Origin: a virus
IMG/VR virus record: IMGVR_UViG_3300025886_000023
Coordinates: 1-58,963 of that record
Direction: 5' to 3' (one strand)
Length of the DNA: 58,963 nt
The number at the start of each line of letters is the position of its first letter. Position 1 is the first letter of the stretch. The notes below the pieces were generated by a model. That model searched no databases and was not told where the DNA came from. It saw nothing but the letters and a program-made list of their open reading frames with translations. The translations under genes were made by a program, and so were the position numbers. Shown piece after piece: positions 1 to 58,963 of this stretch.

Positions 1-1
1 C

Positions 2-517
2 AATGGCGCAATGTATTTAACAGGCCGTATTCAGACTGCCGACAAGCAGAATGGAAACGGACGAGTGTATCCTTTTGAAGTCCTAAAGCGTGAGGTCGAT
101 AATTATAAAAAGATTGTTGCCGACCATCGTGCTTGTGGAGAACTTGATCATCCAGATGACTCTGTGGTGAATCTCAAGAATGTATCACACATGATTGTTG
201 ATTGCTGGTGGGAAGGAAAAGATGTAATGGGCAAAATGAAAGTCCTTGACACTCCTTCTGGCAAGACACTAAAAGAACTTATAAATGCTGGAGTTAAGCT
301 CGGCATATCTTCTCGCGGACTTGGGTCTGTTAGAGAAAGCATGGGCAAGACAGTTGTTGAAAATGATTTCCAATTAATCTGCTTTGATATTGTCTCAGAA
401 CCATCAACTCCAAATGCTTTTGTCTCACCAGACAAGCAAGCAGCATCTCCCATGAGAATGCGAGAGAACAAACAAAATACAATTGACGATCTATTTAACA
501 AGATCTTGAGGGATTAA
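2..517 (+). CDS. 21: prohead core protease, T4 gp21-like (5' end outside window)
   Basis: This is the serine protease of the prohead core, which in T4-like phages cleaves scaffold and capsid precursors during head maturation. The frame stays open upstream of the first ATG (11) and the family is normally about 200 residues or more, so the true start lies outside the window. Visible family signatures are the His in GELDHP, the Ser in GISSRG and the block FDIVSEPSTPNA. Its stop overlaps the next start (TAATG). Scaffold and capsid genes follow at 6.3-9.3 kb, in the T4 order 21-22-23 but interrupted by a fibre block. The assignment is secure; the catalytic residues are inferred from motif position. 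Confidence 0.9.
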   Translation, partial: NGAMYLTGRIQTADKQNGNGRVYPFEVLKREVDNYKKIVADHRACGELDHPDDSVVNLKNVSHMIVDCWWEGKDVMGKMKVLDTPSGKTLKELINAGVKLGISSRGLGSVRESMGKTVVENDFQLICFDIVSEPSTPNAFVSPDKQAASPMRMRENKQNTIDDLFNKILRD

Positions 518-948
518 TGGATAAAAAAGAATTAAAGAAAATGCTTAAGCCTTTAATTAAAGAGTGCATCAAAGAAGTAATGTTCGAAGATGGCACTCTT
601 TCCACTATTATTAGTGAAGTTATGAAAGGTACAGGAGCTTCTCAACCAATTGTTGAGAATAGACGGCCAAAAACTCCTCAAGTACAAACTCGTTTGGAAA
701 GTGACGACGAGGCTAAAGCAAGAATTAAAGCAAAACAACAAAAGCTCATGGAAGCAATGGGAACCGGTGCCTACAATGGCGTTAATCTTTTTGAAGGAAC
801 CACTCCAGCGCCGTCACCATCGTCAGCTAAGGGACAAGGTGCTCTATCCGGAGTTGCCTCAAATGACTCTGGAGTTGACATTACTAAACTAATGGGCAAA
901 ACATCAGCCATTTGGCACAAGATGAAAGAGAAAAAAAATGGGATATAA
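517..948 (+). CDS. hypothetical protein next to the prohead protease
   Basis: I do not recognise this 143-residue protein. The first 35 residues are charged and helical (repeated KKELKKML-type heptads), the middle is polar and Pro/Ser-rich, and the last 25 residues end in a basic tail. It starts on the stop of the protease gene (TAATG) and overlaps the bS21 gene by 11 nt, so it is translationally coupled to both. Location suggests a head-assembly or minor core component; this is inference from context only. Confidence 0.7.
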   Translation: MDKKELKKMLKPLIKECIKEVMFEDGTLSTIISEVMKGTGASQPIVENRRPKTPQVQTRLESDDEAKARIKAKQQKLMEAMGTGAYNGVNLFEGTTPAPSPSSAKGQGALSGVASNDSGVDITKLMGKTSAIWHKMKEKKNGI

Positions 949-1153
949 TTATCAATACAAATTAAAAAGAGGTGAAGATGTCGCCCGAGCAATCAAAAAG
1001 TTTTCACGCAAATGTAAGAAACTTGGTATTGTTCAAGAAATACGAGATCGTAGACATTATATAAAACCTTCAATGAAAAAGAGACTCGCTAAAAAACGAG
1101 CCATTGCGCGTCATCGTAAAGAACTGGCAAAACAAAGAAAATCAACTAATTAA
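938..1153 (+). CDS. rpsU: ribosomal protein bS21 homologue
   Basis: This 71-residue, strongly basic protein aligns over its whole length with bacterial bS21: a GEDVARAIKKFSRKCKKLGI segment corresponds to the bS21 first helix, followed by the conserved E-[IV]-R-x-R-x-x-Y-x-K-P motif (here EIRDRRHYIKP) and a basic RAIARHRKELAK helix. bS21 is a small-subunit protein involved in mRNA recognition during initiation. Phage-encoded bS21 homologues are known, and the likely role is to bias host ribosomes toward phage mRNA. It overlaps the previous gene by 11 nt and sits in the head operon, so it is probably made late. Length matches cellular bS21 (about 70 residues). Confidence 0.9.
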   Translation: MGYNYQYKLKRGEDVARAIKKFSRKCKKLGIVQEIRDRRHYIKPSMKKRLAKKRAIARHRKELAKQRKSTN

Positions 1154-1157
1154 TACG
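1145..1157 (+). promoter_or_regulatory. candidate late promoter motif
   Basis: ACTAATTAATACG lies 26 nt before the start of the 1171 gene and overlaps the bS21 stop. It matches the ACTAWTTAWT motif found before many late genes in this window; no -35 box is visible. Confidence 0.45.
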
Positions 1158-1170
1158 GTAGGAGTGTAAA

Positions 1171-1560
1171 ATGTCTAATATTTATAGTGCTGGTTTAAGC
1201 AATGTGGGATCATATCAAGTAAGTGGAATACCATTCTTGTCAGGGACATTAGATGCTACTAATGGGTTACTTATAGATTTTCCTTATGTTTCGAGATGGG
1301 TAGTAGTACACAATTCTGGCACAGTCGGCGGTCCCGGATTAAATATTACGCTTAATCCAAATACCAATGTAAATGTTTATACTATTCAGGCTGGACAACA
1401 ATCTCCAAGACTGGAATTAAAATTAACTGGACTAGCCTTAGAAGGCGGTGTTGCTGGTGGTGTATCTGTTATAGCTGGATTAACTAATCTTCCTGTATCA
1501 AGAATAAATAACATCAGCCCATCAGGTTCTAACTGGTCAGGCTCTGTTGGAGTAGGTTAA
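1171..1560 (+). CDS. putative small structural protein
   Basis: This 129-residue protein is rich in Gly, Ser, Asn and Val, with alternating hydrophobic strands and no membrane segment, as expected of an all-beta virion protein. I see no family signature. It has a good ribosome binding site (TAGGAG), and its stop overlaps the start of the next gene (TAATG), a fibre-like protein. Together with the next four genes it forms a block inserted between the protease and the scaffold genes. A role in head decoration or fibres is inferred from composition and neighbours. Confidence 0.65.
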   Translation: MSNIYSAGLSNVGSYQVSGIPFLSGTLDATNGLLIDFPYVSRWVVVHNSGTVGGPGLNITLNPNTNVNVYTIQAGQQSPRLELKLTGLALEGGVAGGVSVIAGLTNLPVSRINNISPSGSNWSGSVGVG

Positions 1561-2222
1561 TGGCTGAATTTGGCTGGGCTTATATTGAGTGCTCAAGTTC
1601 TGGTGGTGGCAGTGGTTCTGGGTCAGCAGCCGCTGGCCCAACTGGATCTGTCCAGTTCAAACATGCTGGTATCTCAATCACTGGTTCAGATTACTTTATT
1701 TTTCATACTGCCTCTGCTCCTTTCGAATTAAGGCTTACTGGTACTCTATCTGTCAGCGGAACTATTAATGCGAACGAACTTAATATTAATGTAACCAATA
1801 AAAGTGTCATTAATCTTGATGTCTCTGGTAATACTAAGTTCGGAGACACTGAAGATGATACTCACCAATATACAGGAAGCTTCTTTATTAGTGGAGCAAT
1901 GTATAAGACATTTAAAGAAGTAACAGGCCCTCTGGGCACAATTTATTCAGCTAGCATTGCGGATTATTATATTGGTGTTAGTGGTAGTAATAGCTATATC
2001 ATACGACTTCCTAGCGCTAGTGCTGGAACTGCTGGTAGAACTTTAGTAATTAAAGATGAATGGAATTCTGGAAGTGCCCGTGTTGGAGACCCAATTACGG
2101 TTTACCCAGCCCATCTTTCTAGTGATTTAATTGATGGCTCTACGCAGTATTTGATTGAAGGAACAGAAATGGCAGCTATTTCTTTATACTCGACAGGTAA
2201 CGGTCACTGGTTTGTATTCTAA
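1560..2222 (+). CDS. modular fibre-like structural protein
   Basis: This 220-residue protein opens with a low-complexity Gly/Ser stretch, then a SVQF-type beta module, then a block NELNINVTN...NLDVSG followed by a GDTEDDTHQYTGS-type motif, and ends in an approximately 75-residue beta module (LP...G...VIKDE...LIDG...SLYSTG...W.VF). The middle block is nearly identical to one in the next gene, and the C-terminal module is shared with the 2242 and 3298 genes. Such modules are typical of phage fibre and decoration proteins; the exact position on the virion is unknown. Confidence 0.7.
   Translation: MAEFGWAYIECSSSGGGSGSGSAAAGPTGSVQFKHAGISITGSDYFIFHTASAPFELRLTGTLSVSGTINANELNINVTNKSVINLDVSGNTKFGDTEDDTHQYTGSFFISGAMYKTFKEVTGPLGTIYSASIADYYIGVSGSNSYIIRLPSASAGTAGRTLVIKDEWNSGSARVGDPITVYPAHLSSDLIDGSTQYLIEGTEMAAISLYSTGNGHWFVF
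1739..1896 (+). repeat. intergenic-duplicated fibre module, copy 1
   Basis: About 52 codons (boundaries approximate), from GTLSVSG to the FISG segment, recur at about 2725-2882 in the next gene with most residues unchanged and clear DNA similarity. This indicates duplication of a fibre module between adjacent genes. Confidence 0.7.
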
Positions 2223-2241
2223 TTCAGAGAGGTAATTAAAA

Positions 2242-3189
2242 ATGAGTTATAATATAATTACCGGCTCTGTGACGACCACTGGATTAGAAATTTCTGGTGC
2301 TTTCAGCGGATCATACATGGGTGATGGCGCAGCTTTAACAAGTGTAAGTCACTTCGGTCAAATTGATTTTGATCAACAGAGAGTTGCTTTATTTTCTAAT
2401 ACAGCCGATTCTTTTGGAGAATTAGATTTAAAAGGCGTAAGCGGATTTAATTATTTAACCTCAAGCAATACCTTAGAAGTTCCCGGTACTGGTTCATTTC
2501 CTCGTCTTAATTTGCTAGATATACAATCTGGAAGTGTGCCAATTGAAAGATACTTGGGTATAACACACGCTGGTGAAGTGGTCTTAACTTCTTCTACTGG
2601 TGGTGGTATCCTAACCTCGGGTTCTGGCCCGATTAACTCAGTCCAAATCCATACAGGTGCTGGAATGCTATCTGGGTCAGCATCGCTTTTATTTAACGCT
2701 TCTACAAACACAATGGTATTAACCGGAACCTTAGATGTCTCTGGAGCAATTAACGCCAATGAACTCAACATTAATGTAACTAATAAAAATGTCATTAATT
2801 TAGATGTCTCGGGCTCGACGAAGTTTGGAGACACTCCAGACGACACCCATCAATTAACAGGCAGTGTTTTAATAAGTGGTTCATTAGCGGCAACGCATAG
2901 AGTCATTAGTGTTTCTTCATATACTATTTTGTATACAGACTATTTGGTTGGCGTAAATACACAAACGATTAGTGCTATTTGTACTTTAACTTTGCCTCTT
3001 GCCAATACTTTACCAGATGGGCAAATGTTAGTTATAAAAGATGAACAAGGATCAGCAAATACTTGGAATATTAAAGTTACTTCTAGTGGTGCCGATACTA
3101 TTGACGGCCAAAGCAGTATTATGTTGGAATCGTCCTATGGTGCCCTAAACCTATATACCAATGGAAATGATAAATATTTTATTTATTAA
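2242..3189 (+). CDS. modular fibre-like structural protein
   Basis: This 315-residue protein is a longer relative of the 1560 gene. Visible parts in order are a GDGAALTSV element near residue 30, a SVQIHTGAG beta module near 135, the duplicated NELNINVTN...GDTPDDTHQLTGS block near 175-215, and the shared C-terminal beta module (LPLANTLPDG...VIKDEQG...TIDGQS...LYTNGNDKYFIY). GDGS-L elements also recur in the 4854 gene. The modular make-up fits a fibre, whisker or head-decoration protein. The start has GAGAGG upstream. Confidence 0.7.
   Translation: MSYNIITGSVTTTGLEISGAFSGSYMGDGAALTSVSHFGQIDFDQQRVALFSNTADSFGELDLKGVSGFNYLTSSNTLEVPGTGSFPRLNLLDIQSGSVPIERYLGITHAGEVVLTSSTGGGILTSGSGPINSVQIHTGAGMLSGSASLLFNASTNTMVLTGTLDVSGAINANELNINVTNKNVINLDVSGSTKFGDTPDDTHQLTGSVLISGSLAATHRVISVSSYTILYTDYLVGVNTQTISAICTLTLPLANTLPDGQMLVIKDEQGSANTWNIKVTSSGADTIDGQSSIMLESSYGALNLYTNGNDKYFIY
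2725..2882 (+). repeat. intergenic-duplicated fibre module, copy 2
   Basis: Second copy of the block at about 1739-1896 (boundaries approximate). Differences are mostly third-position changes plus a few conservative substitutions. Confidence 0.7.
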
Positions 3190-3223
3190 TGTAAATTAGG
3201 AATTTATAAGTCTATTTAAAGTA

Positions 3224-3276
3224 GCGCCAGTGATGTCTCTAAAACCCTGTGTTGACGGGCATCACAGCCATGGCGC
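3224..3276 (+). other. long imperfect hairpin in the leader of the Ala-rich repeat gene
   Basis: GCGCCAGTGATG (3224-3235) can pair with CATCAC plus TGGCGC (3260-3265 and 3271-3276), leaving a 5-nt bulge AGCCA and a 24-nt loop. No U-run follows, so it does not look like a terminator. The ribosome binding site TGGAGG lies just downstream. TCTATTTAAA at 3211-3220 just upstream is a weak match to the late motif. Confidence 0.5.
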
Positions 3277-3297
3277 GTTTTATGGAGGATATAAATT

Positions 3298-4737
3298 ATG
3301 GCTTATAAATTTCAATTAGGTTCCGCGCAAATGTCGGGTAACCTATTGCAAGAAGGTACACTTACTTCTGAAGGCGCTTTTGTTGGTGAAACAACAATTT
3401 CAGGTGCTGGTCAGATCGCTGGTGGATCTCTTGACATTCTAGGTGCTGCTGATATCGATGGTGCCCTTACTGCTGCTAGTATCGTTTCTGATGCTCAAGT
3501 TAATGCTGGTACAAATCTTTCTGCTGCTGGTGAAATCGCTGGTGCTTCTTTAGACATAGCAGGTGCTGCTGACTTTGACGGTGCTCTTACCGCTCTTTCT
3601 GTTGCTTCTGATTCATTTGTTAACGCTGCTACTAATGTTTCTGCTGCTGGCGAAATCGCTGGTGGTTCTTTAGACATAGCTCTTGCTGCTGATATCGATG
3701 GTGCCTTAACTGCTGGTTCTGTTGCTTCTGATGCTGCTGTTACTGCCGTAACAAATGTTTCTGCTGCTGCTCAACTTGCTGGTGACAACCTTAATCTTGG
3801 TGGTGGTAACGCTACTGTTTCTGCTGCTGGTGCTCTTTTTGCTGCTACTTCAATTTCTGGTAATTCATTAGCGCTTCACGGTGGACTTGCTAGCATTTCT
3901 GCTGGTGGTGTTATTGACTTTGCTTCTGGTGATGTTCGTGGTGCCTTAACTGCTGGTTCAGTTAGTTCTGATGCTACTGTTGTTGCTGCTACAAATGTTT
4001 CTGCTGCTGGTGAAGTTGCGGGTGGTTCACTTGATATCGCACTTGCTGCTGATATCGATGGTGCTCTTACTGCTGGTTCAGTTAGTTCTGATGCTACTGT
4101 TGTTGCTGCTACAAATGTTTCTGCTGCTGGTCAAGTTATTGGTGCAGATTTAGTTTTCGGAAATGCTGTTAAGCTCGGTGCTGATACAGTTATTGATGTA
4201 AACGCTAACATTACTGCTGGAACAGCTAACCTTTTCGCAATCTCAGGTTCTGAAACACTTCAGATCGCTGGTACTGTTCGACTTGATGGTGTTTCGAATG
4301 CTGATGCTCCGGCAATTGCTGCTGATAGTATCTATTTCTTGGATGCTACCGACAGTCTCATGAAGGCTATGACAATGAGTGAATACGCTACTGCTATCGC
4401 TGGTCCGGGTCTTACTGCTACTAACGGTCAGTTAAGTTCTGATGCTGCTGCTGCGCCAAACGGTATTGGCAATGCGAATGCTAGCTTGGTTGAAGGTTTC
4501 AACTATGGTACAACCACTTTTGATGCTGATCGTACTTGGACACTTCCAGCGTCACCATCTGCTGGTGATCTTGTTCGTGTTAAAGCTCCTAATAGTTTAG
4601 GTGGATTTAAGATTAACATTGCTCGTGGAGACGCGGGTCATTCAATTGACGGTGTTGCGGGACCAATAGAATTAGAATCAGATGCTGGTGCTCTTTCATT
4701 CGTCTATGTTGCTGCTAACGATTGGAGAATTATCTAA
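3298..4737 (+). CDS. Ala/Gly-rich tandem-repeat structural protein
   Basis: This 479-residue protein is built from 40-residue units of the type SAAGEIAGGSLDIALAADID followed by GALTAGSVASDA-like strands, at least six recognisable copies between residues about 34 and 285, two of them degenerate. Such regular short-strand repeats suggest a beta-solenoid or trimeric beta shaft. The last ~75 residues (TWTLPASPSAGD to NDWRII) are the same C-terminal module seen in the two preceding genes. It is preceded by a long leader hairpin and followed by a UUCG-loop terminator. A shaft-like fibre or decoration protein is the best inference; receptor function is unknown. Confidence 0.7.
   Translation: MAYKFQLGSAQMSGNLLQEGTLTSEGAFVGETTISGAGQIAGGSLDILGAADIDGALTAASIVSDAQVNAGTNLSAAGEIAGASLDIAGAADFDGALTALSVASDSFVNAATNVSAAGEIAGGSLDIALAADIDGALTAGSVASDAAVTAVTNVSAAAQLAGDNLNLGGGNATVSAAGALFAATSISGNSLALHGGLASISAGGVIDFASGDVRGALTAGSVSSDATVVAATNVSAAGEVAGGSLDIALAADIDGALTAGSVSSDATVVAATNVSAAGQVIGADLVFGNAVKLGADTVIDVNANITAGTANLFAISGSETLQIAGTVRLDGVSNADAPAIAADSIYFLDATDSLMKAMTMSEYATAIAGPGLTATNGQLSSDAAAAPNGIGNANASLVEGFNYGTTTFDADRTWTLPASPSAGDLVRVKAPNSLGGFKINIARGDAGHSIDGVAGPIELESDAGALSFVYVAANDWRII
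3398..4150 (+). repeat. 120-bp tandem repeat array within the Ala-rich gene
   Basis: Units begin at about 3398, 3518, 3638, 3758, 3998 and 4118, exact multiples of 120 nt, with the 240 nt from 3758 holding two diverged units. The stretches before 3998 and before 4118 are almost identical over more than 60 nt, so recent unequal exchange is likely. Confidence 0.8.
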
Positions 4738-4783
4738 TCATACGATTGGATTATTTTTCTATACCATTGGTATATATTTCTGT

Positions 4784-4813
4784 GGAGGTTGGCTTCGGCC
4801 AGCCTCCCTTTTT
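4784..4813 (+). terminator. Rho-independent terminator with UUCG loop
   Basis: A 10-bp stem GGAGGTTGGC / GCCAGCCTCC (one G-T pair) closes a TTCG loop and is followed by CTTTTT. It ends the unit of the Ala-rich repeat gene. Confidence 0.85.
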
Positions 4814-4824
4814 ATTATCTAGAG

Positions 4825-4837
4825 CCTAATTATGGAT
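4825..4837 (+). promoter_or_regulatory. candidate late promoter motif (weaker match)
   Basis: CCTAATTATGGAT lies 29 nt before the 4854 start and directly after a terminator, so a promoter is expected here. It differs from ACTAWTTAWT at the first base and at the end. Confidence 0.35.
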
Positions 4838-4853
4838 AGTAAGAGGAAATAAA

Positions 4854-6215
4854 ATGGCGTATTCGAAACCCAGCACAAAAATGAAGAAATTGGGATCAAA
4901 ATTAATTGATACACATGAAGAACAAATAATTGTCGGAGCGAAGACTTTTAACCAATTGACAGCCTCAGTGGGTATTTCTTCTAAAGGACCAGTTGAAGCA
5001 CCTTCATTCCACGGAGACGGCTCGCATTTGACAGGAATGTCTTATGTAACACCAGCAGGAAACAATGGAGAATTACAATTTAATAATGAAGGCCAATTTT
5101 CTTCAACGGAAAAAATAGTTTTTGATAATGACACCCTTAATGTCACCGGTAAAATTACTACTAATACAGTAATAGCTGATGAAATACTTGGAGATGGCGC
5201 AGGGCTCATAAATGTAAGTGTTGAATCGAAAAACATTGCTGGGATGATAACAGCAGAACAGATTAATACCCAAGGTGCTATTCAAAATATTAATGGTAAT
5301 TTAGAAGTTATCCTTTCAGATAAAAGTGGACTTGTAGTAAAAGAAGGCGGCCTAGGTATTAGCTTATCAAATTTTAATCATACTAAATATTCGGATAGTC
5401 TAAGTATAATAGTTGCCAATTCAATGAATTCTAATTTTAAACTTAGTCTACAAACAATTGAAGAGCACATCAAAGCTAACGCTTCTAAATTAAAAGGTAC
5501 TATCCCAAATTCTATACTTCCTAAAATTATTTATGCGAATGCCTTTGTGGGAGATGGTTCTCAATTAACTAATGTAACTGCCGAACCTGTTCCTACTGGT
5601 GAAGATTCAGAGGTTCAATTTAACTTAAACGGAACTTTTGGTTCAACTGCTAATTTTGCGTACTTAAATGATTCTAATATGCTTAAGGTTCACGGAACTG
5701 TTAATGCTTCAACTGCTGTTAAAACTAATGAAGTTCATCTCAACAGTATGATCATTGGCGGAGATATTATTATAGATACAAATAAAAACTTTAATGTAAC
5801 TAGAATAAGGTGTGAAGATGCCTATGTAAATCAAAACTTAATGGTAATTGAAGATGTTATTGCGAATAAATTTATTGGCGATGGGTCAGAGTTAAGCGGA
5901 TTACCCGTACAAAGCTTTGAAAATTATAAAGAAAATAGTGTTCTTTTCTGTGGCGCTTCTGAAGGTGAAATTAAGTCTTTACCCGTCATTACCTTCAATG
6001 ATCCAAATTTATTGATGAATACAGATGTTAAAATCAATGGCAACTTAGTGGTAGAAAAAGAAATACAGTTTGGAATTACTACGACAAAGCCGAAGTCACA
6101 GGATATGGTTAATAATTCTGCTCAATTCTATTTAGATGAAAGTAATTCCGATCTAAGAATTAAAATTAAATTAGGTGATGGCACCATTAAAGAAGGCTCT
6201 ATTTGGGTGGATTAA
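4854..6215 (+). CDS. tail-fibre-like protein with GDGS-L repeats
   Basis: This 453-residue protein carries four GDGS-L elements (HGDGSHLTGM, LGDGAGLINV, VGDGSQLTNV, IGDGSELSGL) near residues 53, 113, 232 and 341. These alternate with ELQFN/VQFN modules (NNGELQFNNEGQF, EDSEVQFNLNGTF) that end in L-x-V-x-G-x-[IV]. These are recurring elements of phage fibre shafts. It lies between two terminator/promoter junctions and is probably transcribed alone or with the scaffold gene. The fibre class is well supported; which fibre it is cannot be told. Confidence 0.7.
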   Translation: MAYSKPSTKMKKLGSKLIDTHEEQIIVGAKTFNQLTASVGISSKGPVEAPSFHGDGSHLTGMSYVTPAGNNGELQFNNEGQFSSTEKIVFDNDTLNVTGKITTNTVIADEILGDGAGLINVSVESKNIAGMITAEQINTQGAIQNINGNLEVILSDKSGLVVKEGGLGISLSNFNHTKYSDSLSIIVANSMNSNFKLSLQTIEEHIKANASKLKGTIPNSILPKIIYANAFVGDGSQLTNVTAEPVPTGEDSEVQFNLNGTFGSTANFAYLNDSNMLKVHGTVNASTAVKTNEVHLNSMIIGGDIIIDTNKNFNVTRIRCEDAYVNQNLMVIEDVIANKFIGDGSELSGLPVQSFENYKENSVLFCGASEGEIKSLPVITFNDPNLLMNTDVKINGNLVVEKEIQFGITTTKPKSQDMVNNSAQFYLDESNSDLRIKIKLGDGTIKEGSIWVD

Positions 6216-6244
6216 TCTCTAATCTTCTTTTTCCTCACAAAAAC

Positions 6245-6272
6245 ACTAATTAATGGTGATAAACTATTTCTA
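6245..6272 (+). promoter_or_regulatory. candidate late promoter motifs before the scaffold gene
   Basis: ACTAATTAATGGT (from 6245) lies 40 nt before the scaffold start, and a second partial match ACTATTTCTA (6263-6272) lies 22 nt before it. No -35 element is seen. Confidence 0.4.
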
Positions 6273-6284
6273 GGAGAAATCTGA

Positions 6285-7487
6285 ATGTCTTCAATGTTAG
6301 AACAAGCGATTATTGATGCTACCACACTTCGCGAAGCAGCACTTAAAAGTGCGGAACAGGCCATCATTGAAAAATATGCCCCTCAAATAAAAGATGCCGT
6401 TGAGCACCTATTAGAAAATAATGACCCACAACCCTCAATGGCTGTCGGATCATTTGTAAAGCACCTTGAATCTAATCAAACTGGACATATACGATCAATT
6501 GATGAAGATGGATATCAAGTCGAAGGCGTAGATGGCCAAGTTTTCTTGGCAGAAGCAGACGAGCTAGAAGAAACCGAAGTGCTTCAAGAAGAAGAAATGG
6601 GTGGAAATATTGCCTCTGTTGCAACATCTCAAGCCGTTGAAGCACCAATAGCTTCCGCTCCTGCTAGTGTCGTAGACCCTAACGCAGAAGCAGAACTCTC
6701 AATGGAGTTTGAATTTGATCCGTCCGATTTTGAAATTGATCTCGGAAGTATTCAACAACAAGCTCAAGCAGATCCAGACTCATCAGGAGAAACCCCAATT
6801 TCTACTTCTGAATTATTAGATGATCTCACTAATGAGCCAGAAATTGAAACTGATGAGAATACAATTGATGCTGAACTAGAATTACAAGAAGTTGTTGATC
6901 TTGTCTCTGAAATTCTCGCCGAAGAGGAAGAAGTGATTGAAGAAGAACTAGTTGTAGATACAAGCCAACAAAAGCATGGTTGGACAGTTACAGATGTAGG
7001 AACACGCACCTACGACCAAGAATTAAGTCTTGCAAGATTGCAAGGGACAGAAGCCAAGAAGGAAAATGAACTCCTTAACAAAGCCCTTGAAGATATCAAA
7101 GAGACAATGAATAATAATAAAAAAGATACTTTACAAATCATTGATGTTGTAAAGCAACTAAAAGAAAAACTCGATGAGACCCTTATTTCTAATGCTCGTC
7201 TTGTTTATATGAATAAAACTTTAAGCGATGCCTCCCTGAATGAGCGACAAAAACATAAAATTGTTGAAGCCATCGCAACGGCAAACTCAGCCGAAGAAGC
7301 TAAGACTCTACATGAGACTCTAACTGCTACAGTGGGATCAAGTTCTAAAACTGCTCCAAAATCACTAAGCGAGTCTGTAAATAGAAAATCTAATCTTTCT
7401 TCGATGATGCCTAGGCGAAATGATAATGTGGTTACCGAGTCCCTGTCATTTGCTGATAGAATGAAAAAACTCGCTGGTATTAATTAA
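6285..7487 (+). CDS. 22: prohead core scaffold protein, T4 gp22-like
   Basis: This 400-residue, very acidic protein sits directly before the major capsid gene, as gp22 does in T4-like phages. It has a helical N-terminus, a long Glu/Asp-rich central region (about residues 85-220), a probable coiled coil (about 250-345, with KENELLNKALEDIKETM) and a basic, Ser-rich C-terminus ending in SFADRMKKLAGIN. Scaffold proteins fill the prohead core and are degraded by gp21 during maturation. Sequence identity with T4 gp22 is not obvious by eye, so the call rests on position, composition and coiled coil. Confidence 0.75.
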   Translation: MSSMLEQAIIDATTLREAALKSAEQAIIEKYAPQIKDAVEHLLENNDPQPSMAVGSFVKHLESNQTGHIRSIDEDGYQVEGVDGQVFLAEADELEETEVLQEEEMGGNIASVATSQAVEAPIASAPASVVDPNAEAELSMEFEFDPSDFEIDLGSIQQQAQADPDSSGETPISTSELLDDLTNEPEIETDENTIDAELELQEVVDLVSEILAEEEEVIEEELVVDTSQQKHGWTVTDVGTRTYDQELSLARLQGTEAKKENELLNKALEDIKETMNNNKKDTLQIIDVVKQLKEKLDETLISNARLVYMNKTLSDASLNERQKHKIVEAIATANSAEEAKTLHETLTATVGSSSKTAPKSLSESVNRKSNLSSMMPRRNDNVVTESLSFADRMKKLAGIN

Positions 7488-7511
7488 AACATTTTTGGAG
7501 GTATTAAAAAA

Positions 7512-9266
7512 ATGTCTATTATAGAATCTCTAACAGAGGGTATGGTCCAACGCGATATGGCGAAAGAAGGTGCCGCTCTCTTAAACAAATGGAGTCAAAC
7601 AGGACTTCTTGAAGGATTGGAAACAGATCACTCAAGAACGACTATGGCTCGATTGCTTGAAAACCAAGCCAAGGAACTTCTTCGTGAAGCTTCTACAATG
7701 GCTTCTGGGGATGTAGAAGGTTTTGCTTCTGTCGCATTTCCTATCGTTCGTCGCGTATTCGCCGGACTTATTGCTAATGATCTTGTAAGTGTTCAACCGA
7801 TGTCTTTGCCATCTGGTTTGATCTTCTTCCTTGACTTTACAACATCAGCAGATGGTGCTGGTCTTCCAAGACTTGGATATCCAACTCCTGCTAGTTCACT
7901 CTATGGTGGTGGACGAATTGCTGCTCAAATTACCGGTGGTGTAATTTTGACTGGTCAAGATGCTGAACGCGGTCCTTACGCGCTCAACAACGGTTATTCA
8001 TCTCCTACAGCAAGTATTGCTATTACAACAACACTTGTTGGTTCAGGTACTGTTGGTGAAGGTGGAACTTCTATTTTCGCATCACCACAGAAAGGCGCAC
8101 TTGGTGGCACTGATTATGACAACATTACTCTTCTTGATTTTGATGTTGACCTTGTAAGTGGTTCTGCTTGGGCCGCTGCTACAGTTCCAAAATCACTACT
8201 TACAACTGGTCAATTCAATTTTGATGATTATATAACCATCTCTATGACTGGTTCTGGTGGAGCTACTGACGGTGCTCTTGTTCGACGATTAACTCGCGAA
8301 GATCCTTATAATTCTGCTAATGTACTTTTCATCTTGGGTGCTACTGGATCAGAAAGCGCAACAGCCATGGCAGATGAGCTTGATGCTACAACTGCTGCTA
8401 ACGCTGCTATCACTGATAACTTTATCAATGGTGGATCTGTTGGTTCTATTATTGGAACAGACACATGGGGATTAGAAAACAATCCTAACATTCCAGAAAT
8501 CGACATCAAAGTTGATTCTGTAGCAATCACTGCTGTAACTAAGAAATTGAAAGCAAAGTGGACCCCTGAATTGGGTCAAGACTTGAATGCTTACCATAAC
8601 TTGGATGCTGAAGTGGAATTGACTTCAATTCTTTCTGAGCAAATTGCTCTTGAGATTGATCAAGAAATCCTTGAAGATCTTATTCGTGGTGCTGAAGCTG
8701 GTGTTTATTACTGGTCTCGTTCACCGGGTCTTTTCGTTAATCGTACTACTGGTATTGAAGTTGGAGCTTCTTCTGCTGCTCCTGATTTCACTGGTACCGT
8801 ATCAGAATGGTATGAAACCCTTCTTGAAACGATTAATGATATCTCAGCCCAAATCCATCGTAAGACACTTCGTGGCGCTGCTAACTTTGTAGTTTGTGGA
8901 CCAGAAGTTGCTAACATTATGGAATTCACCACTGGTTTCCGAGCCAATGTAACTGCTGACGCAGACAAAGGTGACATCGGCGCTGTTAAGGTTGGATCTC
9001 TTTCAAGAAAGTTTGATGTATATGTTGATCCATACTTCCCACGGAACCTTGTTCTCGTAGGTCGTCGTGGTAATTCATTCCTCGAAAGTGGATATGTATA
9101 TGCTCCGTATGTACCTCTCCAAGTGACACCTACCATCTTCGGCCCAGAAGACTTCGTTCCTCGCAAAGGCGTAATGACTCGCTATGCGAAGAAAATGGTT
9201 CGTCCTGACATGTACGGTCTTGTTATCGTTCGTGGACTTCTTGGTGAGTCTGGTTCTTCTGTCTAG
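7512..9266 (+). CDS. 23: major capsid protein, T4 gp23-like
   Basis: This 584-residue HK97-fold capsid subunit is somewhat longer than T4 gp23 (521). Recognisable blocks are the N-terminal NKW...LLEG and LLENQ, then NDLVSVQPMSLPSGLIFFLD near residue 95, KLKAKWTPELGQDLNAYHNL near 345 and a C-terminal YAPYVPL...PRKGVMTRYAKK. The N-terminal ~69 residues look like a cleaved propeptide: a DVE-GFASVAF junction precedes the conserved IVRRVF segment, at the place where T4 gp21 cuts gp23 after a Glu. It has a strong ribosome binding site (TGGAGG) and is followed by a strong terminator. Confidence 0.95.
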   Translation: MSIIESLTEGMVQRDMAKEGAALLNKWSQTGLLEGLETDHSRTTMARLLENQAKELLREASTMASGDVEGFASVAFPIVRRVFAGLIANDLVSVQPMSLPSGLIFFLDFTTSADGAGLPRLGYPTPASSLYGGGRIAAQITGGVILTGQDAERGPYALNNGYSSPTASIAITTTLVGSGTVGEGGTSIFASPQKGALGGTDYDNITLLDFDVDLVSGSAWAAATVPKSLLTTGQFNFDDYITISMTGSGGATDGALVRRLTREDPYNSANVLFILGATGSESATAMADELDATTAANAAITDNFINGGSVGSIIGTDTWGLENNPNIPEIDIKVDSVAITAVTKKLKAKWTPELGQDLNAYHNLDAEVELTSILSEQIALEIDQEILEDLIRGAEAGVYYWSRSPGLFVNRTTGIEVGASSAAPDFTGTVSEWYETLLETINDISAQIHRKTLRGAANFVVCGPEVANIMEFTTGFRANVTADADKGDIGAVKVGSLSRKFDVYVDPYFPRNLVLVGRRGNSFLESGYVYAPYVPLQVTPTIFGPEDFVPRKGVMTRYAKKMVRPDMYGLVIVRGLLGESGSSV

Positions 9267-9292
9267 TATTAGATAGTAACCTTTTTACTACT

Positions 9293-9324
9293 AACCCCTC
9301 GGTCTTCGGATCGGGGGGTTTTTT
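9293..9324 (+). terminator. strong Rho-independent terminator after the capsid gene
   Basis: A 12-bp stem AACCCCTCGGTC / GATCGGGGGGTT, with G-T pairs, closes a TTCG loop and is followed by a T run. It is 26 nt downstream of the capsid stop. Confidence 0.9.
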
Positions 9325-9337
9325 ACTTACAAGGCAT

Positions 9338-9350
9338 ACTAGTTATAATG
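9338..9350 (+). promoter_or_regulatory. candidate late promoter motif
   Basis: ACTAGTTATAATG lies directly after the capsid terminator and 65 nt before the 9403 start. It also contains TATAAT, but no TTGACA-like box is at the right distance. Confidence 0.35.
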
Positions 9351-9402
9351 AATCTTGGGATTCACAATGTATTTGACATGATTATAAACGGAGGGTTAAA
9401 AC

Positions 9403-9945
9403 ATGGGAAGTAGAAGAATAGGTCTTGCGAGAACGCAAGCATTGATACAACAATTAAAAAGAGAACTACAAATGAATGGTTCTAAATTTGTAGGAGAAAA
9501 AGAAAAGATAGTAGCGACCGCAGCGGCAAAGACATTAACTGCGGCTGATAGTGGGGCAACAATTGTTTGGTCTCATGATGCCGGTACAGGATTTAATATA
9601 ACATTACCAAAATGCGCTACTGGTTTACGCTTTACCGTAAGATTTGAAATAGGAACAGCCATAGCTGGACATCATATCACGGTTGGTGATGCGGGAGATC
9701 GTTTTTTTGGAACAGCAACAGTTGTAAGTACAACTAATGATAAACTTGCTGTACAACAAAAAGCTAAAGCACTTACAGATGCTAAATTTATTCACACACG
9801 GAGTGATTTACAAACTACTGGTGGAAATGCTGGAGATGTTATTGAAATTGTAGCTATAGACGATACACACTGGCTTGTTAATGCGAGACTTCATACTACA
9901 GGTAATAATCCCACTAGCCTTGCGGTCTTTAAAAACGAATCATAA
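9403..9945 (+). CDS. putative decoration or minor head protein
   Basis: This 180-residue protein has a short basic helical N-terminus (about 35 residues, SRRIGLARTQALIQQLKREL) followed by an all-beta region whose pattern (ITLPKCATGLRFTVRFEIG...HHITVG...IVAIDDTHWLVNA) resembles the C-terminal module of the fibre block. It is a separate unit: terminators lie on both sides and a good ribosome binding site (CGGAGGG) precedes it. Position next to the capsid gene suggests a capsid-decorating protein; this is inference. Confidence 0.65.
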   Translation: MGSRRIGLARTQALIQQLKRELQMNGSKFVGEKEKIVATAAAKTLTAADSGATIVWSHDAGTGFNITLPKCATGLRFTVRFEIGTAIAGHHITVGDAGDRFFGTATVVSTTNDKLAVQQKAKALTDAKFIHTRSDLQTTGGNAGDVIEIVAIDDTHWLVNARLHTTGNNPTSLAVFKNES

Positions 9946-9971
9946 TAATATTCTATTAGATTATTTATACT

Positions 9972-10009
9972 TCCCTCTAGCTTTATTGGCTAGGGGGATT
10001 TTTTATTTT
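9972..10009 (+). terminator. Rho-independent terminator
   Basis: The stem TCCCTCTAGC / GCTAGGGGGA (G-T pair allowed) closes a 7-nt loop and is followed by TTTTTTATTTT. It ends the 9403 unit. Confidence 0.85.
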
Positions 10010-10012
10010 AAA

Positions 10013-10025
10013 ACTATTTAATGAC
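10013..10025 (+). promoter_or_regulatory. candidate late promoter motif
   Basis: ACTATTTAATGAC lies 23 nt before the 10036 start, immediately after a terminator, so a promoter is needed here. Confidence 0.5.
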
Positions 10026-10035
10026 GAGGTAAGTT

Positions 10036-10317
10036 ATGAAAGTAAAACAAAAAAGATTATATGCTAAGAGACAAGCTAAATTAGCAGCAGAAGCAGCAAA
10101 GGCATCAAATCCTATAGATAATTCTGTAGCTCAAGAGAATTTAAAAAAAGAACTTGCTGAAGAAGCAGCTAAGAAAGAAGAAGCCGTAAAAGAAGAAGCA
10201 AAGGCTCCCGAACCCGAAGTTGTTAGCGAAGAGCCAGTAGTTCAAAAAAGAAAAGCCGCTCCAAAGAAAGTAGTTAAATCAAAAACCAGCCCAAGACGCA
10301 AAACCCGTTCATCCTAA
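10036..10317 (+). CDS. small Lys/Ala/Glu-rich protein
   Basis: This 93-residue low-complexity protein has a helical Ala/Glu/Lys first half (AAEAAKAS..., KEEAVKEEAKAPEP) and a very basic Pro/Lys/Arg tail (KRKAAPKKVVKSKTSPRRKT) that could bind DNA. It has its own candidate promoter, and the ribosome binding site is ACGAGG. No family is recognised. A head-internal or DNA-associated protein is possible, given the basic tail and the location between capsid and neck genes. Confidence 0.55.
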   Translation: MKVKQKRLYAKRQAKLAAEAAKASNPIDNSVAQENLKKELAEEAAKKEEAVKEEAKAPEPEVVSEEPVVQKRKAAPKKVVKSKTSPRRKTRSS

Positions 10318-10343
10318 GTCAGTGCCGGTTTGTACCTTTAAGC

Positions 10344-10356
10344 ACTAATTACTATG
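10344..10356 (+). promoter_or_regulatory. candidate late promoter motif
   Basis: ACTAATTACTATG lies 29 nt before the 10373 start; no -35 box is seen. Confidence 0.45.
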
Positions 10357-10372
10357 ATCGGAGGGTTCATGC

Positions 10373-11617
10373 ATGGCATTTCCAACTTTAACACCAAAAT
10401 CTCAACAATCCGCAATTGTTCTGCCCCCCACTGGTACTTACTCTGAGGTTTTACCCTCTCTTCCATTTGGGATCTATACAACAGGCTCATTTATATCAGG
10501 AGCAGTCGATCAAGTTGCTTACACTTATCGTAAGTTAGGTGGAGATGTTCTTGATCTGGAAATTAAAGCTGAGAATGTATATGCTAACTATGAAGAAGCA
10601 GTATTAGAATATTCGTATCTTGTTAATCTTCATCAAGCTAAAAATATATTAGGATCGTCATTGGGTAATCCAACAGGATCATTTAATGAAGATGGAACTG
10701 TTATTGGAGGACAAGAAGGAGTAGAATTAAAATTTCCTAAGTGGAATTTTGGTTATGCCGCTAAAGTAGGACAAGCATTTTCACATGAGGGAGGCTTCGG
10801 CGGAACAACGCCTATTTACTCAGCATCTTTTGATTCTGTGCCCAATGTCCAAGATTATAATCTTCAAACGATTGTGTCATCTTCCGCCGCAGCAGGGGGT
10901 GTACCTTATGCTAATATTGATCGAACAAAAAGAATCGTAATCAGAGAGGTTTTCTATCATACTCCCCAGTCAATGTGGAGATTCTACGGATATTATGGTG
11001 GACTGAATGTAGTGGGCAATTTAAATACTTACGGACAATATTCTGATGATTCCACATGGCAAATTATCCCTACATGGCAGAATAAAATGCAAGCCATTAT
11101 GTTTGAGGATAGTTTATATACACGGACTTCACACTATTCATATGAGATTATTGATAATAATTTAAGGATTTATCCAACTCCCACAGCTTATTCATCACCG
11201 CCTAAATTTTGGTTTAGATTTTCAATAAGAGAAAATATATGGACCGATGAATTTAATGACGGTCAAGATGGCGTGAATAATATGAATACACTTCCTTTTG
11301 ATAATATCCCTTATGTTAATATCAACTCAATTGGTAAACAGTGGATTCGTAGATTTTGTCTCGCTTTAAGTAAGGGAACTTTGGGCCAAGTGCGCTCAAA
11401 ATTTGGCAATAATGTACCAATTCCCGGTGACAATGTAACTCTTAATGGTTCGGACCTTTTAGCTCAATCTCAAGCAGAACAAGAGCTATTAAGGGAAGAA
11501 TTGAAGGCACAATTGGAATCTATGACTTACGATAAATTAATTGAACAAGATTCTAACATTACCGACAATGTAAATAATATTCAGAAGCATGTACCAACAG
11601 GAATTTTTGTAGGATAG
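10373..11617 (+). CDS. virion protein, possible neck/connector (gp13-like position)
   Basis: This 414-residue protein has an N-terminal segment (GDVLDLEIKAENVYANYEEA then VLEYSYLVNLHQAKNILG, residues about 55-100) of the kind seen in conserved head-tail connector or neck proteins of marine T4-like phages. Its gene order, between capsid and the gp14/gp15-like genes, matches T4 gene 13. A Tyr/Trp-rich central region and a helical C-terminus (QAEQELLREELKAQLESM) follow. I cannot confirm homology to T4 gp13 by eye; the structural role is likely, the exact name is not. Confidence 0.65.
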   Translation: MAFPTLTPKSQQSAIVLPPTGTYSEVLPSLPFGIYTTGSFISGAVDQVAYTYRKLGGDVLDLEIKAENVYANYEEAVLEYSYLVNLHQAKNILGSSLGNPTGSFNEDGTVIGGQEGVELKFPKWNFGYAAKVGQAFSHEGGFGGTTPIYSASFDSVPNVQDYNLQTIVSSSAAAGGVPYANIDRTKRIVIREVFYHTPQSMWRFYGYYGGLNVVGNLNTYGQYSDDSTWQIIPTWQNKMQAIMFEDSLYTRTSHYSYEIIDNNLRIYPTPTAYSSPPKFWFRFSIRENIWTDEFNDGQDGVNNMNTLPFDNIPYVNINSIGKQWIRRFCLALSKGTLGQVRSKFGNNVPIPGDNVTLNGSDLLAQSQAEQELLREELKAQLESMTYDKLIEQDSNITDNVNNIQKHVPTGIFVG

Positions 11618-11620
11618 ATA

Positions 11621-14269
11621 ATGAAAATCAAAATTATTAAATCAAAGCCAGAGTTAATACAAGAATTAACAGAAGAAGAATATGGGTATCTTGAGGATGC
11701 TCTTCAAATTCCTATATCGGAAATGCCTTTCTCAAACATCTTCGGAGATAAATACCGAATTATTCAATCATATGGTTCTCTAAAAACCGATTCACCCTTT
11801 GGTAAAACAATGAAAGTACTGGGGCAATTCGGCTGGGAACTTGCTCCACGAGAAAAGGGCGACAAAGGAAAGATTATAATTCGGAAGAATGTCGAGACTC
11901 GCAGAAAAACAAAAAATAAAGACGGCGAAACTAAATTTATTACTAACAAGAATATGACAACTATGGGTCTCAAAAAGTATGTCCAAAGTGCTTATACATT
12001 TTTTGCTAATTCTCTACCCAAGATGTATAATAAATATTTAGACCTTGAAAAACTGGCTAAACCTGCTTATAAGAACTTACCTGATGATCCCGAGGAGCGC
12101 AAAAAAGCAGTTGAAGATATAGAAACAAAATTCCTCATACCACGAAAGCGATTGATGGAGAAAATTGATAACACAATCGCAAAATGGTTCAATGGAAGAC
12201 GGCATTTCACAGCTACTAGTTTGCTTCCACCTTCATCTTATGAAGGCAGCGGTAACAGTGGAGGCATTTATTGGAAGAAAGTAAAAGACGACTTTGAGTC
12301 TCTATTAAAGCTTGCTAATGATGATGCTGCTATGATGAAGCTACAAACAGGCTTTGATAAAGAGTTTTTGCCTTCATTTATAATCTATTCTAGACACCCT
12401 ATTGATGTATACCGTATGTCTGACTTTGTTGAGATTACTTCCTGTCACACTCTTCCATCCAAAAGGCACCTAACAAGCTTACCTAGCAAATGGGATGATT
12501 ACAATATCTGTGCTCTTGCCGAGGCTTATGCCAATGGAATGATTGCCTATTCAGTTCCAGCTAGCTCCTTTGAAGAAGCAGGGATTGAGCCCACACAAGA
12601 GGGTATAGATGAATACGAAGATGGCGAATTATTCGAGGATGATGAGAGAGATGTGGATGGTCTAAAGCCAGAAGCTCGTGTTAGAATCCGAAATACCACA
12701 GTAACAGACCCCAAGTCTGGTGATATAACGAGACTTGCTGTACCAGACCAAAAAGTTTATGGTTCAGCCAAATCAGGATTTAAAACAAATGTTCGTGATT
12801 TTATATCTCAAGAACAAAAAGAAGAACTTGAAAAAGTATTCAATGATCCCAGCGTTACCATTAAAGGAGAAATGGCACAAAAGTTAGGATTGTCCGACGG
12901 TGACGATGACAAATCTCATATATCTTTAAAATCATTTCAAAGATACGGTGGAAGCTATGAAGATTCAGGAGCAGCCGTAAAAAATAATCTTCCTCTTATG
13001 TTCGCTAGTGCTCTAGGCATCAGTCCAGATATGATACACACAGTTGGCGAGATAGAATATAGCAAATTTATGCAGGATGAATTAGAAAGCAAAGTAGATA
13101 ACACAGACCGCTTACAATACCTAAATGATCAACTAAACGATGTTTTAGAGCGTGTAAACGGGATGCGATTTAAAATTATGACGAGTATTCAAGAAGATTA
13201 TGATGATACTTTTTACTATAATTCAATAGATCTTCAAATAAATATTCCGCTTCCATCTTATATGACGGAAATAGCCAAAGAGCGCCGCCGTGAAGTTTAT
13301 GATTTCTTCAAGGATTACGAGGATGAGTACAACCTCTACTATGATGGGTCGGAAAAAGAGCCGCGAGACATAATGGTCTATCAAAAAGATTCCATGGAAG
13401 CCCAAAACTTAGGGTTTGATACCGCATTTATACGGATAACCTATAGGAACCTTGATGAATTAATGCAGGATTCTGGAGTAGATATGGATGTTGATCAGCC
13501 AGACGAGGTTATACAAATAATCCTTGACCATCCAGAATACGGAGGTTTCGCTGTGGATGCTCTCTCAGATCCCTATGTTGAAGATGGTTTCCAGCAAAAA
13601 ACAGCAGCACTATTGGCTGTATCTCCCTTTGGAGATGATCCCGAGTATTATCTAACAAAAGTTCTCAATAATGTTCTCAACTCAGAGCACAATGTTGGAG
13701 ATTGGACTGGGAATTTACCTGATTTAGACTATCACCCCTCTGGTATTGAATACTGGCAAGCGGCGGACTTTGAAAGCACAATGTCCTTAACAGATGATTG
13801 GATGATTGAATTAGGTCTTTCATCAGAACAGGTGGGGCTCTTTGTCGTTGCTCTAAACCAGAATAAGGAAGTTCAAAATAAGGTCGTTGAACTTATGGAG
13901 AAACATTTATATCCCAAGGCGGATTCTATCCTGCCCATGATAATTGAAACCGATGGTGCTACCATAGGAGCAGTTGAAGTGGGGTCTGATTATAAAAAAG
14001 TTGCTTCTATAATTGAGAACCCAGCAGGTTATTTTCAAACTTTTCAATTTCCTATTAAAATTGAACTGGATAGCAACGAAGTTGATACTAAGAATAAGAT
14101 GATCCTTCTAATAAAAATCTTGGCACAGTTTGATTCTGATGATACACTCGACGACGCACTTAATACATCTGAAGGCCAAGCCCTAATTCGCCAAGTAATA
14201 GAAGCTGCTACTCCCAAAGCTGTAAATGAAAATAAAAGACGAATGAAAGTTCGCATCCTGCGAGGTTAA
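11621..14269 (+). CDS. large protein of unknown function inside the neck gene cluster
   Basis: This 882-residue soluble protein starts 3 nt after the previous stop. A conspicuous block near residues 250-315 reads SRHPIDVYRMSDF...ITSCH, followed by YNICALAEAYANGMIAYSV. The pattern S-R-x-P-x-D-x-x-x-M-S...S-C, followed by a Gly-x-[IL]-A-Y strand, is one I associate with large uncharacterised phage and plasmid proteins. The flanks are highly charged, helical and acidic, and the C-terminus is basic (NENKRRMKVRILRG). No membrane segment is seen. Position between connector-type genes suggests a head-internal or injected protein, but no function can be assigned. Confidence 0.75.
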   Translation: MKIKIIKSKPELIQELTEEEYGYLEDALQIPISEMPFSNIFGDKYRIIQSYGSLKTDSPFGKTMKVLGQFGWELAPREKGDKGKIIIRKNVETRRKTKNKDGETKFITNKNMTTMGLKKYVQSAYTFFANSLPKMYNKYLDLEKLAKPAYKNLPDDPEERKKAVEDIETKFLIPRKRLMEKIDNTIAKWFNGRRHFTATSLLPPSSYEGSGNSGGIYWKKVKDDFESLLKLANDDAAMMKLQTGFDKEFLPSFIIYSRHPIDVYRMSDFVEITSCHTLPSKRHLTSLPSKWDDYNICALAEAYANGMIAYSVPASSFEEAGIEPTQEGIDEYEDGELFEDDERDVDGLKPEARVRIRNTTVTDPKSGDITRLAVPDQKVYGSAKSGFKTNVRDFISQEQKEELEKVFNDPSVTIKGEMAQKLGLSDGDDDKSHISLKSFQRYGGSYEDSGAAVKNNLPLMFASALGISPDMIHTVGEIEYSKFMQDELESKVDNTDRLQYLNDQLNDVLERVNGMRFKIMTSIQEDYDDTFYYNSIDLQINIPLPSYMTEIAKERRREVYDFFKDYEDEYNLYYDGSEKEPRDIMVYQKDSMEAQNLGFDTAFIRITYRNLDELMQDSGVDMDVDQPDEVIQIILDHPEYGGFAVDALSDPYVEDGFQQKTAALLAVSPFGDDPEYYLTKVLNNVLNSEHNVGDWTGNLPDLDYHPSGIEYWQAADFESTMSLTDDWMIELGLSSEQVGLFVVALNQNKEVQNKVVELMEKHLYPKADSILPMIIETDGATIGAVEVGSDYKKVASIIENPAGYFQTFQFPIKIELDSNEVDTKNKMILLIKILAQFDSDDTLDDALNTSEGQALIRQVIEAATPKAVNENKRRMKVRILRG

Positions 14270-14273
14270 ATGA

Positions 14274-14765
14274 ATGGCTGACAACAAATGGTCAAAACCG
14301 GTATCTCCTCCTCCCCCAATGTTTTTGGGAGAGAAAGAGAGAAATCTTGTAAAACAAGTAAACGATGAGATCATTGAAAGAGTTATTGGTCAACAAATAT
14401 TATATTTCCCAATTGATATGGCAAGAACCGACTTTCACCCTGTATACGGCGAGGCCATAGAAAAAACTTTCTTAAATCCAATAAGAGTTTATGCTTTAGT
14501 AGATTATGGGGGCATAGAAACATCTTATTTAGAAAATATTGGCTTAGACAAGAAAACTGATATTACAGTTAACTTTCATAAGAGAAGACTTACTGAAGAC
14601 CAAGATCTCTTCGTCAGAGAAGGAGATTTTGTACGGTATGGAACTAACTACTATGAGATAGTAAAGCTAGATGAACCACGACAATTGTTCGGCCAGATCG
14701 AACATCGTTTTGAAGTTGTTGCTTCTTGTATAAGAGCTAGAGAAGGAGTGTTCGATGCCTGTTGA
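14274..14765 (+). CDS. putative neck/head-closure protein (gp14-like position)
   Basis: This 163-residue beta-rich protein has segments such as QQILYFPIDMARTDFHPVYGEA and a C-terminal FGQIEHRFEVVASCIRARE, matching the style of short neck proteins in marine T4-like phages. It lies directly before the sheath-terminator gene and overlaps it by 11 nt. An ATG four bases upstream gives a three-codon frame only, so the start at 14274 is preferred. The name gp14 rests on synteny. Confidence 0.65.
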   Translation: MADNKWSKPVSPPPPMFLGEKERNLVKQVNDEIIERVIGQQILYFPIDMARTDFHPVYGEAIEKTFLNPIRVYALVDYGGIETSYLENIGLDKKTDITVNFHKRRLTEDQDLFVREGDFVRYGTNYYEIVKLDEPRQLFGQIEHRFEVVASCIRAREGVFDAC

Positions 14766-15600
14766 TGATAAAACTGAAGAAATCCCATTTTTGCCATCGA
14801 CAATTGAAACAATTGATATAGGATTATTTAATTGGGTTGACGAAACATTGAGTTTATCTGTTAATACGAACAATGGATTTAAGAAAGTACCTGTATTGTG
14901 GCTTTCAGCAGAACGATCTTTTCAAATTAAAAATAATAAAGACCTTCGAGATGCCAGTGGAAAATTAAAATTACCATTGATAACCTTAACTCGCAAATCA
15001 ATGACAAAAGACCCTACTTTCCGAGGCTCACATTATGCTAATATTTTTCCTAATGACGGTTATCGTGGTGGCTCAACACCAATAGCTCGCAGAATTATGC
15101 AAGTAAAAACACGAAACCAAGCAAATTCACAAGCTGTTAAAAAGTTAAGATCTGGTGATGAAACTGGAAGAATAGATAATAAAAAGGTTGTCTATGAAAC
15201 AATGTCTCTACCTGTCCCTGTTTATGTTGAAATGATGTATACTGTTACTATGAGAACAGAATACATACAACAAATTAATACACTTGCTACACCGTTTATT
15301 ACAGTTACGGGCGGTATTAATAGCTTTATCTTTGAAAATGATGGGCACAAGTATGAAGCATTCATTCAGCCCGGCTTTACACCAATGTCAAATGCCTCTA
15401 ATCTTGGAGAAGAGGAAAGATTTTTTGAAACACAGGTTGAAATTAAAGTGCTAGGCTATTTAATAGGCGCTGGTCCAAATAATGAAAGACCAAAAGCGAT
15501 TATTCGTGAAAATATTGTAGAAGTAAAAGTTACAAGAGAACGAGTCATGGTAGGTCAAAAAATACCATGGGCTAAGGTAGGCCAGAAATATCGAGAATAA
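14755..15600 (+). CDS. 15: tail sheath terminator / stabiliser, T4 gp15-like
   Basis: This 281-residue protein caps the tail sheath at the head-proximal end in T4-like phages. Seen: FNWVDETLSLSV, then KKVPVLWLSAERSF (matching the VPV-x-Y-x-x-x-E region of gp15), a central PVYVEMMYTVTMRTEYIQQI segment and ETQVEIKVLGYLIGAG near the end. Length is close to T4 gp15 (272). It overlaps the upstream gene by 11 nt, has the ribosome binding site GAAGGAG, and is followed by a candidate late promoter and the sheath gene. Confidence 0.8.
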   Translation: MPVDDKTEEIPFLPSTIETIDIGLFNWVDETLSLSVNTNNGFKKVPVLWLSAERSFQIKNNKDLRDASGKLKLPLITLTRKSMTKDPTFRGSHYANIFPNDGYRGGSTPIARRIMQVKTRNQANSQAVKKLRSGDETGRIDNKKVVYETMSLPVPVYVEMMYTVTMRTEYIQQINTLATPFITVTGGINSFIFENDGHKYEAFIQPGFTPMSNASNLGEEERFFETQVEIKVLGYLIGAGPNNERPKAIIRENIVEVKVTRERVMVGQKIPWAKVGQKYRE

Positions 15601-15621
15601 TTACTTTTGGTTATTTAAAAC

Positions 15622-15634
15622 ACTATTTATTATG
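15622..15634 (+). promoter_or_regulatory. candidate late promoter motif before the tail sheath gene
   Basis: ACTATTTATTATG lies 37 nt before the sheath start. The partial repeat GTTATTTAAAA (15610-15620) sits just upstream. Confidence 0.5.
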
Positions 15635-15658
15635 AAATAGACTTTAAGGAGTGCTTTG

Positions 15659-18577
15659 ATGCCTAGAAGATTTGACTTTGTATCACCCGGAGTTCAATTA
15701 AATGAAATTGACCTCTCGACGGTCCCTGCACAACTACAAGGGGATGGTCCCTTAATTATTGGTCGTGCCCAGAGCGGACCAGCTAATCAACCTATTAAGG
15801 TTAAATCCTATTCGGATTATGTCAGCGTTTTTGGAGAACCAGTATATGGTCCAGACGCTGCTAAGCCTGATTCATGGCGTTATGGCCAATCAGTATTTCC
15901 AGAATATGGTGCTATCGGTGCTCAAGCTTGGCTTGCTGCGGACGATACCCCGATTACATTTATTCGACTTTTGGGCGAACAGGATTCTAATGCTGTCCCA
16001 GCAGGGTATGCTGGATGGCAAACTGAAAAATATAATAATGCTGCTGGCGGTGATTTCGCTATAGCTGCTCGCCAAAATGGTGGAGCTTTCGGGCTTTTCA
16101 TTATTGATAGTGGTTCGGCTAAAGTTTTAGGAACAGGCTCACTTGCTGCTGTTTGGTATCTTGATCAAGGTACTATCGAGTTATCAGGTACTGCTTGTAA
16201 TATGCCTACCTCAGTTAATGAAACTGGATCGGCTCGCCTTTTTCAATCACGAGGAGGCGTACAAACCCCCAATACATATACTGTTTTAATAAAGAACGCA
16301 TCGGGCTCAGCGTCTGAAGCAGTTTCTTTTAATTTTAATCCAGATAGCAATAATTTCATTAGAAATCAATTTAATACAGAACCCTATAAAACAAACCCAA
16401 CTACTGAAACTGTTACTAGTTCTTATTGGCTTGGCGAAACCTATGAAGTATCTGTTGATTCATACACCCAAAACACAACCGCCGGTAAGCAAATTGGCGT
16501 TATACTTGGATTGGGCTCTGGTTCTATAAACGGTGCTAATAATCGATTTGGTTATACTGGCGCAAAAACTGGTTGGTTTATCAATCGCGATCCTAACCCA
16601 AGTCCTCAGACTGGTTCTTATCAAGCAATTAATATGGAAAAACTCTTCCGAGTTGTTGCTTTACAGGAAGGAGAATTTTTTCAAAGAAATTATACTATTG
16701 CCATTGAAGATCTTAAATTAGGAACAGCAGCAAATCCCGACTCAACATTTAGTTTGTCTGTTAGAAGGTTTAACAATAACTTCAGCGAAGTAGAAAAGTT
16801 CTCTGGATTAACCATGAATCCAAATTCCGAAAACTTTATTGCCAAGAGAATTGGAGATCAATATCTATCTTGGCAAGAAGACCAAAGAAAATTCAATACA
16901 ATTAATCGTTATCCAAACATTTCAGACTATATTCGTATCGAGATGGCTCCTGCTCTACAAAATGGTGTAGGACCACAAGATGAATATGCTCTTCCTTTTG
17001 GATTCTTTGGGCCTAACAGATTTAAAGGTTTTACATGTACTAGTGGATCTAGCACAATTAACCGTCAAGCGGGAGCAGGCTTAACTCCTTTCGCCGTAGG
17101 TAAAGGTCCTTTTGTTCTTGGTTCTGGTTCTATTCCAATGTGTAATGGCGCGGATGCTATTTATAATAGTCCTGCTGTTGTTATGGGAGACCAAGACAAC
17201 GAACCACATACACTAGCAACAGCTTCATTTGATTTTCCCTCCATAAAATTAACAGCTACTGGTACATATGGTATATCTGGTGGAGATTATCCAGCCCTTG
17301 TAAGTACAATGTTTGGAATTCATCCCTATCGAAGTGCTTCTATTAAGCTTGATAATAGCTATATTGATTTAATTCGTGCTTTACCACAAGGTTATGACAT
17401 TTGGACTGAACCAGCATCAGATGCTGCTCTTGAAACATCGTTCATTTTCTCATTGGATGAAATAAGATTAAATTCTAATACCAATACGGCCTACTATCAA
17501 TCAGGATCTCGCGCTGCTGGTAATTCTTATTCTGGAGATAATAGTCAACAAGCCTTGCTAACAAAAAATGTTAAGCAATTTATGGCTCCTATTTTTGGCG
17601 GCTTTGATGGTCTTGACATTAAACAAAAAGATCCATTTGCGAATTCTTTAATTGGTACCGTAAAAACATCTAATTATGAATTTGCTACCTTGAATAAGGC
17701 ACTCGATATCGCCTCTGATTCAGAAAATGTAGCCATGGACCTTTTGGCCATACCCGGAGTTGGCAAGCAATCAATAACTGACCGAATGATTAAAGTTTGT
17801 GATGAACGCGCTGATTCACTTGCTATCATTGATTTAGATACTGCCTATACTACTTCTGCGGAATCAACCACAGAAAGTGCCGGAAGTGTTACATCTGTTG
17901 TATCAACCGTTCGAACTCGAAATTATGATTCTTCATATGGTTGTGTTTATCATCCATGGATCTTAGTACAGAATCCCGGAGCTAACGGAACAAATACTTA
18001 TGTTCCATCTTCAATCGCTGGTCTTGGTGCTATGGCAGCATCACAAAAGGTTTCAGCGGTATGGTTTGCTCCTGCTGGTTTTAATCGCGGTGGAATTGCT
18101 CAACTTGGTGGACCAAACGGACCTCGCACAATTGGAGTTTCAGAGACACTTAATAAAGCTAATAGAGATGATTTATACGAAGTAGACATTAACCCTATTG
18201 CTAACTTTCAAGGTGATCCAGTAATCTTTGGACAAAAAACCTTACAAGCATATCCTTCCTCATTGGATCGCATTAATGTTAGACGACTTATGATTTATAT
18301 CAAAAAGCGAATTAACACCATTGCCGATACTGTACTCTTTGATCAAAACATCGAGGCTACTTGGAGAAGATTCTCAGGCAGAGCTACACGCGTTTTGCGT
18401 CGAGTTCAAACCCAAGGTGGAATTGAAGCCTTTAAAATTGTTTTAGATAAAACAACGACTACTCCTGACTTACAAGATCGCAACATTATGTATGCTAAGA
18501 TCTTTATTAAGCCAGCCAAAGCAATCGAGTTTATCGCAATTGACTTTATAATCACCCGCTCTGGTGTACAATTCTAA
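15659..18577 (+). CDS. 18: tail sheath protein, T4 gp18-like
   Basis: This contractile sheath subunit has 972 residues, against 659 in T4. I chose ATG 15659, eight bases after AAGGAG, over a TTG one codon earlier. The N-terminal SPGVQLNEIDLSTVP and the C-terminal GDPVIFGQKTLQAYPSSLDR followed by INVRRLMIYIKKRI are the classic sheath signatures; GGFDGLDI near residue 645 and YHPWILVQNP near 765 also fit. The excess length lies in the first ~500 residues, consistent with inserted surface domains. It is followed by the tail tube genes, as in T4. Confidence 0.95.
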   Translation: MPRRFDFVSPGVQLNEIDLSTVPAQLQGDGPLIIGRAQSGPANQPIKVKSYSDYVSVFGEPVYGPDAAKPDSWRYGQSVFPEYGAIGAQAWLAADDTPITFIRLLGEQDSNAVPAGYAGWQTEKYNNAAGGDFAIAARQNGGAFGLFIIDSGSAKVLGTGSLAAVWYLDQGTIELSGTACNMPTSVNETGSARLFQSRGGVQTPNTYTVLIKNASGSASEAVSFNFNPDSNNFIRNQFNTEPYKTNPTTETVTSSYWLGETYEVSVDSYTQNTTAGKQIGVILGLGSGSINGANNRFGYTGAKTGWFINRDPNPSPQTGSYQAINMEKLFRVVALQEGEFFQRNYTIAIEDLKLGTAANPDSTFSLSVRRFNNNFSEVEKFSGLTMNPNSENFIAKRIGDQYLSWQEDQRKFNTINRYPNISDYIRIEMAPALQNGVGPQDEYALPFGFFGPNRFKGFTCTSGSSTINRQAGAGLTPFAVGKGPFVLGSGSIPMCNGADAIYNSPAVVMGDQDNEPHTLATASFDFPSIKLTATGTYGISGGDYPALVSTMFGIHPYRSASIKLDNSYIDLIRALPQGYDIWTEPASDAALETSFIFSLDEIRLNSNTNTAYYQSGSRAAGNSYSGDNSQQALLTKNVKQFMAPIFGGFDGLDIKQKDPFANSLIGTVKTSNYEFATLNKALDIASDSENVAMDLLAIPGVGKQSITDRMIKVCDERADSLAIIDLDTAYTTSAESTTESAGSVTSVVSTVRTRNYDSSYGCVYHPWILVQNPGANGTNTYVPSSIAGLGAMAASQKVSAVWFAPAGFNRGGIAQLGGPNGPRTIGVSETLNKANRDDLYEVDINPIANFQGDPVIFGQKTLQAYPSSLDRINVRRLMIYIKKRINTIADTVLFDQNIEATWRRFSGRATRVLRRVQTQGGIEAFKIVLDKTTTTPDLQDRNIMYAKIFIKPAKAIEFIAIDFIITRSGVQF

Positions 18578-18582
18578 ACCAA

Positions 18583-18595
18583 ACTATTTAATATA
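18583..18595 (+). promoter_or_regulatory. candidate late promoter motif before the tail tube gene
   Basis: ACTATTTAATATA lies 30 nt before the 18613 start, in the short gap after the sheath gene. Confidence 0.5.
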
Positions 18596-18612
18596 AACGG
18601 AGATTTTTAAAC

Positions 18613-19218
18613 ATGCCATCAAACAACTTCTGGTCAGCACAAACAGTAGCCCCAAAGAGATCATATAGATTTATGGTCCAGATAAACCAAACGGTTCTGT
18701 GGTGGGCCAAGAATGTGAATACCCCATCCTTTGATGTAAGTGAGATCGAACATTCATTTTTAGGAAACAAATATTTCTTTCCCGGAAAAGTCTCTTGGTC
18801 AACTATCTCTATGACTTTAGTAGATCCTGTAACTCCTGATGCTGTAGCATTTACAAACAGTTTATTAACCCAATCTGGTTATATGATTCCAAAGAACACC
18901 AACGCTCCCCAGCGCTCAACAATTGATAAACCCGATGCTATTGCGGCTTCTAAAGGATTGGATCTTACGATTAGCGTTTTAGATTCCGAGGGCGAAGCTA
19001 TTGAAGTTTGGACACTAAATCAAGCATTTATTAAATCAGCAAAGTTTGGAGATCTTTCTTATGAAGATGAACAAATGAGAACTGTTGATATTGAATGGCG
19101 CTATGATTGGGCCTCTTGCGAATTTACTGCCGCCCACCCAACTGCTGGTGTTGCTAATACAGATTATTTTGAAGTTGGAGATATCCCAAACCCATCAGAC
19201 GCATATGAACCCACATAG
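18613..19218 (+). CDS. 19: tail tube protein, T4 gp19-like (copy 1)
   Basis: This 201-residue subunit of the inner tail tube follows the sheath gene. Seen: KRSYRFMVQIN near the N-terminus, WWAKNVNTPSFDVSEIEHSF, KVSWSTISMTLVDPVTPDA and DLSYEDEQMRTVDIEWRYDW. This is the usual gp19 pattern, with the tube-fold strands and a C-terminal IEWRYDWA motif. It is paralogous to the next gene. Ribosome binding site CGGAG. Confidence 0.88.
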   Translation: MPSNNFWSAQTVAPKRSYRFMVQINQTVLWWAKNVNTPSFDVSEIEHSFLGNKYFFPGKVSWSTISMTLVDPVTPDAVAFTNSLLTQSGYMIPKNTNAPQRSTIDKPDAIAASKGLDLTISVLDSEGEAIEVWTLNQAFIKSAKFGDLSYEDEQMRTVDIEWRYDWASCEFTAAHPTAGVANTDYFEVGDIPNPSDAYEPT

Positions 19219-19225
19219 GTGATAA

Positions 19226-19813
19226 ATGGCATTCTGGACAGCTTTAGATAAAGAACCAAAAAGACAATACCGATTTATAATCTCTGGCGATGGACTTGTT
19301 AATGAGGGCGGCAAAGAAAACGATGGTATTTGGTGGTATGCTTTAAGTGTAACGAAGCCTTCGCTTACTATTAACTCCACAGAGCATCAATTAATCAATC
19401 ATACATTTAAGTTTCCCACAACTGGTGTTTGGAATGATATTAGCATTTCTATTATTGATTATGACACGGTAGGAAAATCTCTCTATGATTCCTTGGCAGG
19501 TATTGGATTTTATCCACCAGATATTGATTTTAAGGGTAAAACCGATGGAATTTCAAAAGCTTTAAATGCCACTCGTGCTGGTGATGTAGAAATACAACAG
19601 CTAGATGCTGCTGGTGACATTATCGAAACATGGACATTAAAAGGAGCTTTCATAACAAGCATTAATTTTGGAGAATTAAGTTATGACAGCGAGAATTTTG
19701 TTAAAATTGATTTAACAATAAAATATGACTGGGCCGTATTAAACACAACACCGGGTACTGTTGAATCTAGTCCCGAGCCCATAACAGAAACTAATACTAT
19801 AAGTCTTACATAA
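19226..19813 (+). CDS. tail tube protein paralogue (copy 2)
   Basis: This 195-residue protein begins 7 nt after copy 1 and shows the same order of motifs: KRQYRFIISGDG, WWYALSVTKPSLTINSTEHQ, WNDISISIIDYD, ETWTLKGAFITSINFGELSY and VKIDLTIKYDWAVL. It carries a short insertion after the first strand (LVNEGGKENDG) and a Thr/Glu-rich tail. It may form a distinct ring, for example at the tube end, or be a second tube subunit. Paralogy is seen directly; the separate role is inferred. Confidence 0.8.
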   Translation: MAFWTALDKEPKRQYRFIISGDGLVNEGGKENDGIWWYALSVTKPSLTINSTEHQLINHTFKFPTTGVWNDISISIIDYDTVGKSLYDSLAGIGFYPPDIDFKGKTDGISKALNATRAGDVEIQQLDAAGDIIETWTLKGAFITSINFGELSYDSENFVKIDLTIKYDWAVLNTTPGTVESSPEPITETNTISLT

Positions 19814-19830
19814 CACATTTGAGGTGAAAA

Positions 19831-20670
19831 TTGAGTAGAAATAATTCAGACCGGCTTGGTCCACAAGACAAGTCAGGGGAAACCCCCGTAACAGCAAATC
19901 CCATGGAGTTTGTTACTCCCACAGAGTTTGTTGAACTACCTTCAAAAGGGACATTCTATCCTGAGTCACATCCCTTACATAATGAAGATGTAATTGAAAT
20001 TCGATATATGACTGCTAAAGAAGAAGATATTTTAACATCACAAACGCTTCTTAAAAAAGGCATAGCAATTGATCGTTTTTTACAAAACATTATTATAAGT
20101 AAACAGATAAAAGTAGATGATCTTTTAATTGGAGATAAAAACGCAATCCTAATTGCCGCTCGTTCTTCAGGATATGGAAATATGTATGATACTACTGTTG
20201 CCTGTCCTGCTTGTAATACTCGTGCTGATATCTCTTTTGACCTTGAGGACAAACAAATAAAAGAATCAATGATCGGTGAAACAGAAAATGTGAATAAAAC
20301 CAGCAATGGCACATTCATGATCAAAATGCCTTTTTCTAAATTTGATGTAGAAATCAAGCTTTTAACAGGAAAAGATGAAAGATATCTGTCTACTGTTTCT
20401 GCTAAAAAGAAGAAGGGTAAAATGGCAGACACTCTAATAACAGATCAATACAAACTTATGGTTGTATCTGTTCAGGGTAATAGTGAGCGTGGTGTTGTCA
20501 ATCATTATGCTGAGAACATGCCATTGCGTGATTCACGATTTTTAAAATCAGTCTATAAAGCAGTCAATCCTGATGTTAAAATTATAGAAGCTTTCGAGTG
20601 TAATTCATGTGGTCACGACCAAATGTTGGAGGTGCCTTTCGGCGCTGACTTTCTTTGGCCTGACAGATAA
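19831..20670 (+). CDS. baseplate protein, T4 gp26-like, with zinc-ribbon cysteines
   Basis: This 279-residue protein starts with TTG behind GAGGTG. The segments EFVELPSKGTFYPESHPL and IEIRYMTAKEEDILTSQTLL (about residues 32-75) are typical of the gp26 baseplate family of marine T4-like phages. Two Cys pairs, CPAC near residue 124 and CNSC near 255, could together bind one zinc ion. Position between the tail tube and the tape measure fits a baseplate hub or tail-assembly role. The family call is moderately sure. Confidence 0.7.
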   Translation: MSRNNSDRLGPQDKSGETPVTANPMEFVTPTEFVELPSKGTFYPESHPLHNEDVIEIRYMTAKEEDILTSQTLLKKGIAIDRFLQNIIISKQIKVDDLLIGDKNAILIAARSSGYGNMYDTTVACPACNTRADISFDLEDKQIKESMIGETENVNKTSNGTFMIKMPFSKFDVEIKLLTGKDERYLSTVSAKKKKGKMADTLITDQYKLMVVSVQGNSERGVVNHYAENMPLRDSRFLKSVYKAVNPDVKIIEAFECNSCGHDQMLEVPFGADFLWPDR

Positions 20671-20674
20671 ATAC

Positions 20675-20845
20675 ATGGAAGCTGTTTACGAACAGTTTTT
20701 TCTTCTTAAACATCACGGCGGTTGGTCTTTCATTGAGGCCTATAATCTTCCTATTGGATTGCGTAACTGGTTTGTCAAAAGACTAGAAAAACAATTCAAA
20801 GATGAAAAAGAAGCATATGAAAAAGCTTCTAAGAAAAGCAGATAA
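20675..20845 (+). CDS. small conserved tail-region protein
   Basis: This 56-residue protein starts at ATG 20675, five bases after the gp26-like stop. An upstream start would overlap the previous gene by 62 nt and is not needed. It contains FFLLKHHGGWSFIEAYNLPI followed by GLRNWFVKRLEKQF, then a charged helix. I see no slippery heptamer that would support a frameshift fusion. It is a compact helical protein, possibly a tail-assembly chaperone like other small genes preceding tape measures; function unproven. Confidence 0.65.
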   Translation: MEAVYEQFFLLKHHGGWSFIEAYNLPIGLRNWFVKRLEKQFKDEKEAYEKASKKSR

Positions 20846-20868
20846 TGTCCGCAAGGGCATTTTTTTTA
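20845..20868 (+). terminator. Rho-independent terminator
   Basis: ATGTCC / GGGCAT closes a GCAA loop and is followed by nine T residues. The left arm begins at the stop codon of the 56-residue gene. The stem is short, so read-through is likely. Confidence 0.7.
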
Positions 20869-20872
20869 TCAT

Positions 20873-20885
20873 ACTAATTATTGTA
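20873..20885 (+). promoter_or_regulatory. candidate late promoter motif
   Basis: ACTAATTATTGTA lies 28 nt before the 20901 start and follows a terminator. Confidence 0.5.
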
Positions 20886-20900
20886 TAGAGGGATCATCGC

Positions 20901-21248
20901 ATGTATATTAATTTTAATAAAAATCCTAAATTGTTAACTGAGAGTTGGTTGAACAATTTTGGAGAATGGAATAAGTTTTTGCTTGATTATATTTATGGCA
21001 AAGATACCAAAGATGTTTACATGATTAAAGAAGAAGAACAGGTATTGAAGTTTAATGTAAAAGGAACCGTCAAGCAACTTAGAAGTTATGCTGATGCTCT
21101 TTTTTCAGAAAAAGATTACCTTGAAGCTTATGCCCAGTTCGGCAAAGACCATCCGATGACCAACCAGAGACGAGTCATCCTCCAACAAGCAGTAGGACAA
21201 TTTGAACAAACTACTGGTATTACTTGGCCTTTCTCTGACGAGGATTAA
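20901..21248 (+). CDS. hypothetical protein before the tape measure
   Basis: This 115-residue, mostly helical protein has a Trp/Phe-rich N-terminus (ESWLNNFGEWNKFLLDYIYG) and a C-terminal RRVILQQAVGQFEQTTGITW. I recognise no family. It lies four bases before the GTG start of the tape measure and shares its promoter, suggesting a tail-assembly partner of the tape measure. Ribosome binding site GAGGGA. Confidence 0.65.
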   Translation: MYINFNKNPKLLTESWLNNFGEWNKFLLDYIYGKDTKDVYMIKEEEQVLKFNVKGTVKQLRSYADALFSEKDYLEAYAQFGKDHPMTNQRRVILQQAVGQFEQTTGITWPFSDED

Positions 21249-21251
21249 TAA

Positions 21252-23618
21252 GTGGCATCTTATCCTATTAAAAGCAAAGCAGATCTAATTGCGGCTCTTG
21301 CCACATTGGAGGCTAGCGAACTCGAAGCTGCCGGTCTTAGTAAAGAAGGGGGCAAAACCACTTCAAAAGGAGATCCTAATGTATTACGCGCCAAGCGTGA
21401 CCAATTAGCAGCACAGCAAAATATTAATAGCGCTCTTCAAGAACAATATAAGCTAATGATTCGCAATAAGGAGTTAGCTGAGACAGAGGGTGGTTTATTC
21501 CACGAAATTGCTGAAGAAATTTTAGGATCAGTAGGTAATCTAGAGGAAGCCACTGAGAGATTAGCAGCATTTAAACAATTAGCTGAAGCGACTGATGGCG
21601 CTGTGGCCGGAATAGCCTCTAGTCTCGGTGTAGATGCTAAAAATAGTATTAACAAGGGATTAGATGATATAACAGGTGGTTTGGCTAAGCTTACAGACTC
21701 ATTCTTTACCAGTGGACTTGAATTTGAAGCTATGGCCTTTGCGATGGGGTCCTCTCTGCTACAACAAGTAAAACCCGCGATTACCTCCGTAGCTTCTGCT
21801 ATCTTAGAAATGACCAAAGTTGTTGTTCTTGCTTTTGATCAAGCTCAAGCTAAATTGAATGCTACAACCGGAGCAACTTACGCTTTTAACGATGCTCTTT
21901 ATGATTCTCAGAGATCAATGAATATTCTTGGTGTAACATTTGCTGAAACGGGCGAAGCCATGGCCGCCCTTAACAGTTCACTCGGAGGCTTTAATACATT
22001 AAACACAGCCGCCCAAGTGGAATTAATTACAACAACAACCGCTCTTGGCAAATTAGGAGTGAATGCTCAGACTTCAGCCGATTTACTTTCTTTCTTTAAA
22101 ACAAATCTTAAGCTAAGCATCCCAGAAGCCGCAAGGGCCACTAAACAACTTGCTATGCTTGGAAAAGCCATTGGTATTGACCCCGCAAAGATGGCAGCAG
22201 ACTTTACTAAAGCTAATTCTTCTCTTGCCGTATACGGATCAAAAGCTGTTGATGTTTATAAGAATATAGCATCTGCTGCTAAAGCAGCCGAAGTTGGAAC
22301 AGAAGCCTTACTTGGATTAGCAGCCAAATTCGACACATTTGAATCAGCCGCTGATACAACCGCAAAGCTAAATGCGATTATGGGCTCCCAAATGTCTGCT
22401 CTCGAACTGTTAAACCAAACAGAAGACCAGAGAATAGAAACATTAATTAGATCTACGCAAGCTAGCGGCACAGCATTTGCGGATATGGACAGATTTACCC
22501 AAAAAGCTATCGCAGCAGCCGCAGGAATTAGTGACTTAAACGAAGCCCAAAAGATATTTGGCATGAATCTTTCACAGTATAATGATTTCACTAGAAAAGC
22601 ACAACAAAGTGCTGATATTCAACAAGATTTAAATGATGCTTTAAAAGCCGCCATCCCGTTGGCAGAGAAATTTAAAATTATGGCCACGGAGTTTATTATT
22701 GCTTTCCGACCAGCATTTGAGTATTTAACTGCCGCAGCCGATTATCTCATTGATATCTTTCGGGGATTTGATGATTCAACAAAAACAACGATTGCTCTTG
22801 TAACATTTTTGGGCTCTGTCGCACTAGCTACTGTGATTTCTGTTCTAAGTTTGGCCGTAGTTGTTTTTAATCAAATCTCTGCCGCTACTACAAGTCTGGG
22901 GAATTCCTTTTTAGGTGCTGCTGTTAAAGCAAAGGTCTTAGGTACATCTACTACAAATCTGGGGGCATCCTTTGTGGGTGCTGGTGGTGGAGCACAGGTC
23001 TTGAAAACATCTGCTACACAAGCAGGTTTGGGTGTATTGAAATTAGATGCTGCTGGAAAGATAGTCATTCCTACGATGGTTGGTGTTGGTGGAGCAGGTC
23101 AAGCCGCCGGTGCTGGAATCAGTGCTGGAATGACAAAAGCCGCCATAGGTGTAGGTATTGCTGTAGTCGCAATTTTAGCTATCGCAGGAGCCATTGCTCT
23201 AGTCGTTAGTGCTTACGCTGATTTGGCTGCTGCTGAAGCAAAACAAGAAGAAGCCAAAGCAAGACAGATTGAGGGCTATATGAATCTCAATGAATCAATA
23301 TCTCAAATCGAAACCAGTTTAACAAATATAGCAGCCATTGACCTTGCTGCTGGAGTAGGACAAATAGAATTAATTGCCGCAGCCTTGAAGGGCTTTGATG
23401 ATGTAAGTATTGAGACCAAACACACACTTACAAACTTAGCACTAATTAAAACAGGCACAGCATCCGAAGTAATGACGGGAGCCAGAGCAACTGCTAATAA
23501 TATCAATGTAGAAAATCAAGTACAAAATGCGATTAATTTAGATGGTATCAAGGTAGAAATAAGCATCGCCGGACAATCGTTTGAAAATGCTGTTATGCGT
23601 GTCATAAATCAACCATAG
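21252..23618 (+). CDS. tail tape measure protein
   Basis: This 788-residue, Ala-rich, largely helical protein has two hydrophobic segments (about residues 515-540, IALVTFLGSVALATVISVLS, and about 630-655, AIGVGIAVVAILAIAGAIAL), as expected of a tape measure that fixes tail length and later inserts in the membrane. The start is GTG, after GAGGA. It follows the tail tube and tail-assembly genes and precedes the baseplate genes. No lytic domain is seen. T4 gp29 (590 residues) is the functional counterpart. Confidence 0.82.
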   Translation: MASYPIKSKADLIAALATLEASELEAAGLSKEGGKTTSKGDPNVLRAKRDQLAAQQNINSALQEQYKLMIRNKELAETEGGLFHEIAEEILGSVGNLEEATERLAAFKQLAEATDGAVAGIASSLGVDAKNSINKGLDDITGGLAKLTDSFFTSGLEFEAMAFAMGSSLLQQVKPAITSVASAILEMTKVVVLAFDQAQAKLNATTGATYAFNDALYDSQRSMNILGVTFAETGEAMAALNSSLGGFNTLNTAAQVELITTTTALGKLGVNAQTSADLLSFFKTNLKLSIPEAARATKQLAMLGKAIGIDPAKMAADFTKANSSLAVYGSKAVDVYKNIASAAKAAEVGTEALLGLAAKFDTFESAADTTAKLNAIMGSQMSALELLNQTEDQRIETLIRSTQASGTAFADMDRFTQKAIAAAAGISDLNEAQKIFGMNLSQYNDFTRKAQQSADIQQDLNDALKAAIPLAEKFKIMATEFIIAFRPAFEYLTAAADYLIDIFRGFDDSTKTTIALVTFLGSVALATVISVLSLAVVVFNQISAATTSLGNSFLGAAVKAKVLGTSTTNLGASFVGAGGGAQVLKTSATQAGLGVLKLDAAGKIVIPTMVGVGGAGQAAGAGISAGMTKAAIGVGIAVVAILAIAGAIALVVSAYADLAAAEAKQEEAKARQIEGYMNLNESISQIETSLTNIAAIDLAAGVGQIELIAAALKGFDDVSIETKHTLTNLALIKTGTASEVMTGARATANNINVENQVQNAINLDGIKVEISIAGQSFENAVMRVINQP

Positions 23619-23629
23619 GAACCCTATAA

Positions 23630-24373
23630 ATGTCATTTCCCAATATACATTTTCAACAAAGCGACACTTCAACCAAATATGCCCAAGATTTAGGAGCATT
23701 ATTAGAGTTTGTCAGCATGATTAATGGGTCTTTACTCCAATTTAAAGCCTATCTCACTAATTTTACACAAGATTTCCAATCAAGTTGGAATGTTGAGCAA
23801 GTTTATGGTCGTCTTGACCCTATACCTACATTTAACTCAACTACAAGAAAAATTCAATTAGGTTGGGATATTCCTGCTTATGATGTAGAAGCAGCTATGA
23901 ACAACTTAAACAAATGTCAATCGCTTATTCAAATGATGTACCCCAGCTATTCAGAATCGGGTATCTTGCGCACTGGTACAGATGATGCTACTCAATCAAA
24001 TTTTACAAAAGCTAATAGTTTATCCAAGCCACCCCTAATAAAATTAAAATTTGCTAATCTTGTAGCGGACACATTTGGCACCGGTGGACAAGCAAGCGCT
24101 GTTGAAGGCGGTCTCTTGGGCTGGGCCGACGGTGTTTCATGGTCTCCAAATCTAGAAGCAGGAATGTTTGTTTATAAATTATCTGGTGCCGGAGAAGCCG
24201 AATACTATCCCAAGCTTATTTCTCTCTCTTTAACCTTCAATGTTTTACATCAAGGTATTCCCGTGCGTAATAATGAATCAGTCACCGAAAGCTTTCCATT
24301 CAATTCTCCGCTTAAAGGCGGAGCGAATCCCAATGTCCCTGCTGGGAATATAGGAGGGGAGAATAATGGATAG
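23630..24373 (+). CDS. baseplate / tail tube initiator-like protein
   Basis: This 247-residue protein has the conserved segment NVEQVYGRLDPIPTFNSTTR followed by LGWDIPAYDVEAAMNNLNKC and LIQMMYP (residues about 62-105), then KPPLIKLKFANLV and GVSWSPNLEAGMF. This pattern is found in tail tube initiator or baseplate proteins (gp48/gp54 role) of diverse myophages. It overlaps the LysM gene by 8 nt. The baseplate role is well supported; the exact T4 equivalent is not. Confidence 0.7.
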   Translation: MSFPNIHFQQSDTSTKYAQDLGALLEFVSMINGSLLQFKAYLTNFTQDFQSSWNVEQVYGRLDPIPTFNSTTRKIQLGWDIPAYDVEAAMNNLNKCQSLIQMMYPSYSESGILRTGTDDATQSNFTKANSLSKPPLIKLKFANLVADTFGTGGQASAVEGGLLGWADGVSWSPNLEAGMFVYKLSGAGEAEYYPKLISLSLTFNVLHQGIPVRNNESVTESFPFNSPLKGGANPNVPAGNIGGENNG

Positions 24374-24698
24374 ATATAAAGCACGAAGAAAAGGCGTAAA
24401 CTCCAGTCCTCAATACGACGATCTTTTTCAAAAACGGTCGGTAAAACAAATTGAACAGTATCGCACCGAGACCCTTAAATATCCATCAAATGATGAGATA
24501 AATGATCTTGAATTAACCAAATATTATTGGCAAATGGGAGATACCTTTTATAAAGTCGCAGCAACTTTTTATGGAGATTATACTTATTGGTGGGTTCTCG
24601 CCCAATTTAATAAAATACCCTTTGAGGGCGATTTGAAAGCTGGCGATGCCATCTTTATTCCACGACCCCTCACGCGGGTCATCCAGTTGTTGAGATAA
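24366..24698 (+). CDS. 53: baseplate wedge-like protein with LysM domain (gp53-like)
   Basis: This 110-residue protein has a C-terminal LysM fold: YYWQMGDTFYKVAATFYGDY followed by YWWVLAQFNKI and GDAIFIPRP (residues about 56-104). T4 gp53 and phage tail proteins of the gpX group have the same arrangement. In baseplates this domain holds wedge components together. It overlaps the preceding gene by 8 nt and ends two bases before the large hub-like gene. Confidence 0.72.
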   Translation: MDRYKARRKGVNSSPQYDDLFQKRSVKQIEQYRTETLKYPSNDEINDLELTKYYWQMGDTFYKVAATFYGDYTYWWVLAQFNKIPFEGDLKAGDAIFIPRPLTRVIQLLR

Positions 24699-24700
24699 AT

Positions 24701-27700
24701 ATGACAAATGAAGAAGGACAAAGATTATTAGAAATAATTGTAAAAGGCGTAGAAGATGGCACATTAAATGTAGTTTATAATGGGCTTCAGTTTCGTAACG
24801 CATTTACAGACGATGCTGCCCTTAGCTTAACAATTAAAACTAAAACCTACGAAGGTTCTTTCCGCGACATTTTAGCTGATATAAGCTTTAATGATCTTGG
24901 CGTCAATGGTTCACCGTTGCCATGGTGGGGAGATTTTTTACTTCAAGTAGGAGCCGGTGCTCTAACATTGGGAATCACTGTTGCCCCGAATCTATTGGGT
25001 TGGGGCATAGACGATGTAGCTTTCGGAACTAACTCACTTTTTGACGATGGTATTACGAGAATTGCTGAATATTATATGACCGCTGCCAAGAATGGCACAC
25101 CGTTAGACCTCGCCGACATCCGAATCATTTTTGCTCTCCAAGAACAATTACGAAGTGTAGAAAACCCATATACGGCTGGTCTATGGGAAGATGATTATTT
25201 TAAACAATTTTTCGAACATGTAAAAGAAAACCCTACGATTATCCCGGCTGGTGGCGTTCTCAGTAGCTTTCAGGAATTCGAAGCTCAAGCAAGCCTTTTA
25301 GCCCGTACTCAATTAGACACCACAATTGAAGTAGATGATATTTATTATGCTTATATCCTGACTAGCTCCGATCCACTTGAGTCCTCTTTTAATATCGTTA
25401 ATCCTTTAGTCGAAATCAATTATTACTTAGTTAACGGAATACTAGGTGACCGAGTATCTAATATAACACTCACTCGGTCAAACTATCAAGCTATGGCAGA
25501 TTTACGGCCAGAAATTGCCGCTTTACAGGAAAAATCAGCCACAGTTAATATAGAAGCAATTAGAGGAGAATTATCCAATCTTTCAGGGTTCGAAGGCGCC
25601 GAAGATGTTGTTCTTAATCAATGGATTGATTATCTACGAGAATCTTTAACTGATGCTAATCCCCAACCTATTCAATCTTTTGAAAAGAATACAATAGAAG
25701 CCGCTAAGATAGTTGAACAATTAGTTGCTAGACAAATTGAAAACGCAAGAAGAAAAGCACTTTGGGAGACACTCGAAGATAAAGACGCAGAAGATGTTGA
25801 TTCTGACTCTGAATGGGGGCAAATACAGGCCGATGCGTTAAACGCATCTCAGATTGCTTTATCAGACTCTGGTCTTATAGGGGCCATTGAACAAGAAAAC
25901 CCTTTAACTGAAGATGAGATTAGAAGAAGACAAAAATTCTATCAACAATGTGTTTTAATGGTGAAGATGGAATCTCTTAAAAAGAATTTTAAACTAGCAA
26001 TTGATAATACCAAACCATTCCATAAAAATGCTGTATATAACGATAGATTTTATATGGTTACTGATGAGAATAACGCATCTTTTATGAACACCATTTTAGC
26101 CTCCAAGGGTAAATCAATCGATGCTTTCTTAAGCACAACACCCGATATTCAAGCTTTCTTAGTTCCAAAGATGAGATTCTTTAAAGTTTATGAACAAGGC
26201 GGTGAACTACGACAAGTTGAATTTGTTTTTCCTGCTCAAAATCTTCCTGACGCACGAACGCAAGAAATGTTTGCTGATGATTCACGACCATGGCGTGGCG
26301 GTGGCTTCGGCATTAAGGATTTTTCTTTCTCCTTTAATGGCACATCCCCAGCAACAGCAAGAAACGATATTACAGCTACATTAAAATTATTCTTTCAAGA
26401 TTTTGAAGACTTTGTTCGTGAATACGATACAAAAGACGACAAAGGTCAACCAACTAAAGTTAGATTTGTAGATATGATTTTGTTTGATACCAGCAAAGCC
26501 TCAGAGCGTGTAGGCATGGGCAGTAATTCTAAACAACAGTATGATGCTTCTTACTATAGAATTCGTGCCGATGTGGGATGGTTCGTGCCAACCACGAATG
26601 ATGCGCAATTCAATGCCGTTTGTGCTTCAAGGCGCATAAATCCCGAAGATATTAAACAATCTCTCCGAGAATCAAATAAATCTTATTATCTTAATATGGT
26701 TGACCACTCGCTAGATTTCAGTGAAAATTCAACTGCCTCTGTTACAATTGAGTATCGAGCTTATATTGAAAGCGCTTTAAAGGGAAACCGTTTCGACGCA
26801 TTGGCTGGACCAGCAATTTTAAAGAATAGAAGAGAACGCGAAGTTACACTCCAAAAAGCTGTTGAAGATAAGTGTACCCAAAAAGAGATTGCTAAACTTA
26901 AAAAGCTTTTTCAAGCTGTGGAAGTTATTGAGCGAAAAGAGACTTATCGTAGAATTTTAACTTCTCTTGAAGATAATAATAAAGTCTATGCTGTTGGTGT
27001 TACAAATGATGGAGGCTTTCGAGCAGATGGCTTTTTTTCGGAAGAACCAACATTAAATCTTAAATTACCCACAGTCACTGCTGTTGACTCAGACCTTCCT
27101 GATCCAGAAGCCGAAGGCGAAGATGAGAGCGAAAAGCTCATACCTACTAAGTTTGTCTCCAATGATCCCTCAAACACAATTCAGTTCTTTTATCTCGGAG
27201 ACCTTATTTATTTAATTTTAGATTCTTTATTTGATGACTCTGTTGAAAGGAAACCACAAAACACTCGCTTTATTTTGCCTTCAATTGATTTTGAGAACTT
27301 CTTTACCCCCGGTCAAACTTTTAAGATTAATCTTGCCCAAATACCAATTTCTGTTAGATATTTTTCTGAATGGTATAATGAATTTGTGTTAAAACCAGAT
27401 AAACTTACTTATCCTATTGTTTATTTTTTAAGAGATTTGCTTAGCAATTTAGTGGTAGACGCATTGGTGGAGATTTGTTTAAATAAAAATTATGATAAAT
27501 CATTTACCTTTACAACCACAAGTGCGCTCAGTTATCAGAATGTTTTTAATAAGGATGGCCCTAAGTCTACATATTCGCAGCCTATTATCGATCTTGTCAA
27601 GAACGCAGGTCTTTTTCCTTTTGTAACAGATCCTGCTGACTTGGGAGCCGACACCAATATAAATGATATCTATAATTATCTTTTGGTGGTTCCACAGTAT

Positions 27701-28558
27701 AATAGTATTAGCAATATTGGAAAAGGCTTATACGGAGATGATATTGAACGCGGAGTTTATCACTTTGAATATGGTACTGATCGAGGTATTCTAAAATCAT
27801 TAAAGTTTTCAAAGACCGACATGCAATACATTCGAGAAGCTCGGTTTTTTCAAACGAACGGACAAGATGGGCTTATGCAACTAGGAGCCGTTTATTCGGT
27901 TGATCTTGAAATGTTTGGAAATAGTTTGTTTTATCCGGGAATGGAGATTTTTATTAATCCTTTTTCACTTGGCGGAGATGAATTTAAACCTACAACTGGT
28001 GGTTCTATCGCTAATAAATTAGGGCTTGGTGGATATCATTTAATTACTAAAGTTAACTCTTCAATTAGTTCTGGTAAATTCACTACTAGTGTTAAAGCAC
28101 TATTTGTATATTCAGGAGATGGAAATTCTCGTATGGGCATATCAGGAGGAAAATTAACTCCCATGGATACTGAAGTATCAGAGTCTGCTCGAACCCCAGC
28201 CGTAATACAAAACTGCTCTTCAATCTATAACACAGAATTCGCCAGCTATCGAGATTTATTAGAAAATGGTATTTATAGTGGTATTGTTGGAGCGGGAACT
28301 AACTCAGTTGAGGAAACCACCGCCCCTCCGGCCCCACCTTCAAACCATACACCAGCATCACCAGCGACAGCAAATAATGCTCCAACTCAACCACCAGAAT
28401 CTACTTCTTCAGGGGCTGGAATCGCTATACCCGGCGCTCCGTCTTCCTTTTCACCAGAGGCCCTGACCGGTGGAGGTTCTAGTGGAGGAACAACATCCTA
28501 TGTGGTCGCCGGAATGAGATATTATACAGATGGCACCCCACCCACACCGGAGAATTAA
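24701..28558 (+). CDS. very large baseplate/hub-like virion protein
   Basis: This 1285-residue protein is of mixed composition. A hydrophobic stretch occurs at about residues 68-95 (FLLQVGAGALTLGITVAPNL). The region about 1090-1150 (GNSLFYPGMEIFINPF, LGLGGYHLITKVNSSISSGK, FTTSVKALFVYSGDG) has the strand pattern of baseplate hub proteins of the gp27/gpD type, and it ends in a Pro/Ser/Thr-rich flexible tail. It lies between the LysM baseplate gene and a conserved virion-type gene. Hub identity is inferred from the C-terminal third only; the first 1000 residues are unassigned. Confidence 0.68.
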   Translation: MTNEEGQRLLEIIVKGVEDGTLNVVYNGLQFRNAFTDDAALSLTIKTKTYEGSFRDILADISFNDLGVNGSPLPWWGDFLLQVGAGALTLGITVAPNLLGWGIDDVAFGTNSLFDDGITRIAEYYMTAAKNGTPLDLADIRIIFALQEQLRSVENPYTAGLWEDDYFKQFFEHVKENPTIIPAGGVLSSFQEFEAQASLLARTQLDTTIEVDDIYYAYILTSSDPLESSFNIVNPLVEINYYLVNGILGDRVSNITLTRSNYQAMADLRPEIAALQEKSATVNIEAIRGELSNLSGFEGAEDVVLNQWIDYLRESLTDANPQPIQSFEKNTIEAAKIVEQLVARQIENARRKALWETLEDKDAEDVDSDSEWGQIQADALNASQIALSDSGLIGAIEQENPLTEDEIRRRQKFYQQCVLMVKMESLKKNFKLAIDNTKPFHKNAVYNDRFYMVTDENNASFMNTILASKGKSIDAFLSTTPDIQAFLVPKMRFFKVYEQGGELRQVEFVFPAQNLPDARTQEMFADDSRPWRGGGFGIKDFSFSFNGTSPATARNDITATLKLFFQDFEDFVREYDTKDDKGQPTKVRFVDMILFDTSKASERVGMGSNSKQQYDASYYRIRADVGWFVPTTNDAQFNAVCASRRINPEDIKQSLRESNKSYYLNMVDHSLDFSENSTASVTIEYRAYIESALKGNRFDALAGPAILKNRREREVTLQKAVEDKCTQKEIAKLKKLFQAVEVIERKETYRRILTSLEDNNKVYAVGVTNDGGFRADGFFSEEPTLNLKLPTVTAVDSDLPDPEAEGEDESEKLIPTKFVSNDPSNTIQFFYLGDLIYLILDSLFDDSVERKPQNTRFILPSIDFENFFTPGQTFKINLAQIPISVRYFSEWYNEFVLKPDKLTYPIVYFLRDLLSNLVVDALVEICLNKNYDKSFTFTTTSALSYQNVFNKDGPKSTYSQPIIDLVKNAGLFPFVTDPADLGADTNINDIYNYLLVVPQYNSISNIGKGLYGDDIERGVYHFEYGTDRGILKSLKFSKTDMQYIREARFFQTNGQDGLMQLGAVYSVDLEMFGNSLFYPGMEIFINPFSLGGDEFKPTTGGSIANKLGLGGYHLITKVNSSISSGKFTTSVKALFVYSGDGNSRMGISGGKLTPMDTEVSESARTPAVIQNCSSIYNTEFASYRDLLENGIYSGIVGAGTNSVEETTAPPAPPSNHTPASPATANNAPTQPPESTSSGAGIAIPGAPSSFSPEALTGGGSSGGTTSYVVAGMRYYTDGTPPTPEN

Positions 28559-28560
28559 TA

Positions 28561-29811
28561 ATGGCAAGATTTTTTGGAAAGAACGAAATGCCCGTAACCC
28601 GAAATTTAATTTCGGAGAGGATAAAGTTTTATTTATCTGCTTATAACAAATCACTCGATGGTCTCGATCAAAAGCCCATTGTTGATTTTAATTTCGCTGA
28701 AAATGTATATTATGGCCGAGTAGACCAACGCCTAGATACGATGATGGTTGACCCTCAATTTGTTATTCCAATTAGTACAACCAATAATTATGCTTCGTCG
28801 CCTCAACTAGTAGATTTTGTTGCTGATATGTATTCCGACATGGTTGAAAACTTTACGAATGCCTGTAGGCTTCAAACTATTAATGTCAAAGATCCCTTTT
28901 TAGCAAAATTAAATGCTTATAAGTGGTATCAAGATCCAGAGAAAGATTATAGAAATTATATGAGTTATATAATGAATAATTATATTAACAATTACATAAT
29001 TGGACAAAAGAGAACAAAAGAAATAATGAATGTAAGTGATTTTATTAATCATTTAACTGATTATTCACAACAACTCGGTCCTTATAGCCCCTTTACCTTT
29101 ACCGGCTTTCAATTAAGTCAACAAAGTTCTATTTTTAATACAGGTCTCGCTGTATCGATAAGTGATATCGACATGGATCTTGATGAGTCTAAAGATAATT
29201 TCTTTATTCAAAATGAAGCCTTTCAATATTACTTAAATCTGGCTAAGAACATTGGATTCTCAGTTTCAAAGAATGCGCCATGGCTTTTAGTTGCGGACTT
29301 AGCATCACCAGCCATCCTCCCATACCTTGCCAAATATAATCTTTTTAGCGTTAAAGATGTTTTTAATTTTAGGTTCTCCCCAACTCATAATAGCGATATT
29401 GATAAGTTATTACAAACTATTGTAACTTACTATCGTATTTTTGTCAATAAAAAACCTTATGAAAAGATTATTAAATCATGTAGAACTAAAACATCAGCAG
29501 AGATTAAATATAGAGAATCTATTAATAATAATACAATTAATAATATTAATACTAATGATATATTAAGAGTATATTGTATATTAAGAAATATAGAAGAAAG
29601 AAACATTTTAAATCCCACTGACCTTAACAAACTAATAAGAGACTCCATTAACTATCAGAGAGTTATTTCACTTGGTGAAATAGCAACCTTTATTAATGAA
29701 GCGTTTGTTCAGCTTCGTCCTCTTCAAGATGGAGGGGCCATTTCAACCATTGAGAAACAAAAAATAAAAAAAGATTTGACAAATAGACCAAAGGATGATA
29801 CATTAAGATAG
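28561..29811 (+). CDS. conserved virion-type protein, function unknown
   Basis: This 416-residue protein contains a GFQLSQQSSIFNTGLAVSIS segment (about residue 180) and FSVSKNAPWLLVADLASPAI (about 238). This pattern recurs in an uncharacterised protein family I recall from marine T4-like phages. It is Tyr/Asn-rich with several helices and lacks membrane segments. It is the last gene of the tail block, 17 nt before the polymerase gene. A structural or tail-associated role is suggested by location only. Confidence 0.65.
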   Translation: MARFFGKNEMPVTRNLISERIKFYLSAYNKSLDGLDQKPIVDFNFAENVYYGRVDQRLDTMMVDPQFVIPISTTNNYASSPQLVDFVADMYSDMVENFTNACRLQTINVKDPFLAKLNAYKWYQDPEKDYRNYMSYIMNNYINNYIIGQKRTKEIMNVSDFINHLTDYSQQLGPYSPFTFTGFQLSQQSSIFNTGLAVSISDIDMDLDESKDNFFIQNEAFQYYLNLAKNIGFSVSKNAPWLLVADLASPAILPYLAKYNLFSVKDVFNFRFSPTHNSDIDKLLQTIVTYYRIFVNKKPYEKIIKSCRTKTSAEIKYRESINNNTINNINTNDILRVYCILRNIEERNILNPTDLNKLIRDSINYQRVISLGEIATFINEAFVQLRPLQDGGAISTIEKQKIKKDLTNRPKDDTLR

Positions 29812-29828
29812 AAGCAATTGGAGCATTA

Positions 29829-31019
29829 ATGACATTTCAAACATTGGATGACAAAAGAGACTGTAAAGGAGTTTTTTATAATGGGCAATTCTTTTTTGAT
29901 AAATTGCCTCGTAATTTAGATAGAACATGGTCATGGTCAGAACATTTGGAGGGATATGATGTTGAATTTGCGAACTTATGGTGTGCTAACCAAGATATTA
30001 GAAAGGTTTGTCCTCCTCATCTTCTTGATCGTTATCTTTTTAGGGAGCAACGCCTTCAAGCGCATGTTAAAGCAATTCTTGGGGCGAAGATCAACTTGGA
30101 TGACAATTGTATTTTTGAGCTTGTTCCTCGGCATATTCTTAGGCACTTTTATCAGGTGAAGAATGAAATCACCGATTGGGTGATTGAAAACAAGCCAAAA
30201 CCAAAGAATTATTCCTTTCTTGTTGAGACGCAAGAAACGATAAATGATATAAAACAACATGAACTACAAATCGATTGGGATAATCACAATCTTTTGTTCC
30301 TTCAAGACCCAAAGGCTAAAGCACTCTACCAACGCTTCGCAAAGGTGAAAAGTTTCATCAATTACAACATTTTTGGTACAATAACGGGTCGTTTGACAAC
30401 CTTTCCTGAGTCTTTTCCTATTATGAATCTAAAAACAGAGCATCGAGACATTATTAAGCCAACAAATGATTGGTTTATTGAGTTTGATTTTAATGCTGCT
30501 GAGATTAGAACTCTTTTTTCTCTTGCTGGGATGGATCAACCCCAAGAAGACATTCATGAATTTAATATTCAACAGGTATTCTCTCAGAAACTGAATAGAG
30601 ATAATGCTAAGCGTCGGTTCTTTGCGTGGTTATATAATCCCAATTCACAGGACGAGGAATTAGAAACCTATTATAATCGAACAAAGATACTTGACAAATA
30701 TTATAGAGAGGGTTATATTAATACACCGTTTGGAAGAAAAATAGAAAGTGATGACTTTCACGCTCTAAATTATCTTCTTCAAAGCACTTCATCGGATAAT
30801 TGTATGGATAGAATAAATAAAATACGAAAGCTCTTAAGTGGAAGAGACTCTCATGTTGCTTTTATGTTACATGATTGCGTCGTCATTGACTTTAGTGAAA
30901 AAGATGCTCATCTAGTCTCTAGGATGAAGGAAATATTTGGTGATACTCGCCTCGGCAAGTTTAAAATTAATACAAAAGCGGGAAAAACTTATGGTTCCTT
31001 GGAGAATTTATCATGGTAG
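29829..31019 (+). CDS. stand-alone family A DNA polymerase domain
   Basis: This 396-residue protein carries the full set of family A polymerase motifs: GTITGRLTT near residue 182; motif A EFDFNAAEIRTLFSLAG near 222; an O-helix RDNAKRRFFAWLYN near 257 that keeps the R-x3-K-x3-F-x3-Y spacing; YINTPFGRKI; ALNYLLQSTSSDN; and motif C LHDCVVIDF, which keeps the catalytic Asp but has Cys where Glu is usual. No 3'-5' or 5'-3' exonuclease domain is present; a separate 5'-3' exonuclease is encoded at 37048. It overlaps the tubulin-like gene by 7 nt. A DnaE-type polymerase is also encoded. Confidence 0.88.
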   Translation: MTFQTLDDKRDCKGVFYNGQFFFDKLPRNLDRTWSWSEHLEGYDVEFANLWCANQDIRKVCPPHLLDRYLFREQRLQAHVKAILGAKINLDDNCIFELVPRHILRHFYQVKNEITDWVIENKPKPKNYSFLVETQETINDIKQHELQIDWDNHNLLFLQDPKAKALYQRFAKVKSFINYNIFGTITGRLTTFPESFPIMNLKTEHRDIIKPTNDWFIEFDFNAAEIRTLFSLAGMDQPQEDIHEFNIQQVFSQKLNRDNAKRRFFAWLYNPNSQDEELETYYNRTKILDKYYREGYINTPFGRKIESDDFHALNYLLQSTSSDNCMDRINKIRKLLSGRDSHVAFMLHDCVVIDFSEKDAHLVSRMKEIFGDTRLGKFKINTKAGKTYGSLENLSW

Positions 31020-31819
31020 TTATTGGATTAGGACAAGCGGGATGTAACATCGCCGAACTATTTAAAGTAGACAAGAATTATAAAGTTTTCACCTATGATG
31101 GGGGCGATAATGTACCTGTTCAATCTTCATCCGAACGATACGAAGAAAAATTTACAAAGCAAAAAGAATTATCAAGAATTAAAAACAAAACTATCTGGTT
31201 TTTTGTTTGTGGTTCAGGAAAAATTGCTGGAGCTACTCTACGACTTCTTGAACAAGTCAAGAACAACAGAATAAATGTTGTTTATGTTATTCCAGATCTC
31301 ACTATCTTGTCCGATGTAGCTATAAAGCGAAATAAAATTAGCTTTAATGTTCTTCAGCAATTCGCAAGATCAGGATTAATAGAATCGGTTTATCTAGTTT
31401 CTAATCAAATGATGATGGAAATTGTAGGTGAAGCGCCTTTAACTGAATATTATAATAAAATGAATGAGCTTTTATTTAATTGTATTCATTCTCTTAATAT
31501 CTTTAACAACACTACACCAGTTTTTGGAAGCATGCATGAACCTAAAGAAATATCTCGAATTAGAACCTTTGTATTTCGTGAGGTAAAGAAAAAAGAAAAA
31601 AAGTTATTCTTTCCACTTGACAACCCTACAGAGACATGTTATATTTATAGTATAAATGAGAGCGAATTAAATAATAATTCTTCCCTTATTTCAGAGATAA
31701 AATCAACATTAGATGATAATGTTATTTCTTCTTTTTCAATTTATCAATCTTCCCATGAGTATTCATACGCTTATGGGATTTACTACACCCATTACATACA
31801 ATCCTTGGAGGGAAAATGA
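31013..31819 (+). CDS. divergent tubulin/FtsZ-like protein
   Basis: This 268-residue protein begins with the tubulin-superfamily nucleotide loop VIGLGQAGCNIAELF. VCGSGKIAGATLRLLEQ (residues 65-81) occupies the place of the GGGTGxG signature, followed by a strand VVYVIPD and the helix/strand run VLQQFARSGLIESVYLVSNQ. These are the order and spacing of FtsZ and tubulin N-terminal domains. The signature loop is degenerate, and I cannot find an N-x-D-x-x-D catalytic T7 loop, so GTP hydrolysis may be lost or unusual. The protein is shorter than FtsZ. It overlaps the polymerase gene by 7 nt and the next gene by 4 nt. Confidence 0.72.
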   Translation: MVVIGLGQAGCNIAELFKVDKNYKVFTYDGGDNVPVQSSSERYEEKFTKQKELSRIKNKTIWFFVCGSGKIAGATLRLLEQVKNNRINVVYVIPDLTILSDVAIKRNKISFNVLQQFARSGLIESVYLVSNQMMMEIVGEAPLTEYYNKMNELLFNCIHSLNIFNNTTPVFGSMHEPKEISRIRTFVFREVKKKEKKLFFPLDNPTETCYIYSINESELNNNSSLISEIKSTLDDNVISSFSIYQSSHEYSYAYGIYYTHYIQSLEGK

Positions 31820-32067
31820 AAAATTATGTAGTCTACACTGGAACATTTGTTAAGCAAAGCGGACATGAACGAACTATGCGTTTTATTCGTGTAACCGATG
31901 TACCAGACTCAGCATTCCGTACCGGAGCCGCTGGTCGAACCATGGCACGAAATCTTCGTGAAGGTTATGAAATTGTCTATGACATTGAGCGTCGTGGATT
32001 TAGAGCATTTAATTGGAATTCAACAGTTGGTACAGTAACCTCTGAAGAGACAAATTTCCAGTTTTAA
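31816..32067 (+). CDS. small protein coupled to the tubulin-like gene
   Basis: This 83-residue protein has the basic core RTGAAGRTMARNLREGYEIV and two short beta-rich flanks. Its ATG overlaps the previous stop (ATGA), behind TTGGAGG. No family is recognised. Tight coupling suggests a partner of the tubulin-like protein; a TubR-type DNA-binding fold is not evident. A terminator follows. Confidence 0.65.
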   Translation: MKNYVVYTGTFVKQSGHERTMRFIRVTDVPDSAFRTGAAGRTMARNLREGYEIVYDIERRGFRAFNWNSTVGTVTSEETNFQF

Positions 32068-32083
32068 TGAAATAAGAGTTTCT

Positions 32084-32112
32084 GAGGGTTCTCAAAAAAA
32101 CCCTCTCTTTTT
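32084..32112 (+). terminator. Rho-independent terminator
   Basis: GAGGGTT / AACCCTC closes an A-rich 8-nt loop and is followed by TCTTTTT. It ends the polymerase-tubulin unit just before a strong promoter. Confidence 0.8.
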
Positions 32113-32114
32113 AC

Positions 32115-32143
32115 TTGACAACATGCGGAGAACATGTTATATT
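32115..32143 (+). promoter_or_regulatory. sigma70-type promoter with extended -10, before the ssDNA-binding gene
   Basis: TTGACA (32115-32120), 17 nt, TATATT (32138-32143), with TG one base upstream of the -10. It drives the gp32-like gene. Confidence 0.85.
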
Positions 32144-32223
32144 ATATGTAGAAAAGAACAAAATTTGGTTCTTTTATTTTAGGGTAGATCCCCTCAATGA
32201 TTAACAAACAAAAGGAGAAAATC

Positions 32224-32994
32224 ATGGCTATAGATCTGGAAGCAATGCGAGCAAAACTCGAACAATCAAAAAACGGATATAAAAAGAAAGGAGACAGCAC
32301 GAAATGGAGACCTGAACAAGGCGACCAAACAATACGAATTTTACCAACAGCGGATGGAGACCCGTTCAAAGAATATTTCTTTCACTATAATGTTGGAAAG
32401 AACCCCGGACTATTATGTCCAAAGAAGAATCATGGAGAAAATTGTCCAATCTGCGACTACGCTTCTAAGCTTTGGCGAGAAGGTGTAGATAATAATGATG
32501 ATGTGGCCAAACGAGAAGCTAAGAATCTCTTTGCGCGAAATCGGTATTACTCACCAATCTTGGTCCGAGGAATGGAAAGTGAAGGAGTAAAGGTATGGGC
32601 TTACGGTAAGACCGCTTACCAAATGCTTCTTGGATATGTTCTCGATCCAGATTATGGTGACATCACAGATCCAGAAACAGGCACAGATATTGTCTTGAAT
32701 TATGACATTCCCGGTACTCCGGGCTCATTTCCAAAGACAACTTTAAAGCCTCGTCGTCGTCCGTCAGTTCTTTGTGATGATGCGGTTGCTGATTGTGCCA
32801 CACTTCTTGAATCTATTCCTGAAATTGAAGCACTATTTGAACGAAAAACTGGCATCGAATTACAGACTATCTTAGATGCTTATCATGAAGGTGAACCACC
32901 TGCTCAAGCTTCAACAGATACAACTGCTGGGGTGGAAAAATATGCTTCAGTAGGTGATGATGTCTTAGGCGCTATGAATAGACTTAAAGCTTAA
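32224..32994 (+). CDS. 32: ssDNA-binding protein, T4 gp32-like
   Basis: This 256-residue protein binds single-stranded DNA at the replication fork. ATG 32224 is chosen because AAAGGAG lies just upstream; an ATG at 32197 lacks one. Residues 65-77 hold C-x4-H-x3-C-x2-C (CPKKNHGENCPIC), the zinc site placed as in gp32. The surrounding OB-type core (KWRPEQGDQTIRILPTADGD, FHYNVGKN) and acidic C-terminal region also fit the family. It has a strong promoter of its own, consistent with the high copy number such proteins need. Confidence 0.88.
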   Translation: MAIDLEAMRAKLEQSKNGYKKKGDSTKWRPEQGDQTIRILPTADGDPFKEYFFHYNVGKNPGLLCPKKNHGENCPICDYASKLWREGVDNNDDVAKREAKNLFARNRYYSPILVRGMESEGVKVWAYGKTAYQMLLGYVLDPDYGDITDPETGTDIVLNYDIPGTPGSFPKTTLKPRRRPSVLCDDAVADCATLLESIPEIEALFERKTGIELQTILDAYHEGEPPAQASTDTTAGVEKYASVGDDVLGAMNRLKA

Positions 32995-33007
32995 AGTTTG
33001 CTCCCCA

Positions 33008-33032
33008 CGGGCGGAGGGATAAATCCGCCCAC
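33008..33032 (+). repeat. 25-bp hairpin repeat, copy 1
   Basis: This copy is identical to 34668-34692. It forms a 7-bp stem GGGCGGA / TCCGCCC around the loop GGGATAAA, flanked by C and AC. No U-run follows. The two copies bracket the 35-residue ORF and the GHKL ATPase gene. Confidence 0.85.
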
Positions 33033-33033
33033 T

Positions 33034-33141
33034 ATGTCAGCAAAATACATACCTCCTCGCGGTGCTGATGGTAACACTTATGTGGCTAAATGTAACTATT
33101 ACTTGGATCATAGCGATTCGAAACTAACTATAGGAAAATAA
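33034..33141 (+). CDS. possible 35-residue peptide
   Basis: This short ORF reads MSAKYIPPRGADGNTYVAKC then a polar Tyr/Asp/Ser tail. It fills the gap between the hairpin repeat and the ATPase start (one base between stop and next ATG), which argues that it is real. No clear ribosome binding site lies at normal distance; the GGAGGG in the hairpin is 16 nt away and partly paired. Confidence 0.4.
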   Translation: MSAKYIPPRGADGNTYVAKCNYYLDHSDSKLTIGK

Positions 33142-33142
33142 C

Positions 33143-34657
33143 ATGTTAAATGAAAAAATGGGCTCGTTTGTGCCGAAAACAGACTTAAACAATCTTTATG
33201 GATTAGTAATCCCATCAGCGGGACACAGTTTCTTTGATGCTTTAATGGATTTGCTGGATAATTGCTTTGATGCTTTAGCAACAGATATGAAAATAGAAAC
33301 AATGTTAGATAATGACGGAAAACTTGTTGGATGGTGTATAGCAGATAATGGGACCGGAATGGATTTGGGAACATTACAAAAAGCTTTGACTTATTCGGCT
33401 GGCTCAATTCATAAGCCCGGAGATCTAGGAAAGTTTTCTATCGGTGGTACGACAGCATGCGGTACTATTGGTGAATATCGCACAGTTTTTACAAAAACTG
33501 AAACCGGTAGTCTGTTAGTTGGAGAACAAGATTATACAGATGTGACAAACAAAACTAAAATACGGCTTGCTACCGAAGACGAAATATCTTGGTTCAAAAC
33601 GGAAGTCGGTGAAACAGGAACAATCATACTGATTACGAATTTGAGACGACAGAAGCAGTCTTTTAGTAGGGTTGGCGATTATGTTAACAGAATAATAAAA
33701 GAAGTTGCAAAAGTTTTTTATTGTCGATTAGATAAGGATCACAAAATTGTGGTAAAGAATGGCTTAAAACAGAGAAATATTAACCCAGTTGATCCACTTT
33801 ATTCAACAACAGAGCCCGAGAAAGTGAAAGGTTCTATAATGACAAGCATTATTCAATATCAAGGACACGACATATCTATCAGAATGGTTGAAATTGATGC
33901 CGATACTACTAGTCATCAAGAAAGAGCCTATGATCTTTCTGGTCTTTATTTGTGCCGCAATGATAGATTAATTGGCCCTGCTATCTCCATAAAGGGTGTA
34001 TGGAACAGATCTACTAGAACAAACTTGGGTCGTGTTGAAATCAGTTTTACTGAAGCCCTTGATGAAGCATTTGGTGTCACAAACATCAAAAACAAGGTGG
34101 ACCCTGAACAATCATTGGTTGATAAATTGTCCGAGGTTATTAAGCCATTTTACAAATATCTTAACGAATCACACAATGCACCAAAGAAAACTATGGAGAA
34201 TTTAGAAGAGGTTGAAAGTAAGTTCAATTCTACAATTTATTCTAAATTGTCTGACTTGCTACCAATATCATCAACTGGGAAAGCAAGAAAGCCAAAGAGA
34301 AAGACTGGTACCAATCCAAAAGGTGCTGGAAAAGGTTCTCCAAGAGCTGCAAAGCCTCGTGCTTTACCAAAATATCGCCATGTGAGTATGCCAAGAGTTT
34401 TGGATCCTTGGTGGACGGAATATAATCGCTCCGGCGATTCAATTGAGTTAGAAGTGGTGATAAATCAAGGAAACAAATTTATCGAAGACTATTATGTAAA
34501 TGGCACGGAGCGCGAACAGAAAATGATTCTAATATTGGCTTTATCTGAGTGCTTAACAAGAGGTGACTTCGATGATGACAGATTGGATTCCATTGATGCT
34601 TTTGTAGTCAACAAGGCCAAAAGAGTTGGCGAAGTTTACAAAAGATATTCAAAATGA
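33143..34657 (+). CDS. GHKL-type ATPase resembling MORC/HSP90/MutL proteins
   Basis: This 504-residue protein has the Bergerat ATP-binding fold: N-box ALMDLLDNCFDA (about residues 33-44), G1 box DNGTGM (about 69-74), G2-like GKFSIGGTTACG (about 98-109) and GTIILITNL (about 152-160). A second domain containing YDLSGLYLCRNDRLIGPAIS resembles the S5-fold region following GHKL modules. A Lys/Pro-rich linker (about 370-415) and an acidic C-terminus follow. It is not a gyrase B or type II topoisomerase by visible motifs; MORC-like ATPases are the closest style. Bracketed by identical hairpins and set between the ssDNA-binding and recombinase genes, it may act on DNA; role unproven. Confidence 0.72.
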   Translation: MLNEKMGSFVPKTDLNNLYGLVIPSAGHSFFDALMDLLDNCFDALATDMKIETMLDNDGKLVGWCIADNGTGMDLGTLQKALTYSAGSIHKPGDLGKFSIGGTTACGTIGEYRTVFTKTETGSLLVGEQDYTDVTNKTKIRLATEDEISWFKTEVGETGTIILITNLRRQKQSFSRVGDYVNRIIKEVAKVFYCRLDKDHKIVVKNGLKQRNINPVDPLYSTTEPEKVKGSIMTSIIQYQGHDISIRMVEIDADTTSHQERAYDLSGLYLCRNDRLIGPAISIKGVWNRSTRTNLGRVEISFTEALDEAFGVTNIKNKVDPEQSLVDKLSEVIKPFYKYLNESHNAPKKTMENLEEVESKFNSTIYSKLSDLLPISSTGKARKPKRKTGTNPKGAGKGSPRAAKPRALPKYRHVSMPRVLDPWWTEYNRSGDSIELEVVINQGNKFIEDYYVNGTEREQKMILILALSECLTRGDFDDDRLDSIDAFVVNKAKRVGEVYKRYSK

Positions 34658-34667
34658 CTAATTCCCT

Positions 34668-34692
34668 CGGGCGGAGGGATAAATCCGCCCAC
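34668..34692 (+). repeat. 25-bp hairpin repeat, copy 2
   Basis: This copy is identical to 33008-33032, lies just after the ATPase stop, and is followed by a normal ribosome binding site and the 34714 gene. Confidence 0.85.
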
Positions 34693-34713
34693 CTTTACTT
34701 AACAGGAGAAAAA

Positions 34714-35103
34714 ATGAGTAATACTAATATAGACTTAGATAGAACAACCCCACGGAAGAGTTATACTGTGGGAGACTGGGAATATGACACCTTTGAGGAG
34801 TATGTTGAAGCCATTGACGAAGAGACCTTTTACGAAGACAGGTGTCCCGAATACCTAATAGAGGAACACCAAGAAGTAGTAGATCACTATGTTGATTTCA
34901 AGCGAGGATATGAAGAAACACTTTATGTTTTTTCGGAAGACTACGCAGCAACAGGCCGACCAAAGCCAGCTAAAAAAGACCGAAAGTATTATGGTGTTAG
35001 TATAACCGAATACAACCATGGAGAAACTAGCGACTGGGAAGGCTTTTCTACATACGAACTGAAATCTCGTCGTATAACAGTTAAAGAATGGACCCAAGTA
35101 TAA
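34714..35103 (+). CDS. hypothetical acidic protein
   Basis: This 129-residue acidic protein (WEYDTFEEYVEAIDEETFYE, CPEYLIEEHQEVVDHYVDF) starts at ATG 34714 behind AGGAG; a longer frame from 34654 overlaps the ATPase gene and the hairpin and is rejected. I recognise no family. It is 19 nt before the recombinase gene and probably co-transcribed with it. Confidence 0.65.
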   Translation: MSNTNIDLDRTTPRKSYTVGDWEYDTFEEYVEAIDEETFYEDRCPEYLIEEHQEVVDHYVDFKRGYEETLYVFSEDYAATGRPKPAKKDRKYYGVSITEYNHGETSDWEGFSTYELKSRRITVKEWTQV

Positions 35104-35122
35104 TCAACAAACGGAGGCCCAC

Positions 35123-36259
35123 ATGGGTAAAGTAGTGAAAATGAAAGAAGCAAAACAAACAAAAGCCGGAAAGTTATCGACAGGCGATATGAGAAAAATG
35201 ATCAACAAGACAGCCGGTATGAATGTTGCCCATAACCTCAAAGAAGATAACCCAACAGCAGTTACAGATTGGATTCCAACGGGATCAAGATGGCTTGATT
35301 CAATCATCTGTAAAGGCAAGATGGCGGGTATTCCCGTCGGAAAGGTGACCGAGATTGCTGGACTATCAGCATCTGGAAAATCCTTTATGGCAACTCAGAT
35401 AGCAGCAAATGCCCAGAAGATGGGCATGACTGTTGTATATTTTGATGCCGAGTCCTCAATTGATCCCTCGTTCCTTGAGCGTTCTGGAATCAATTTAAAG
35501 GACTTGCTTTATGTCCAAGCAGTATCAGTTGAGAAGACTCTAGAACAAATAGAGTCTCTCTTGGCTAACTTCCCAGAAAATCAATTTCTGTTTATTTGGG
35601 ATAGTATTGCTGCGACAGCCGCAGAGAAAGATATTGAAGGAGACTTTAACCCACAGTCTTCAATGGCTGTAAAGCCCCGTATCTTTGCTAAGGCATTCCC
35701 CAAGTTGACCATTCCAATTGCTAATACAAAATCAGCAGTTGTTTTGATCAACCAACTCAAGACAAATATTACAAACAACATGGCCGAAGCAATGACTACT
35801 CCCTTCATTGCTCCCGGTGGTAAAGCAATAGAATATTTTTGTTCTTTGAGAATCTGGTTAACTCGCCGAAAGGCCAAGGCGTCCTATGTTGAAAACGACA
35901 AAGGTTTTCGTGTTGGCTCGGAGACCAAAGCAAAGATTGAGAAGTCTCGCTTTGGAACCTACGGTAGAACTTGTACCTTTAAAATCCTATGGGGAGACGA
36001 TGTAGGAATCCAAGATGAGGAATCTTGGTTTGAGGCAATAAAGTTATCTGGAACGGATCGTATGAAGAGATCTGGAGCTTGGTATACTATTTGCGATGAG
36101 AAAGGCAAAGAGTATAAATTCCAAGCAGCTAAGTGGATAGAACAGCTTCAAGATCCGAAGTTTAGAAAGATTGTGTATGACATTATGGACAAAGAGATTA
36201 TCGATAAATATGAAGACGATGGGTCTGATATAGACATTGATCTTCCCTCTGAACCATAA
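35123..36259 (+). CDS. uvsX: recombinase, UvsX/RecA family
   Basis: This 378-residue strand-exchange ATPase serves recombination-dependent replication and repair. Walker A GLSASGKS is at residues 80-87 and Walker B LFIWDS at 155-160; between them VVYFDAESSIDP fits the RecA core, and VLINQLKTNI the L2 side. Length is close to T4 UvsX (about 390). Good ribosome binding site (CGGAGG). A UUCG-loop terminator follows directly. Confidence 0.92.
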   Translation: MGKVVKMKEAKQTKAGKLSTGDMRKMINKTAGMNVAHNLKEDNPTAVTDWIPTGSRWLDSIICKGKMAGIPVGKVTEIAGLSASGKSFMATQIAANAQKMGMTVVYFDAESSIDPSFLERSGINLKDLLYVQAVSVEKTLEQIESLLANFPENQFLFIWDSIAATAAEKDIEGDFNPQSSMAVKPRIFAKAFPKLTIPIANTKSAVVLINQLKTNITNNMAEAMTTPFIAPGGKAIEYFCSLRIWLTRRKAKASYVENDKGFRVGSETKAKIEKSRFGTYGRTCTFKILWGDDVGIQDEESWFEAIKLSGTDRMKRSGAWYTICDEKGKEYKFQAAKWIEQLQDPKFRKIVYDIMDKEIIDKYEDDGSDIDIDLPSEP

Positions 36260-36270
36260 TTTACTCCTTG

Positions 36271-36294
36271 CCGCCACCTTCGGGTGGCGGTTTT
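36271..36294 (+). terminator. Rho-independent terminator with UUCG loop
   Basis: CCGCCACC / GGTGGCGG closes a TTCG loop and is followed by TTTTG, 11 nt after the recombinase stop. Confidence 0.85.
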
Positions 36295-36298
36295 GTAT

Positions 36299-36311
36299 AC
36301 TATTTAATCAA
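36299..36311 (+). promoter_or_regulatory. candidate late promoter motif
   Basis: ACTATTTAATCAA lies 23 nt before the 36322 start, directly after a terminator. It is one of only two matches in the replication region. Confidence 0.45.
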
Positions 36312-36321
36312 AGGAGAAATC

Positions 36322-36525
36322 ATGGCAAGAACATTATGGCCGCTTGGATCAGTTGTTTGTTTTAAAGAATATCCAGATTTTGAGTACACTCTTACAGATC
36401 GTGTTACCATTGGACACAAAAAGATAATTGCTTTGTGGAATAAAGAGAAGTTTTCAATACACTGGGCCTTTTTAGAAGAATTAGAATTAGTTAAACTTCC
36501 CCCAAAAAAGACAAAACCTGTTTGA
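36322..36525 (+). CDS. small hypothetical protein
   Basis: This 67-residue protein starts at ATG 36322 behind AAGGAG; an upstream frame would begin inside the terminator. It has aromatic and basic segments (LGSVVCFKEYPDFEYTLTDR, IIALWNKEKFSIHWAFLEEL) suggesting a small beta-barrel. No family is recognised. It has its own late-type promoter candidate. Confidence 0.6.
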   Translation: MARTLWPLGSVVCFKEYPDFEYTLTDRVTIGHKKIIALWNKEKFSIHWAFLEELELVKLPPKKTKPV

Positions 36526-36528
36526 AAA

Positions 36529-36541
36529 CCTATTTAATAGT
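36529..36541 (+). promoter_or_regulatory. candidate late promoter motif
   Basis: CCTATTTAATAGT lies 32 nt before the 36561 start, in the gap after the 67-residue gene. Confidence 0.45.
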
Positions 36542-36560
36542 ACCAAAAAAGGAGAATATT

Positions 36561-36743
36561 ATGGAAAGCCCCATTTTAGAACAATACGAACAATTAAAAA
36601 CTTTACTTGGTTCTATCGAAGAAAATATTAGAAAGAATGTTGCTGGTAATAAATCTGCTGGTGTTCGAACCCGCAAAGCCTTAAGACAATTAAAGAAAGA
36701 TATTTCTTCACTAGTAAAAGAGACGATAGAAGCAGAAAAATAA
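36561..36743 (+). CDS. Hc1/histone H1-like small protein
   Basis: This 60-residue helical protein starts at ATG 36561 behind AAAAGGAG. Its central segment GNKSAGVRTRKALRQLKKDI matches the G-N-K-[AS]-A-G-x-R-x-R-K motif of bacterial histone H1-like (Hc1-type) proteins, which bind or compact DNA. The N-terminal helix is acidic, the C-terminal helix basic. The likely role is binding phage or host DNA. It has a late-type promoter candidate, so a role in DNA condensation before packaging is possible. Similarity is by motif only. Confidence 0.55.
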   Translation: MESPILEQYEQLKTLLGSIEENIRKNVAGNKSAGVRTRKALRQLKKDISSLVKETIEAEK

Positions 36744-36775
36744 TTTCTATAATCTATTTTTAAGTTTTTTTTATT

Positions 36776-36803
36776 AAACCCTTGACAAATGTCAGGGGTT
36801 TTG
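36776..36803 (+). terminator. probable terminator overlapping the next promoter
   Basis: AAACCCTTGACA / TGTCAGGGGTTT forms a long near-perfect stem followed by TTTTG. The TTGACA box of the following promoter lies inside its left arm. Confidence 0.6.
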
Positions 36804-36810
36804 TTATATT
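36782..36810 (+). promoter_or_regulatory. sigma70-type promoter embedded in a terminator-like hairpin
   Basis: TTGACA (36782-36787), 17 nt, TATATT (36805-36810). The -35 lies in the hairpin arm, and the spacer contains the other arm and T run. Confidence 0.8.
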
Positions 36811-36829
36811 ATAAACATAATTCATATAG

Positions 36830-36994
36830 ATGGAAGAATTATTACTTGAGCCCGAAACCCTGTTCAACATTAAACATGTTATGGTTTACTTGGTATGCTT
36901 GTATAGTCTTACAGCCGTCGCTTGGATTGTTTTTATTGACTGGTCCTGCAAAGATAAGGACGAAGAACTACGGAGACATAATGAAAGAAAATAA
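36830..36994 (+). CDS. small single-span membrane protein
   Basis: This 54-residue ORF reads MEELLLEPETLFNIKHVMVY, then a hydrophobic run LVCLYSLTAVAWIVFIDW and a charged tail KDKDEELRRHNERK, giving one probable transmembrane helix. It starts about 14 nt after the expected transcription start of the preceding promoter, with no clear ribosome binding site. It fills the gap between two strong promoters. Function unknown. Confidence 0.5.
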   Translation: MEELLLEPETLFNIKHVMVYLVCLYSLTAVAWIVFIDWSCKDKDEELRRHNERK

Positions 36995-36997
36995 AAC

Positions 36998-37025
36998 TTG
37001 ACAACACTCCTCATCGTGTTATATT
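36998..37025 (+). promoter_or_regulatory. sigma70-type promoter with extended -10, before the exonuclease gene
   Basis: TTGACA (36998-37003), 16 nt, TATATT (37020-37025), with TG one base upstream of the -10. Confidence 0.85.
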
Positions 37026-37047
37026 ATATGTATAAAAAGGAGATAGA

Positions 37048-38004
37048 ATGAAAGAAGTAATTTTAATTGACGGCTTAAATATGTTCCTCCGGAGCTATGT
37101 GGTAGTCCCCGCACTTGACCCCAAGGGCCGACCCATCGGCGGATGCATGGGGTTTCTCAAGTCTCTCCAAAAGATGGTCCGCACCTTCCAGCCAGACGAA
37201 GTTGTTATCTGTTGGGACGGCCAAGGCGGAAGCCAACGACGGAGAGCACAAAATAAAGATTATAAACAAGGCAGAGCCCCGCTCCGATTCAACCGACGAA
37301 TGTACGAGTTATCACCAGAGGCACAAGCCGAGAACAAAGCATATCAATATTATAGGCTCTTGGAGTATCTCAACGAGATGCCAGTCATCCAAGTTGTAAT
37401 TGATAACACAGAAGCCGACGATTTAGTGGCACTGCTTTGTAGGTCAAAACATTACGAAGGATGGAAGAAAACCATTATTTCAAGCGATAAGGACTTCTAC
37501 CAACTGGCAGACGACGAAACCTCAATCTATCGCCCTATTCAAGATAAAATGGTCACAACAGAGACACTTGTGGAAGAGTTCGGGATACACCCCAACAACT
37601 TTGCTCTTGCCCGAGCGATTGCCGGAGACCCTTCCGATAATATTAAAGGCATTGGTCGAGTCGGTCTTGGAACAATAAAGAAGCGATTAGAATTTATGAG
37701 AGAACCCGAAGACCAAACCGTTCAATCGTTAGTAGAACATTGTCAAAAAGTTGAAAAGAAATTGTCTTGTCATAATAAGATTATTGATAAGCGAGATGTA
37801 ATTCATCAGAACTATTTAATCATGCAATTATATTCTCCAAAGATATCTCCGATTAATAGAGAAAAGCTACTATATAATGTCCAACACCACGAGCCCGAAG
37901 TAAATATCAGCACAATAAAAATGATGATGATAACCGATGGCTTCGGTGCTTACAGATTTGATGATCTTTTTGGGTCGTTTCGTCGTCTTTGCTCATACTT
38001 ATAA
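37048..38004 (+). CDS. 5'-3' exonuclease (PolI N-domain / flap nuclease family)
   Basis: This 318-residue nuclease removes RNA primers and flaps during replication. Seen: LIDGLNMFLRSY with the first metal-binding Asp, VVICWDG (about residues 53-59), TEADDLVALL (about 125), SSDKDFYQL (about 145) and the helix-hairpin-helix region GDPSDNIKGIGRVGLGTIKK. It supplies the 5' nuclease that the stand-alone family A polymerase lacks. Functional counterpart of T4 RNase H. Ribosome binding site AAAGGAG. Confidence 0.92.
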   Translation: MKEVILIDGLNMFLRSYVVVPALDPKGRPIGGCMGFLKSLQKMVRTFQPDEVVICWDGQGGSQRRRAQNKDYKQGRAPLRFNRRMYELSPEAQAENKAYQYYRLLEYLNEMPVIQVVIDNTEADDLVALLCRSKHYEGWKKTIISSDKDFYQLADDETSIYRPIQDKMVTTETLVEEFGIHPNNFALARAIAGDPSDNIKGIGRVGLGTIKKRLEFMREPEDQTVQSLVEHCQKVEKKLSCHNKIIDKRDVIHQNYLIMQLYSPKISPINREKLLYNVQHHEPEVNISTIKMMMITDGFGAYRFDDLFGSFRRLCSYL

Positions 38005-38022
38005 TAAACTGGGAGGTTTACC

Positions 38023-38349
38023 ATGAACACTTACTTTTACGCAATTATTTCTGCTTGTACAACAATGACTCCATCCTTTGAAGATACCGGTGTTCACGAC
38101 TATAGTTGGGAATGGTCATGTACTGAAGTCCCATTACAAACAACCTCCATCAATGTGAAAGCAGTGGTAACTTATCCACGAGTTTTTTCAACAGAGATGA
38201 CCTTATTTGACAAACACGATTTGCGGATTATTGATATACCTCTCAATCAGGTGACTGAAGTAGATTGGGAGAACAGTGCTCAAATAAATGGTTTTAAATG
38301 TGACCCAGACGCCAAGACCAAACTTACCTTTGAGGTGGTGGATGAGTAA
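38023..38349 (+). CDS. hypothetical protein
   Basis: This 108-residue beta-rich protein (YSWEWSCTEVPLQTTSINVK, TYPRVFSTEMTLFDKHDLRI) has no membrane segment and no family signature that I recognise. It overlaps the next gene, a membrane protein, by 8 nt and has a good ribosome binding site (GGGAGG). Probably co-transcribed with the exonuclease. Confidence 0.6.
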   Translation: MNTYFYAIISACTTMTPSFEDTGVHDYSWEWSCTEVPLQTTSINVKAVVTYPRVFSTEMTLFDKHDLRIIDIPLNQVTEVDWENSAQINGFKCDPDAKTKLTFEVVDE

Positions 38350-38689
38350 AGCTTTCTTCTATGGGCTTTTCTTTTTTATAATCGGACACACACTAGCTTG
38401 GTATGGATCGAATCTTCAATTCATATCTGAATGGTGGAAACAACGGTCCTTGCTAATCTGTTGTATGATTGCTATCCCAACATCATTAATGTGGTATTTT
38501 GGTACCCGATTTCTCATGGAATGGTCTCCGCAATTATGGACAATGCGCTTTATTGGGTTCTCTGTTTCTTATCTAACTTTCCCTTTATTAACTTGGTATT
38601 ATCTCGGCGAATCCCCGTTCACACTGAAAACCATACTTTGCTCACTATTGGCATTTACAATAGTTATGATTCAAATTGGAATGAAATAG
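38342..38689 (+). CDS. four-span membrane protein
   Basis: This 115-residue protein starts at ATG 38342 and overlaps the previous stop. Four hydrophobic segments are visible (FFYGLFFFIIGHTLAWY; SLLICCMIAIPTSLMWYFGT; FIGFSVSYLTFPLLTWYYLG; TILCSLLAFTIVMIQIG). The GES motif after the third span and the overall size resemble small membrane proteins common in marine T4-like phages and half-size DMT-type transporters. Substrate and function unknown. Confidence 0.7.
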   Translation: MSKAFFYGLFFFIIGHTLAWYGSNLQFISEWWKQRSLLICCMIAIPTSLMWYFGTRFLMEWSPQLWTMRFIGFSVSYLTFPLLTWYYLGESPFTLKTILCSLLAFTIVMIQIGMK

Positions 38690-38812
38690 TAAATCATTAT
38701 TCAGTAACCTCGTACAGAGTTAGATGAAAAGCATACAAATAAAAAAACAACTAAAAACCCTATTAAAAACGGCTTTTTCAACAAATAACACTATAACAAT
38801 AAAAATAATAAC

Positions 38813-38841
38813 TTGACATACTTTTCCTATTATGTTATTAT
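38813..38841 (+). promoter_or_regulatory. sigma70-type promoter before the helicase gene
   Basis: TTGACA (38813-38818), 17 nt, TATTAT (38836-38841), with TG upstream of the -10. The 175-nt gap 38690-38864 otherwise holds only A/T-rich sequence and an unconvincing 30-codon ORF. Confidence 0.8.
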
Positions 38842-38864
38842 AATTATAATACATCGGAGTAATA

Positions 38865-40223
38865 ATGCAACAACAAACAGACAACTTTGCTAAGTTTGGT
38901 AAGAGTTTCCAAGATTCACTTTGCCAGCTTATGCTAGAGGACAGACCATTCTGCGACCAAATCACAGAGGTTTTAACAATTGATTTCTTAGAGACAAAAT
39001 ATCTTCAGGTATTTGTCAAGACCATAATGGATTACCGCAGCAGGTATAATGTCCATCCCACCTATAAAATCCTCGCAACAATATTTAAATCAGGTATCAC
39101 TGAATATGATGATGCAGTACAAAAGCAAGTAAGAGATTATTATGCTCGTGTGATTGCCTCTGATAAAGTAAATGATGCTGATTATATCAAAGAGACAGCC
39201 ATTGATTTCTGTCGTAAGCAAGTTCTTAAGCAAGCCATGATGAAATCTGTTGGACTTCTAAAGTCTTCATCATTTGATGAGATTTCACAAGTAATCAACA
39301 ATGCTCTTAAGCTTGGCTCCGACAATAACTTCGGACACGATTACCTTGCCGACTTCGAGAGACGCTTTGAATTAAAAATAAGAAACCCTGTCTCAACTGG
39401 ATGGGAAAGAATGGATGACCTTTGTAAAGGCGGACTAGGCAAATCAGAAATGGGTGTTGTAATCGCTCCCACGGGTGCTGGTAAGTCAATGGTATTGGTT
39501 CACTTAGGAACTCAAGCCCTTAAGTTAGGAAAGACAGTTGTCCATTACACATTAGAGTTAGCTGATACAACAGTCGGTTCTCGTTATGATTCTTGCTTAA
39601 CTGGAATTCCATTAAATGATCTGATGACAAACAAGGCAGAAATTTACGACCAGATTCAAGATATTGAGGGCGCCTTGATTGTAAAAGAATACCCAACAAA
39701 GTCAGCCACTACTCAAACTATCAAGAATCACCTTGAACGATTGAAGAAAAGAGGTATTCACCCTGATATGATTATCGTTGATTATGCGGATTTATTACGA
39801 CCAATTAAGGCAAAAAATGAGAAAAGACACGAGTTGGAAACTATTTATGAAGACCTTCGCGGTATCTCTCAAATTATGGAATGTCCTGTTTGGACAGCAT
39901 CCCAGACGAACCGATCAGGTCTCAATGCCGAAGTCATAACGATGGAAGCAATTTCAGAAGCATTTAACAAATGTTTTGTGGCGGACTTTATTTTTACAGT
40001 ATCTCGAACAATTGAAGACAAGCAGGCTAATATGGGTCGCATCTTTCTTGCGAAGAACCGAAATGGACCCGATGGATTAGTGTTGCCGCTCTTCATGGAT
40101 ACATCAAATGTCTGTATAAAAATATTAGAAGACCAAGATGAGTTGCATGAACAACGGGCGAACCCCGTCGCGAATGCCAAAGAACACATCAAGAATAAAT
40201 ATTCACATTTAATGAACAAATAG
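38865..40223 (+). CDS. 41: replicative DNA helicase, DnaB/T4 gp41-like
   Basis: This 452-residue hexameric helicase has the RecA-type core: Walker A APTGAGKS at residues 201-208, LELADTTVGSRYDSCLTGI, Walker B MIIVDYADLLRPI near 305, and a late AKNRNGPDG segment typical of DnaB motif H4. The N-terminal ~170 residues form the helical primase-interaction domain. The promoter is its own. A primase is not seen in this window. Confidence 0.92.
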   Translation: MQQQTDNFAKFGKSFQDSLCQLMLEDRPFCDQITEVLTIDFLETKYLQVFVKTIMDYRSRYNVHPTYKILATIFKSGITEYDDAVQKQVRDYYARVIASDKVNDADYIKETAIDFCRKQVLKQAMMKSVGLLKSSSFDEISQVINNALKLGSDNNFGHDYLADFERRFELKIRNPVSTGWERMDDLCKGGLGKSEMGVVIAPTGAGKSMVLVHLGTQALKLGKTVVHYTLELADTTVGSRYDSCLTGIPLNDLMTNKAEIYDQIQDIEGALIVKEYPTKSATTQTIKNHLERLKKRGIHPDMIIVDYADLLRPIKAKNEKRHELETIYEDLRGISQIMECPVWTASQTNRSGLNAEVITMEAISEAFNKCFVADFIFTVSRTIEDKQANMGRIFLAKNRNGPDGLVLPLFMDTSNVCIKILEDQDELHEQRANPVANAKEHIKNKYSHLMNK

Positions 40224-40232
40224 GAGTTATAC

Positions 40233-42206
40233 ATGTTTAGTATTAGTGAGGTTAATGTCCGTAGATTCGGACTATCAGATACCTTTGTAAATCGTTATAA
40301 AGATTTAGATGTCCCGTGGGGACCAGTAGGATATATTACCTACAAACGAACCTATGCTCGACGGTTGAATGAATTCACAGAAGGAGCAGAAGGTACCGAA
40401 GAGTGGTATCAAACTTGTCGTCGTGTGATTGAAGGAATGTTTGACATTCAGAAAAGACATGTCCATGCTCTCGGCTTAGAATGGAATGACCAGAAAGCAC
40501 AGAGAACAGCCAAAGAAGCATATGATAGACTCTTCAATCTTAAGTGGACCCCTCCGGGTCGTGGGCTATGGATGATGGGCACAAAGTTCATATACGAGCG
40601 AACAGGAGCAGGTCTATTCAATTGTGCTTTCCGCTCAACAAGAGAACTATCAGCAAAGGGTGGATATCTTTTTGCTTGGATGATGGACGCTCTTATGGTT
40701 GGAATTGGCGTTGGCTTTGATACACTCGGAGCAGGAACAGTTACCATTAAAGAAGCACAGTATTCAAATGAAACATACATAGTTCCCGACTCTCGTGAAG
40801 GATGGGTGAACTCTGTCAGAATTCTTCTCGACGGATTTTTTCTCGGGAAAAAAATTCCCAACTTTGATTACTCTCTCATAAGACCTCCCGGCTCTCTCAT
40901 CAAGGGTTTCGGGGGTACAGCGTCAGGACACGGACCTTTGGAGGAATTACACAATGATCTTAAAGAACTTTATACAGCGAAAGCTGGAGAAGCCATCACA
41001 TCAGTGGACATTGTTGATACTGAAAATCTTATTGGCCGTTGTGTTGTCGCAGGGAATGTTCGTCGTTCTGCTGCCCTTGCTCTTGGTCAGTTTGATGATA
41101 AAGATTATCTCACGATGAAGAATGATGAAAAGAAACTCTATCACCATCGCTGGGGTTCAAACAATTCTTTCGAAGCAAAGGTTGGAATGGACTACACTTG
41201 GCACGCAGAGCAGTCTCAAACCAACGGAGAGCCCGGCTATATCTGGCTGGAAAACGCTCGCACGAGGGGGCGAATGAAGGACGGCTATCGCGATGACGAT
41301 CTTAAGGTCATGGGCTTCAACCCGTGCGTTGAGCAACAATTAGAAGACGGAGAGTTATGCTGCCTTGTCGAAACCTTCCCCGCAAAGCACGATTCATATG
41401 AGGACTATCTGAAAACCCTCAAGATCGCCTATCTTTACGGAAAGACTGTCACATTAGCTAACACTCACTGGCCCGAGACCAATGCGCTCATGCTTAAGAA
41501 CCGCCGAATCGGATTGTCCCAATCCGGAGTTGTTCAAGCTTTCAATAAGTTTGGTCGTCGTGTAATGTATCAATGGTGCGACAATGCTTATGAGCATGTG
41601 AAAGAGCTTGACGAGGAATACTCGGACTGGCTATGTATCCCGCGTTCCGTTCGGACCACATCAATCAAGCCATCCGGCACCGTGTCTCTTCTTAACGGAT
41701 CGACACCGGGAATCCATTTCCCCGAGGACGAGTATTATATTCGTCGGATTCGTTTCTCAAAAGATTCGCAATTGATTGTATCGTTGCGCGAAGCAGGTTA
41801 TAAAATTGAAGAGGATTCATATTCGCCGAATACACTCTGTGTGGAATTCCCCGTTCATGAACCATTCTTTCAGAAAGGAAAAAAAGATGTATCTATGTGG
41901 GAGCAACTTGAGATTGCGGCACAATACCAGCATTACTGGGCCGATAACTCGGTTTCCATTACGGTTACCTTTCAGCCCAGCGAAGCACATCAAATCAAGG
42001 ATGCTTTGGAGATGTATGAGACAAGACTTAAAGCAGTTTCATTCCTTCGTTATCAGGAAACAGGATATGTTCAAGCTCCATACGAGCCCATAACAAAAGA
42101 AGAGTATGAAGAAATGATAAAGGACCTCATCCCAATTCAGCGCATTGATACAAACGAAGCAGGACAGGTACCAAAGTTTTGTTCTAATGATTCTTGTGAA
42201 ATTTGA
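40233..42206 (+). CDS. nrdJ: adenosylcobalamin-dependent ribonucleotide reductase (class II, monomeric)
   Basis: This 657-residue enzyme reduces ribonucleotides to deoxyribonucleotides for phage DNA synthesis. Seen: LKWTPPGRGLWMMGTKF, LFNCAFRST (N-terminal redox Cys), GVGFDTLG, the radical-site motif MGFNPCVEQQ near residue 364, SIKPSGTVSLLNGSTPGIHF and the C-terminal Cys pair FCSNDSCEI that re-reduces the active site. The organisation is that of monomeric B12 RNRs, which need no small subunit. Cobalamin must come from the host. The 3' end contains the -35 of the next promoter. Confidence 0.92.
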   Translation: MFSISEVNVRRFGLSDTFVNRYKDLDVPWGPVGYITYKRTYARRLNEFTEGAEGTEEWYQTCRRVIEGMFDIQKRHVHALGLEWNDQKAQRTAKEAYDRLFNLKWTPPGRGLWMMGTKFIYERTGAGLFNCAFRSTRELSAKGGYLFAWMMDALMVGIGVGFDTLGAGTVTIKEAQYSNETYIVPDSREGWVNSVRILLDGFFLGKKIPNFDYSLIRPPGSLIKGFGGTASGHGPLEELHNDLKELYTAKAGEAITSVDIVDTENLIGRCVVAGNVRRSAALALGQFDDKDYLTMKNDEKKLYHHRWGSNNSFEAKVGMDYTWHAEQSQTNGEPGYIWLENARTRGRMKDGYRDDDLKVMGFNPCVEQQLEDGELCCLVETFPAKHDSYEDYLKTLKIAYLYGKTVTLANTHWPETNALMLKNRRIGLSQSGVVQAFNKFGRRVMYQWCDNAYEHVKELDEEYSDWLCIPRSVRTTSIKPSGTVSLLNGSTPGIHFPEDEYYIRRIRFSKDSQLIVSLREAGYKIEEDSYSPNTLCVEFPVHEPFFQKGKKDVSMWEQLEIAAQYQHYWADNSVSITVTFQPSEAHQIKDALEMYETRLKAVSFLRYQETGYVQAPYEPITKEEYEEMIKDLIPIQRIDTNEAGQVPKFCSNDSCEI

Positions 42207-42231
42207 CAAGACATCGAAAGCATGTTATAAT
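42203..42231 (+). promoter_or_regulatory. sigma70-type promoter overlapping the nrdJ stop
   Basis: TTGACA (42203-42208), 17 nt, TATAAT (42226-42231), with TG upstream of the -10. TTGACA overlaps the nrdJ stop codon. Confidence 0.85.
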
Positions 42232-42252
42232 ATAAAAACCCTTGGAGAAGAA

Positions 42253-42531
42253 ATGAATTTTATACCAGAAAATAGACACCTATTAGTTATACCAGAAGAA
42301 GAAGCACCCACCGTTGGCGAACTCAACCTTATAATGCCTGCTGAGTTTAAGCCTCCTCAATCAATGTATGTTGTTTGCACCGTTAAAGCAATTGCCTCAG
42401 ACTCAAAGTTTGGACCTTTTGTTGAAAATAAGAAGATTGTTGTGGAACGAAGGATGCTTCATGAGATTGATTTTGGTAGCGAAACCATCTATTTAGTGTT
42501 AGAAAACTATGTTTTTGGGAGATTACAGTGA
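42253..42531 (+). CDS. GroES-like co-chaperonin (T4 gp31-like role)
   Basis: This 92-residue protein starts at ATG 42253, 22 nt after the -10 box. The sequence NFIPENRHLLVIPEEEAPTV, PAEFKPPQSMYVVCTVKAIA and TIYLVLENYVFGRLQ follows the GroES plan: strand, glycine-poor mobile loop, then paired strands. T4 gp31 replaces GroES when folding gp23, and phage GroES homologues are known in marine phages. The predicted role is capsid-protein folding with host GroEL. Confidence 0.72.
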   Translation: MNFIPENRHLLVIPEEEAPTVGELNLIMPAEFKPPQSMYVVCTVKAIASDSKFGPFVENKKIVVERRMLHEIDFGSETIYLVLENYVFGRLQ

Positions 42532-43343
42532 AATTAACAAAAAAGATATTAAAAGAAGCTATTAGCAAAACAATCCAAGAGAGCAGTATGCTCATCGCGA
42601 ATCCAATTGATGACAAGATGATTGTCCAAGAAGGGAAGTATTTTTATTCACTTCGTCGTCTTGATGAAACAACGATAACCGGAATCCAAGGAAAGTATAT
42701 GGACAACGGATTTATCGTTATCACTTCGGACAGAGACTGTCACGCAGAACTTGGTATTCCCTATGGTGAACCTTGTCCCGAGTATCCCGAACCCGGCAAT
42801 GCCCAAGAACAAGAGGAAAAAAACATCGCCAATCGTCAAGAACTTAAAGATTTGGTTCGCTCTGCTGGCTTTGGTTATACACCTGTCTATGGTGGGTATC
42901 GTGAAGAGATTAAAAATGCCGAAGGGAAGGTTATCGGTCATGTAGACGCAGAAGACCCAGAACACTCTCTTCTTATCATGGCTCGCGGTGGCAACAAAGA
43001 GCTTGACCACACGGCCCTTAAAGATCTTGGAAAAGAACTTGCTGCCAAATTCAATCAAGACTCATTCTTCTTTAAGCCTCCCGGCGAAGAAGATAGTAAT
43101 GCCTACTTCATCTCATCAAACGGCGAGGTAAAACAAACATTTTCAGATTTTGTATTTGGCGACCTTGACCAAGCATACTTTACACAATTAGCCCGAGGCA
43201 AGCAAGCACACCAACCACAGAAAAGATTTTCCGCTGTTTCCGAAGGTATTTATATTCCAAAGCCACCTCTTACAGGCATAGAAGCCCGTCGGAGAAGAGG
43301 CGAAATCTTTATCAGCTATAAGCGACAATTGGAGACTAAGTGA
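42528..43343 (+). CDS. hypothetical protein with DUF3293-like core
   Basis: This 271-residue protein starts with GTG, overlapping the previous stop by 4 nt. GFIVITSDRDCHAEL, NRQELKDLVRSAGFGYTPVY followed by GGY, then HSLLIMARGG and AAKFNQDSFFFKPPG follow the order of the DUF3293 pattern (a strand with IT, an N...EL helix, then a final Q-x-[AS] segment). The C-terminal tail is basic. Function of that family is unknown to me. Confidence 0.62.
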   Translation: MKLTKKILKEAISKTIQESSMLIANPIDDKMIVQEGKYFYSLRRLDETTITGIQGKYMDNGFIVITSDRDCHAELGIPYGEPCPEYPEPGNAQEQEEKNIANRQELKDLVRSAGFGYTPVYGGYREEIKNAEGKVIGHVDAEDPEHSLLIMARGGNKELDHTALKDLGKELAAKFNQDSFFFKPPGEEDSNAYFISSNGEVKQTFSDFVFGDLDQAYFTQLARGKQAHQPQKRFSAVSEGIYIPKPPLTGIEARRRRGEIFISYKRQLETK

Positions 43344-44056
43344 ACCACGAAGATAAAAATATAATACACTACTTATACGGAGACGATATTGGATCGGTTA
43401 GTTTGGTAGAGTCATATGGTACAGACCTAACAATTGTTAACGCTGCTCGCGTCTCTTTCGGAGTAAAGAAAGATAATGTTGACAAGAGAGACAAAAAACT
43501 TATCAAATACCTTGCTGAACATCGCCATACATCAACCTTCGAACATTGCGGCGCAACTTTTCGTTTCGTTGTCCCGATGTTTGTTAGGTCTCAACATATG
43601 CGTCACCGTACATGGTCCTATAACGAAATCTCTCGTAGATACACGGACAAAGATTTACAATTTTATACCCCTAACTCTTTTCGAACCCAACACAAAACGA
43701 ATCGCCAAGCATCAAATTTAGATGAGATAAATCCTGTAATACAGCCAGACCTTTCTGACTTCGGTGAGGGAATAAGGGCATCTCATTCCGTTCAAACACA
43801 TGTTCAGCAAAGTTTAAAACTATTTAATAGACTAATGACTGAAGGAGTTTGTCGTGAGCAAGCGCGAATGGTTTTACCGCAAAATCTGTACACTGAATAC
43901 TACGGTACCTGCTCTTTGTCTAATCTTCTTAAGTTTATCAGCCTCCGAACTCACGAAGGTGCGCAATGGGAAATACAAAAAGTCGCAGAAGCCTGTCTGG
44001 AAATTAGCAAGAGCTTGTGGCCGGAAGCTGTGGGAGCATTCGCCGGTGAAAGATGA
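43340..44056 (+). CDS. thyX: flavin-dependent thymidylate synthase
   Basis: This 238-residue enzyme makes dTMP from dUMP using FAD and methylene-tetrahydrofolate. The diagnostic ThyX motif RHRTWSYNEISRRY is present near residue 90, with HTSTFEHCGATF before it and REQARMVLPQNLYTEYYGTC near 172. Start is GTG, overlapping the previous stop (GTGA), behind GGAGA. Works with NrdJ and dUTPase to supply nucleotides. Confidence 0.95.
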   Translation: MNHEDKNIIHYLYGDDIGSVSLVESYGTDLTIVNAARVSFGVKKDNVDKRDKKLIKYLAEHRHTSTFEHCGATFRFVVPMFVRSQHMRHRTWSYNEISRRYTDKDLQFYTPNSFRTQHKTNRQASNLDEINPVIQPDLSDFGEGIRASHSVQTHVQQSLKLFNRLMTEGVCREQARMVLPQNLYTEYYGTCSLSNLLKFISLRTHEGAQWEIQKVAEACLEISKSLWPEAVGAFAGER

Positions 44057-44309
44057 GAAGATTGCCCCAATCTATAAGAAGGGAGATCTTGTTCACCTAG
44101 AGACATTCAATCTAATGTCCGTATTTGAAGAACCAGAGATGAAAATTGGAATTATAATAAGTGATCCTTACTACGATAACAATTATACATATAACGATTG
44201 GATCTGCTATGATGAACCCATCTATGATATCCAATTCCCCGATGAGAAACGAACAGGACTACCACAAAACTTTTTAACCAAGATAAAAACTAAAAAGGAG
44301 AAGTCATAG
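44046..44309 (+). CDS. small hypothetical protein
   Basis: This 87-residue protein probably starts at GTG 44046, overlapping thyX by 11 nt; the frame is open further upstream inside thyX, but that part reads as a shadow. The sequence KKGDLVHLETFNLMSVFEEP followed by KIGIIISDPYYD suggests a small SH3-like or PUA-like beta barrel. No family is assigned. Confidence 0.55.
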   Translation: MKDEKIAPIYKKGDLVHLETFNLMSVFEEPEMKIGIIISDPYYDNNYTYNDWICYDEPIYDIQFPDEKRTGLPQNFLTKIKTKKEKS

Positions 44310-45115
44310 AACTTCAATTTACAGAGTTGGTCATTGGCCGCACAATCAAATCACTAATTTATGCTTATAAAAATGAACTCCCGATAATTCTTCACAATCC
44401 AGTGAGGCCATCGGGAGTTGAGCATATGTCTGAATCTTATAATTTTGACTACCTTCTCTTTGATAAAAATCCAACTGCTGGAGAGATCTGGGATCGCTTG
44501 GTTTTCGTCTTAGGAATGGCAGGATTGATGGTTGTACCTGACATCATTGAAACACTCCGACATGACGAAAAAAACAAAACCGTAACAATCGTCACATCAC
44601 AAAGATTGCGATTTTTGGTTAAATACCAAGCACTTACAATTCTTGATCCAAGCGAGAGCGGCTACTGTTGGATCTATGATTGGTTTGATGTTCGCTCTGG
44701 TTCTACCGCATGTCCCGATGTTATCCGAGGGCTTGATGATACACCTCAGCGACTTGTATTTTATCCCTCAAAACGATCAGGGCCTCGTGCTGGATCAAAG
44801 GATCTCGTTGCCATTTCTTGTGTAAAAGAAGAGGACATTGATAGCTGGGACCACTCAATACCTGTGATGAAAATCCGATGCCTTAAGTTGATGAAAGCTC
44901 GGGGAATTAATGGCGGCGTTAAAGGATACAACAAAAAAGGAAAGCCACGATACGAACAGGTCAAAATTGAGCACGGATGGCGAGAGACCAAAAAAGATAT
45001 TAAAAGTTTATATACATTAGAGGAACTATGCAAGATGAAGATAAAAGGAAATCGGCTGACGAACTTAACGACAAACCTTTTCTTAACCACAAAAACTTTC
45101 ACCTCGCAGGAGTAA
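44306..45115 (+). CDS. conserved phage protein, unknown function (start codon uncertain)
   Basis: The frame is 262 residues from TTG 44327, but the natural N-terminus (IELQFTELVIGRTIKSLIYA) begins at ATA 44306, six bases after AAAGGAG; the frame is closed by TAA at 44291. I annotate from 44306 (269 residues). The beginning LVIGRTIKSLIYAYKNELPI looks like a Rossmann-type first strand and helix, a pattern I associate with an uncharacterised marine-phage family. The C-terminal half is basic. It overlaps the next gene by 88 nt. Confidence 0.55.
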   Translation: MELQFTELVIGRTIKSLIYAYKNELPIILHNPVRPSGVEHMSESYNFDYLLFDKNPTAGEIWDRLVFVLGMAGLMVVPDIIETLRHDEKNKTVTIVTSQRLRFLVKYQALTILDPSESGYCWIYDWFDVRSGSTACPDVIRGLDDTPQRLVFYPSKRSGPRAGSKDLVAISCVKEEDIDSWDHSIPVMKIRCLKLMKARGINGGVKGYNKKGKPRYEQVKIEHGWRETKKDIKSLYTLEELCKMKIKGNRLTNLTTNLFLTTKTFTSQE

Positions 45116-45984
45116 TCCCAGTAGCAGGTCACAAAGTTGACTTCGGAATGGAGTGGGACGAATGCTTAACACCAGTCTCTCCCAACTACAGCCTAATCGA
45201 AAACGCCATCTATGAGTGTGCTTGGGCTGGCTGCGATACAATCTGGATTGTTGTCAATGACGACATGGCTCCCTTGCTTCGTTATCGCATTGGTGATAAA
45301 GTTCAGGACCCAATCTATGTCACAACCAAGTTTGCTAAATTTCCTAAGCATTATCAAAAACATATCCCAATCTTTTATGTTCCCATTCATCCAAAGGATA
45401 GAGACAAGAGAGATTGCCTTGCTTGGTCTGTTCTTCACGGAGCAGTTTCTTGTTTTAAGATCTCAGAGTTCCTAAGCAAGTGGGTAAAGCCAGACAAATT
45501 TTATGTTTCCTTTCCTTTCTCTGTTTTTTACTCTCCGGACCTCCGAGAATACAGACCCAAGATTAGGTCAAAAAACAACTTCTATGTGCTAAATTCTGGG
45601 AAGTCGGTTCAAGACAACCTCTATGCTTCCTTCACCTTCGGAAAGGAAGAATTCGTTAAATACAGGCGAATAATCAGGAAGAAAGGCACAGGAATGTTTG
45701 ATCGCTCAAGTCCATTGGACGAAAGAGGTATGAATACGATAAAATTGCCAATCAACGAAAGATATTCTGCTCGTTATTTTGATTTGGGAGATGTTTTCAC
45801 TGACCTAGACATTGGAGAAGAGAATTTTGTTGAGCCTAAATGGTATTACGATATTGGCACTTGGGAAGAGTATTGTACCTTCCTATCATCCGAGGAGAGC
45901 AAAAAAATAAAAAGGCCAAACCATCTTGTTATGAATTTTAGAGAATTTAATAAAATTGGAATTGACAATGAGGGTGAACCGTAG
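45028..45984 (+). CDS. nucleotidyltransferase-like protein (GT-A fold)
   Basis: This 318-residue protein has the opening LAGVIPVAGHKVDFGMEWDE followed by a helix (SLIENAIYECAWAGCDTIWI) and VVNDDM, the order of NTP-transferase/GT-A enzymes: a strand then a G-rich loop, then an AI..C...G helix leading to a strand. The canonical G-G-x-G-T-R-L loop is not present, so activity may be changed. It overlaps the upstream gene by 88 nt, and the two probably act together. Could modify a nucleotide or sugar; substrate unknown. Confidence 0.5.
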   Translation: MQDEDKRKSADELNDKPFLNHKNFHLAGVIPVAGHKVDFGMEWDECLTPVSPNYSLIENAIYECAWAGCDTIWIVVNDDMAPLLRYRIGDKVQDPIYVTTKFAKFPKHYQKHIPIFYVPIHPKDRDKRDCLAWSVLHGAVSCFKISEFLSKWVKPDKFYVSFPFSVFYSPDLREYRPKIRSKNNFYVLNSGKSVQDNLYASFTFGKEEFVKYRRIIRKKGTGMFDRSSPLDERGMNTIKLPINERYSARYFDLGDVFTDLDIGEENFVEPKWYYDIGTWEEYCTFLSSEESKKIKRPNHLVMNFREFNKIGIDNEGEP

Positions 45985-45996
45985 TATTTAGTATAC

Positions 45997-46635
45997 ATGA
46001 TCGTACACAAACTAGAACACAAAAGATTGATGAATGAGCTTAACTATAAATATAGTGAAATTAAGCTCATTACCGAGACTCTACCAGAATTATATGGTGA
46101 ATTTGAAGATTACTATAAGAATTTTCTAGAAGAGAAAGGTCTTTCAAAAGAGGAGTTGGAAAAGTCTGATTCACCTGAATTTGCCAAGTTCAAAGAGGAA
46201 ATGAAACCCCAAGCACCAGAAACTGATGAAACTGGTATTACCATTGTTGAAGAAAAGACCGATGAGTATAAGCTGGGTAAAAAAGCTTTTACTAAGCTTT
46301 ATCGAGAAATTGTAAAAAAAGCACACCCCGATAAGATCATGACAGAAGATCCCTTTTATCGCAATGAATTGACTATTCTATTTAAAGGCGCTACCTATGC
46401 TATGGACAAGGGCAAGTGGTCAAAACTTCTTAAAATAGCGGAAGATTTAGGCGTAAAACCGCCAAATTATAAAGAGATCAATCGCTTTCTGAAGAAAGAG
46501 GTAAAAGAACTAGATAATCAAGTTAAGCTCCATAAAAGGAAATTTTGTTGGAGACTCTACGAAGCAGAAGAGAAAAATGAAAAGGATAAGGTCATACAAA
46601 ACTTTATTCATCAATTATTTGGGAGAAAGGTATGA
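45997..46635 (+). CDS. J-domain-like protein
   Basis: This 212-residue acidic, helical protein has KAFTKLYREIVKKAHPDKIM at residues 97-115, with the HPD tripeptide (110-112) that defines J-domains, followed by a helix AMDKGKWSKLLKIAEDLG. J-domains stimulate DnaK-type chaperones. The J-like part is in the middle, with helices on both sides, unlike classical DnaJ. No obvious ribosome binding site; a GTATTTAGTATACATG stretch leads into the start. Confidence 0.65.
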   Translation: MIVHKLEHKRLMNELNYKYSEIKLITETLPELYGEFEDYYKNFLEEKGLSKEELEKSDSPEFAKFKEEMKPQAPETDETGITIVEEKTDEYKLGKKAFTKLYREIVKKAHPDKIMTEDPFYRNELTILFKGATYAMDKGKWSKLLKIAEDLGVKPPNYKEINRFLKKEVKELDNQVKLHKRKFCWRLYEAEEKNEKDKVIQNFIHQLFGRKV

Positions 46636-46847
46636 GCATCATAAACACAATTTCTATAAATGATAATTATCATTTATTTGAAGACATGTCCGAAGAGGAA
46701 GATATTTATCTTGAGATAGATGATATTAGCGACTGTACTTTTGAAATTTGGACTCACCCAGACGGAACTCACAGCAGGGCCGTTATAAAGATATCCCGAG
46801 AAGACTTTGAGGAAATGATTGATGCCTATCAATCCGAAAACTGTTAA
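46632..46847 (+). CDS. small acidic hypothetical protein
   Basis: This 71-residue, very acidic protein (MSEEEDIYLEIDDISDCTFE, ISREDFEEMIDAYQSEN) overlaps the J-domain gene by 4 nt and the next gene by 26 nt. The charge pattern is that of DNA-mimic or inhibitor proteins, but no family is recognised. Confidence 0.55.
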   Translation: MSIINTISINDNYHLFEDMSEEEDIYLEIDDISDCTFEIWTHPDGTHSRAVIKISREDFEEMIDAYQSENC

Positions 46848-47085
46848 GATTGGCTCACTTGTCCGCGTTCAAGAAGGTTCTTACTTTTCATGGGAGCACC
46901 AACAATACATTAAAGTCTCATTCACCTCTATTGGAGTCGTCTTGGCTATTTTTCACTATAATGAGAACAGTTATCCCTTTACAATCTTAGGCTATGAGTT
47001 TTTAGCCGAGGTCTTTATTGATGGCCATCGTTTTATTGATGTCCCCAATTTTAAATTATATGATGTTGGCGATGAAAACATATAA
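46822..47085 (+). CDS. small hypothetical protein
   Basis: This 87-residue protein starts at ATG 46822 inside the end of the previous gene. INPKTVKIGSLVRVQEGSYF and a following beta-rich region look like a small beta-barrel. It overlaps the next gene by 14 nt. Function unknown. Confidence 0.5.
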   Translation: MPINPKTVKIGSLVRVQEGSYFSWEHQQYIKVSFTSIGVVLAIFHYNENSYPFTILGYEFLAEVFIDGHRFIDVPNFKLYDVGDENI

Positions 47086-47455
47086 ATACAATCATCGTTC
47101 ACGCATAGAAGAGTTCGAGGCTCTTTATAATAATTTTGAATATTTGTTTGATGCTTCCTTTTATGGATTTGAAATCGGTCCCGGCTGGTTTGAAATAATA
47201 GCTGATTTCGTTGTTAAGGCCGACAGGCATGTATCTGCTCATCCCGATAAATTCACAGATTTTCGTATTTTTCAAGTTAAAGAAAAGTTCGGTGGTCTTA
47301 GAATTTATGTCCACGATCAGGACCACTATCTAAATTCTGTCATTGCCCAAGCCGAGAGAGATGCTTATCTTGCTTGTACGGTATGTGGAAATCATGTTTA
47401 TACGACACTTGGCTTCGGTGCTCAGATGTGCGAAGAACATTTTAATATGTTTTAA
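47072..47455 (+). CDS. small zinc-ribbon protein with KEKFGGLR motif
   Basis: This 127-residue protein starts at ATG 47072. It holds FQVKEKFGGLRIYVHDQDHY near residue 69 and a C-terminal CTVCG...C-E-E-H zinc-ribbon-like segment. This combination recurs in many uncharacterised small bacterial and phage proteins. Function unknown. Confidence 0.6.
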   Translation: MKTYKYNHRSRIEEFEALYNNFEYLFDASFYGFEIGPGWFEIIADFVVKADRHVSAHPDKFTDFRIFQVKEKFGGLRIYVHDQDHYLNSVIAQAERDAYLACTVCGNHVYTTLGFGAQMCEEHFNMF

Positions 47456-47515
47456 AAAACTTACATAAAAGAAATCGTATAATCTTTACATAAGGCATTT
47501 ATTATGTAAAAGAAC

Positions 47516-47543
47516 TTGACAAAACTTATCAATATGTTATATT
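47516..47543 (+). promoter_or_regulatory. sigma70-type promoter before the restriction endonuclease gene
   Basis: TTGACA (47516-47521), 16 nt, TATATT (47538-47543), with TG upstream of the -10. Confidence 0.85.
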
Positions 47544-47569
47544 ATATGTATAATTCAAAAGGAGTAATT

Positions 47570-48205
47570 ATGTTAGAACAAGTCCTTTCAAAAGTTCTAG
47601 ACCTTCCTCACATTAGCAATGCGAAGGGTGCCCATGAATCAGCGGTTGAATCAATTCTTGAACAAGCAGGGCTTGACCTTGCGACAATTGAACAGTTAGG
47701 AATAAGCAAAAAAGCTATACGAACCGCGTCGGTTTCTCAAACAGTTAAGCCAAACATTTTTGTACCCCAACCTTGTGGTTCTCAAAGCTTTCCGGACTTT
47801 ATTGTTTCTGATTCATCTGGTAAAATTTTCTACATCGAATGTAAAAGCTCTAAAGATGACAAAATTGTCTGGAATTCTGGATTTCCAAAGAAAGAAGCCA
47901 TTTATATTGTTTCATCTGGAAAACAAAACATACAATCTGTAGTATTGGGTGAAGACATCTGGGATGAAGAAGAGGAGAGACTAGCTTTTGAAGCATTTAG
48001 TGAAATGAAAAAGATACAAGAGCAGTATTATGCTAAATTAAAGAGCATTGGCTCTAAGTTGCGCCCTTATTGTCGAGAAATGTATAATGATAGCAACAAG
48101 ATTGCTGGTCATGAAGACAGAGAACAAAGAATACAGAGAGTATATGATTCTATTAGGGGAGATGTTAATGGCCAATCTATTAAAGATATCCGCAGAGTAT
48201 TATAA
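47570..48205 (+). CDS. putative type II restriction endonuclease (PD-(D/E)xK)
   Basis: This 211-residue protein starts at ATG 47570 behind GGAG. PQPCGSQSFPDFIVS then IFYIECKSSKDD gives the PD...E-x-K nuclease core (D76, E90, K92); the GSQ-x-x-PDF / ECKSSK / SG-x-P-K / YI[VF]SSG series matches the style of type II endonucleases. The C-terminal half is helical and may hold the specificity part. It overlaps the following methyltransferase gene by 38 nt, the usual layout of a restriction-modification pair. No experimental specificity can be given. Confidence 0.72.
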   Translation: MLEQVLSKVLDLPHISNAKGAHESAVESILEQAGLDLATIEQLGISKKAIRTASVSQTVKPNIFVPQPCGSQSFPDFIVSDSSGKIFYIECKSSKDDKIVWNSGFPKKEAIYIVSSGKQNIQSVVLGEDIWDEEEERLAFEAFSEMKKIQEQYYAKLKSIGSKLRPYCREMYNDSNKIAGHEDREQRIQRVYDSIRGDVNGQSIKDIRRVL

Positions 48206-49460
48206 TCAAACTACTCTGGAGCATCGCAAAAAACACGGACAGTATTTTACTTCATCTGACATTAAAGATGAAGCACTATCATTGATTTCGTTTAATGATG
48301 ATGATCTTGTTCTTGAAAACTCATGCGGCACAGGTGAATTTATTGATTCAGCGCTAAAACTGAATCCCAAAATAAACATGGTAGCTTACGACATAGATCA
48401 AAACCTAATCAACCTTGTGAATTCAAATTTTAATGTTACCTCTGAATGTAAAGATTATCTATTGCTAGACCATAATGCGCAATTTGATAAAATCATTGGC
48501 AACCCTCCTTACTTTCAAATGACAATAGCCGAGGCTACTAAGAAAGGATATAAAAAATATTTAGATGTATGCTTGGGAAAACCTAACATTTACGCCATGT
48601 TCATTAAGGCGTCCATTGACTCGCTCAAGCCTGAAGGCGAGCTTGTATATGTCGTGCCCACTTCCATGAACAATGGAAACGATTTTAGGAAGTTAAGAGA
48701 GTATATTGTTGAAAATACTAATATTGAAAACATGATTCTTTTTGATGAGAAACAATTTGACTCAGCACAACAAAATGTTATGATCTTTCATCTTAAAAAG
48801 CTCCGAAAGGGCGAAGTAAATAATGGCAAGTTCATTTTCATACAGTCTGGTATTTCTATTTTCTCCACTGAGGCATCCTTTTTAGAAGACTGTTTCAAGA
48901 ACGGCAAGACACTAGAGGAATTAGGATTTGATGTTATGACTGGTAATGTTGTTTGGAATCAAAACAAACCATTGATGTCGAGAGATAACACCGATCTTGT
49001 ATTAGTTTGGGCTTGTAATTTAGTAAACAACAAGGTGCTTCTTGGCGTTGATAAGTTAAATCAAGAACACATGTTGAACGAGGAATTAAAACCCAAGCAC
49101 CAAAAGGGACAGTATGTTAAAAAAGAGGTAATTGATAAGGGCAAGACAATTGCCTTAAATTCAAAGCCTCTAACTAAAAAATGTATTATTGTTAATCGAG
49201 TAACGGGCGCCTCTGTTAATGCTAAGATCAGAGCAGCCATTGTTGATTTTAAGGGTAAAGAATTTTTTGTTGAAAACCATCTCAATTATATAACAACAAC
49301 CGACAACTGTAATTTTACATTGGAAGACCTGTATGTTCAGTTGATAAAGCCCGAGGTTACAAATTTTATTAAGAAATTAACTGGGAATACTCAAATATCT
49401 AAAAAAGAATTATTGAAATTAATTCCCATTAAAATGCCAAAAGAATTTGACAAAACTTAG
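48168..49460 (+). CDS. N6-adenine DNA methyltransferase of the restriction-modification pair
   Basis: This 430-residue enzyme transfers a methyl group from S-adenosylmethionine to adenine. Motif X HGQYFTS (residues 23-29), motif I LENSCGTGEF (49-58) and motif IV NPPY (112-115) come in the order of gamma-class enzymes. The C-terminal half (from about 250) is a target-recognition-like region. ATG 48168 is chosen because GGGGAG precedes it; the longer frame lies inside the nuclease gene. The 38-nt overlap with the endonuclease gene implies coupled translation. Confidence 0.8.
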   Translation: MANLLKISAEYYNQTTLEHRKKHGQYFTSSDIKDEALSLISFNDDDLVLENSCGTGEFIDSALKLNPKINMVAYDIDQNLINLVNSNFNVTSECKDYLLLDHNAQFDKIIGNPPYFQMTIAEATKKGYKKYLDVCLGKPNIYAMFIKASIDSLKPEGELVYVVPTSMNNGNDFRKLREYIVENTNIENMILFDEKQFDSAQQNVMIFHLKKLRKGEVNNGKFIFIQSGISIFSTEASFLEDCFKNGKTLEELGFDVMTGNVVWNQNKPLMSRDNTDLVLVWACNLVNNKVLLGVDKLNQEHMLNEELKPKHQKGQYVKKEVIDKGKTIALNSKPLTKKCIIVNRVTGASVNAKIRAAIVDFKGKEFFVENHLNYITTTDNCNFTLEDLYVQLIKPEVTNFIKKLTGNTQISKKELLKLIPIKMPKEFDKT

Positions 49461-49474
49461 CAGTATGTTATATT
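49447..49474 (+). promoter_or_regulatory. sigma70-type promoter overlapping the methyltransferase stop
   Basis: TTGACA (49447-49452), 16 nt, TATATT (49469-49474), with TG upstream of the -10. It overlaps the last codons of the previous gene. Confidence 0.85.
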
Positions 49475-49495
49475 ATATACATAAAAGGAGGATTG

Positions 49496-49618
49496 ATGGA
49501 ACACTTGATGAACTGTCACGGGGAATGGGTAATCTTGCTCAATGCCCTTTATGCTTTGCCGGTTGTCGGCATTTGGTTACGATGTAAATTAGCACACAAA
49601 CACACGGAGAACGAATAG
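49496..49618 (+). CDS. 40-residue single-span membrane peptide
   Basis: MEHLMNCHGEW, then a hydrophobic stretch VILLNALYALPVVGIWL, then a basic tail. It starts behind GGAGG right after a strong promoter, and its TAG overlaps the next GTG start (TAGTG), which strongly supports translation. Function unknown. Confidence 0.6.
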   Translation: MEHLMNCHGEWVILLNALYALPVVGIWLRCKLAHKHTENE

Positions 49619-50478
49619 TGGTTAAGAAAGACTTTTATTTAAATGGTGCCCATTGTGGCACCATGTATCATGGCGAGTGTCTTAAGCTATTATCAGACAT
49701 CGGTGTTATTGAAAAACCAAATCCCAAAAAGACTGGAGAAACAAAAATGTTTCCCTTTTTTGAGAGGAACTCGGTTGAGGTAACAGTTACATCGCCACCA
49801 TATAATCTTTGTAAAAGATACTCTGATTATAAATTATCAAAAACCAGCACATCAATGACTGAGAAGTATGAGAAATGGTATGATGATGATCTTCCTGAGT
49901 GGGAATACCAAGGTCAGCAACAAGCAGTTATGTTTCAGCTAATGAGGGTATCACGAAGCTCTGTGTTTTATAATCACAAGGTAAGGTTCGCATGGCACGG
50001 TAGAAATATTTATCGTACTCCCAACAATCTTCACCATCCAATGCATTGGCTTGACAAATTTCCAATTTGGTGTGAAATTATTTGGGATCGTTGCGGAATC
50101 GGTAACCCTTCCAATCGCTACCACACACAGGAAGAAAGGATTTATCAAATACAGAAACCCAGAAAGTGGAACAACAAAGAGCTTAAGCTCACAAACATCT
50201 GGCGGTTTCCTCCTTCAAGAAACGAAGGGCATGTATGTACTTTCCCTGAGAAGCTTGTTGAGAATTGTATTTTGCCTACAACCGATGAGGGAGACATCGT
50301 ACTCGACCCATACATGGGCTCAGGCACAACCGCCATCGTTGCTCTGAAACACGGCAGAAGATTTATTGGCATTGAAAAGGATGAAGAATATTTCAACTTG
50401 TGCTGTATGAGGATACAGGAAACAATTAATTCTATTGAAAAAAGCTTGACAAACATAAACCAACATGATACATTATAG
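49618..50478 (+). CDS. DNA methyltransferase, beta class (SPPY)
   Basis: This 286-residue protein begins with GTG. Motif IV TSPPYNLCKRY (58-61 = SPPY) precedes motif I VLDPYMGSGTTAIVALKHGR then FIGIEKDEEY near the C-terminus, the circular order of beta-class methyltransferases. SPPY with this order most often means N4-cytosine methylation, but N6-adenine cannot be excluded. No nuclease gene adjoins it, so it is probably a solitary enzyme that protects or regulates phage DNA. Confidence 0.78.
   Translation: MVKKDFYLNGAHCGTMYHGECLKLLSDIGVIEKPNPKKTGETKMFPFFERNSVEVTVTSPPYNLCKRYSDYKLSKTSTSMTEKYEKWYDDDLPEWEYQGQQQAVMFQLMRVSRSSVFYNHKVRFAWHGRNIYRTPNNLHHPMHWLDKFPIWCEIIWDRCGIGNPSNRYHTQEERIYQIQKPRKWNNKELKLTNIWRFPPSRNEGHVCTFPEKLVENCILPTTDEGDIVLDPYMGSGTTAIVALKHGRRFIGIEKDEEYFNLCCMRIQETINSIEKSLTNINQHDTL
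50446..50474 (+). promoter_or_regulatory. sigma70-type promoter inside the methyltransferase 3' end
   Basis: TTGACA (50446-50451), 17 nt, TACATT (50469-50474). It lies within the end of the preceding gene and drives dnaE. Confidence 0.75.
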
Positions 50479-50496
50479 ATAACAAAAGGAGAAAAC

Positions 50497-53400
50497 ATGG
50501 AAAGAATACCATTTGTAGGATTACATGCACACTGTGGGGTTGGTTCCCCATTTGATGGCTTCGGCTATCCAAAAGACCACATGAACTATGCTCATAGCAA
50601 CGGAGCCAAAGCTCTTGCTCTCACAGACCACGGTAATATGAATGGATTAGTCTATCAGGTTATGCATGCGAAGAAGATGCAAGCCGAAGGTAAAGACTTC
50701 AAGCCAATCTTTGGTGTTGAGGCTTACTTCATTCCGTCTGTCGCTGAGTGGAAAGAGCAAATTGAAGTGTTCCGAAAAGATAAGAAGCTTGCCAAGCAGA
50801 TTGATAAAGAGCAGTCAGGTACCACGATTGAGAACGAGGGTGCCTCCAAGGGCATCACGAAGCACGACATTAATAAGCGGAGACACTTGGTTCTTTTGGC
50901 TCAAAGCCAAACAGGTCTTAACAATATTTTTAAAATGGTCTCGAAGAGTTACACTGGAGACAACTTCTATCGCTATCCTCGTATTGACTTGGCTCTCCTT
51001 GAAGAGTATGGTGAAGGTGTTATCGCTGCTTCGGCTTGCCTTGGTGGTGTCTATGCTGGATGCTATTGGGAGAACCGAGACGAAGGCCCTGAAGCCGTAC
51101 TCAATTGTATGCTGAAGGTTACAGAAGAGATGCAAGCTGTCCTTGGTGACCGTTGGTATGGCGAGCTTCAATGGAATAATATTCCAGAGCAACACGAATT
51201 AAATCAATACATAATTCAGGTTCACGAACGAACAGGGCTAAAACTGATCTCTACCTGTGATAGCCACTATCCTAGTCCGGAAGCTTGGCAATCTCGTGAA
51301 CTATATAAAAGGCTTGGATGGCTTGGACGAAAGCCCGAGTGGGCCTCGATGGAGCTTCCTTTAACGGTTGATGAAGTTGGATATGAATTATATCCTAAAA
51401 ACGGAAATCAAATGTGGGATTCATATAAGTTTTACTCGGAGGCATGTGGAGTAACTTATAATGACGACATCGTTTACCAATCAATCATCGAGACTGCTAC
51501 GATTGCTTTTGACCGAATTGAATCTTTCTTACCCGATACTACTGTTCGGTTGCCTGATTTCGTCGTCCCTGCTGGCACTGACGATACATCTTATCTTGGG
51601 CAGCTAGCCTTTGAGGGATTGCTCTCGGTCTTAGGATCAAAGGGCATTAAACAAAACTCACCACAATTCAAGGATTATAACAACAGACTCAACTCAGAGC
51701 TTGATGTTATCAATGCTCAAGGCTTCGCTAAGTATTTCTTAACGATGAAAGCAATTGTGGATAAGACAAGCGAAGTTCAGCTTGCAGGTCCCGGTCGTGG
51801 TTCGGCTGCTGGTTCTCTTGTGGCTTATGCTCTTGAGATAACCCAAGTTGATCCCATTGAGTATGGTCTCCTTTTCTCTCGTTTCTTGAGAACAGACCAG
51901 ACAGATATGCCTGACATTGATTATGATGTCTCTGACCCAATGGTTCTTAAAGAAAAGCTGATTGAGGATTGGGGTGATGATGTTGTTGTTCCTATCTCAA
52001 ACTGGAACACGCTCCAGCTAAAGTCCCTTATCAAAGACATCTCTCGTCTGTATGAGATACCATTCTCTGAGGTGAATCCTGTCACATCAAAGATGATTTA
52101 TGAAGCAACTCCATTAGCCAAAGCCCGTCATGGTATCAAGGCCGGAGTCTATACTCCAACTCTCAGCGAGGTTATGGAGTTCTCTGAATCTCTTCAGGGG
52201 TTCTTCCGTCAGTATCCAAAGATTGAGAAGCATTGCCGTGACCTAGCTGGTCAGGTGAAGTCTTGTTCTCGTCATGCCGGTGGTGTTGTGATTGGTGAGA
52301 AGCTCAGTCAATACATGCCGCTCATCGCATCCAAGGGTGTTCGACAAACTCCGTGGTCCGAAGGTCAGAATGTTCGTCAGCTTGAGCCTATGGGCTTCAT
52401 CAAGTTTGATATCCTTGGGCTCTCAACTCTGCGAATGATTGAAGACTGCATTGAGAAAATACTTCGTCGTCACCACGGTGTCGCCAACCCGACCTTCAGA
52501 GACATAAGAAAATTTTATAATGAGAAACTTCATCCCGATGTACTTAACTTAGATGACCAAGCGGTTTATGAGAATATCTTTCACGATAAGAAGTGGATTG
52601 GTATCTTTCAGTTCACAGAGAACGGAGCACAAACATTTGCTAGTCAAGTAAAACCTCGTTCAATAATAGACATTTCTGCTATAACATCTATATACAGACC
52701 CGGACCTCTTTCAGCAGGGGTTGATCGGGAGTATGTGGAAGCACATAACAATCCAGAATCTGTTCGTTATTTAAATAACACAGTGCGTGAGGTTACACAA
52801 GAAACCCATGGCTTTTTGATCTTTCAAGAACAAATAGCTCTTCTTGCTCACAAGCTGGGTCGTAATCTAACACTAGATGAAGGAAACCTTCTAAGGAAGG
52901 TATTGACCAAGAAAGGAACAGGTAAAGGCCATGAAGTTAAAGAGAAGATATATCAAAAGTTTATTGATGGTTGCTCGGACAAGGGACTCCCAATTTCTCA
53001 AGCAGATAATTTATGGCAAACCTTTGAGTATTTCTCAGGTTATGGCTTTAATAAATCACATGCGGTAAGTTATTCAATAATTTCCTATCAATGCGCATGG
53101 CTTTGTAATTATTACAATGTAGAGTGGGTAGCATCCTTTTTGGATAAAGAACCCGAAACTCGTAAGGAGAAGGCCATAAATTTGGCCAAACAACACGGAT
53201 ATACCATACAGCCTCTGAATGTAAACAAGTCTCACCGATCTTGGGAGATTCTTGATGAACAAACATTGGTTGCTCCGCTTACAACTATCAAAGGCATGGG
53301 TGACAAAGCAATTGATCAGATACTTGCGCATCGTCCGTTCAACACAGTTGAAGAGTTTCTCTTTAATGAGAATATTGTTTACTCAAAGCTCAATAAGAAA

Positions 53401-53937
53401 GCTCTTGATGCTCTCTGTCGTGCTGGAGCGATGGCTGACCTGATTGATGATCGATTCACGGGAGACAAACACTTCTGGACCGCCACCTGTGTTGACCGGC
53501 CTCGCAAGTTGAAGAACCTTGCTGAGAACATTGAAAAGTATCGTCCCGAAGGAAACTTCTCTGATGATGAGCGTATTGATTTCTTGGCAAATCTCACGGG
53601 AATATTCCCAATGAACTTGGTTCTTGATGAAAATATACAAAGAAAGCTTGAGCAACATTGTGTTCCGCCAATCTCTGAGTTTGATCCCGAGCTTGGACTA
53701 TGCTGGTGTATTGTCCGAGAAGTCACAAAGAAAAAAACAAAGAATGGAAAACTCTTCTATGTTGCGAATGTCATCGACAATAACTCAGTAGAGACAAAAG
53801 TTAGATGCTGGACCGTAAACCCAGATAGAGATATACTCTATGTGAATCGCCCTTACATGATCAAGCCTCAGTACAATGAAACATGGGGATTCTCAACACG
53901 AGGAGCCCTTAACCGTGCTTGGGTTTTATTAGGATAA
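50497..53937 (+). CDS. dnaE: DNA polymerase III alpha subunit (family C, DnaE type)
   Basis: This 1146-residue replicative polymerase is close in length to E. coli DnaE (1160). The PHP domain opens the protein (GLHAHCGVGSPFDGF, LALTDHGNMNG). The polymerase core has GPGRGSAAGSLVAYAL near residue 435, the catalytic DMPDIDYDVSD near 470-477, and KFDILGLSTLRM near 635 with the third Asp. A helix-hairpin-helix region (TTIKGMGDKAIDQIL) and an OB-type C-terminal domain (LCWCIVREVTKKKTKNGK) follow. No proofreading exonuclease is fused, and none is obvious in the window. Transcribed from its own promoter. Confidence 0.95.
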   Translation: MERIPFVGLHAHCGVGSPFDGFGYPKDHMNYAHSNGAKALALTDHGNMNGLVYQVMHAKKMQAEGKDFKPIFGVEAYFIPSVAEWKEQIEVFRKDKKLAKQIDKEQSGTTIENEGASKGITKHDINKRRHLVLLAQSQTGLNNIFKMVSKSYTGDNFYRYPRIDLALLEEYGEGVIAASACLGGVYAGCYWENRDEGPEAVLNCMLKVTEEMQAVLGDRWYGELQWNNIPEQHELNQYIIQVHERTGLKLISTCDSHYPSPEAWQSRELYKRLGWLGRKPEWASMELPLTVDEVGYELYPKNGNQMWDSYKFYSEACGVTYNDDIVYQSIIETATIAFDRIESFLPDTTVRLPDFVVPAGTDDTSYLGQLAFEGLLSVLGSKGIKQNSPQFKDYNNRLNSELDVINAQGFAKYFLTMKAIVDKTSEVQLAGPGRGSAAGSLVAYALEITQVDPIEYGLLFSRFLRTDQTDMPDIDYDVSDPMVLKEKLIEDWGDDVVVPISNWNTLQLKSLIKDISRLYEIPFSEVNPVTSKMIYEATPLAKARHGIKAGVYTPTLSEVMEFSESLQGFFRQYPKIEKHCRDLAGQVKSCSRHAGGVVIGEKLSQYMPLIASKGVRQTPWSEGQNVRQLEPMGFIKFDILGLSTLRMIEDCIEKILRRHHGVANPTFRDIRKFYNEKLHPDVLNLDDQAVYENIFHDKKWIGIFQFTENGAQTFASQVKPRSIIDISAITSIYRPGPLSAGVDREYVEAHNNPESVRYLNNTVREVTQETHGFLIFQEQIALLAHKLGRNLTLDEGNLLRKVLTKKGTGKGHEVKEKIYQKFIDGCSDKGLPISQADNLWQTFEYFSGYGFNKSHAVSYSIISYQCAWLCNYYNVEWVASFLDKEPETRKEKAINLAKQHGYTIQPLNVNKSHRSWEILDEQTLVAPLTTIKGMGDKAIDQILAHRPFNTVEEFLFNENIVYSKLNKKALDALCRAGAMADLIDDRFTGDKHFWTATCVDRPRKLKNLAENIEKYRPEGNFSDDERIDFLANLTGIFPMNLVLDENIQRKLEQHCVPPISEFDPELGLCWCIVREVTKKKTKNGKLFYVANVIDNNSVETKVRCWTVNPDRDILYVNRPYMIKPQYNETWGFSTRGALNRAWVLLG

Positions 53938-53953
53938 AAACAACAGAATGGCC

Positions 53954-53981
53954 TTGACAAATGTTGAGGACATGTTATATT
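53954..53981 (+). promoter_or_regulatory. sigma70-type promoter before the NPPF methyltransferase
   Basis: TTGACA (53954-53959), 16 nt, TATATT (53976-53981), with TG upstream of the -10. Confidence 0.85.
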
Positions 53982-54005
53982 ATTAATACAAAAAGGAGGT
54001 AGAGT

Positions 54006-55013
54006 ATGAGAAACAATGTCAAAACAGGACATAAGAGTCAGCAATCATATGCCAATACAAGAACCACTGGTAAAGAGCAATACTATACCAATGAAGATGT
54101 GGTGGACATTTGCTTGGAAGAGGTACAGAAACATATAAACCTTGACGGTAAAACAATCTTAGAGCCATGCGGTGGCACTGGTGAATTTATAGAAGGACTC
54201 AGGAGATTAGGAATACCAGACAACAAGATAATCTCTTATGACATTGAACCAATGCACCCAATGGTAAAGAGAGGCAGCTATTTAGAACAAGATTTTTCTA
54301 AAATGGGAGACCTTGTTTCTATTACTAACCCACCATTTGGTCGGATGAGCAAACTGGCCAAGAAGTTCTTTGCCCATGCCACAACACACTCAGAGTATAT
54401 TTGTTATTTGGTTCCACGCTCTTGGAGAAAGTGGACAACTCAGAACTCTCTCGATGCCAACTATCATCTAATTGCTGACATTGATATGCCTAAAAATTGT
54501 TTCTATTTACCAAACAATGAGACAACTAAGAAAGATGTTCTTAACACGGTCTTCCAAATCTGGCAAAGAAAAGACACAAAGAGAACAAAGATAGCAGTAC
54601 CAGACAATGGATTAATAAAGAAGATTATACCTAAACTCACACAGCAAGAAGTACATAGAAAGATAAAGGAGACTCTTTATAGAAAAGTCAATGGACAATT
54701 TGAAGAAGTAAAGATGGATACATATAACCAAGTGGTTGTTAGAAGGCCGGATTATATAACAGGTGCGAATTTTCAAATAGTCCAATTCGGCCATTCATGT
54801 GGTGCCTGTAAAGACATCACAGAACATAGGGTCCAAGCTAAAACAACCACAATGTATCTTTATATTGATAGGGATGATGTCAAGGCAGCACTTAGAACAA
54901 TAGACTTTTCTAAATATTACAATAATGTTTCTTATGTAAGTGCATTATCAATTCAAGAAATTAATTATGAACTGAACGAATGGTTCGGTTTACCCAACTT
55001 TAAATTTAATTAG
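54006..55013 (+). CDS. putative adenine DNA methyltransferase (NPPF)
   Basis: This 335-residue protein has motif X-like KEQYYTNEDVVDICLEEV (23-40), motif I ILEPCGGTGEF (51-61), acidic motif II SYDIEP and motif IV TNPPF (107-111). Order X-I-IV indicates a gamma-type N6-adenine methyltransferase. The C-terminal half contains CGAC and beta strands and no recognised domain. Third methyltransferase in 7 kb; no partner nuclease. The protein could also be a catalytically altered methylase-like fold. Ribosome binding site AAAGGAGG. Confidence 0.72.
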   Translation: MRNNVKTGHKSQQSYANTRTTGKEQYYTNEDVVDICLEEVQKHINLDGKTILEPCGGTGEFIEGLRRLGIPDNKIISYDIEPMHPMVKRGSYLEQDFSKMGDLVSITNPPFGRMSKLAKKFFAHATTHSEYICYLVPRSWRKWTTQNSLDANYHLIADIDMPKNCFYLPNNETTKKDVLNTVFQIWQRKDTKRTKIAVPDNGLIKKIIPKLTQQEVHRKIKETLYRKVNGQFEEVKMDTYNQVVVRRPDYITGANFQIVQFGHSCGACKDITEHRVQAKTTTMYLYIDRDDVKAALRTIDFSKYYNNVSYVSALSIQEINYELNEWFGLPNFKFN

Positions 55014-55021
55014 GAGATAAA

Positions 55022-55441
55022 ATGAAAGTTAAAATTAAAAAATTAGATGAACGAGCAACAATCCCAAGCTATGCCAAGCATGGAGATGCCGGTATGGATT
55101 TACGGGCCATCCGTTTCCAAAGAGATTCAGATGGAAATTATGTTTATTATACTGGCTTGGCCTTTGAAATTCCCGAAGGATATGTGGGCCTTTTATTCCC
55201 GCGATCCTCTATTTCAACGACTTCTCACTTCCTTCGTAATTCTGTTGGAGTTGTGGATTCTGGTTATAGAGGCGAGATTATGTTTAAATTTGGTTATGGT
55301 AGTAATATCAAATCTTATAGGGTTGGAGAACGAGTTGGGCAACTAATTATTATGCCTTATCCTTCTATTGAATTTGAAGAAGTAGAAGATCTATCTGATA
55401 CCGAAAGGGGTGAAGATGGATTTGGCTCAACAGGCCAATAA
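55022..55441 (+). CDS. dut: dUTPase
   Basis: This 139-residue trimeric-type enzyme hydrolyses dUTP to dUMP, feeding ThyX and keeping uracil out of DNA. All five motifs are present: DAGMDL (23-28), PRSSIS, VGVVDSGYRGEI, RVGERVGQLI and RGEDGFGSTG at the C-terminus. Starts behind TAGGAG, 8 nt after the methyltransferase gene. Confidence 0.96.
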   Translation: MKVKIKKLDERATIPSYAKHGDAGMDLRAIRFQRDSDGNYVYYTGLAFEIPEGYVGLLFPRSSISTTSHFLRNSVGVVDSGYRGEIMFKFGYGSNIKSYRVGERVGQLIIMPYPSIEFEEVEDLSDTERGEDGFGSTGQ

Positions 55442-55479
55442 CAACACAGTCAGCGTATTATAGCTGAAAGGAGAACGAA

Positions 55480-55785
55480 GTGAACAGAGAACAGCGAAGA
55501 GCTAAAGCTAAGCACGAGAAAAAGTTTGGAACTGAAGCAAATGAAGAAGCAGCCCAAAAGGTTGCTCTATTTGGTAAATTGCCCGACGAATGTCAGGCTT
55601 GCTTAGCCGCATTCGATAAGAAAGATAAAGAACAGGTGATGTCGTGGAGCGTTGTAGTTAGAAATGATATTGAGCAAGTACGCTTATATTGTCCCGATTG
55701 CTGGCAAAAAGCAAGGGAAGTTGTACAGGCATATGAAAAAGAGAATGGTTATGGATCAAGAAAAGAAAAAAAAGATAGTATTTGA
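55480..55785 (+). CDS. small zinc-binding hypothetical protein
   Basis: This 101-residue protein starts with GTG behind AAAGGAG. The basic N-terminus MNREQRRAKAKHEKKFG is frequent in small marine-phage proteins; CQAC near residue 38 and CPDC near 71 may form one zinc site. It overlaps the next gene. Function unknown. Confidence 0.6.
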   Translation: MNREQRRAKAKHEKKFGTEANEEAAQKVALFGKLPDECQACLAAFDKKDKEQVMSWSVVVRNDIEQVRLYCPDCWQKAREVVQAYEKENGYGSRKEKKDSI

Positions 55786-56074
55786 TGATACAGATGTAAG
55801 ACATGCTCAATTAAAAATACGCCTTCAACACGACAGTTTAACACAGGCGGGTTTTTTTAGAGCAATTATTACAGGTTATTTAGATAATAACAGTAATATT
55901 GTTAATTATCTTGCTAATTATAAGGAAGAGCACGGTATTCAAAATAAGAAAAAAAGAGCCCGTGTTGTAGAGGAGATTGAACAAGGAACGGACCTTCTGG
56001 AAAAATTTGGTATTAAAGATGATGAAGTAGAAAGCATTTTTGATATGATCGCAGAAGAATTTCCTGACCTTTAA
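55751..56074 (+). CDS. putative small DNA-binding regulator
   Basis: This protein of about 107 residues starts at one of three close Met codons (55733, 55745 or 55751); 55751 is taken. VRHAQLKIRLQHDSLTQAGF followed by FRAIITGYLDNN has a beta strand and two helices like a ribbon-helix-helix domain; the rest is charged helices ending in IFDMIAEEFPDL. Such a small protein could be a transcription accessory factor in the style of T4 gp33, but there is no sequence proof. Overlaps the previous gene. Confidence 0.5.
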   Translation: MDQEKKKKIVFDDTDVRHAQLKIRLQHDSLTQAGFFRAIITGYLDNNSNIVNYLANYKEEHGIQNKKKRARVVEEIEQGTDLLEKFGIKDDEVESIFDMIAEEFPDL

Positions 56075-56127
56075 TGTCTTTTTCTACTTTTAGATAGTAT
56101 TTATAGTAAACCTAGGAGATTTATATC

Positions 56128-56796
56128 ATGGCTAAGAAGAAACTTTTAAGCGAAGCCCAAGTTCGCAAATTTATGGGACTTGCAAATCTAGATGCGAATA
56201 TGTCTTCCAATTTCATCAGTGAAAACTGGGGTGAAAAGGAAGATGAATATAAAAGACACGATGTTGACGGCGTAGAAAAGAAAGCTGGTGACGAAGATGG
56301 TCATTATAAAGACTATGAAATGAACGAAGAAGAAGAAGAAGTTTCTATGGATGTAGAAGCAGAAATGGAAGAACCCGACGCCGAAGGGGGTGATGATGGT
56401 GTCGATGTTGAACTTGATGAAGATGAAGTTACTGCTGCTAAAGCTGCTTTAGATCAAGTGTCAGCCGTTCTTGCTAAATTGCTTGGCGATTCTGAAGGTG
56501 CCGCAGATGAAATGGAAATGGACGCAGAGATGCCTCCTATGGACATGGATGTTGAAGCTGAAGAAGAAATAGAGCTTGAAGAAAAGAAAGACAAAAACTG
56601 GGGCGGAAACAAAGGCGACTATAAACGACGCGATGTTGACGGCGTAGAAAAGAAGGTTGGCGACAAAGATGGTCATTATAAAGACTATGAAATGGATGAA
56701 GCCAAGATTGTTGCTGAAGTTACTCGTCGAGTAGCCAAGCGACTTAACGAAGCAGTTCGTGCTCAGAAAAAAGCTAATAAGCTTCTGGGTAAATAA
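56128..56796 (+). CDS. acidic protein with duplicated motif, possibly structural
   Basis: This 222-residue, Glu/Asp-rich protein carries two copies of a 35-residue block (NWGEKEDEYKRHDVDGVEKK... and NWGGNKGDYKRRDVDGVEKK..., both ending GHYKDYEM) at residues 33-67 and 157-191, separated by an acidic stretch. The C-terminal helix VAEVTRRVAKRLNEAVRAQK is basic. Acidic-plus-basic layout resembles scaffold or head-core proteins. A GTATTTATAG motif lies upstream (56097-56106). Function unproven. Confidence 0.6.
   Translation: MAKKKLLSEAQVRKFMGLANLDANMSSNFISENWGEKEDEYKRHDVDGVEKKAGDEDGHYKDYEMNEEEEEVSMDVEAEMEEPDAEGGDDGVDVELDEDEVTAAKAALDQVSAVLAKLLGDSEGAADEMEMDAEMPPMDMDVEAEEEIELEEKKDKNWGGNKGDYKRRDVDGVEKKVGDKDGHYKDYEMDEAKIVAEVTRRVAKRLNEAVRAQKKANKLLGK
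56224..56328 (+). repeat. 35-codon internal repeat, copy 1
   Basis: Encodes NWGEKEDEYKRHDVDGVEKK plus the AGDEDGHYKDYEMNE tail. Partner at 56596-56700, with most residues identical. Confidence 0.85.
56596..56700 (+). repeat. 35-codon internal repeat, copy 2
   Basis: Encodes NWGGNKGDYKRRDVDGVEKK plus the VGDKDGHYKDYEMDE tail. Partner at 56224-56328. Confidence 0.85.
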
Positions 56797-56811
56797 ATCT
56801 TTAGAAATTAG

Positions 56812-56839
56812 TTGACAAAACACATAAGCGTGTTATAAT
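56812..56839 (+). promoter_or_regulatory. sigma70-type promoter with a hairpin at its start site
   Basis: TTGACA (56812-56817), 16 nt, TATAAT (56834-56839), with TG upstream of the -10. The expected start (about 56846) falls in the left arm of a terminator hairpin. Confidence 0.82.
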
Positions 56840-56841
56840 AT

Positions 56842-56869
56842 AAGGGTGGGATTTTTCCCACCCTTTTTT
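56842..56869 (+). terminator. terminator hairpin at the transcription start of the preceding promoter
   Basis: AAGGGTGGGA / TCCCACCCTT closes a TTTT loop and continues into a T run (56864-56869), then TTGGAGG and the 56882 start. It terminates the upstream unit and also forms the 5' leader of the downstream one. Confidence 0.75.
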
Positions 56870-56881
56870 ATTGGAGGAAAA

Positions 56882-57262
56882 ATGGAATTTATTCTTTATG
56901 GGCTATTTTTTATCACCGGCTGGCTTGTTCATTCAGTCGTTGCTTATGTTTTAAGCCTTGGATCTTCGATCTTACTTTTTCAAAGAACAATACAAGACTG
57001 TTTGTTGGTTGTGGCTAGAACATATGAAGGATATCTGATGGCTCAAGAATATAAGATGGAACACTTGCGCCTTGCTGGAAAGTCAGAGAAAGAATTAGAG
57101 ATTGAACGAAAGATGGATGCAACAACGATGGCCTCAGTTCAAGCCACACTAATAAGAAATATTCTCCACAATGTTCCATCTAAATTTGAAGGATTAGTGG
57201 GGTTCAACGACTGGGATTCAGCAATGGGTGAGGTCACACGAATAATAAAAGAAAGAAGATAG
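56882..57262 (+). CDS. membrane-anchored hypothetical protein
   Basis: This 126-residue protein starts at ATG 56882 behind TTGGAGG. One long or two short N-terminal membrane segments (ILYGLFFITGWLVHSVVAYV, LGSSILLF) precede a helical, charged cytoplasmic-type domain with KSEKELEIERKMDATTMASV. Placed upstream of a protease and an amidase, it could take part in lysis or protein turnover at the membrane, but no family is recognised. Confidence 0.6.
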   Translation: MEFILYGLFFITGWLVHSVVAYVLSLGSSILLFQRTIQDCLLVVARTYEGYLMAQEYKMEHLRLAGKSEKELEIERKMDATTMASVQATLIRNILHNVPSKFEGLVGFNDWDSAMGEVTRIIKERR

Positions 57263-57265
57263 GAC

Positions 57266-57294
57266 TTGACAACAGTCACTAAACATGTTATATT
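57266..57294 (+). promoter_or_regulatory. sigma70-type promoter before the ClpP-like gene
   Basis: TTGACA (57266-57271), 17 nt, TATATT (57289-57294), with TG upstream of the -10. Confidence 0.85.
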
Positions 57295-57317
57295 AATAGT
57301 GTCATTAGGAGGAATTT

Positions 57318-57989
57318 ATGACTTTTGGAAAACGAAGAAATAAGATAACTGAAGAAGAAGACGAAGATACAACAGCAGAAGAACAAGAAGAATCATCACA
57401 AAAGCTTAAGATTAATCTTGGCCAACTGTTAGGCGGTGGGGGCGGAGGCAAAGATCCTCGCATCCTTGGTCTATTTGGGTCAGTCGAAGAAGAGAAAGCA
57501 GGTGAACTCTGTTATCATCTTATAACAATGTCTGAACCAGAGGAACCCGATGAGGGAGAAAAAGCAGAGAAACCAGAAGACATTAAATTTTATGTCTCAA
57601 CATATGGTGGATCAGCAGATGATATGTTCTCTATCTATGATGTCATGAACTTTGCTAAAAAGAGATGTGATATCCAAACCATAGGTCTTGGAAAGGTTAT
57701 GTCGGCTGGTGTTCTTCTGCTCGCAGCAGGAACAAAAGGAAAGCGAAAGATTGGTCGTAATTGTCGTGTTATGATCCACGCAGTATCGGCTGGTAACATG
57801 GGCTCACTCCATAATCTTGTCAATGAACTAGATGAGATACAGAACCTTCAAGAGTCCTACATTGATGCAATCGTTGAGAACTCTAGCTTTACAAAGAAGA
57901 CATTAAAGCGGCTCTTGGACCGTAAGGTAAATGTATATTTATCAGCAGAAGAAGCAATTGAACATGGAATTGCTGATGAACTGATCTAA
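57318..57989 (+). CDS. ClpP-like serine protease
   Basis: This 223-residue protein has an acidic N-terminal extension and Gly-rich stretch (residues 1-45), then the ClpP core: YVSTYGGSADDMFSIYD, GLGKVMSAGVLLLAAGTKG with Ser129, VMIHAVSAG with His154 (25 residues after Ser, as in ClpP), and VNVYLSAEEAIEHGIAD. The position usually held by the catalytic Asp seems to be Asn205. Probably forms a ring protease acting on host or phage proteins, or replaces the host subunit. Ribosome binding site AGGAGG. Confidence 0.88.
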   Translation: MTFGKRRNKITEEEDEDTTAEEQEESSQKLKINLGQLLGGGGGGKDPRILGLFGSVEEEKAGELCYHLITMSEPEEPDEGEKAEKPEDIKFYVSTYGGSADDMFSIYDVMNFAKKRCDIQTIGLGKVMSAGVLLLAAGTKGKRKIGRNCRVMIHAVSAGNMGSLHNLVNELDEIQNLQESYIDAIVENSSFTKKTLKRLLDRKVNVYLSAEEAIEHGIADELI

Positions 57990-58013
57990 TTATAGTAAAA
58001 AGAGGTATAAAAC

Positions 58014-58910
58014 ATGGACAAATTCTTCTATAATAAGTCATCGGCTTCCAATTTGGGTTGGTCCCCTGATTGGTTTGGTGCTTCTTCATTTGATGAAGAT
58101 TTGCTCCGTAAAGTACGCAAGTTCCAACGAGACCACCACTTAACTGCGGACGGTCTCGTTGGCCCTTCAACTCATAGACGCATCTGGACCGAGAGAGAAT
58201 CACTCTTAAAGGATTATTATCCCCCCACAATTGATTCCAATATAAGTGAATCATTTATTGTTGCCAATAACGACTTTCACGAAATTAATTGGCCTAAAGT
58301 GGTTCTTCCTTTCTCGGGTCAAGGACTAAAACTTACAAGAGGATTTAAGATTGTTAGACAAAAGCGAGAAGTAACGAGTTTTGTTTCTCATTGGGATGTC
58401 TGCCTTAATACTAGATCTTGCTACAATGTTCTTAAAAAACGAGGCATCTCTGTTCATTTTGGAATTGATAACGATGGAACAATTTATCAGTTTATGGACT
58501 GTAATCATATAGCATGGCATGCTGGTGGATCAAGGTGGAATAATAAATCAATTGGTGTCGAGATATCTAATGCTTATTATCCTAAATACCAAACATGGTA
58601 CAAGGCACACGGCTATGGCCCAAGACCTTCTTGGAGAGGCAAAAAAGTTCACAATGGAGTTTTAGAGCCCTTCTTGGGTTTCTACGATGTCCAGTTGGAA
58701 GCACTCAAAGCGTTAATGGAAGCTATACATAACATTTACGGTATTCCATATGTATGTCCCATTGGAACTGATGGCATGACAGCCACAGGTATTGATAGTA
58801 AAGCAGCCGCTGGCAACTTTAAGGGATTCGTATCTCACTATCATCTAACTAAGAGAAAGATTGATTGTGCCGGTTTGGACCTCAAAGCACTACTAAAGGA
58901 AATAAAATAA
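58014..58910 (+). CDS. endolysin: N-acetylmuramoyl-L-alanine amidase with peptidoglycan-binding domain
   Basis: This 298-residue lysin cuts the bond between muramic acid and the peptide stem. The N-terminal domain (EDLLRKVRKFQRDHHLTADG then LVGPSTHRRIW) is a PG_binding_1 module. The amidase_2 domain has FVSHWDVC (zinc His), WHAGGSRWNNKSIGVEIS, and VSHYHLTKRKIDCAG with the second His, Lys and the Cys ligand, as in T7 lysozyme. No signal peptide; it needs a holin not seen here. It lies 24 nt after the ClpP-like gene. Confidence 0.92.
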   Translation: MDKFFYNKSSASNLGWSPDWFGASSFDEDLLRKVRKFQRDHHLTADGLVGPSTHRRIWTERESLLKDYYPPTIDSNISESFIVANNDFHEINWPKVVLPFSGQGLKLTRGFKIVRQKREVTSFVSHWDVCLNTRSCYNVLKKRGISVHFGIDNDGTIYQFMDCNHIAWHAGGSRWNNKSIGVEISNAYYPKYQTWYKAHGYGPRPSWRGKKVHNGVLEPFLGFYDVQLEALKALMEAIHNIYGIPYVCPIGTDGMTATGIDSKAAAGNFKGFVSHYHLTKRKIDCAGLDLKALLKEIK

Positions 58911-58963
58911 TGGATAAATTTAAAAAACTCGATCAACTGATTGAACAAGTCTTGGCTGAGAGA
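58910..58963 (+). CDS. start of a further gene, cut by the window end
   Basis: ATG 58910 overlaps the endolysin stop (TAATG). Eighteen codons are visible (MDKFKKLDQLIEQVLAER), a charged amphipathic helix. Nothing more can be said. Confidence 0.5.
   Translation, partial: MDKFKKLDQLIEQVLAER

Follow-up and report, generated by a model that had tools for sequence, protein, structure and literature searches.

A minimal tubulin/FtsZ-fold protein encoded in the replication gene block of a T4-like phage

The gene that overlaps the end of a family A DNA polymerase gene (PolA) in a T4-like phage genome encodes a protein that, by its predicted fold, is a member of the tubulin/FtsZ superfamily and could be placed in none of its named families (FtsZ, PhuZ, TubZ, FtsZl1/2). 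The DNA analysed, called the window here, is the whole stretch of 58,963 bp of the IMG/VR virus record IMGVR_UViG_3300025886_000023. The protein is most likely non-hydrolysing and non-dynamic, with a core role that is independent of GTP, and it is probably connected with the replication of phage DNA; a dynamic filament of the PhuZ type is unlikely. We hypothesize that it represents a new minimal family of the superfamily, which is no longer a GTP-driven filament and acts as a non-hydrolysing part of the replication machinery. Taken as a whole, we give this explanation an even chance of being correct.

The gene and the predicted fold of its product

The tubulin-like ORF overlaps the polymerase ORF by 7 nt, and its stop codon overlaps the start of the following ORF by 4 nt (ATGA), so the length and both overlaps given by the sequence-only reading were reproduced from the ORF coordinates (Table 1). 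The GLGQAGCN loop that it had pointed out lies at residues 5–12, and VCGSGKIAGATLR occupies residues 65–77.

Table 1. Features of the window, of the tubulin-like protein (residue numbers), and of the associated NUDIX loci
Feature	Position	Strand	Basis
Family A DNA polymerase (PolA), 396 aa	29829..31019	+	Motifs A/B/C, Pfam, AF2, Foldseek
Minimal tubulin/FtsZ-fold protein, 268 aa	31013..31819	+	ORF, ATG start; AF2, Foldseek, hhalign, homologue alignments
T1 glycines	G5/G7/G10		
T4	G67-S-G-K-I-A-G73		
H5 motif	V113-L-Q115-Q-F-A-R119-S		
T6	N131		
H7, including Y147 and N151	residues 143-165		
Linker standing where T7-H8 would be, 16 residues	residues 166-181		
C-terminal beta domain	residues 183-259		
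WYL_2-like (SH3-barrel) protein, 83 aa	31816..32067	+	Homologues match Pfam WYL_2 (PF10902), best 1e-5, just under curated cut-off
gp32-like single-strand DNA-binding protein (SSB)	32197..32994	+	Pfam gp32 6e-16, synteny
UvsX/RecA recombinase	35123..36259	+	Pfam RecA 8e-39, synteny
Separate 5'-3' exonuclease	37048..38004	+	Pfam 5_3_exonuc_N 1e-29, synteny
DnaB-like replicative helicase	38865..40223	+	Pfam DnaB_C 2.5e-19, synteny
DnaE-type DNA polymerase III alpha	50497..53937	+	Pfam DNA_pol3_alpha 8e-51
NUDIX hydrolase gene upstream of tubulin-like gene	L276:8306-8710, L282:8548-8949, L278:2931-3332, and 11 further loci		

An AlphaFold2 (AF2) model of the protein, built from a 62-sequence alignment, reached a mean pLDDT of 92.3 and a pTM of 0.90. 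The order of its elements is S1-H1-S2, S4-H4-S5-H5-S6-H6-H7, followed by a four-stranded C-terminal domain, so the model contains the Rossmann-like GTPase domain, the core helix H7, and the C-terminal beta domain that define the tubulin/FtsZ fold. In a Foldseek search of the PDB, the best 50 matches were all FtsZ, CetZ, or TubZ (best E 2e-11, TMq up to 0.72), and among viral models the best match was an uncultured-phage FtsZ (1e-9), with other phage tubulins at 1e-7 and weaker. The fold proposed by the sequence-only reading is therefore supported by the model. A plain Rossmann fold without H7, which that reading had named as evidence against itself, was looked for with the model and Foldseek and was not found, since H7 is present and every top structure match listed belongs to the FtsZ superfamily. 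The gene is not a chance reading frame either, given the confidence of the model and the FtsZ matches, at least several hundred homologues, and purifying selection with dN/dS of 0.02–0.16 in related pairs.

The signal in sequence searches is much fainter. The hhalign comparison with the FtsZ profile gave an E of 1.3e-5 at a probability of 80.6, which does not exceed 95, and aligned residues 1–162, i.e., the GTPase domain only. The single-sequence search returned TrkA_N at 0.065 and Tubulin at 0.81, the NCBIfam ftsZ match stood at 0.032 (residues 123–161), and phmmer against the PDB found FtsZ at 0.35 (residues 119–161). The curated cut-offs were missed (10.4 bits vs 33 for PF00091, 13.6 vs 295 for TIGR00065), and the best-scoring homologue matched PF00091 with an E of 1.9e-4. 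The reading as an ordinary Rossmann-type nucleotide- or NAD-binding protein, to which weak N-terminal matches to TrkA_N, ApbA, and 6-phosphogluconate dehydrogenase point, is highly improbable and on the modelled structure largely refuted, because these matches span only about the first 25–80 residues, whereas over the whole chain all structure matches listed belong to the FtsZ superfamily, the model has H7 and the C-terminal domain, no dehydrogenase-type structure occurs among the 50 best PDB matches, and N131, Y147, and N151 pair with guanine contacts of FtsZ.

Guanine pocket and the missing T7-H8 region

In the hhalign pairing, N131, Y147, and N151 fall on N166, F183, and N187 of FtsZ, the guanine contacts whose role is established for FtsZ and tubulin. 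Among 142 distinct full-length homologues, N131 is Asn in 141, position 151 is Asn or Asp in 141, and position 147 is aromatic (Y, W, or F) in 130. More divergent members were obtained with the polymerase as bait, and in the resulting wider set of 195 homologues the guanine-recognition residues N131 and N151 together with the T1 glycines are kept in about 90%, the T1 glycines being essentially invariant. The T4 signature GGGTG[TS]G is absent; the homologues read G-[SA]-G-K-[IV]-[SA]-G, in which G67 is kept and the other glycines partly, and the degenerate signature loop noticed in the single sequence is thus reduced across the homologues.

The absence of a T7 loop, also noticed at first in the single sequence, holds for the window's protein and extends to the whole set, as NxDxxD was found in 0 of 195 homologues. 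An H7-to-S7 linker of 16 residues replaces T7 and H8 in 194 of the 195. In the AF2 model no helix lies between H7 and S7, and the chain stops a few residues past the last strand. An HExxE in the linker was considered as a substitute catalytic motif and rejected, the residue being acidic at position 176 in only 61% and at position 179 in 70%. In FtsZ, T7 and H8 extend into the next subunit and there complete the hydrolysis of GTP; they also contribute to the bottom face of the filament. The protofilament contact of FtsZ, tubulin, and phiKZ TubZ is made by T7, the base of H8, and S9 (PMC3678025). Since T7 and H8 are absent, canonical hydrolysis and stacking would not be expected here, although proteins without T7 could still stack through another face. 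As the alignments and the model show it, the family has kept the GTP-binding half (T1, a reduced T4, and T6/H7 with both Asn and the stacking aromatic), has a shortened C-terminal domain, and has lost T7 and H8. We infer that most members bind GTP and that the protein does not form filaments.

The pocket itself is not universal. N131 is lost in 17 of the 195 homologues (now Y, L, M, or E), all 17 of which have E or D at T4 position 69, where G69 stood, and 10 of which have lost N151 too. On the tree of homologues, pocket loss, as read from these substitutions, needs three changes, at least two of them forced by well-supported branches. The guanine pocket thus appears to have decayed in at least two, and probably three, lineages. 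The pocketless genes have dN/dS of 0.05–0.18, and E41, Q115, R119, and S120 are unchanged in 17/17, so the guanine pocket is not alone among the most constrained features of the protein, which also include E41-x-Y43-[E/D]44 and the VLQxxARS motif of H5. The conserved E41/R119 surface could belong to the structural core. A NUDIX hydrolase gene (PF00293, E down to 1e-21) lies directly upstream in 14 of the 17 pocketless loci and in 0 of 150 pocket-bearing loci. All 14 belong to one clade and the other three pocketless members have no NUDIX gene, so the association counts as one evolutionary event and its link to pocket loss is suggestive. In the same main pocketless clade, proteins weakly matching dual-specificity/tyrosine phosphatases (CX5R motif) are encoded between PolA and the tubulin-like gene (L276:7196-8278, L286:2218-3582), and one of them has a 2'-5' RNA ligase/LigT-like part.

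Replication block and distribution of the family

The neighbouring polymerase has the conserved residues of motif A (D220/E225), motif B (R257, K261, Y269), and motif C (H348-D349) as well as Q318, and the polymerase fold of family A (Pfam DNA_pol_A 7.8e-8, AF2 pLDDT 92.9, Foldseek matches to Taq, Bst, and apicoplast Pol at about 3e-12). Cellular Pol I carries a 5'-3' exonuclease domain at its N-terminus; no exonuclease domain is recognisable in the 396-aa PolA. Its N-terminal ~175 residues, which have no assigned function, carry invariant D7, C12, W34, and C94. The phage encodes this PolA, a separate 5'-3' exonuclease, and a Pol III alpha, that is, a split Pol I. The DnaE-type Pol III alpha, which 8 of the 9 larger records tested contain, is probably the replicative polymerase of this phage group.

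At about 80 loci the gene order is h416, PolA, tubulin-like gene, (WYL_2), SSB, UvsX, 5'-3' exonuclease, and helicase, with some genes between, as far as the contigs reach. The first of these, a 416-aa protein of unassigned function (28561-29811 in the window), is encoded immediately upstream of PolA at most loci whose sequence extends to that point. The gene downstream of the tubulin-like gene had been described as small and unknown; the 4-nt overlap holds, but it is no orphan, as its homologues match WYL_2 just under the curated cut-off, and it stands near the tubulin-like gene in many relatives, not all. A GHKL ATPase gene (HATPase_c_3, 1.6e-12; 33143-34657) also lies inside the block, and only some relatives have it.

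PolA is present at 156 of 178 tubulin-like loci, and at the other 22 the contig or fetched stretch begins no more than 559 nt upstream of the gene. The two genes overlap by 1–13 nt at 110 of the 156. Conversely, the tubulin-like gene occurs at 77 of 80 PolA loci, the remaining three contigs ending 0–1.6 kb past PolA. In a mirror-tree test with the other genes held constant, its distance correlation with PolA was no stronger than with SSB or UvsX; a tie specific to PolA was thus rejected in favour of a co-inherited block. The linkage to PolA, as seen in these genomes, points to co-inheritance and says nothing of contact. The suggestion that the protein may be a regulator tied to replication is consistent with its near-obligate linkage to the polymerase-SSB-UvsX-exonuclease-helicase block.

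Two alignment scans of IMG/VR confirmed 580 and 562 homologues among the 600 candidate stretches listed, totals that are lower bounds and put the size of the family at several hundred members at least, with identities down to 33%. No homologue was found among 50,697 sequenced isolate phages or on any contig of the GTDB genomes, and the literature searched held no description of the family. The carriers are apparently a large group of uncultured bacterial viruses. Each larger record examined (to 191 kb) has one intact copy, and no canonical or second tubulin was seen in these records, which may be incomplete. In the record of locus L043, a fragment equivalent to residues 196–243, with stops, lies about 0.9 kb downstream of the intact gene (G004 C1:69505-69648) and is a remnant of a partial duplication. 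A weak second match in the window (32054-32164, E 0.0035, in a 47-aa frame) was taken as chance. Canonical FtsZ was found in 76 IMG/VR contigs (L197–L272), with 37–68% identity to a gammaproteobacterial FtsZ and T7 in 72 of the 76; the contigs may be bacterial and misclassified, or the FtsZ genes may truly belong to phages. Neither PolA nor the tubulin-like gene stands beside FtsZ in any of the 76 within the stretch fetched.

Known systems and possible functions

The closest comparison is FtsZ, with which the family shares the fold, the T1 glycines, and the three guanine contacts. It differs from FtsZ by its 268-aa length, the reduced T4, the deletion of T7 and H8, an identity of only about 10–15%, and scores below the Pfam and NCBIfam cut-offs. 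The phage-encoded tubulin fold is shared with I1VXE4 (E 2e-6), which we take to be a PhuZ/phiKZ TubZ-type tubulin of the nucleus-forming jumbo phages, whereas the present family occurs in T4-like phages with a different gene content. Catalysis by T7 is retained in PhuZ and TubZ, their protofilaments are canonical or nearly so (PMC3678025), and their C-terminal tail is involved in assembly; the family has neither the catalysis nor the tail. TubZ of Bacillus plasmids and phages has the same fold (4ei7, E 8e-10), but the family lacks the TubZ-type tail and T7, and no TubR/tubC partner was recognised. FtsZl1 and FtsZl2 are likewise divergent superfamily members. In FtsZl1 the canonical T6-H7 elements are not recognisable, and the paper describing both makes no mention of phages (Makarova and Koonin, 2010; PMC2875224). 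The present family, on the other hand, has a clear T6 and H7 with T7-H8 deleted, and has no coiled coil, vWA, or membrane partners. AlpC of the Corynebacterium prophage CGP3 is also a phage cytoskeleton-type protein, but it is a filament-forming ATPase of the actin fold with a DNA-binding adaptor (PMC4446434).

The filament system of the PhuZ/TubZ kind that the sequence-only reading had put forward is not supported, since T7 and H8, the canonical contact and catalytic elements, are gone and pocket residues were lost in some lineages that kept the gene. An atypical phage filament, which would position DNA as PhuZ and TubZ do through a new interface and turn over without T7 catalysis, is unlikely. 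According to Makarova and Koonin (2010; PMC2875224), every superfamily protein characterised by that year formed filaments. The linker keeps a fixed length of 16 residues, the constraint one would expect of an interface, and the phage actin-like AlpC filament is required for efficient phage replication (PMC4446434). However, T7 and H8 of the standard protofilament contact are missing, there is no long C-terminal tail like that of PhuZ/TubZ, the pocket decays in some lineages, and no fixed adaptor gene was recognised beyond the replication block, the WYL_2 gene not being universal.

Another reading, which we consider doubtful, is that of a cap or decoy for host FtsZ. The GTP-carrying top face would dock on the bottom of a filament end, and without T7/H8 nothing could be added, so that the Z-ring would collapse in infection. 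A chain terminator would be expected to keep the top half and lose the bottom half, as this protein has done. FtsZ is the closest fold among the Foldseek matches listed, and there are well-known phage inhibitors of FtsZ, such as lambda Kil (PMC3961180), P1 Icd (PMC11897509), and T7 Gp0.4 (PMC13423816). Against this, with so low an identity to FtsZ the protein does not imitate the docking face at the sequence level, the gene has a fixed place in the replication block, unlike the typically scattered takeover genes, and pocketless lineages with a remodelled nucleotide face (acidic T4 loop) still keep it. These lineages weaken both the cap and the atypical filament. The protein might also be a sensor of GTP or guanine nucleotides, a non-hydrolysing switch that tunes the polymerase to nucleotide supply. 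The pocket kept in most homologues fits such a role, as does the upstream NUDIX gene of the main pocketless clade, as if a nucleotide-handling role had moved there, but that association is a single event and three other pocketless members do without it; we regard the sensor as quite improbable.

In the replication-part explanation that we prefer, the ligand of most members would be GTP or GDP, bound stably or as a switch, with canonical hydrolysis absent. Instead of canonical treadmilling protofilaments, the protein would form a monomer, a dimer, or a static assembly, and it may hold or regulate the PolA-containing replication machinery via the surface around E41-x-Y43-[E/D]44 and V-L-Q-x-x-A-R-S. 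Because some lineages lost the guanine pocket and kept the protein, its core task would lie in contacting protein or DNA and not in polymerisation driven by nucleotide. The most specific form of this proposal is tentative: the tubulin-fold protein may have become a permanent part of a phage replication complex, where it works with a minimal Pol A. GTP would be at most a structural ligand, dispensable in some lineages, and the protein would neither polymerise nor hydrolyse GTP.

Classic phage tubulin/FtsZ proteins move DNA by GTP hydrolysis. In the phages described here, an ancient cytoskeletal fold seems to have taken on another role in virus replication. A core phage gene in which the fold is kept, the catalytic half-site is deleted, and the pocket is repeatedly lost would show how a cytoskeletal GTPase can be turned to a structural or regulatory role in another system, and the predicted guanine binders and non-binders form a natural series for testing this change of role. 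The analysis offers a functional hypothesis for hundreds of unannotated phage proteins which, if true, would be a branch of the superfamily that left the cytoskeleton.
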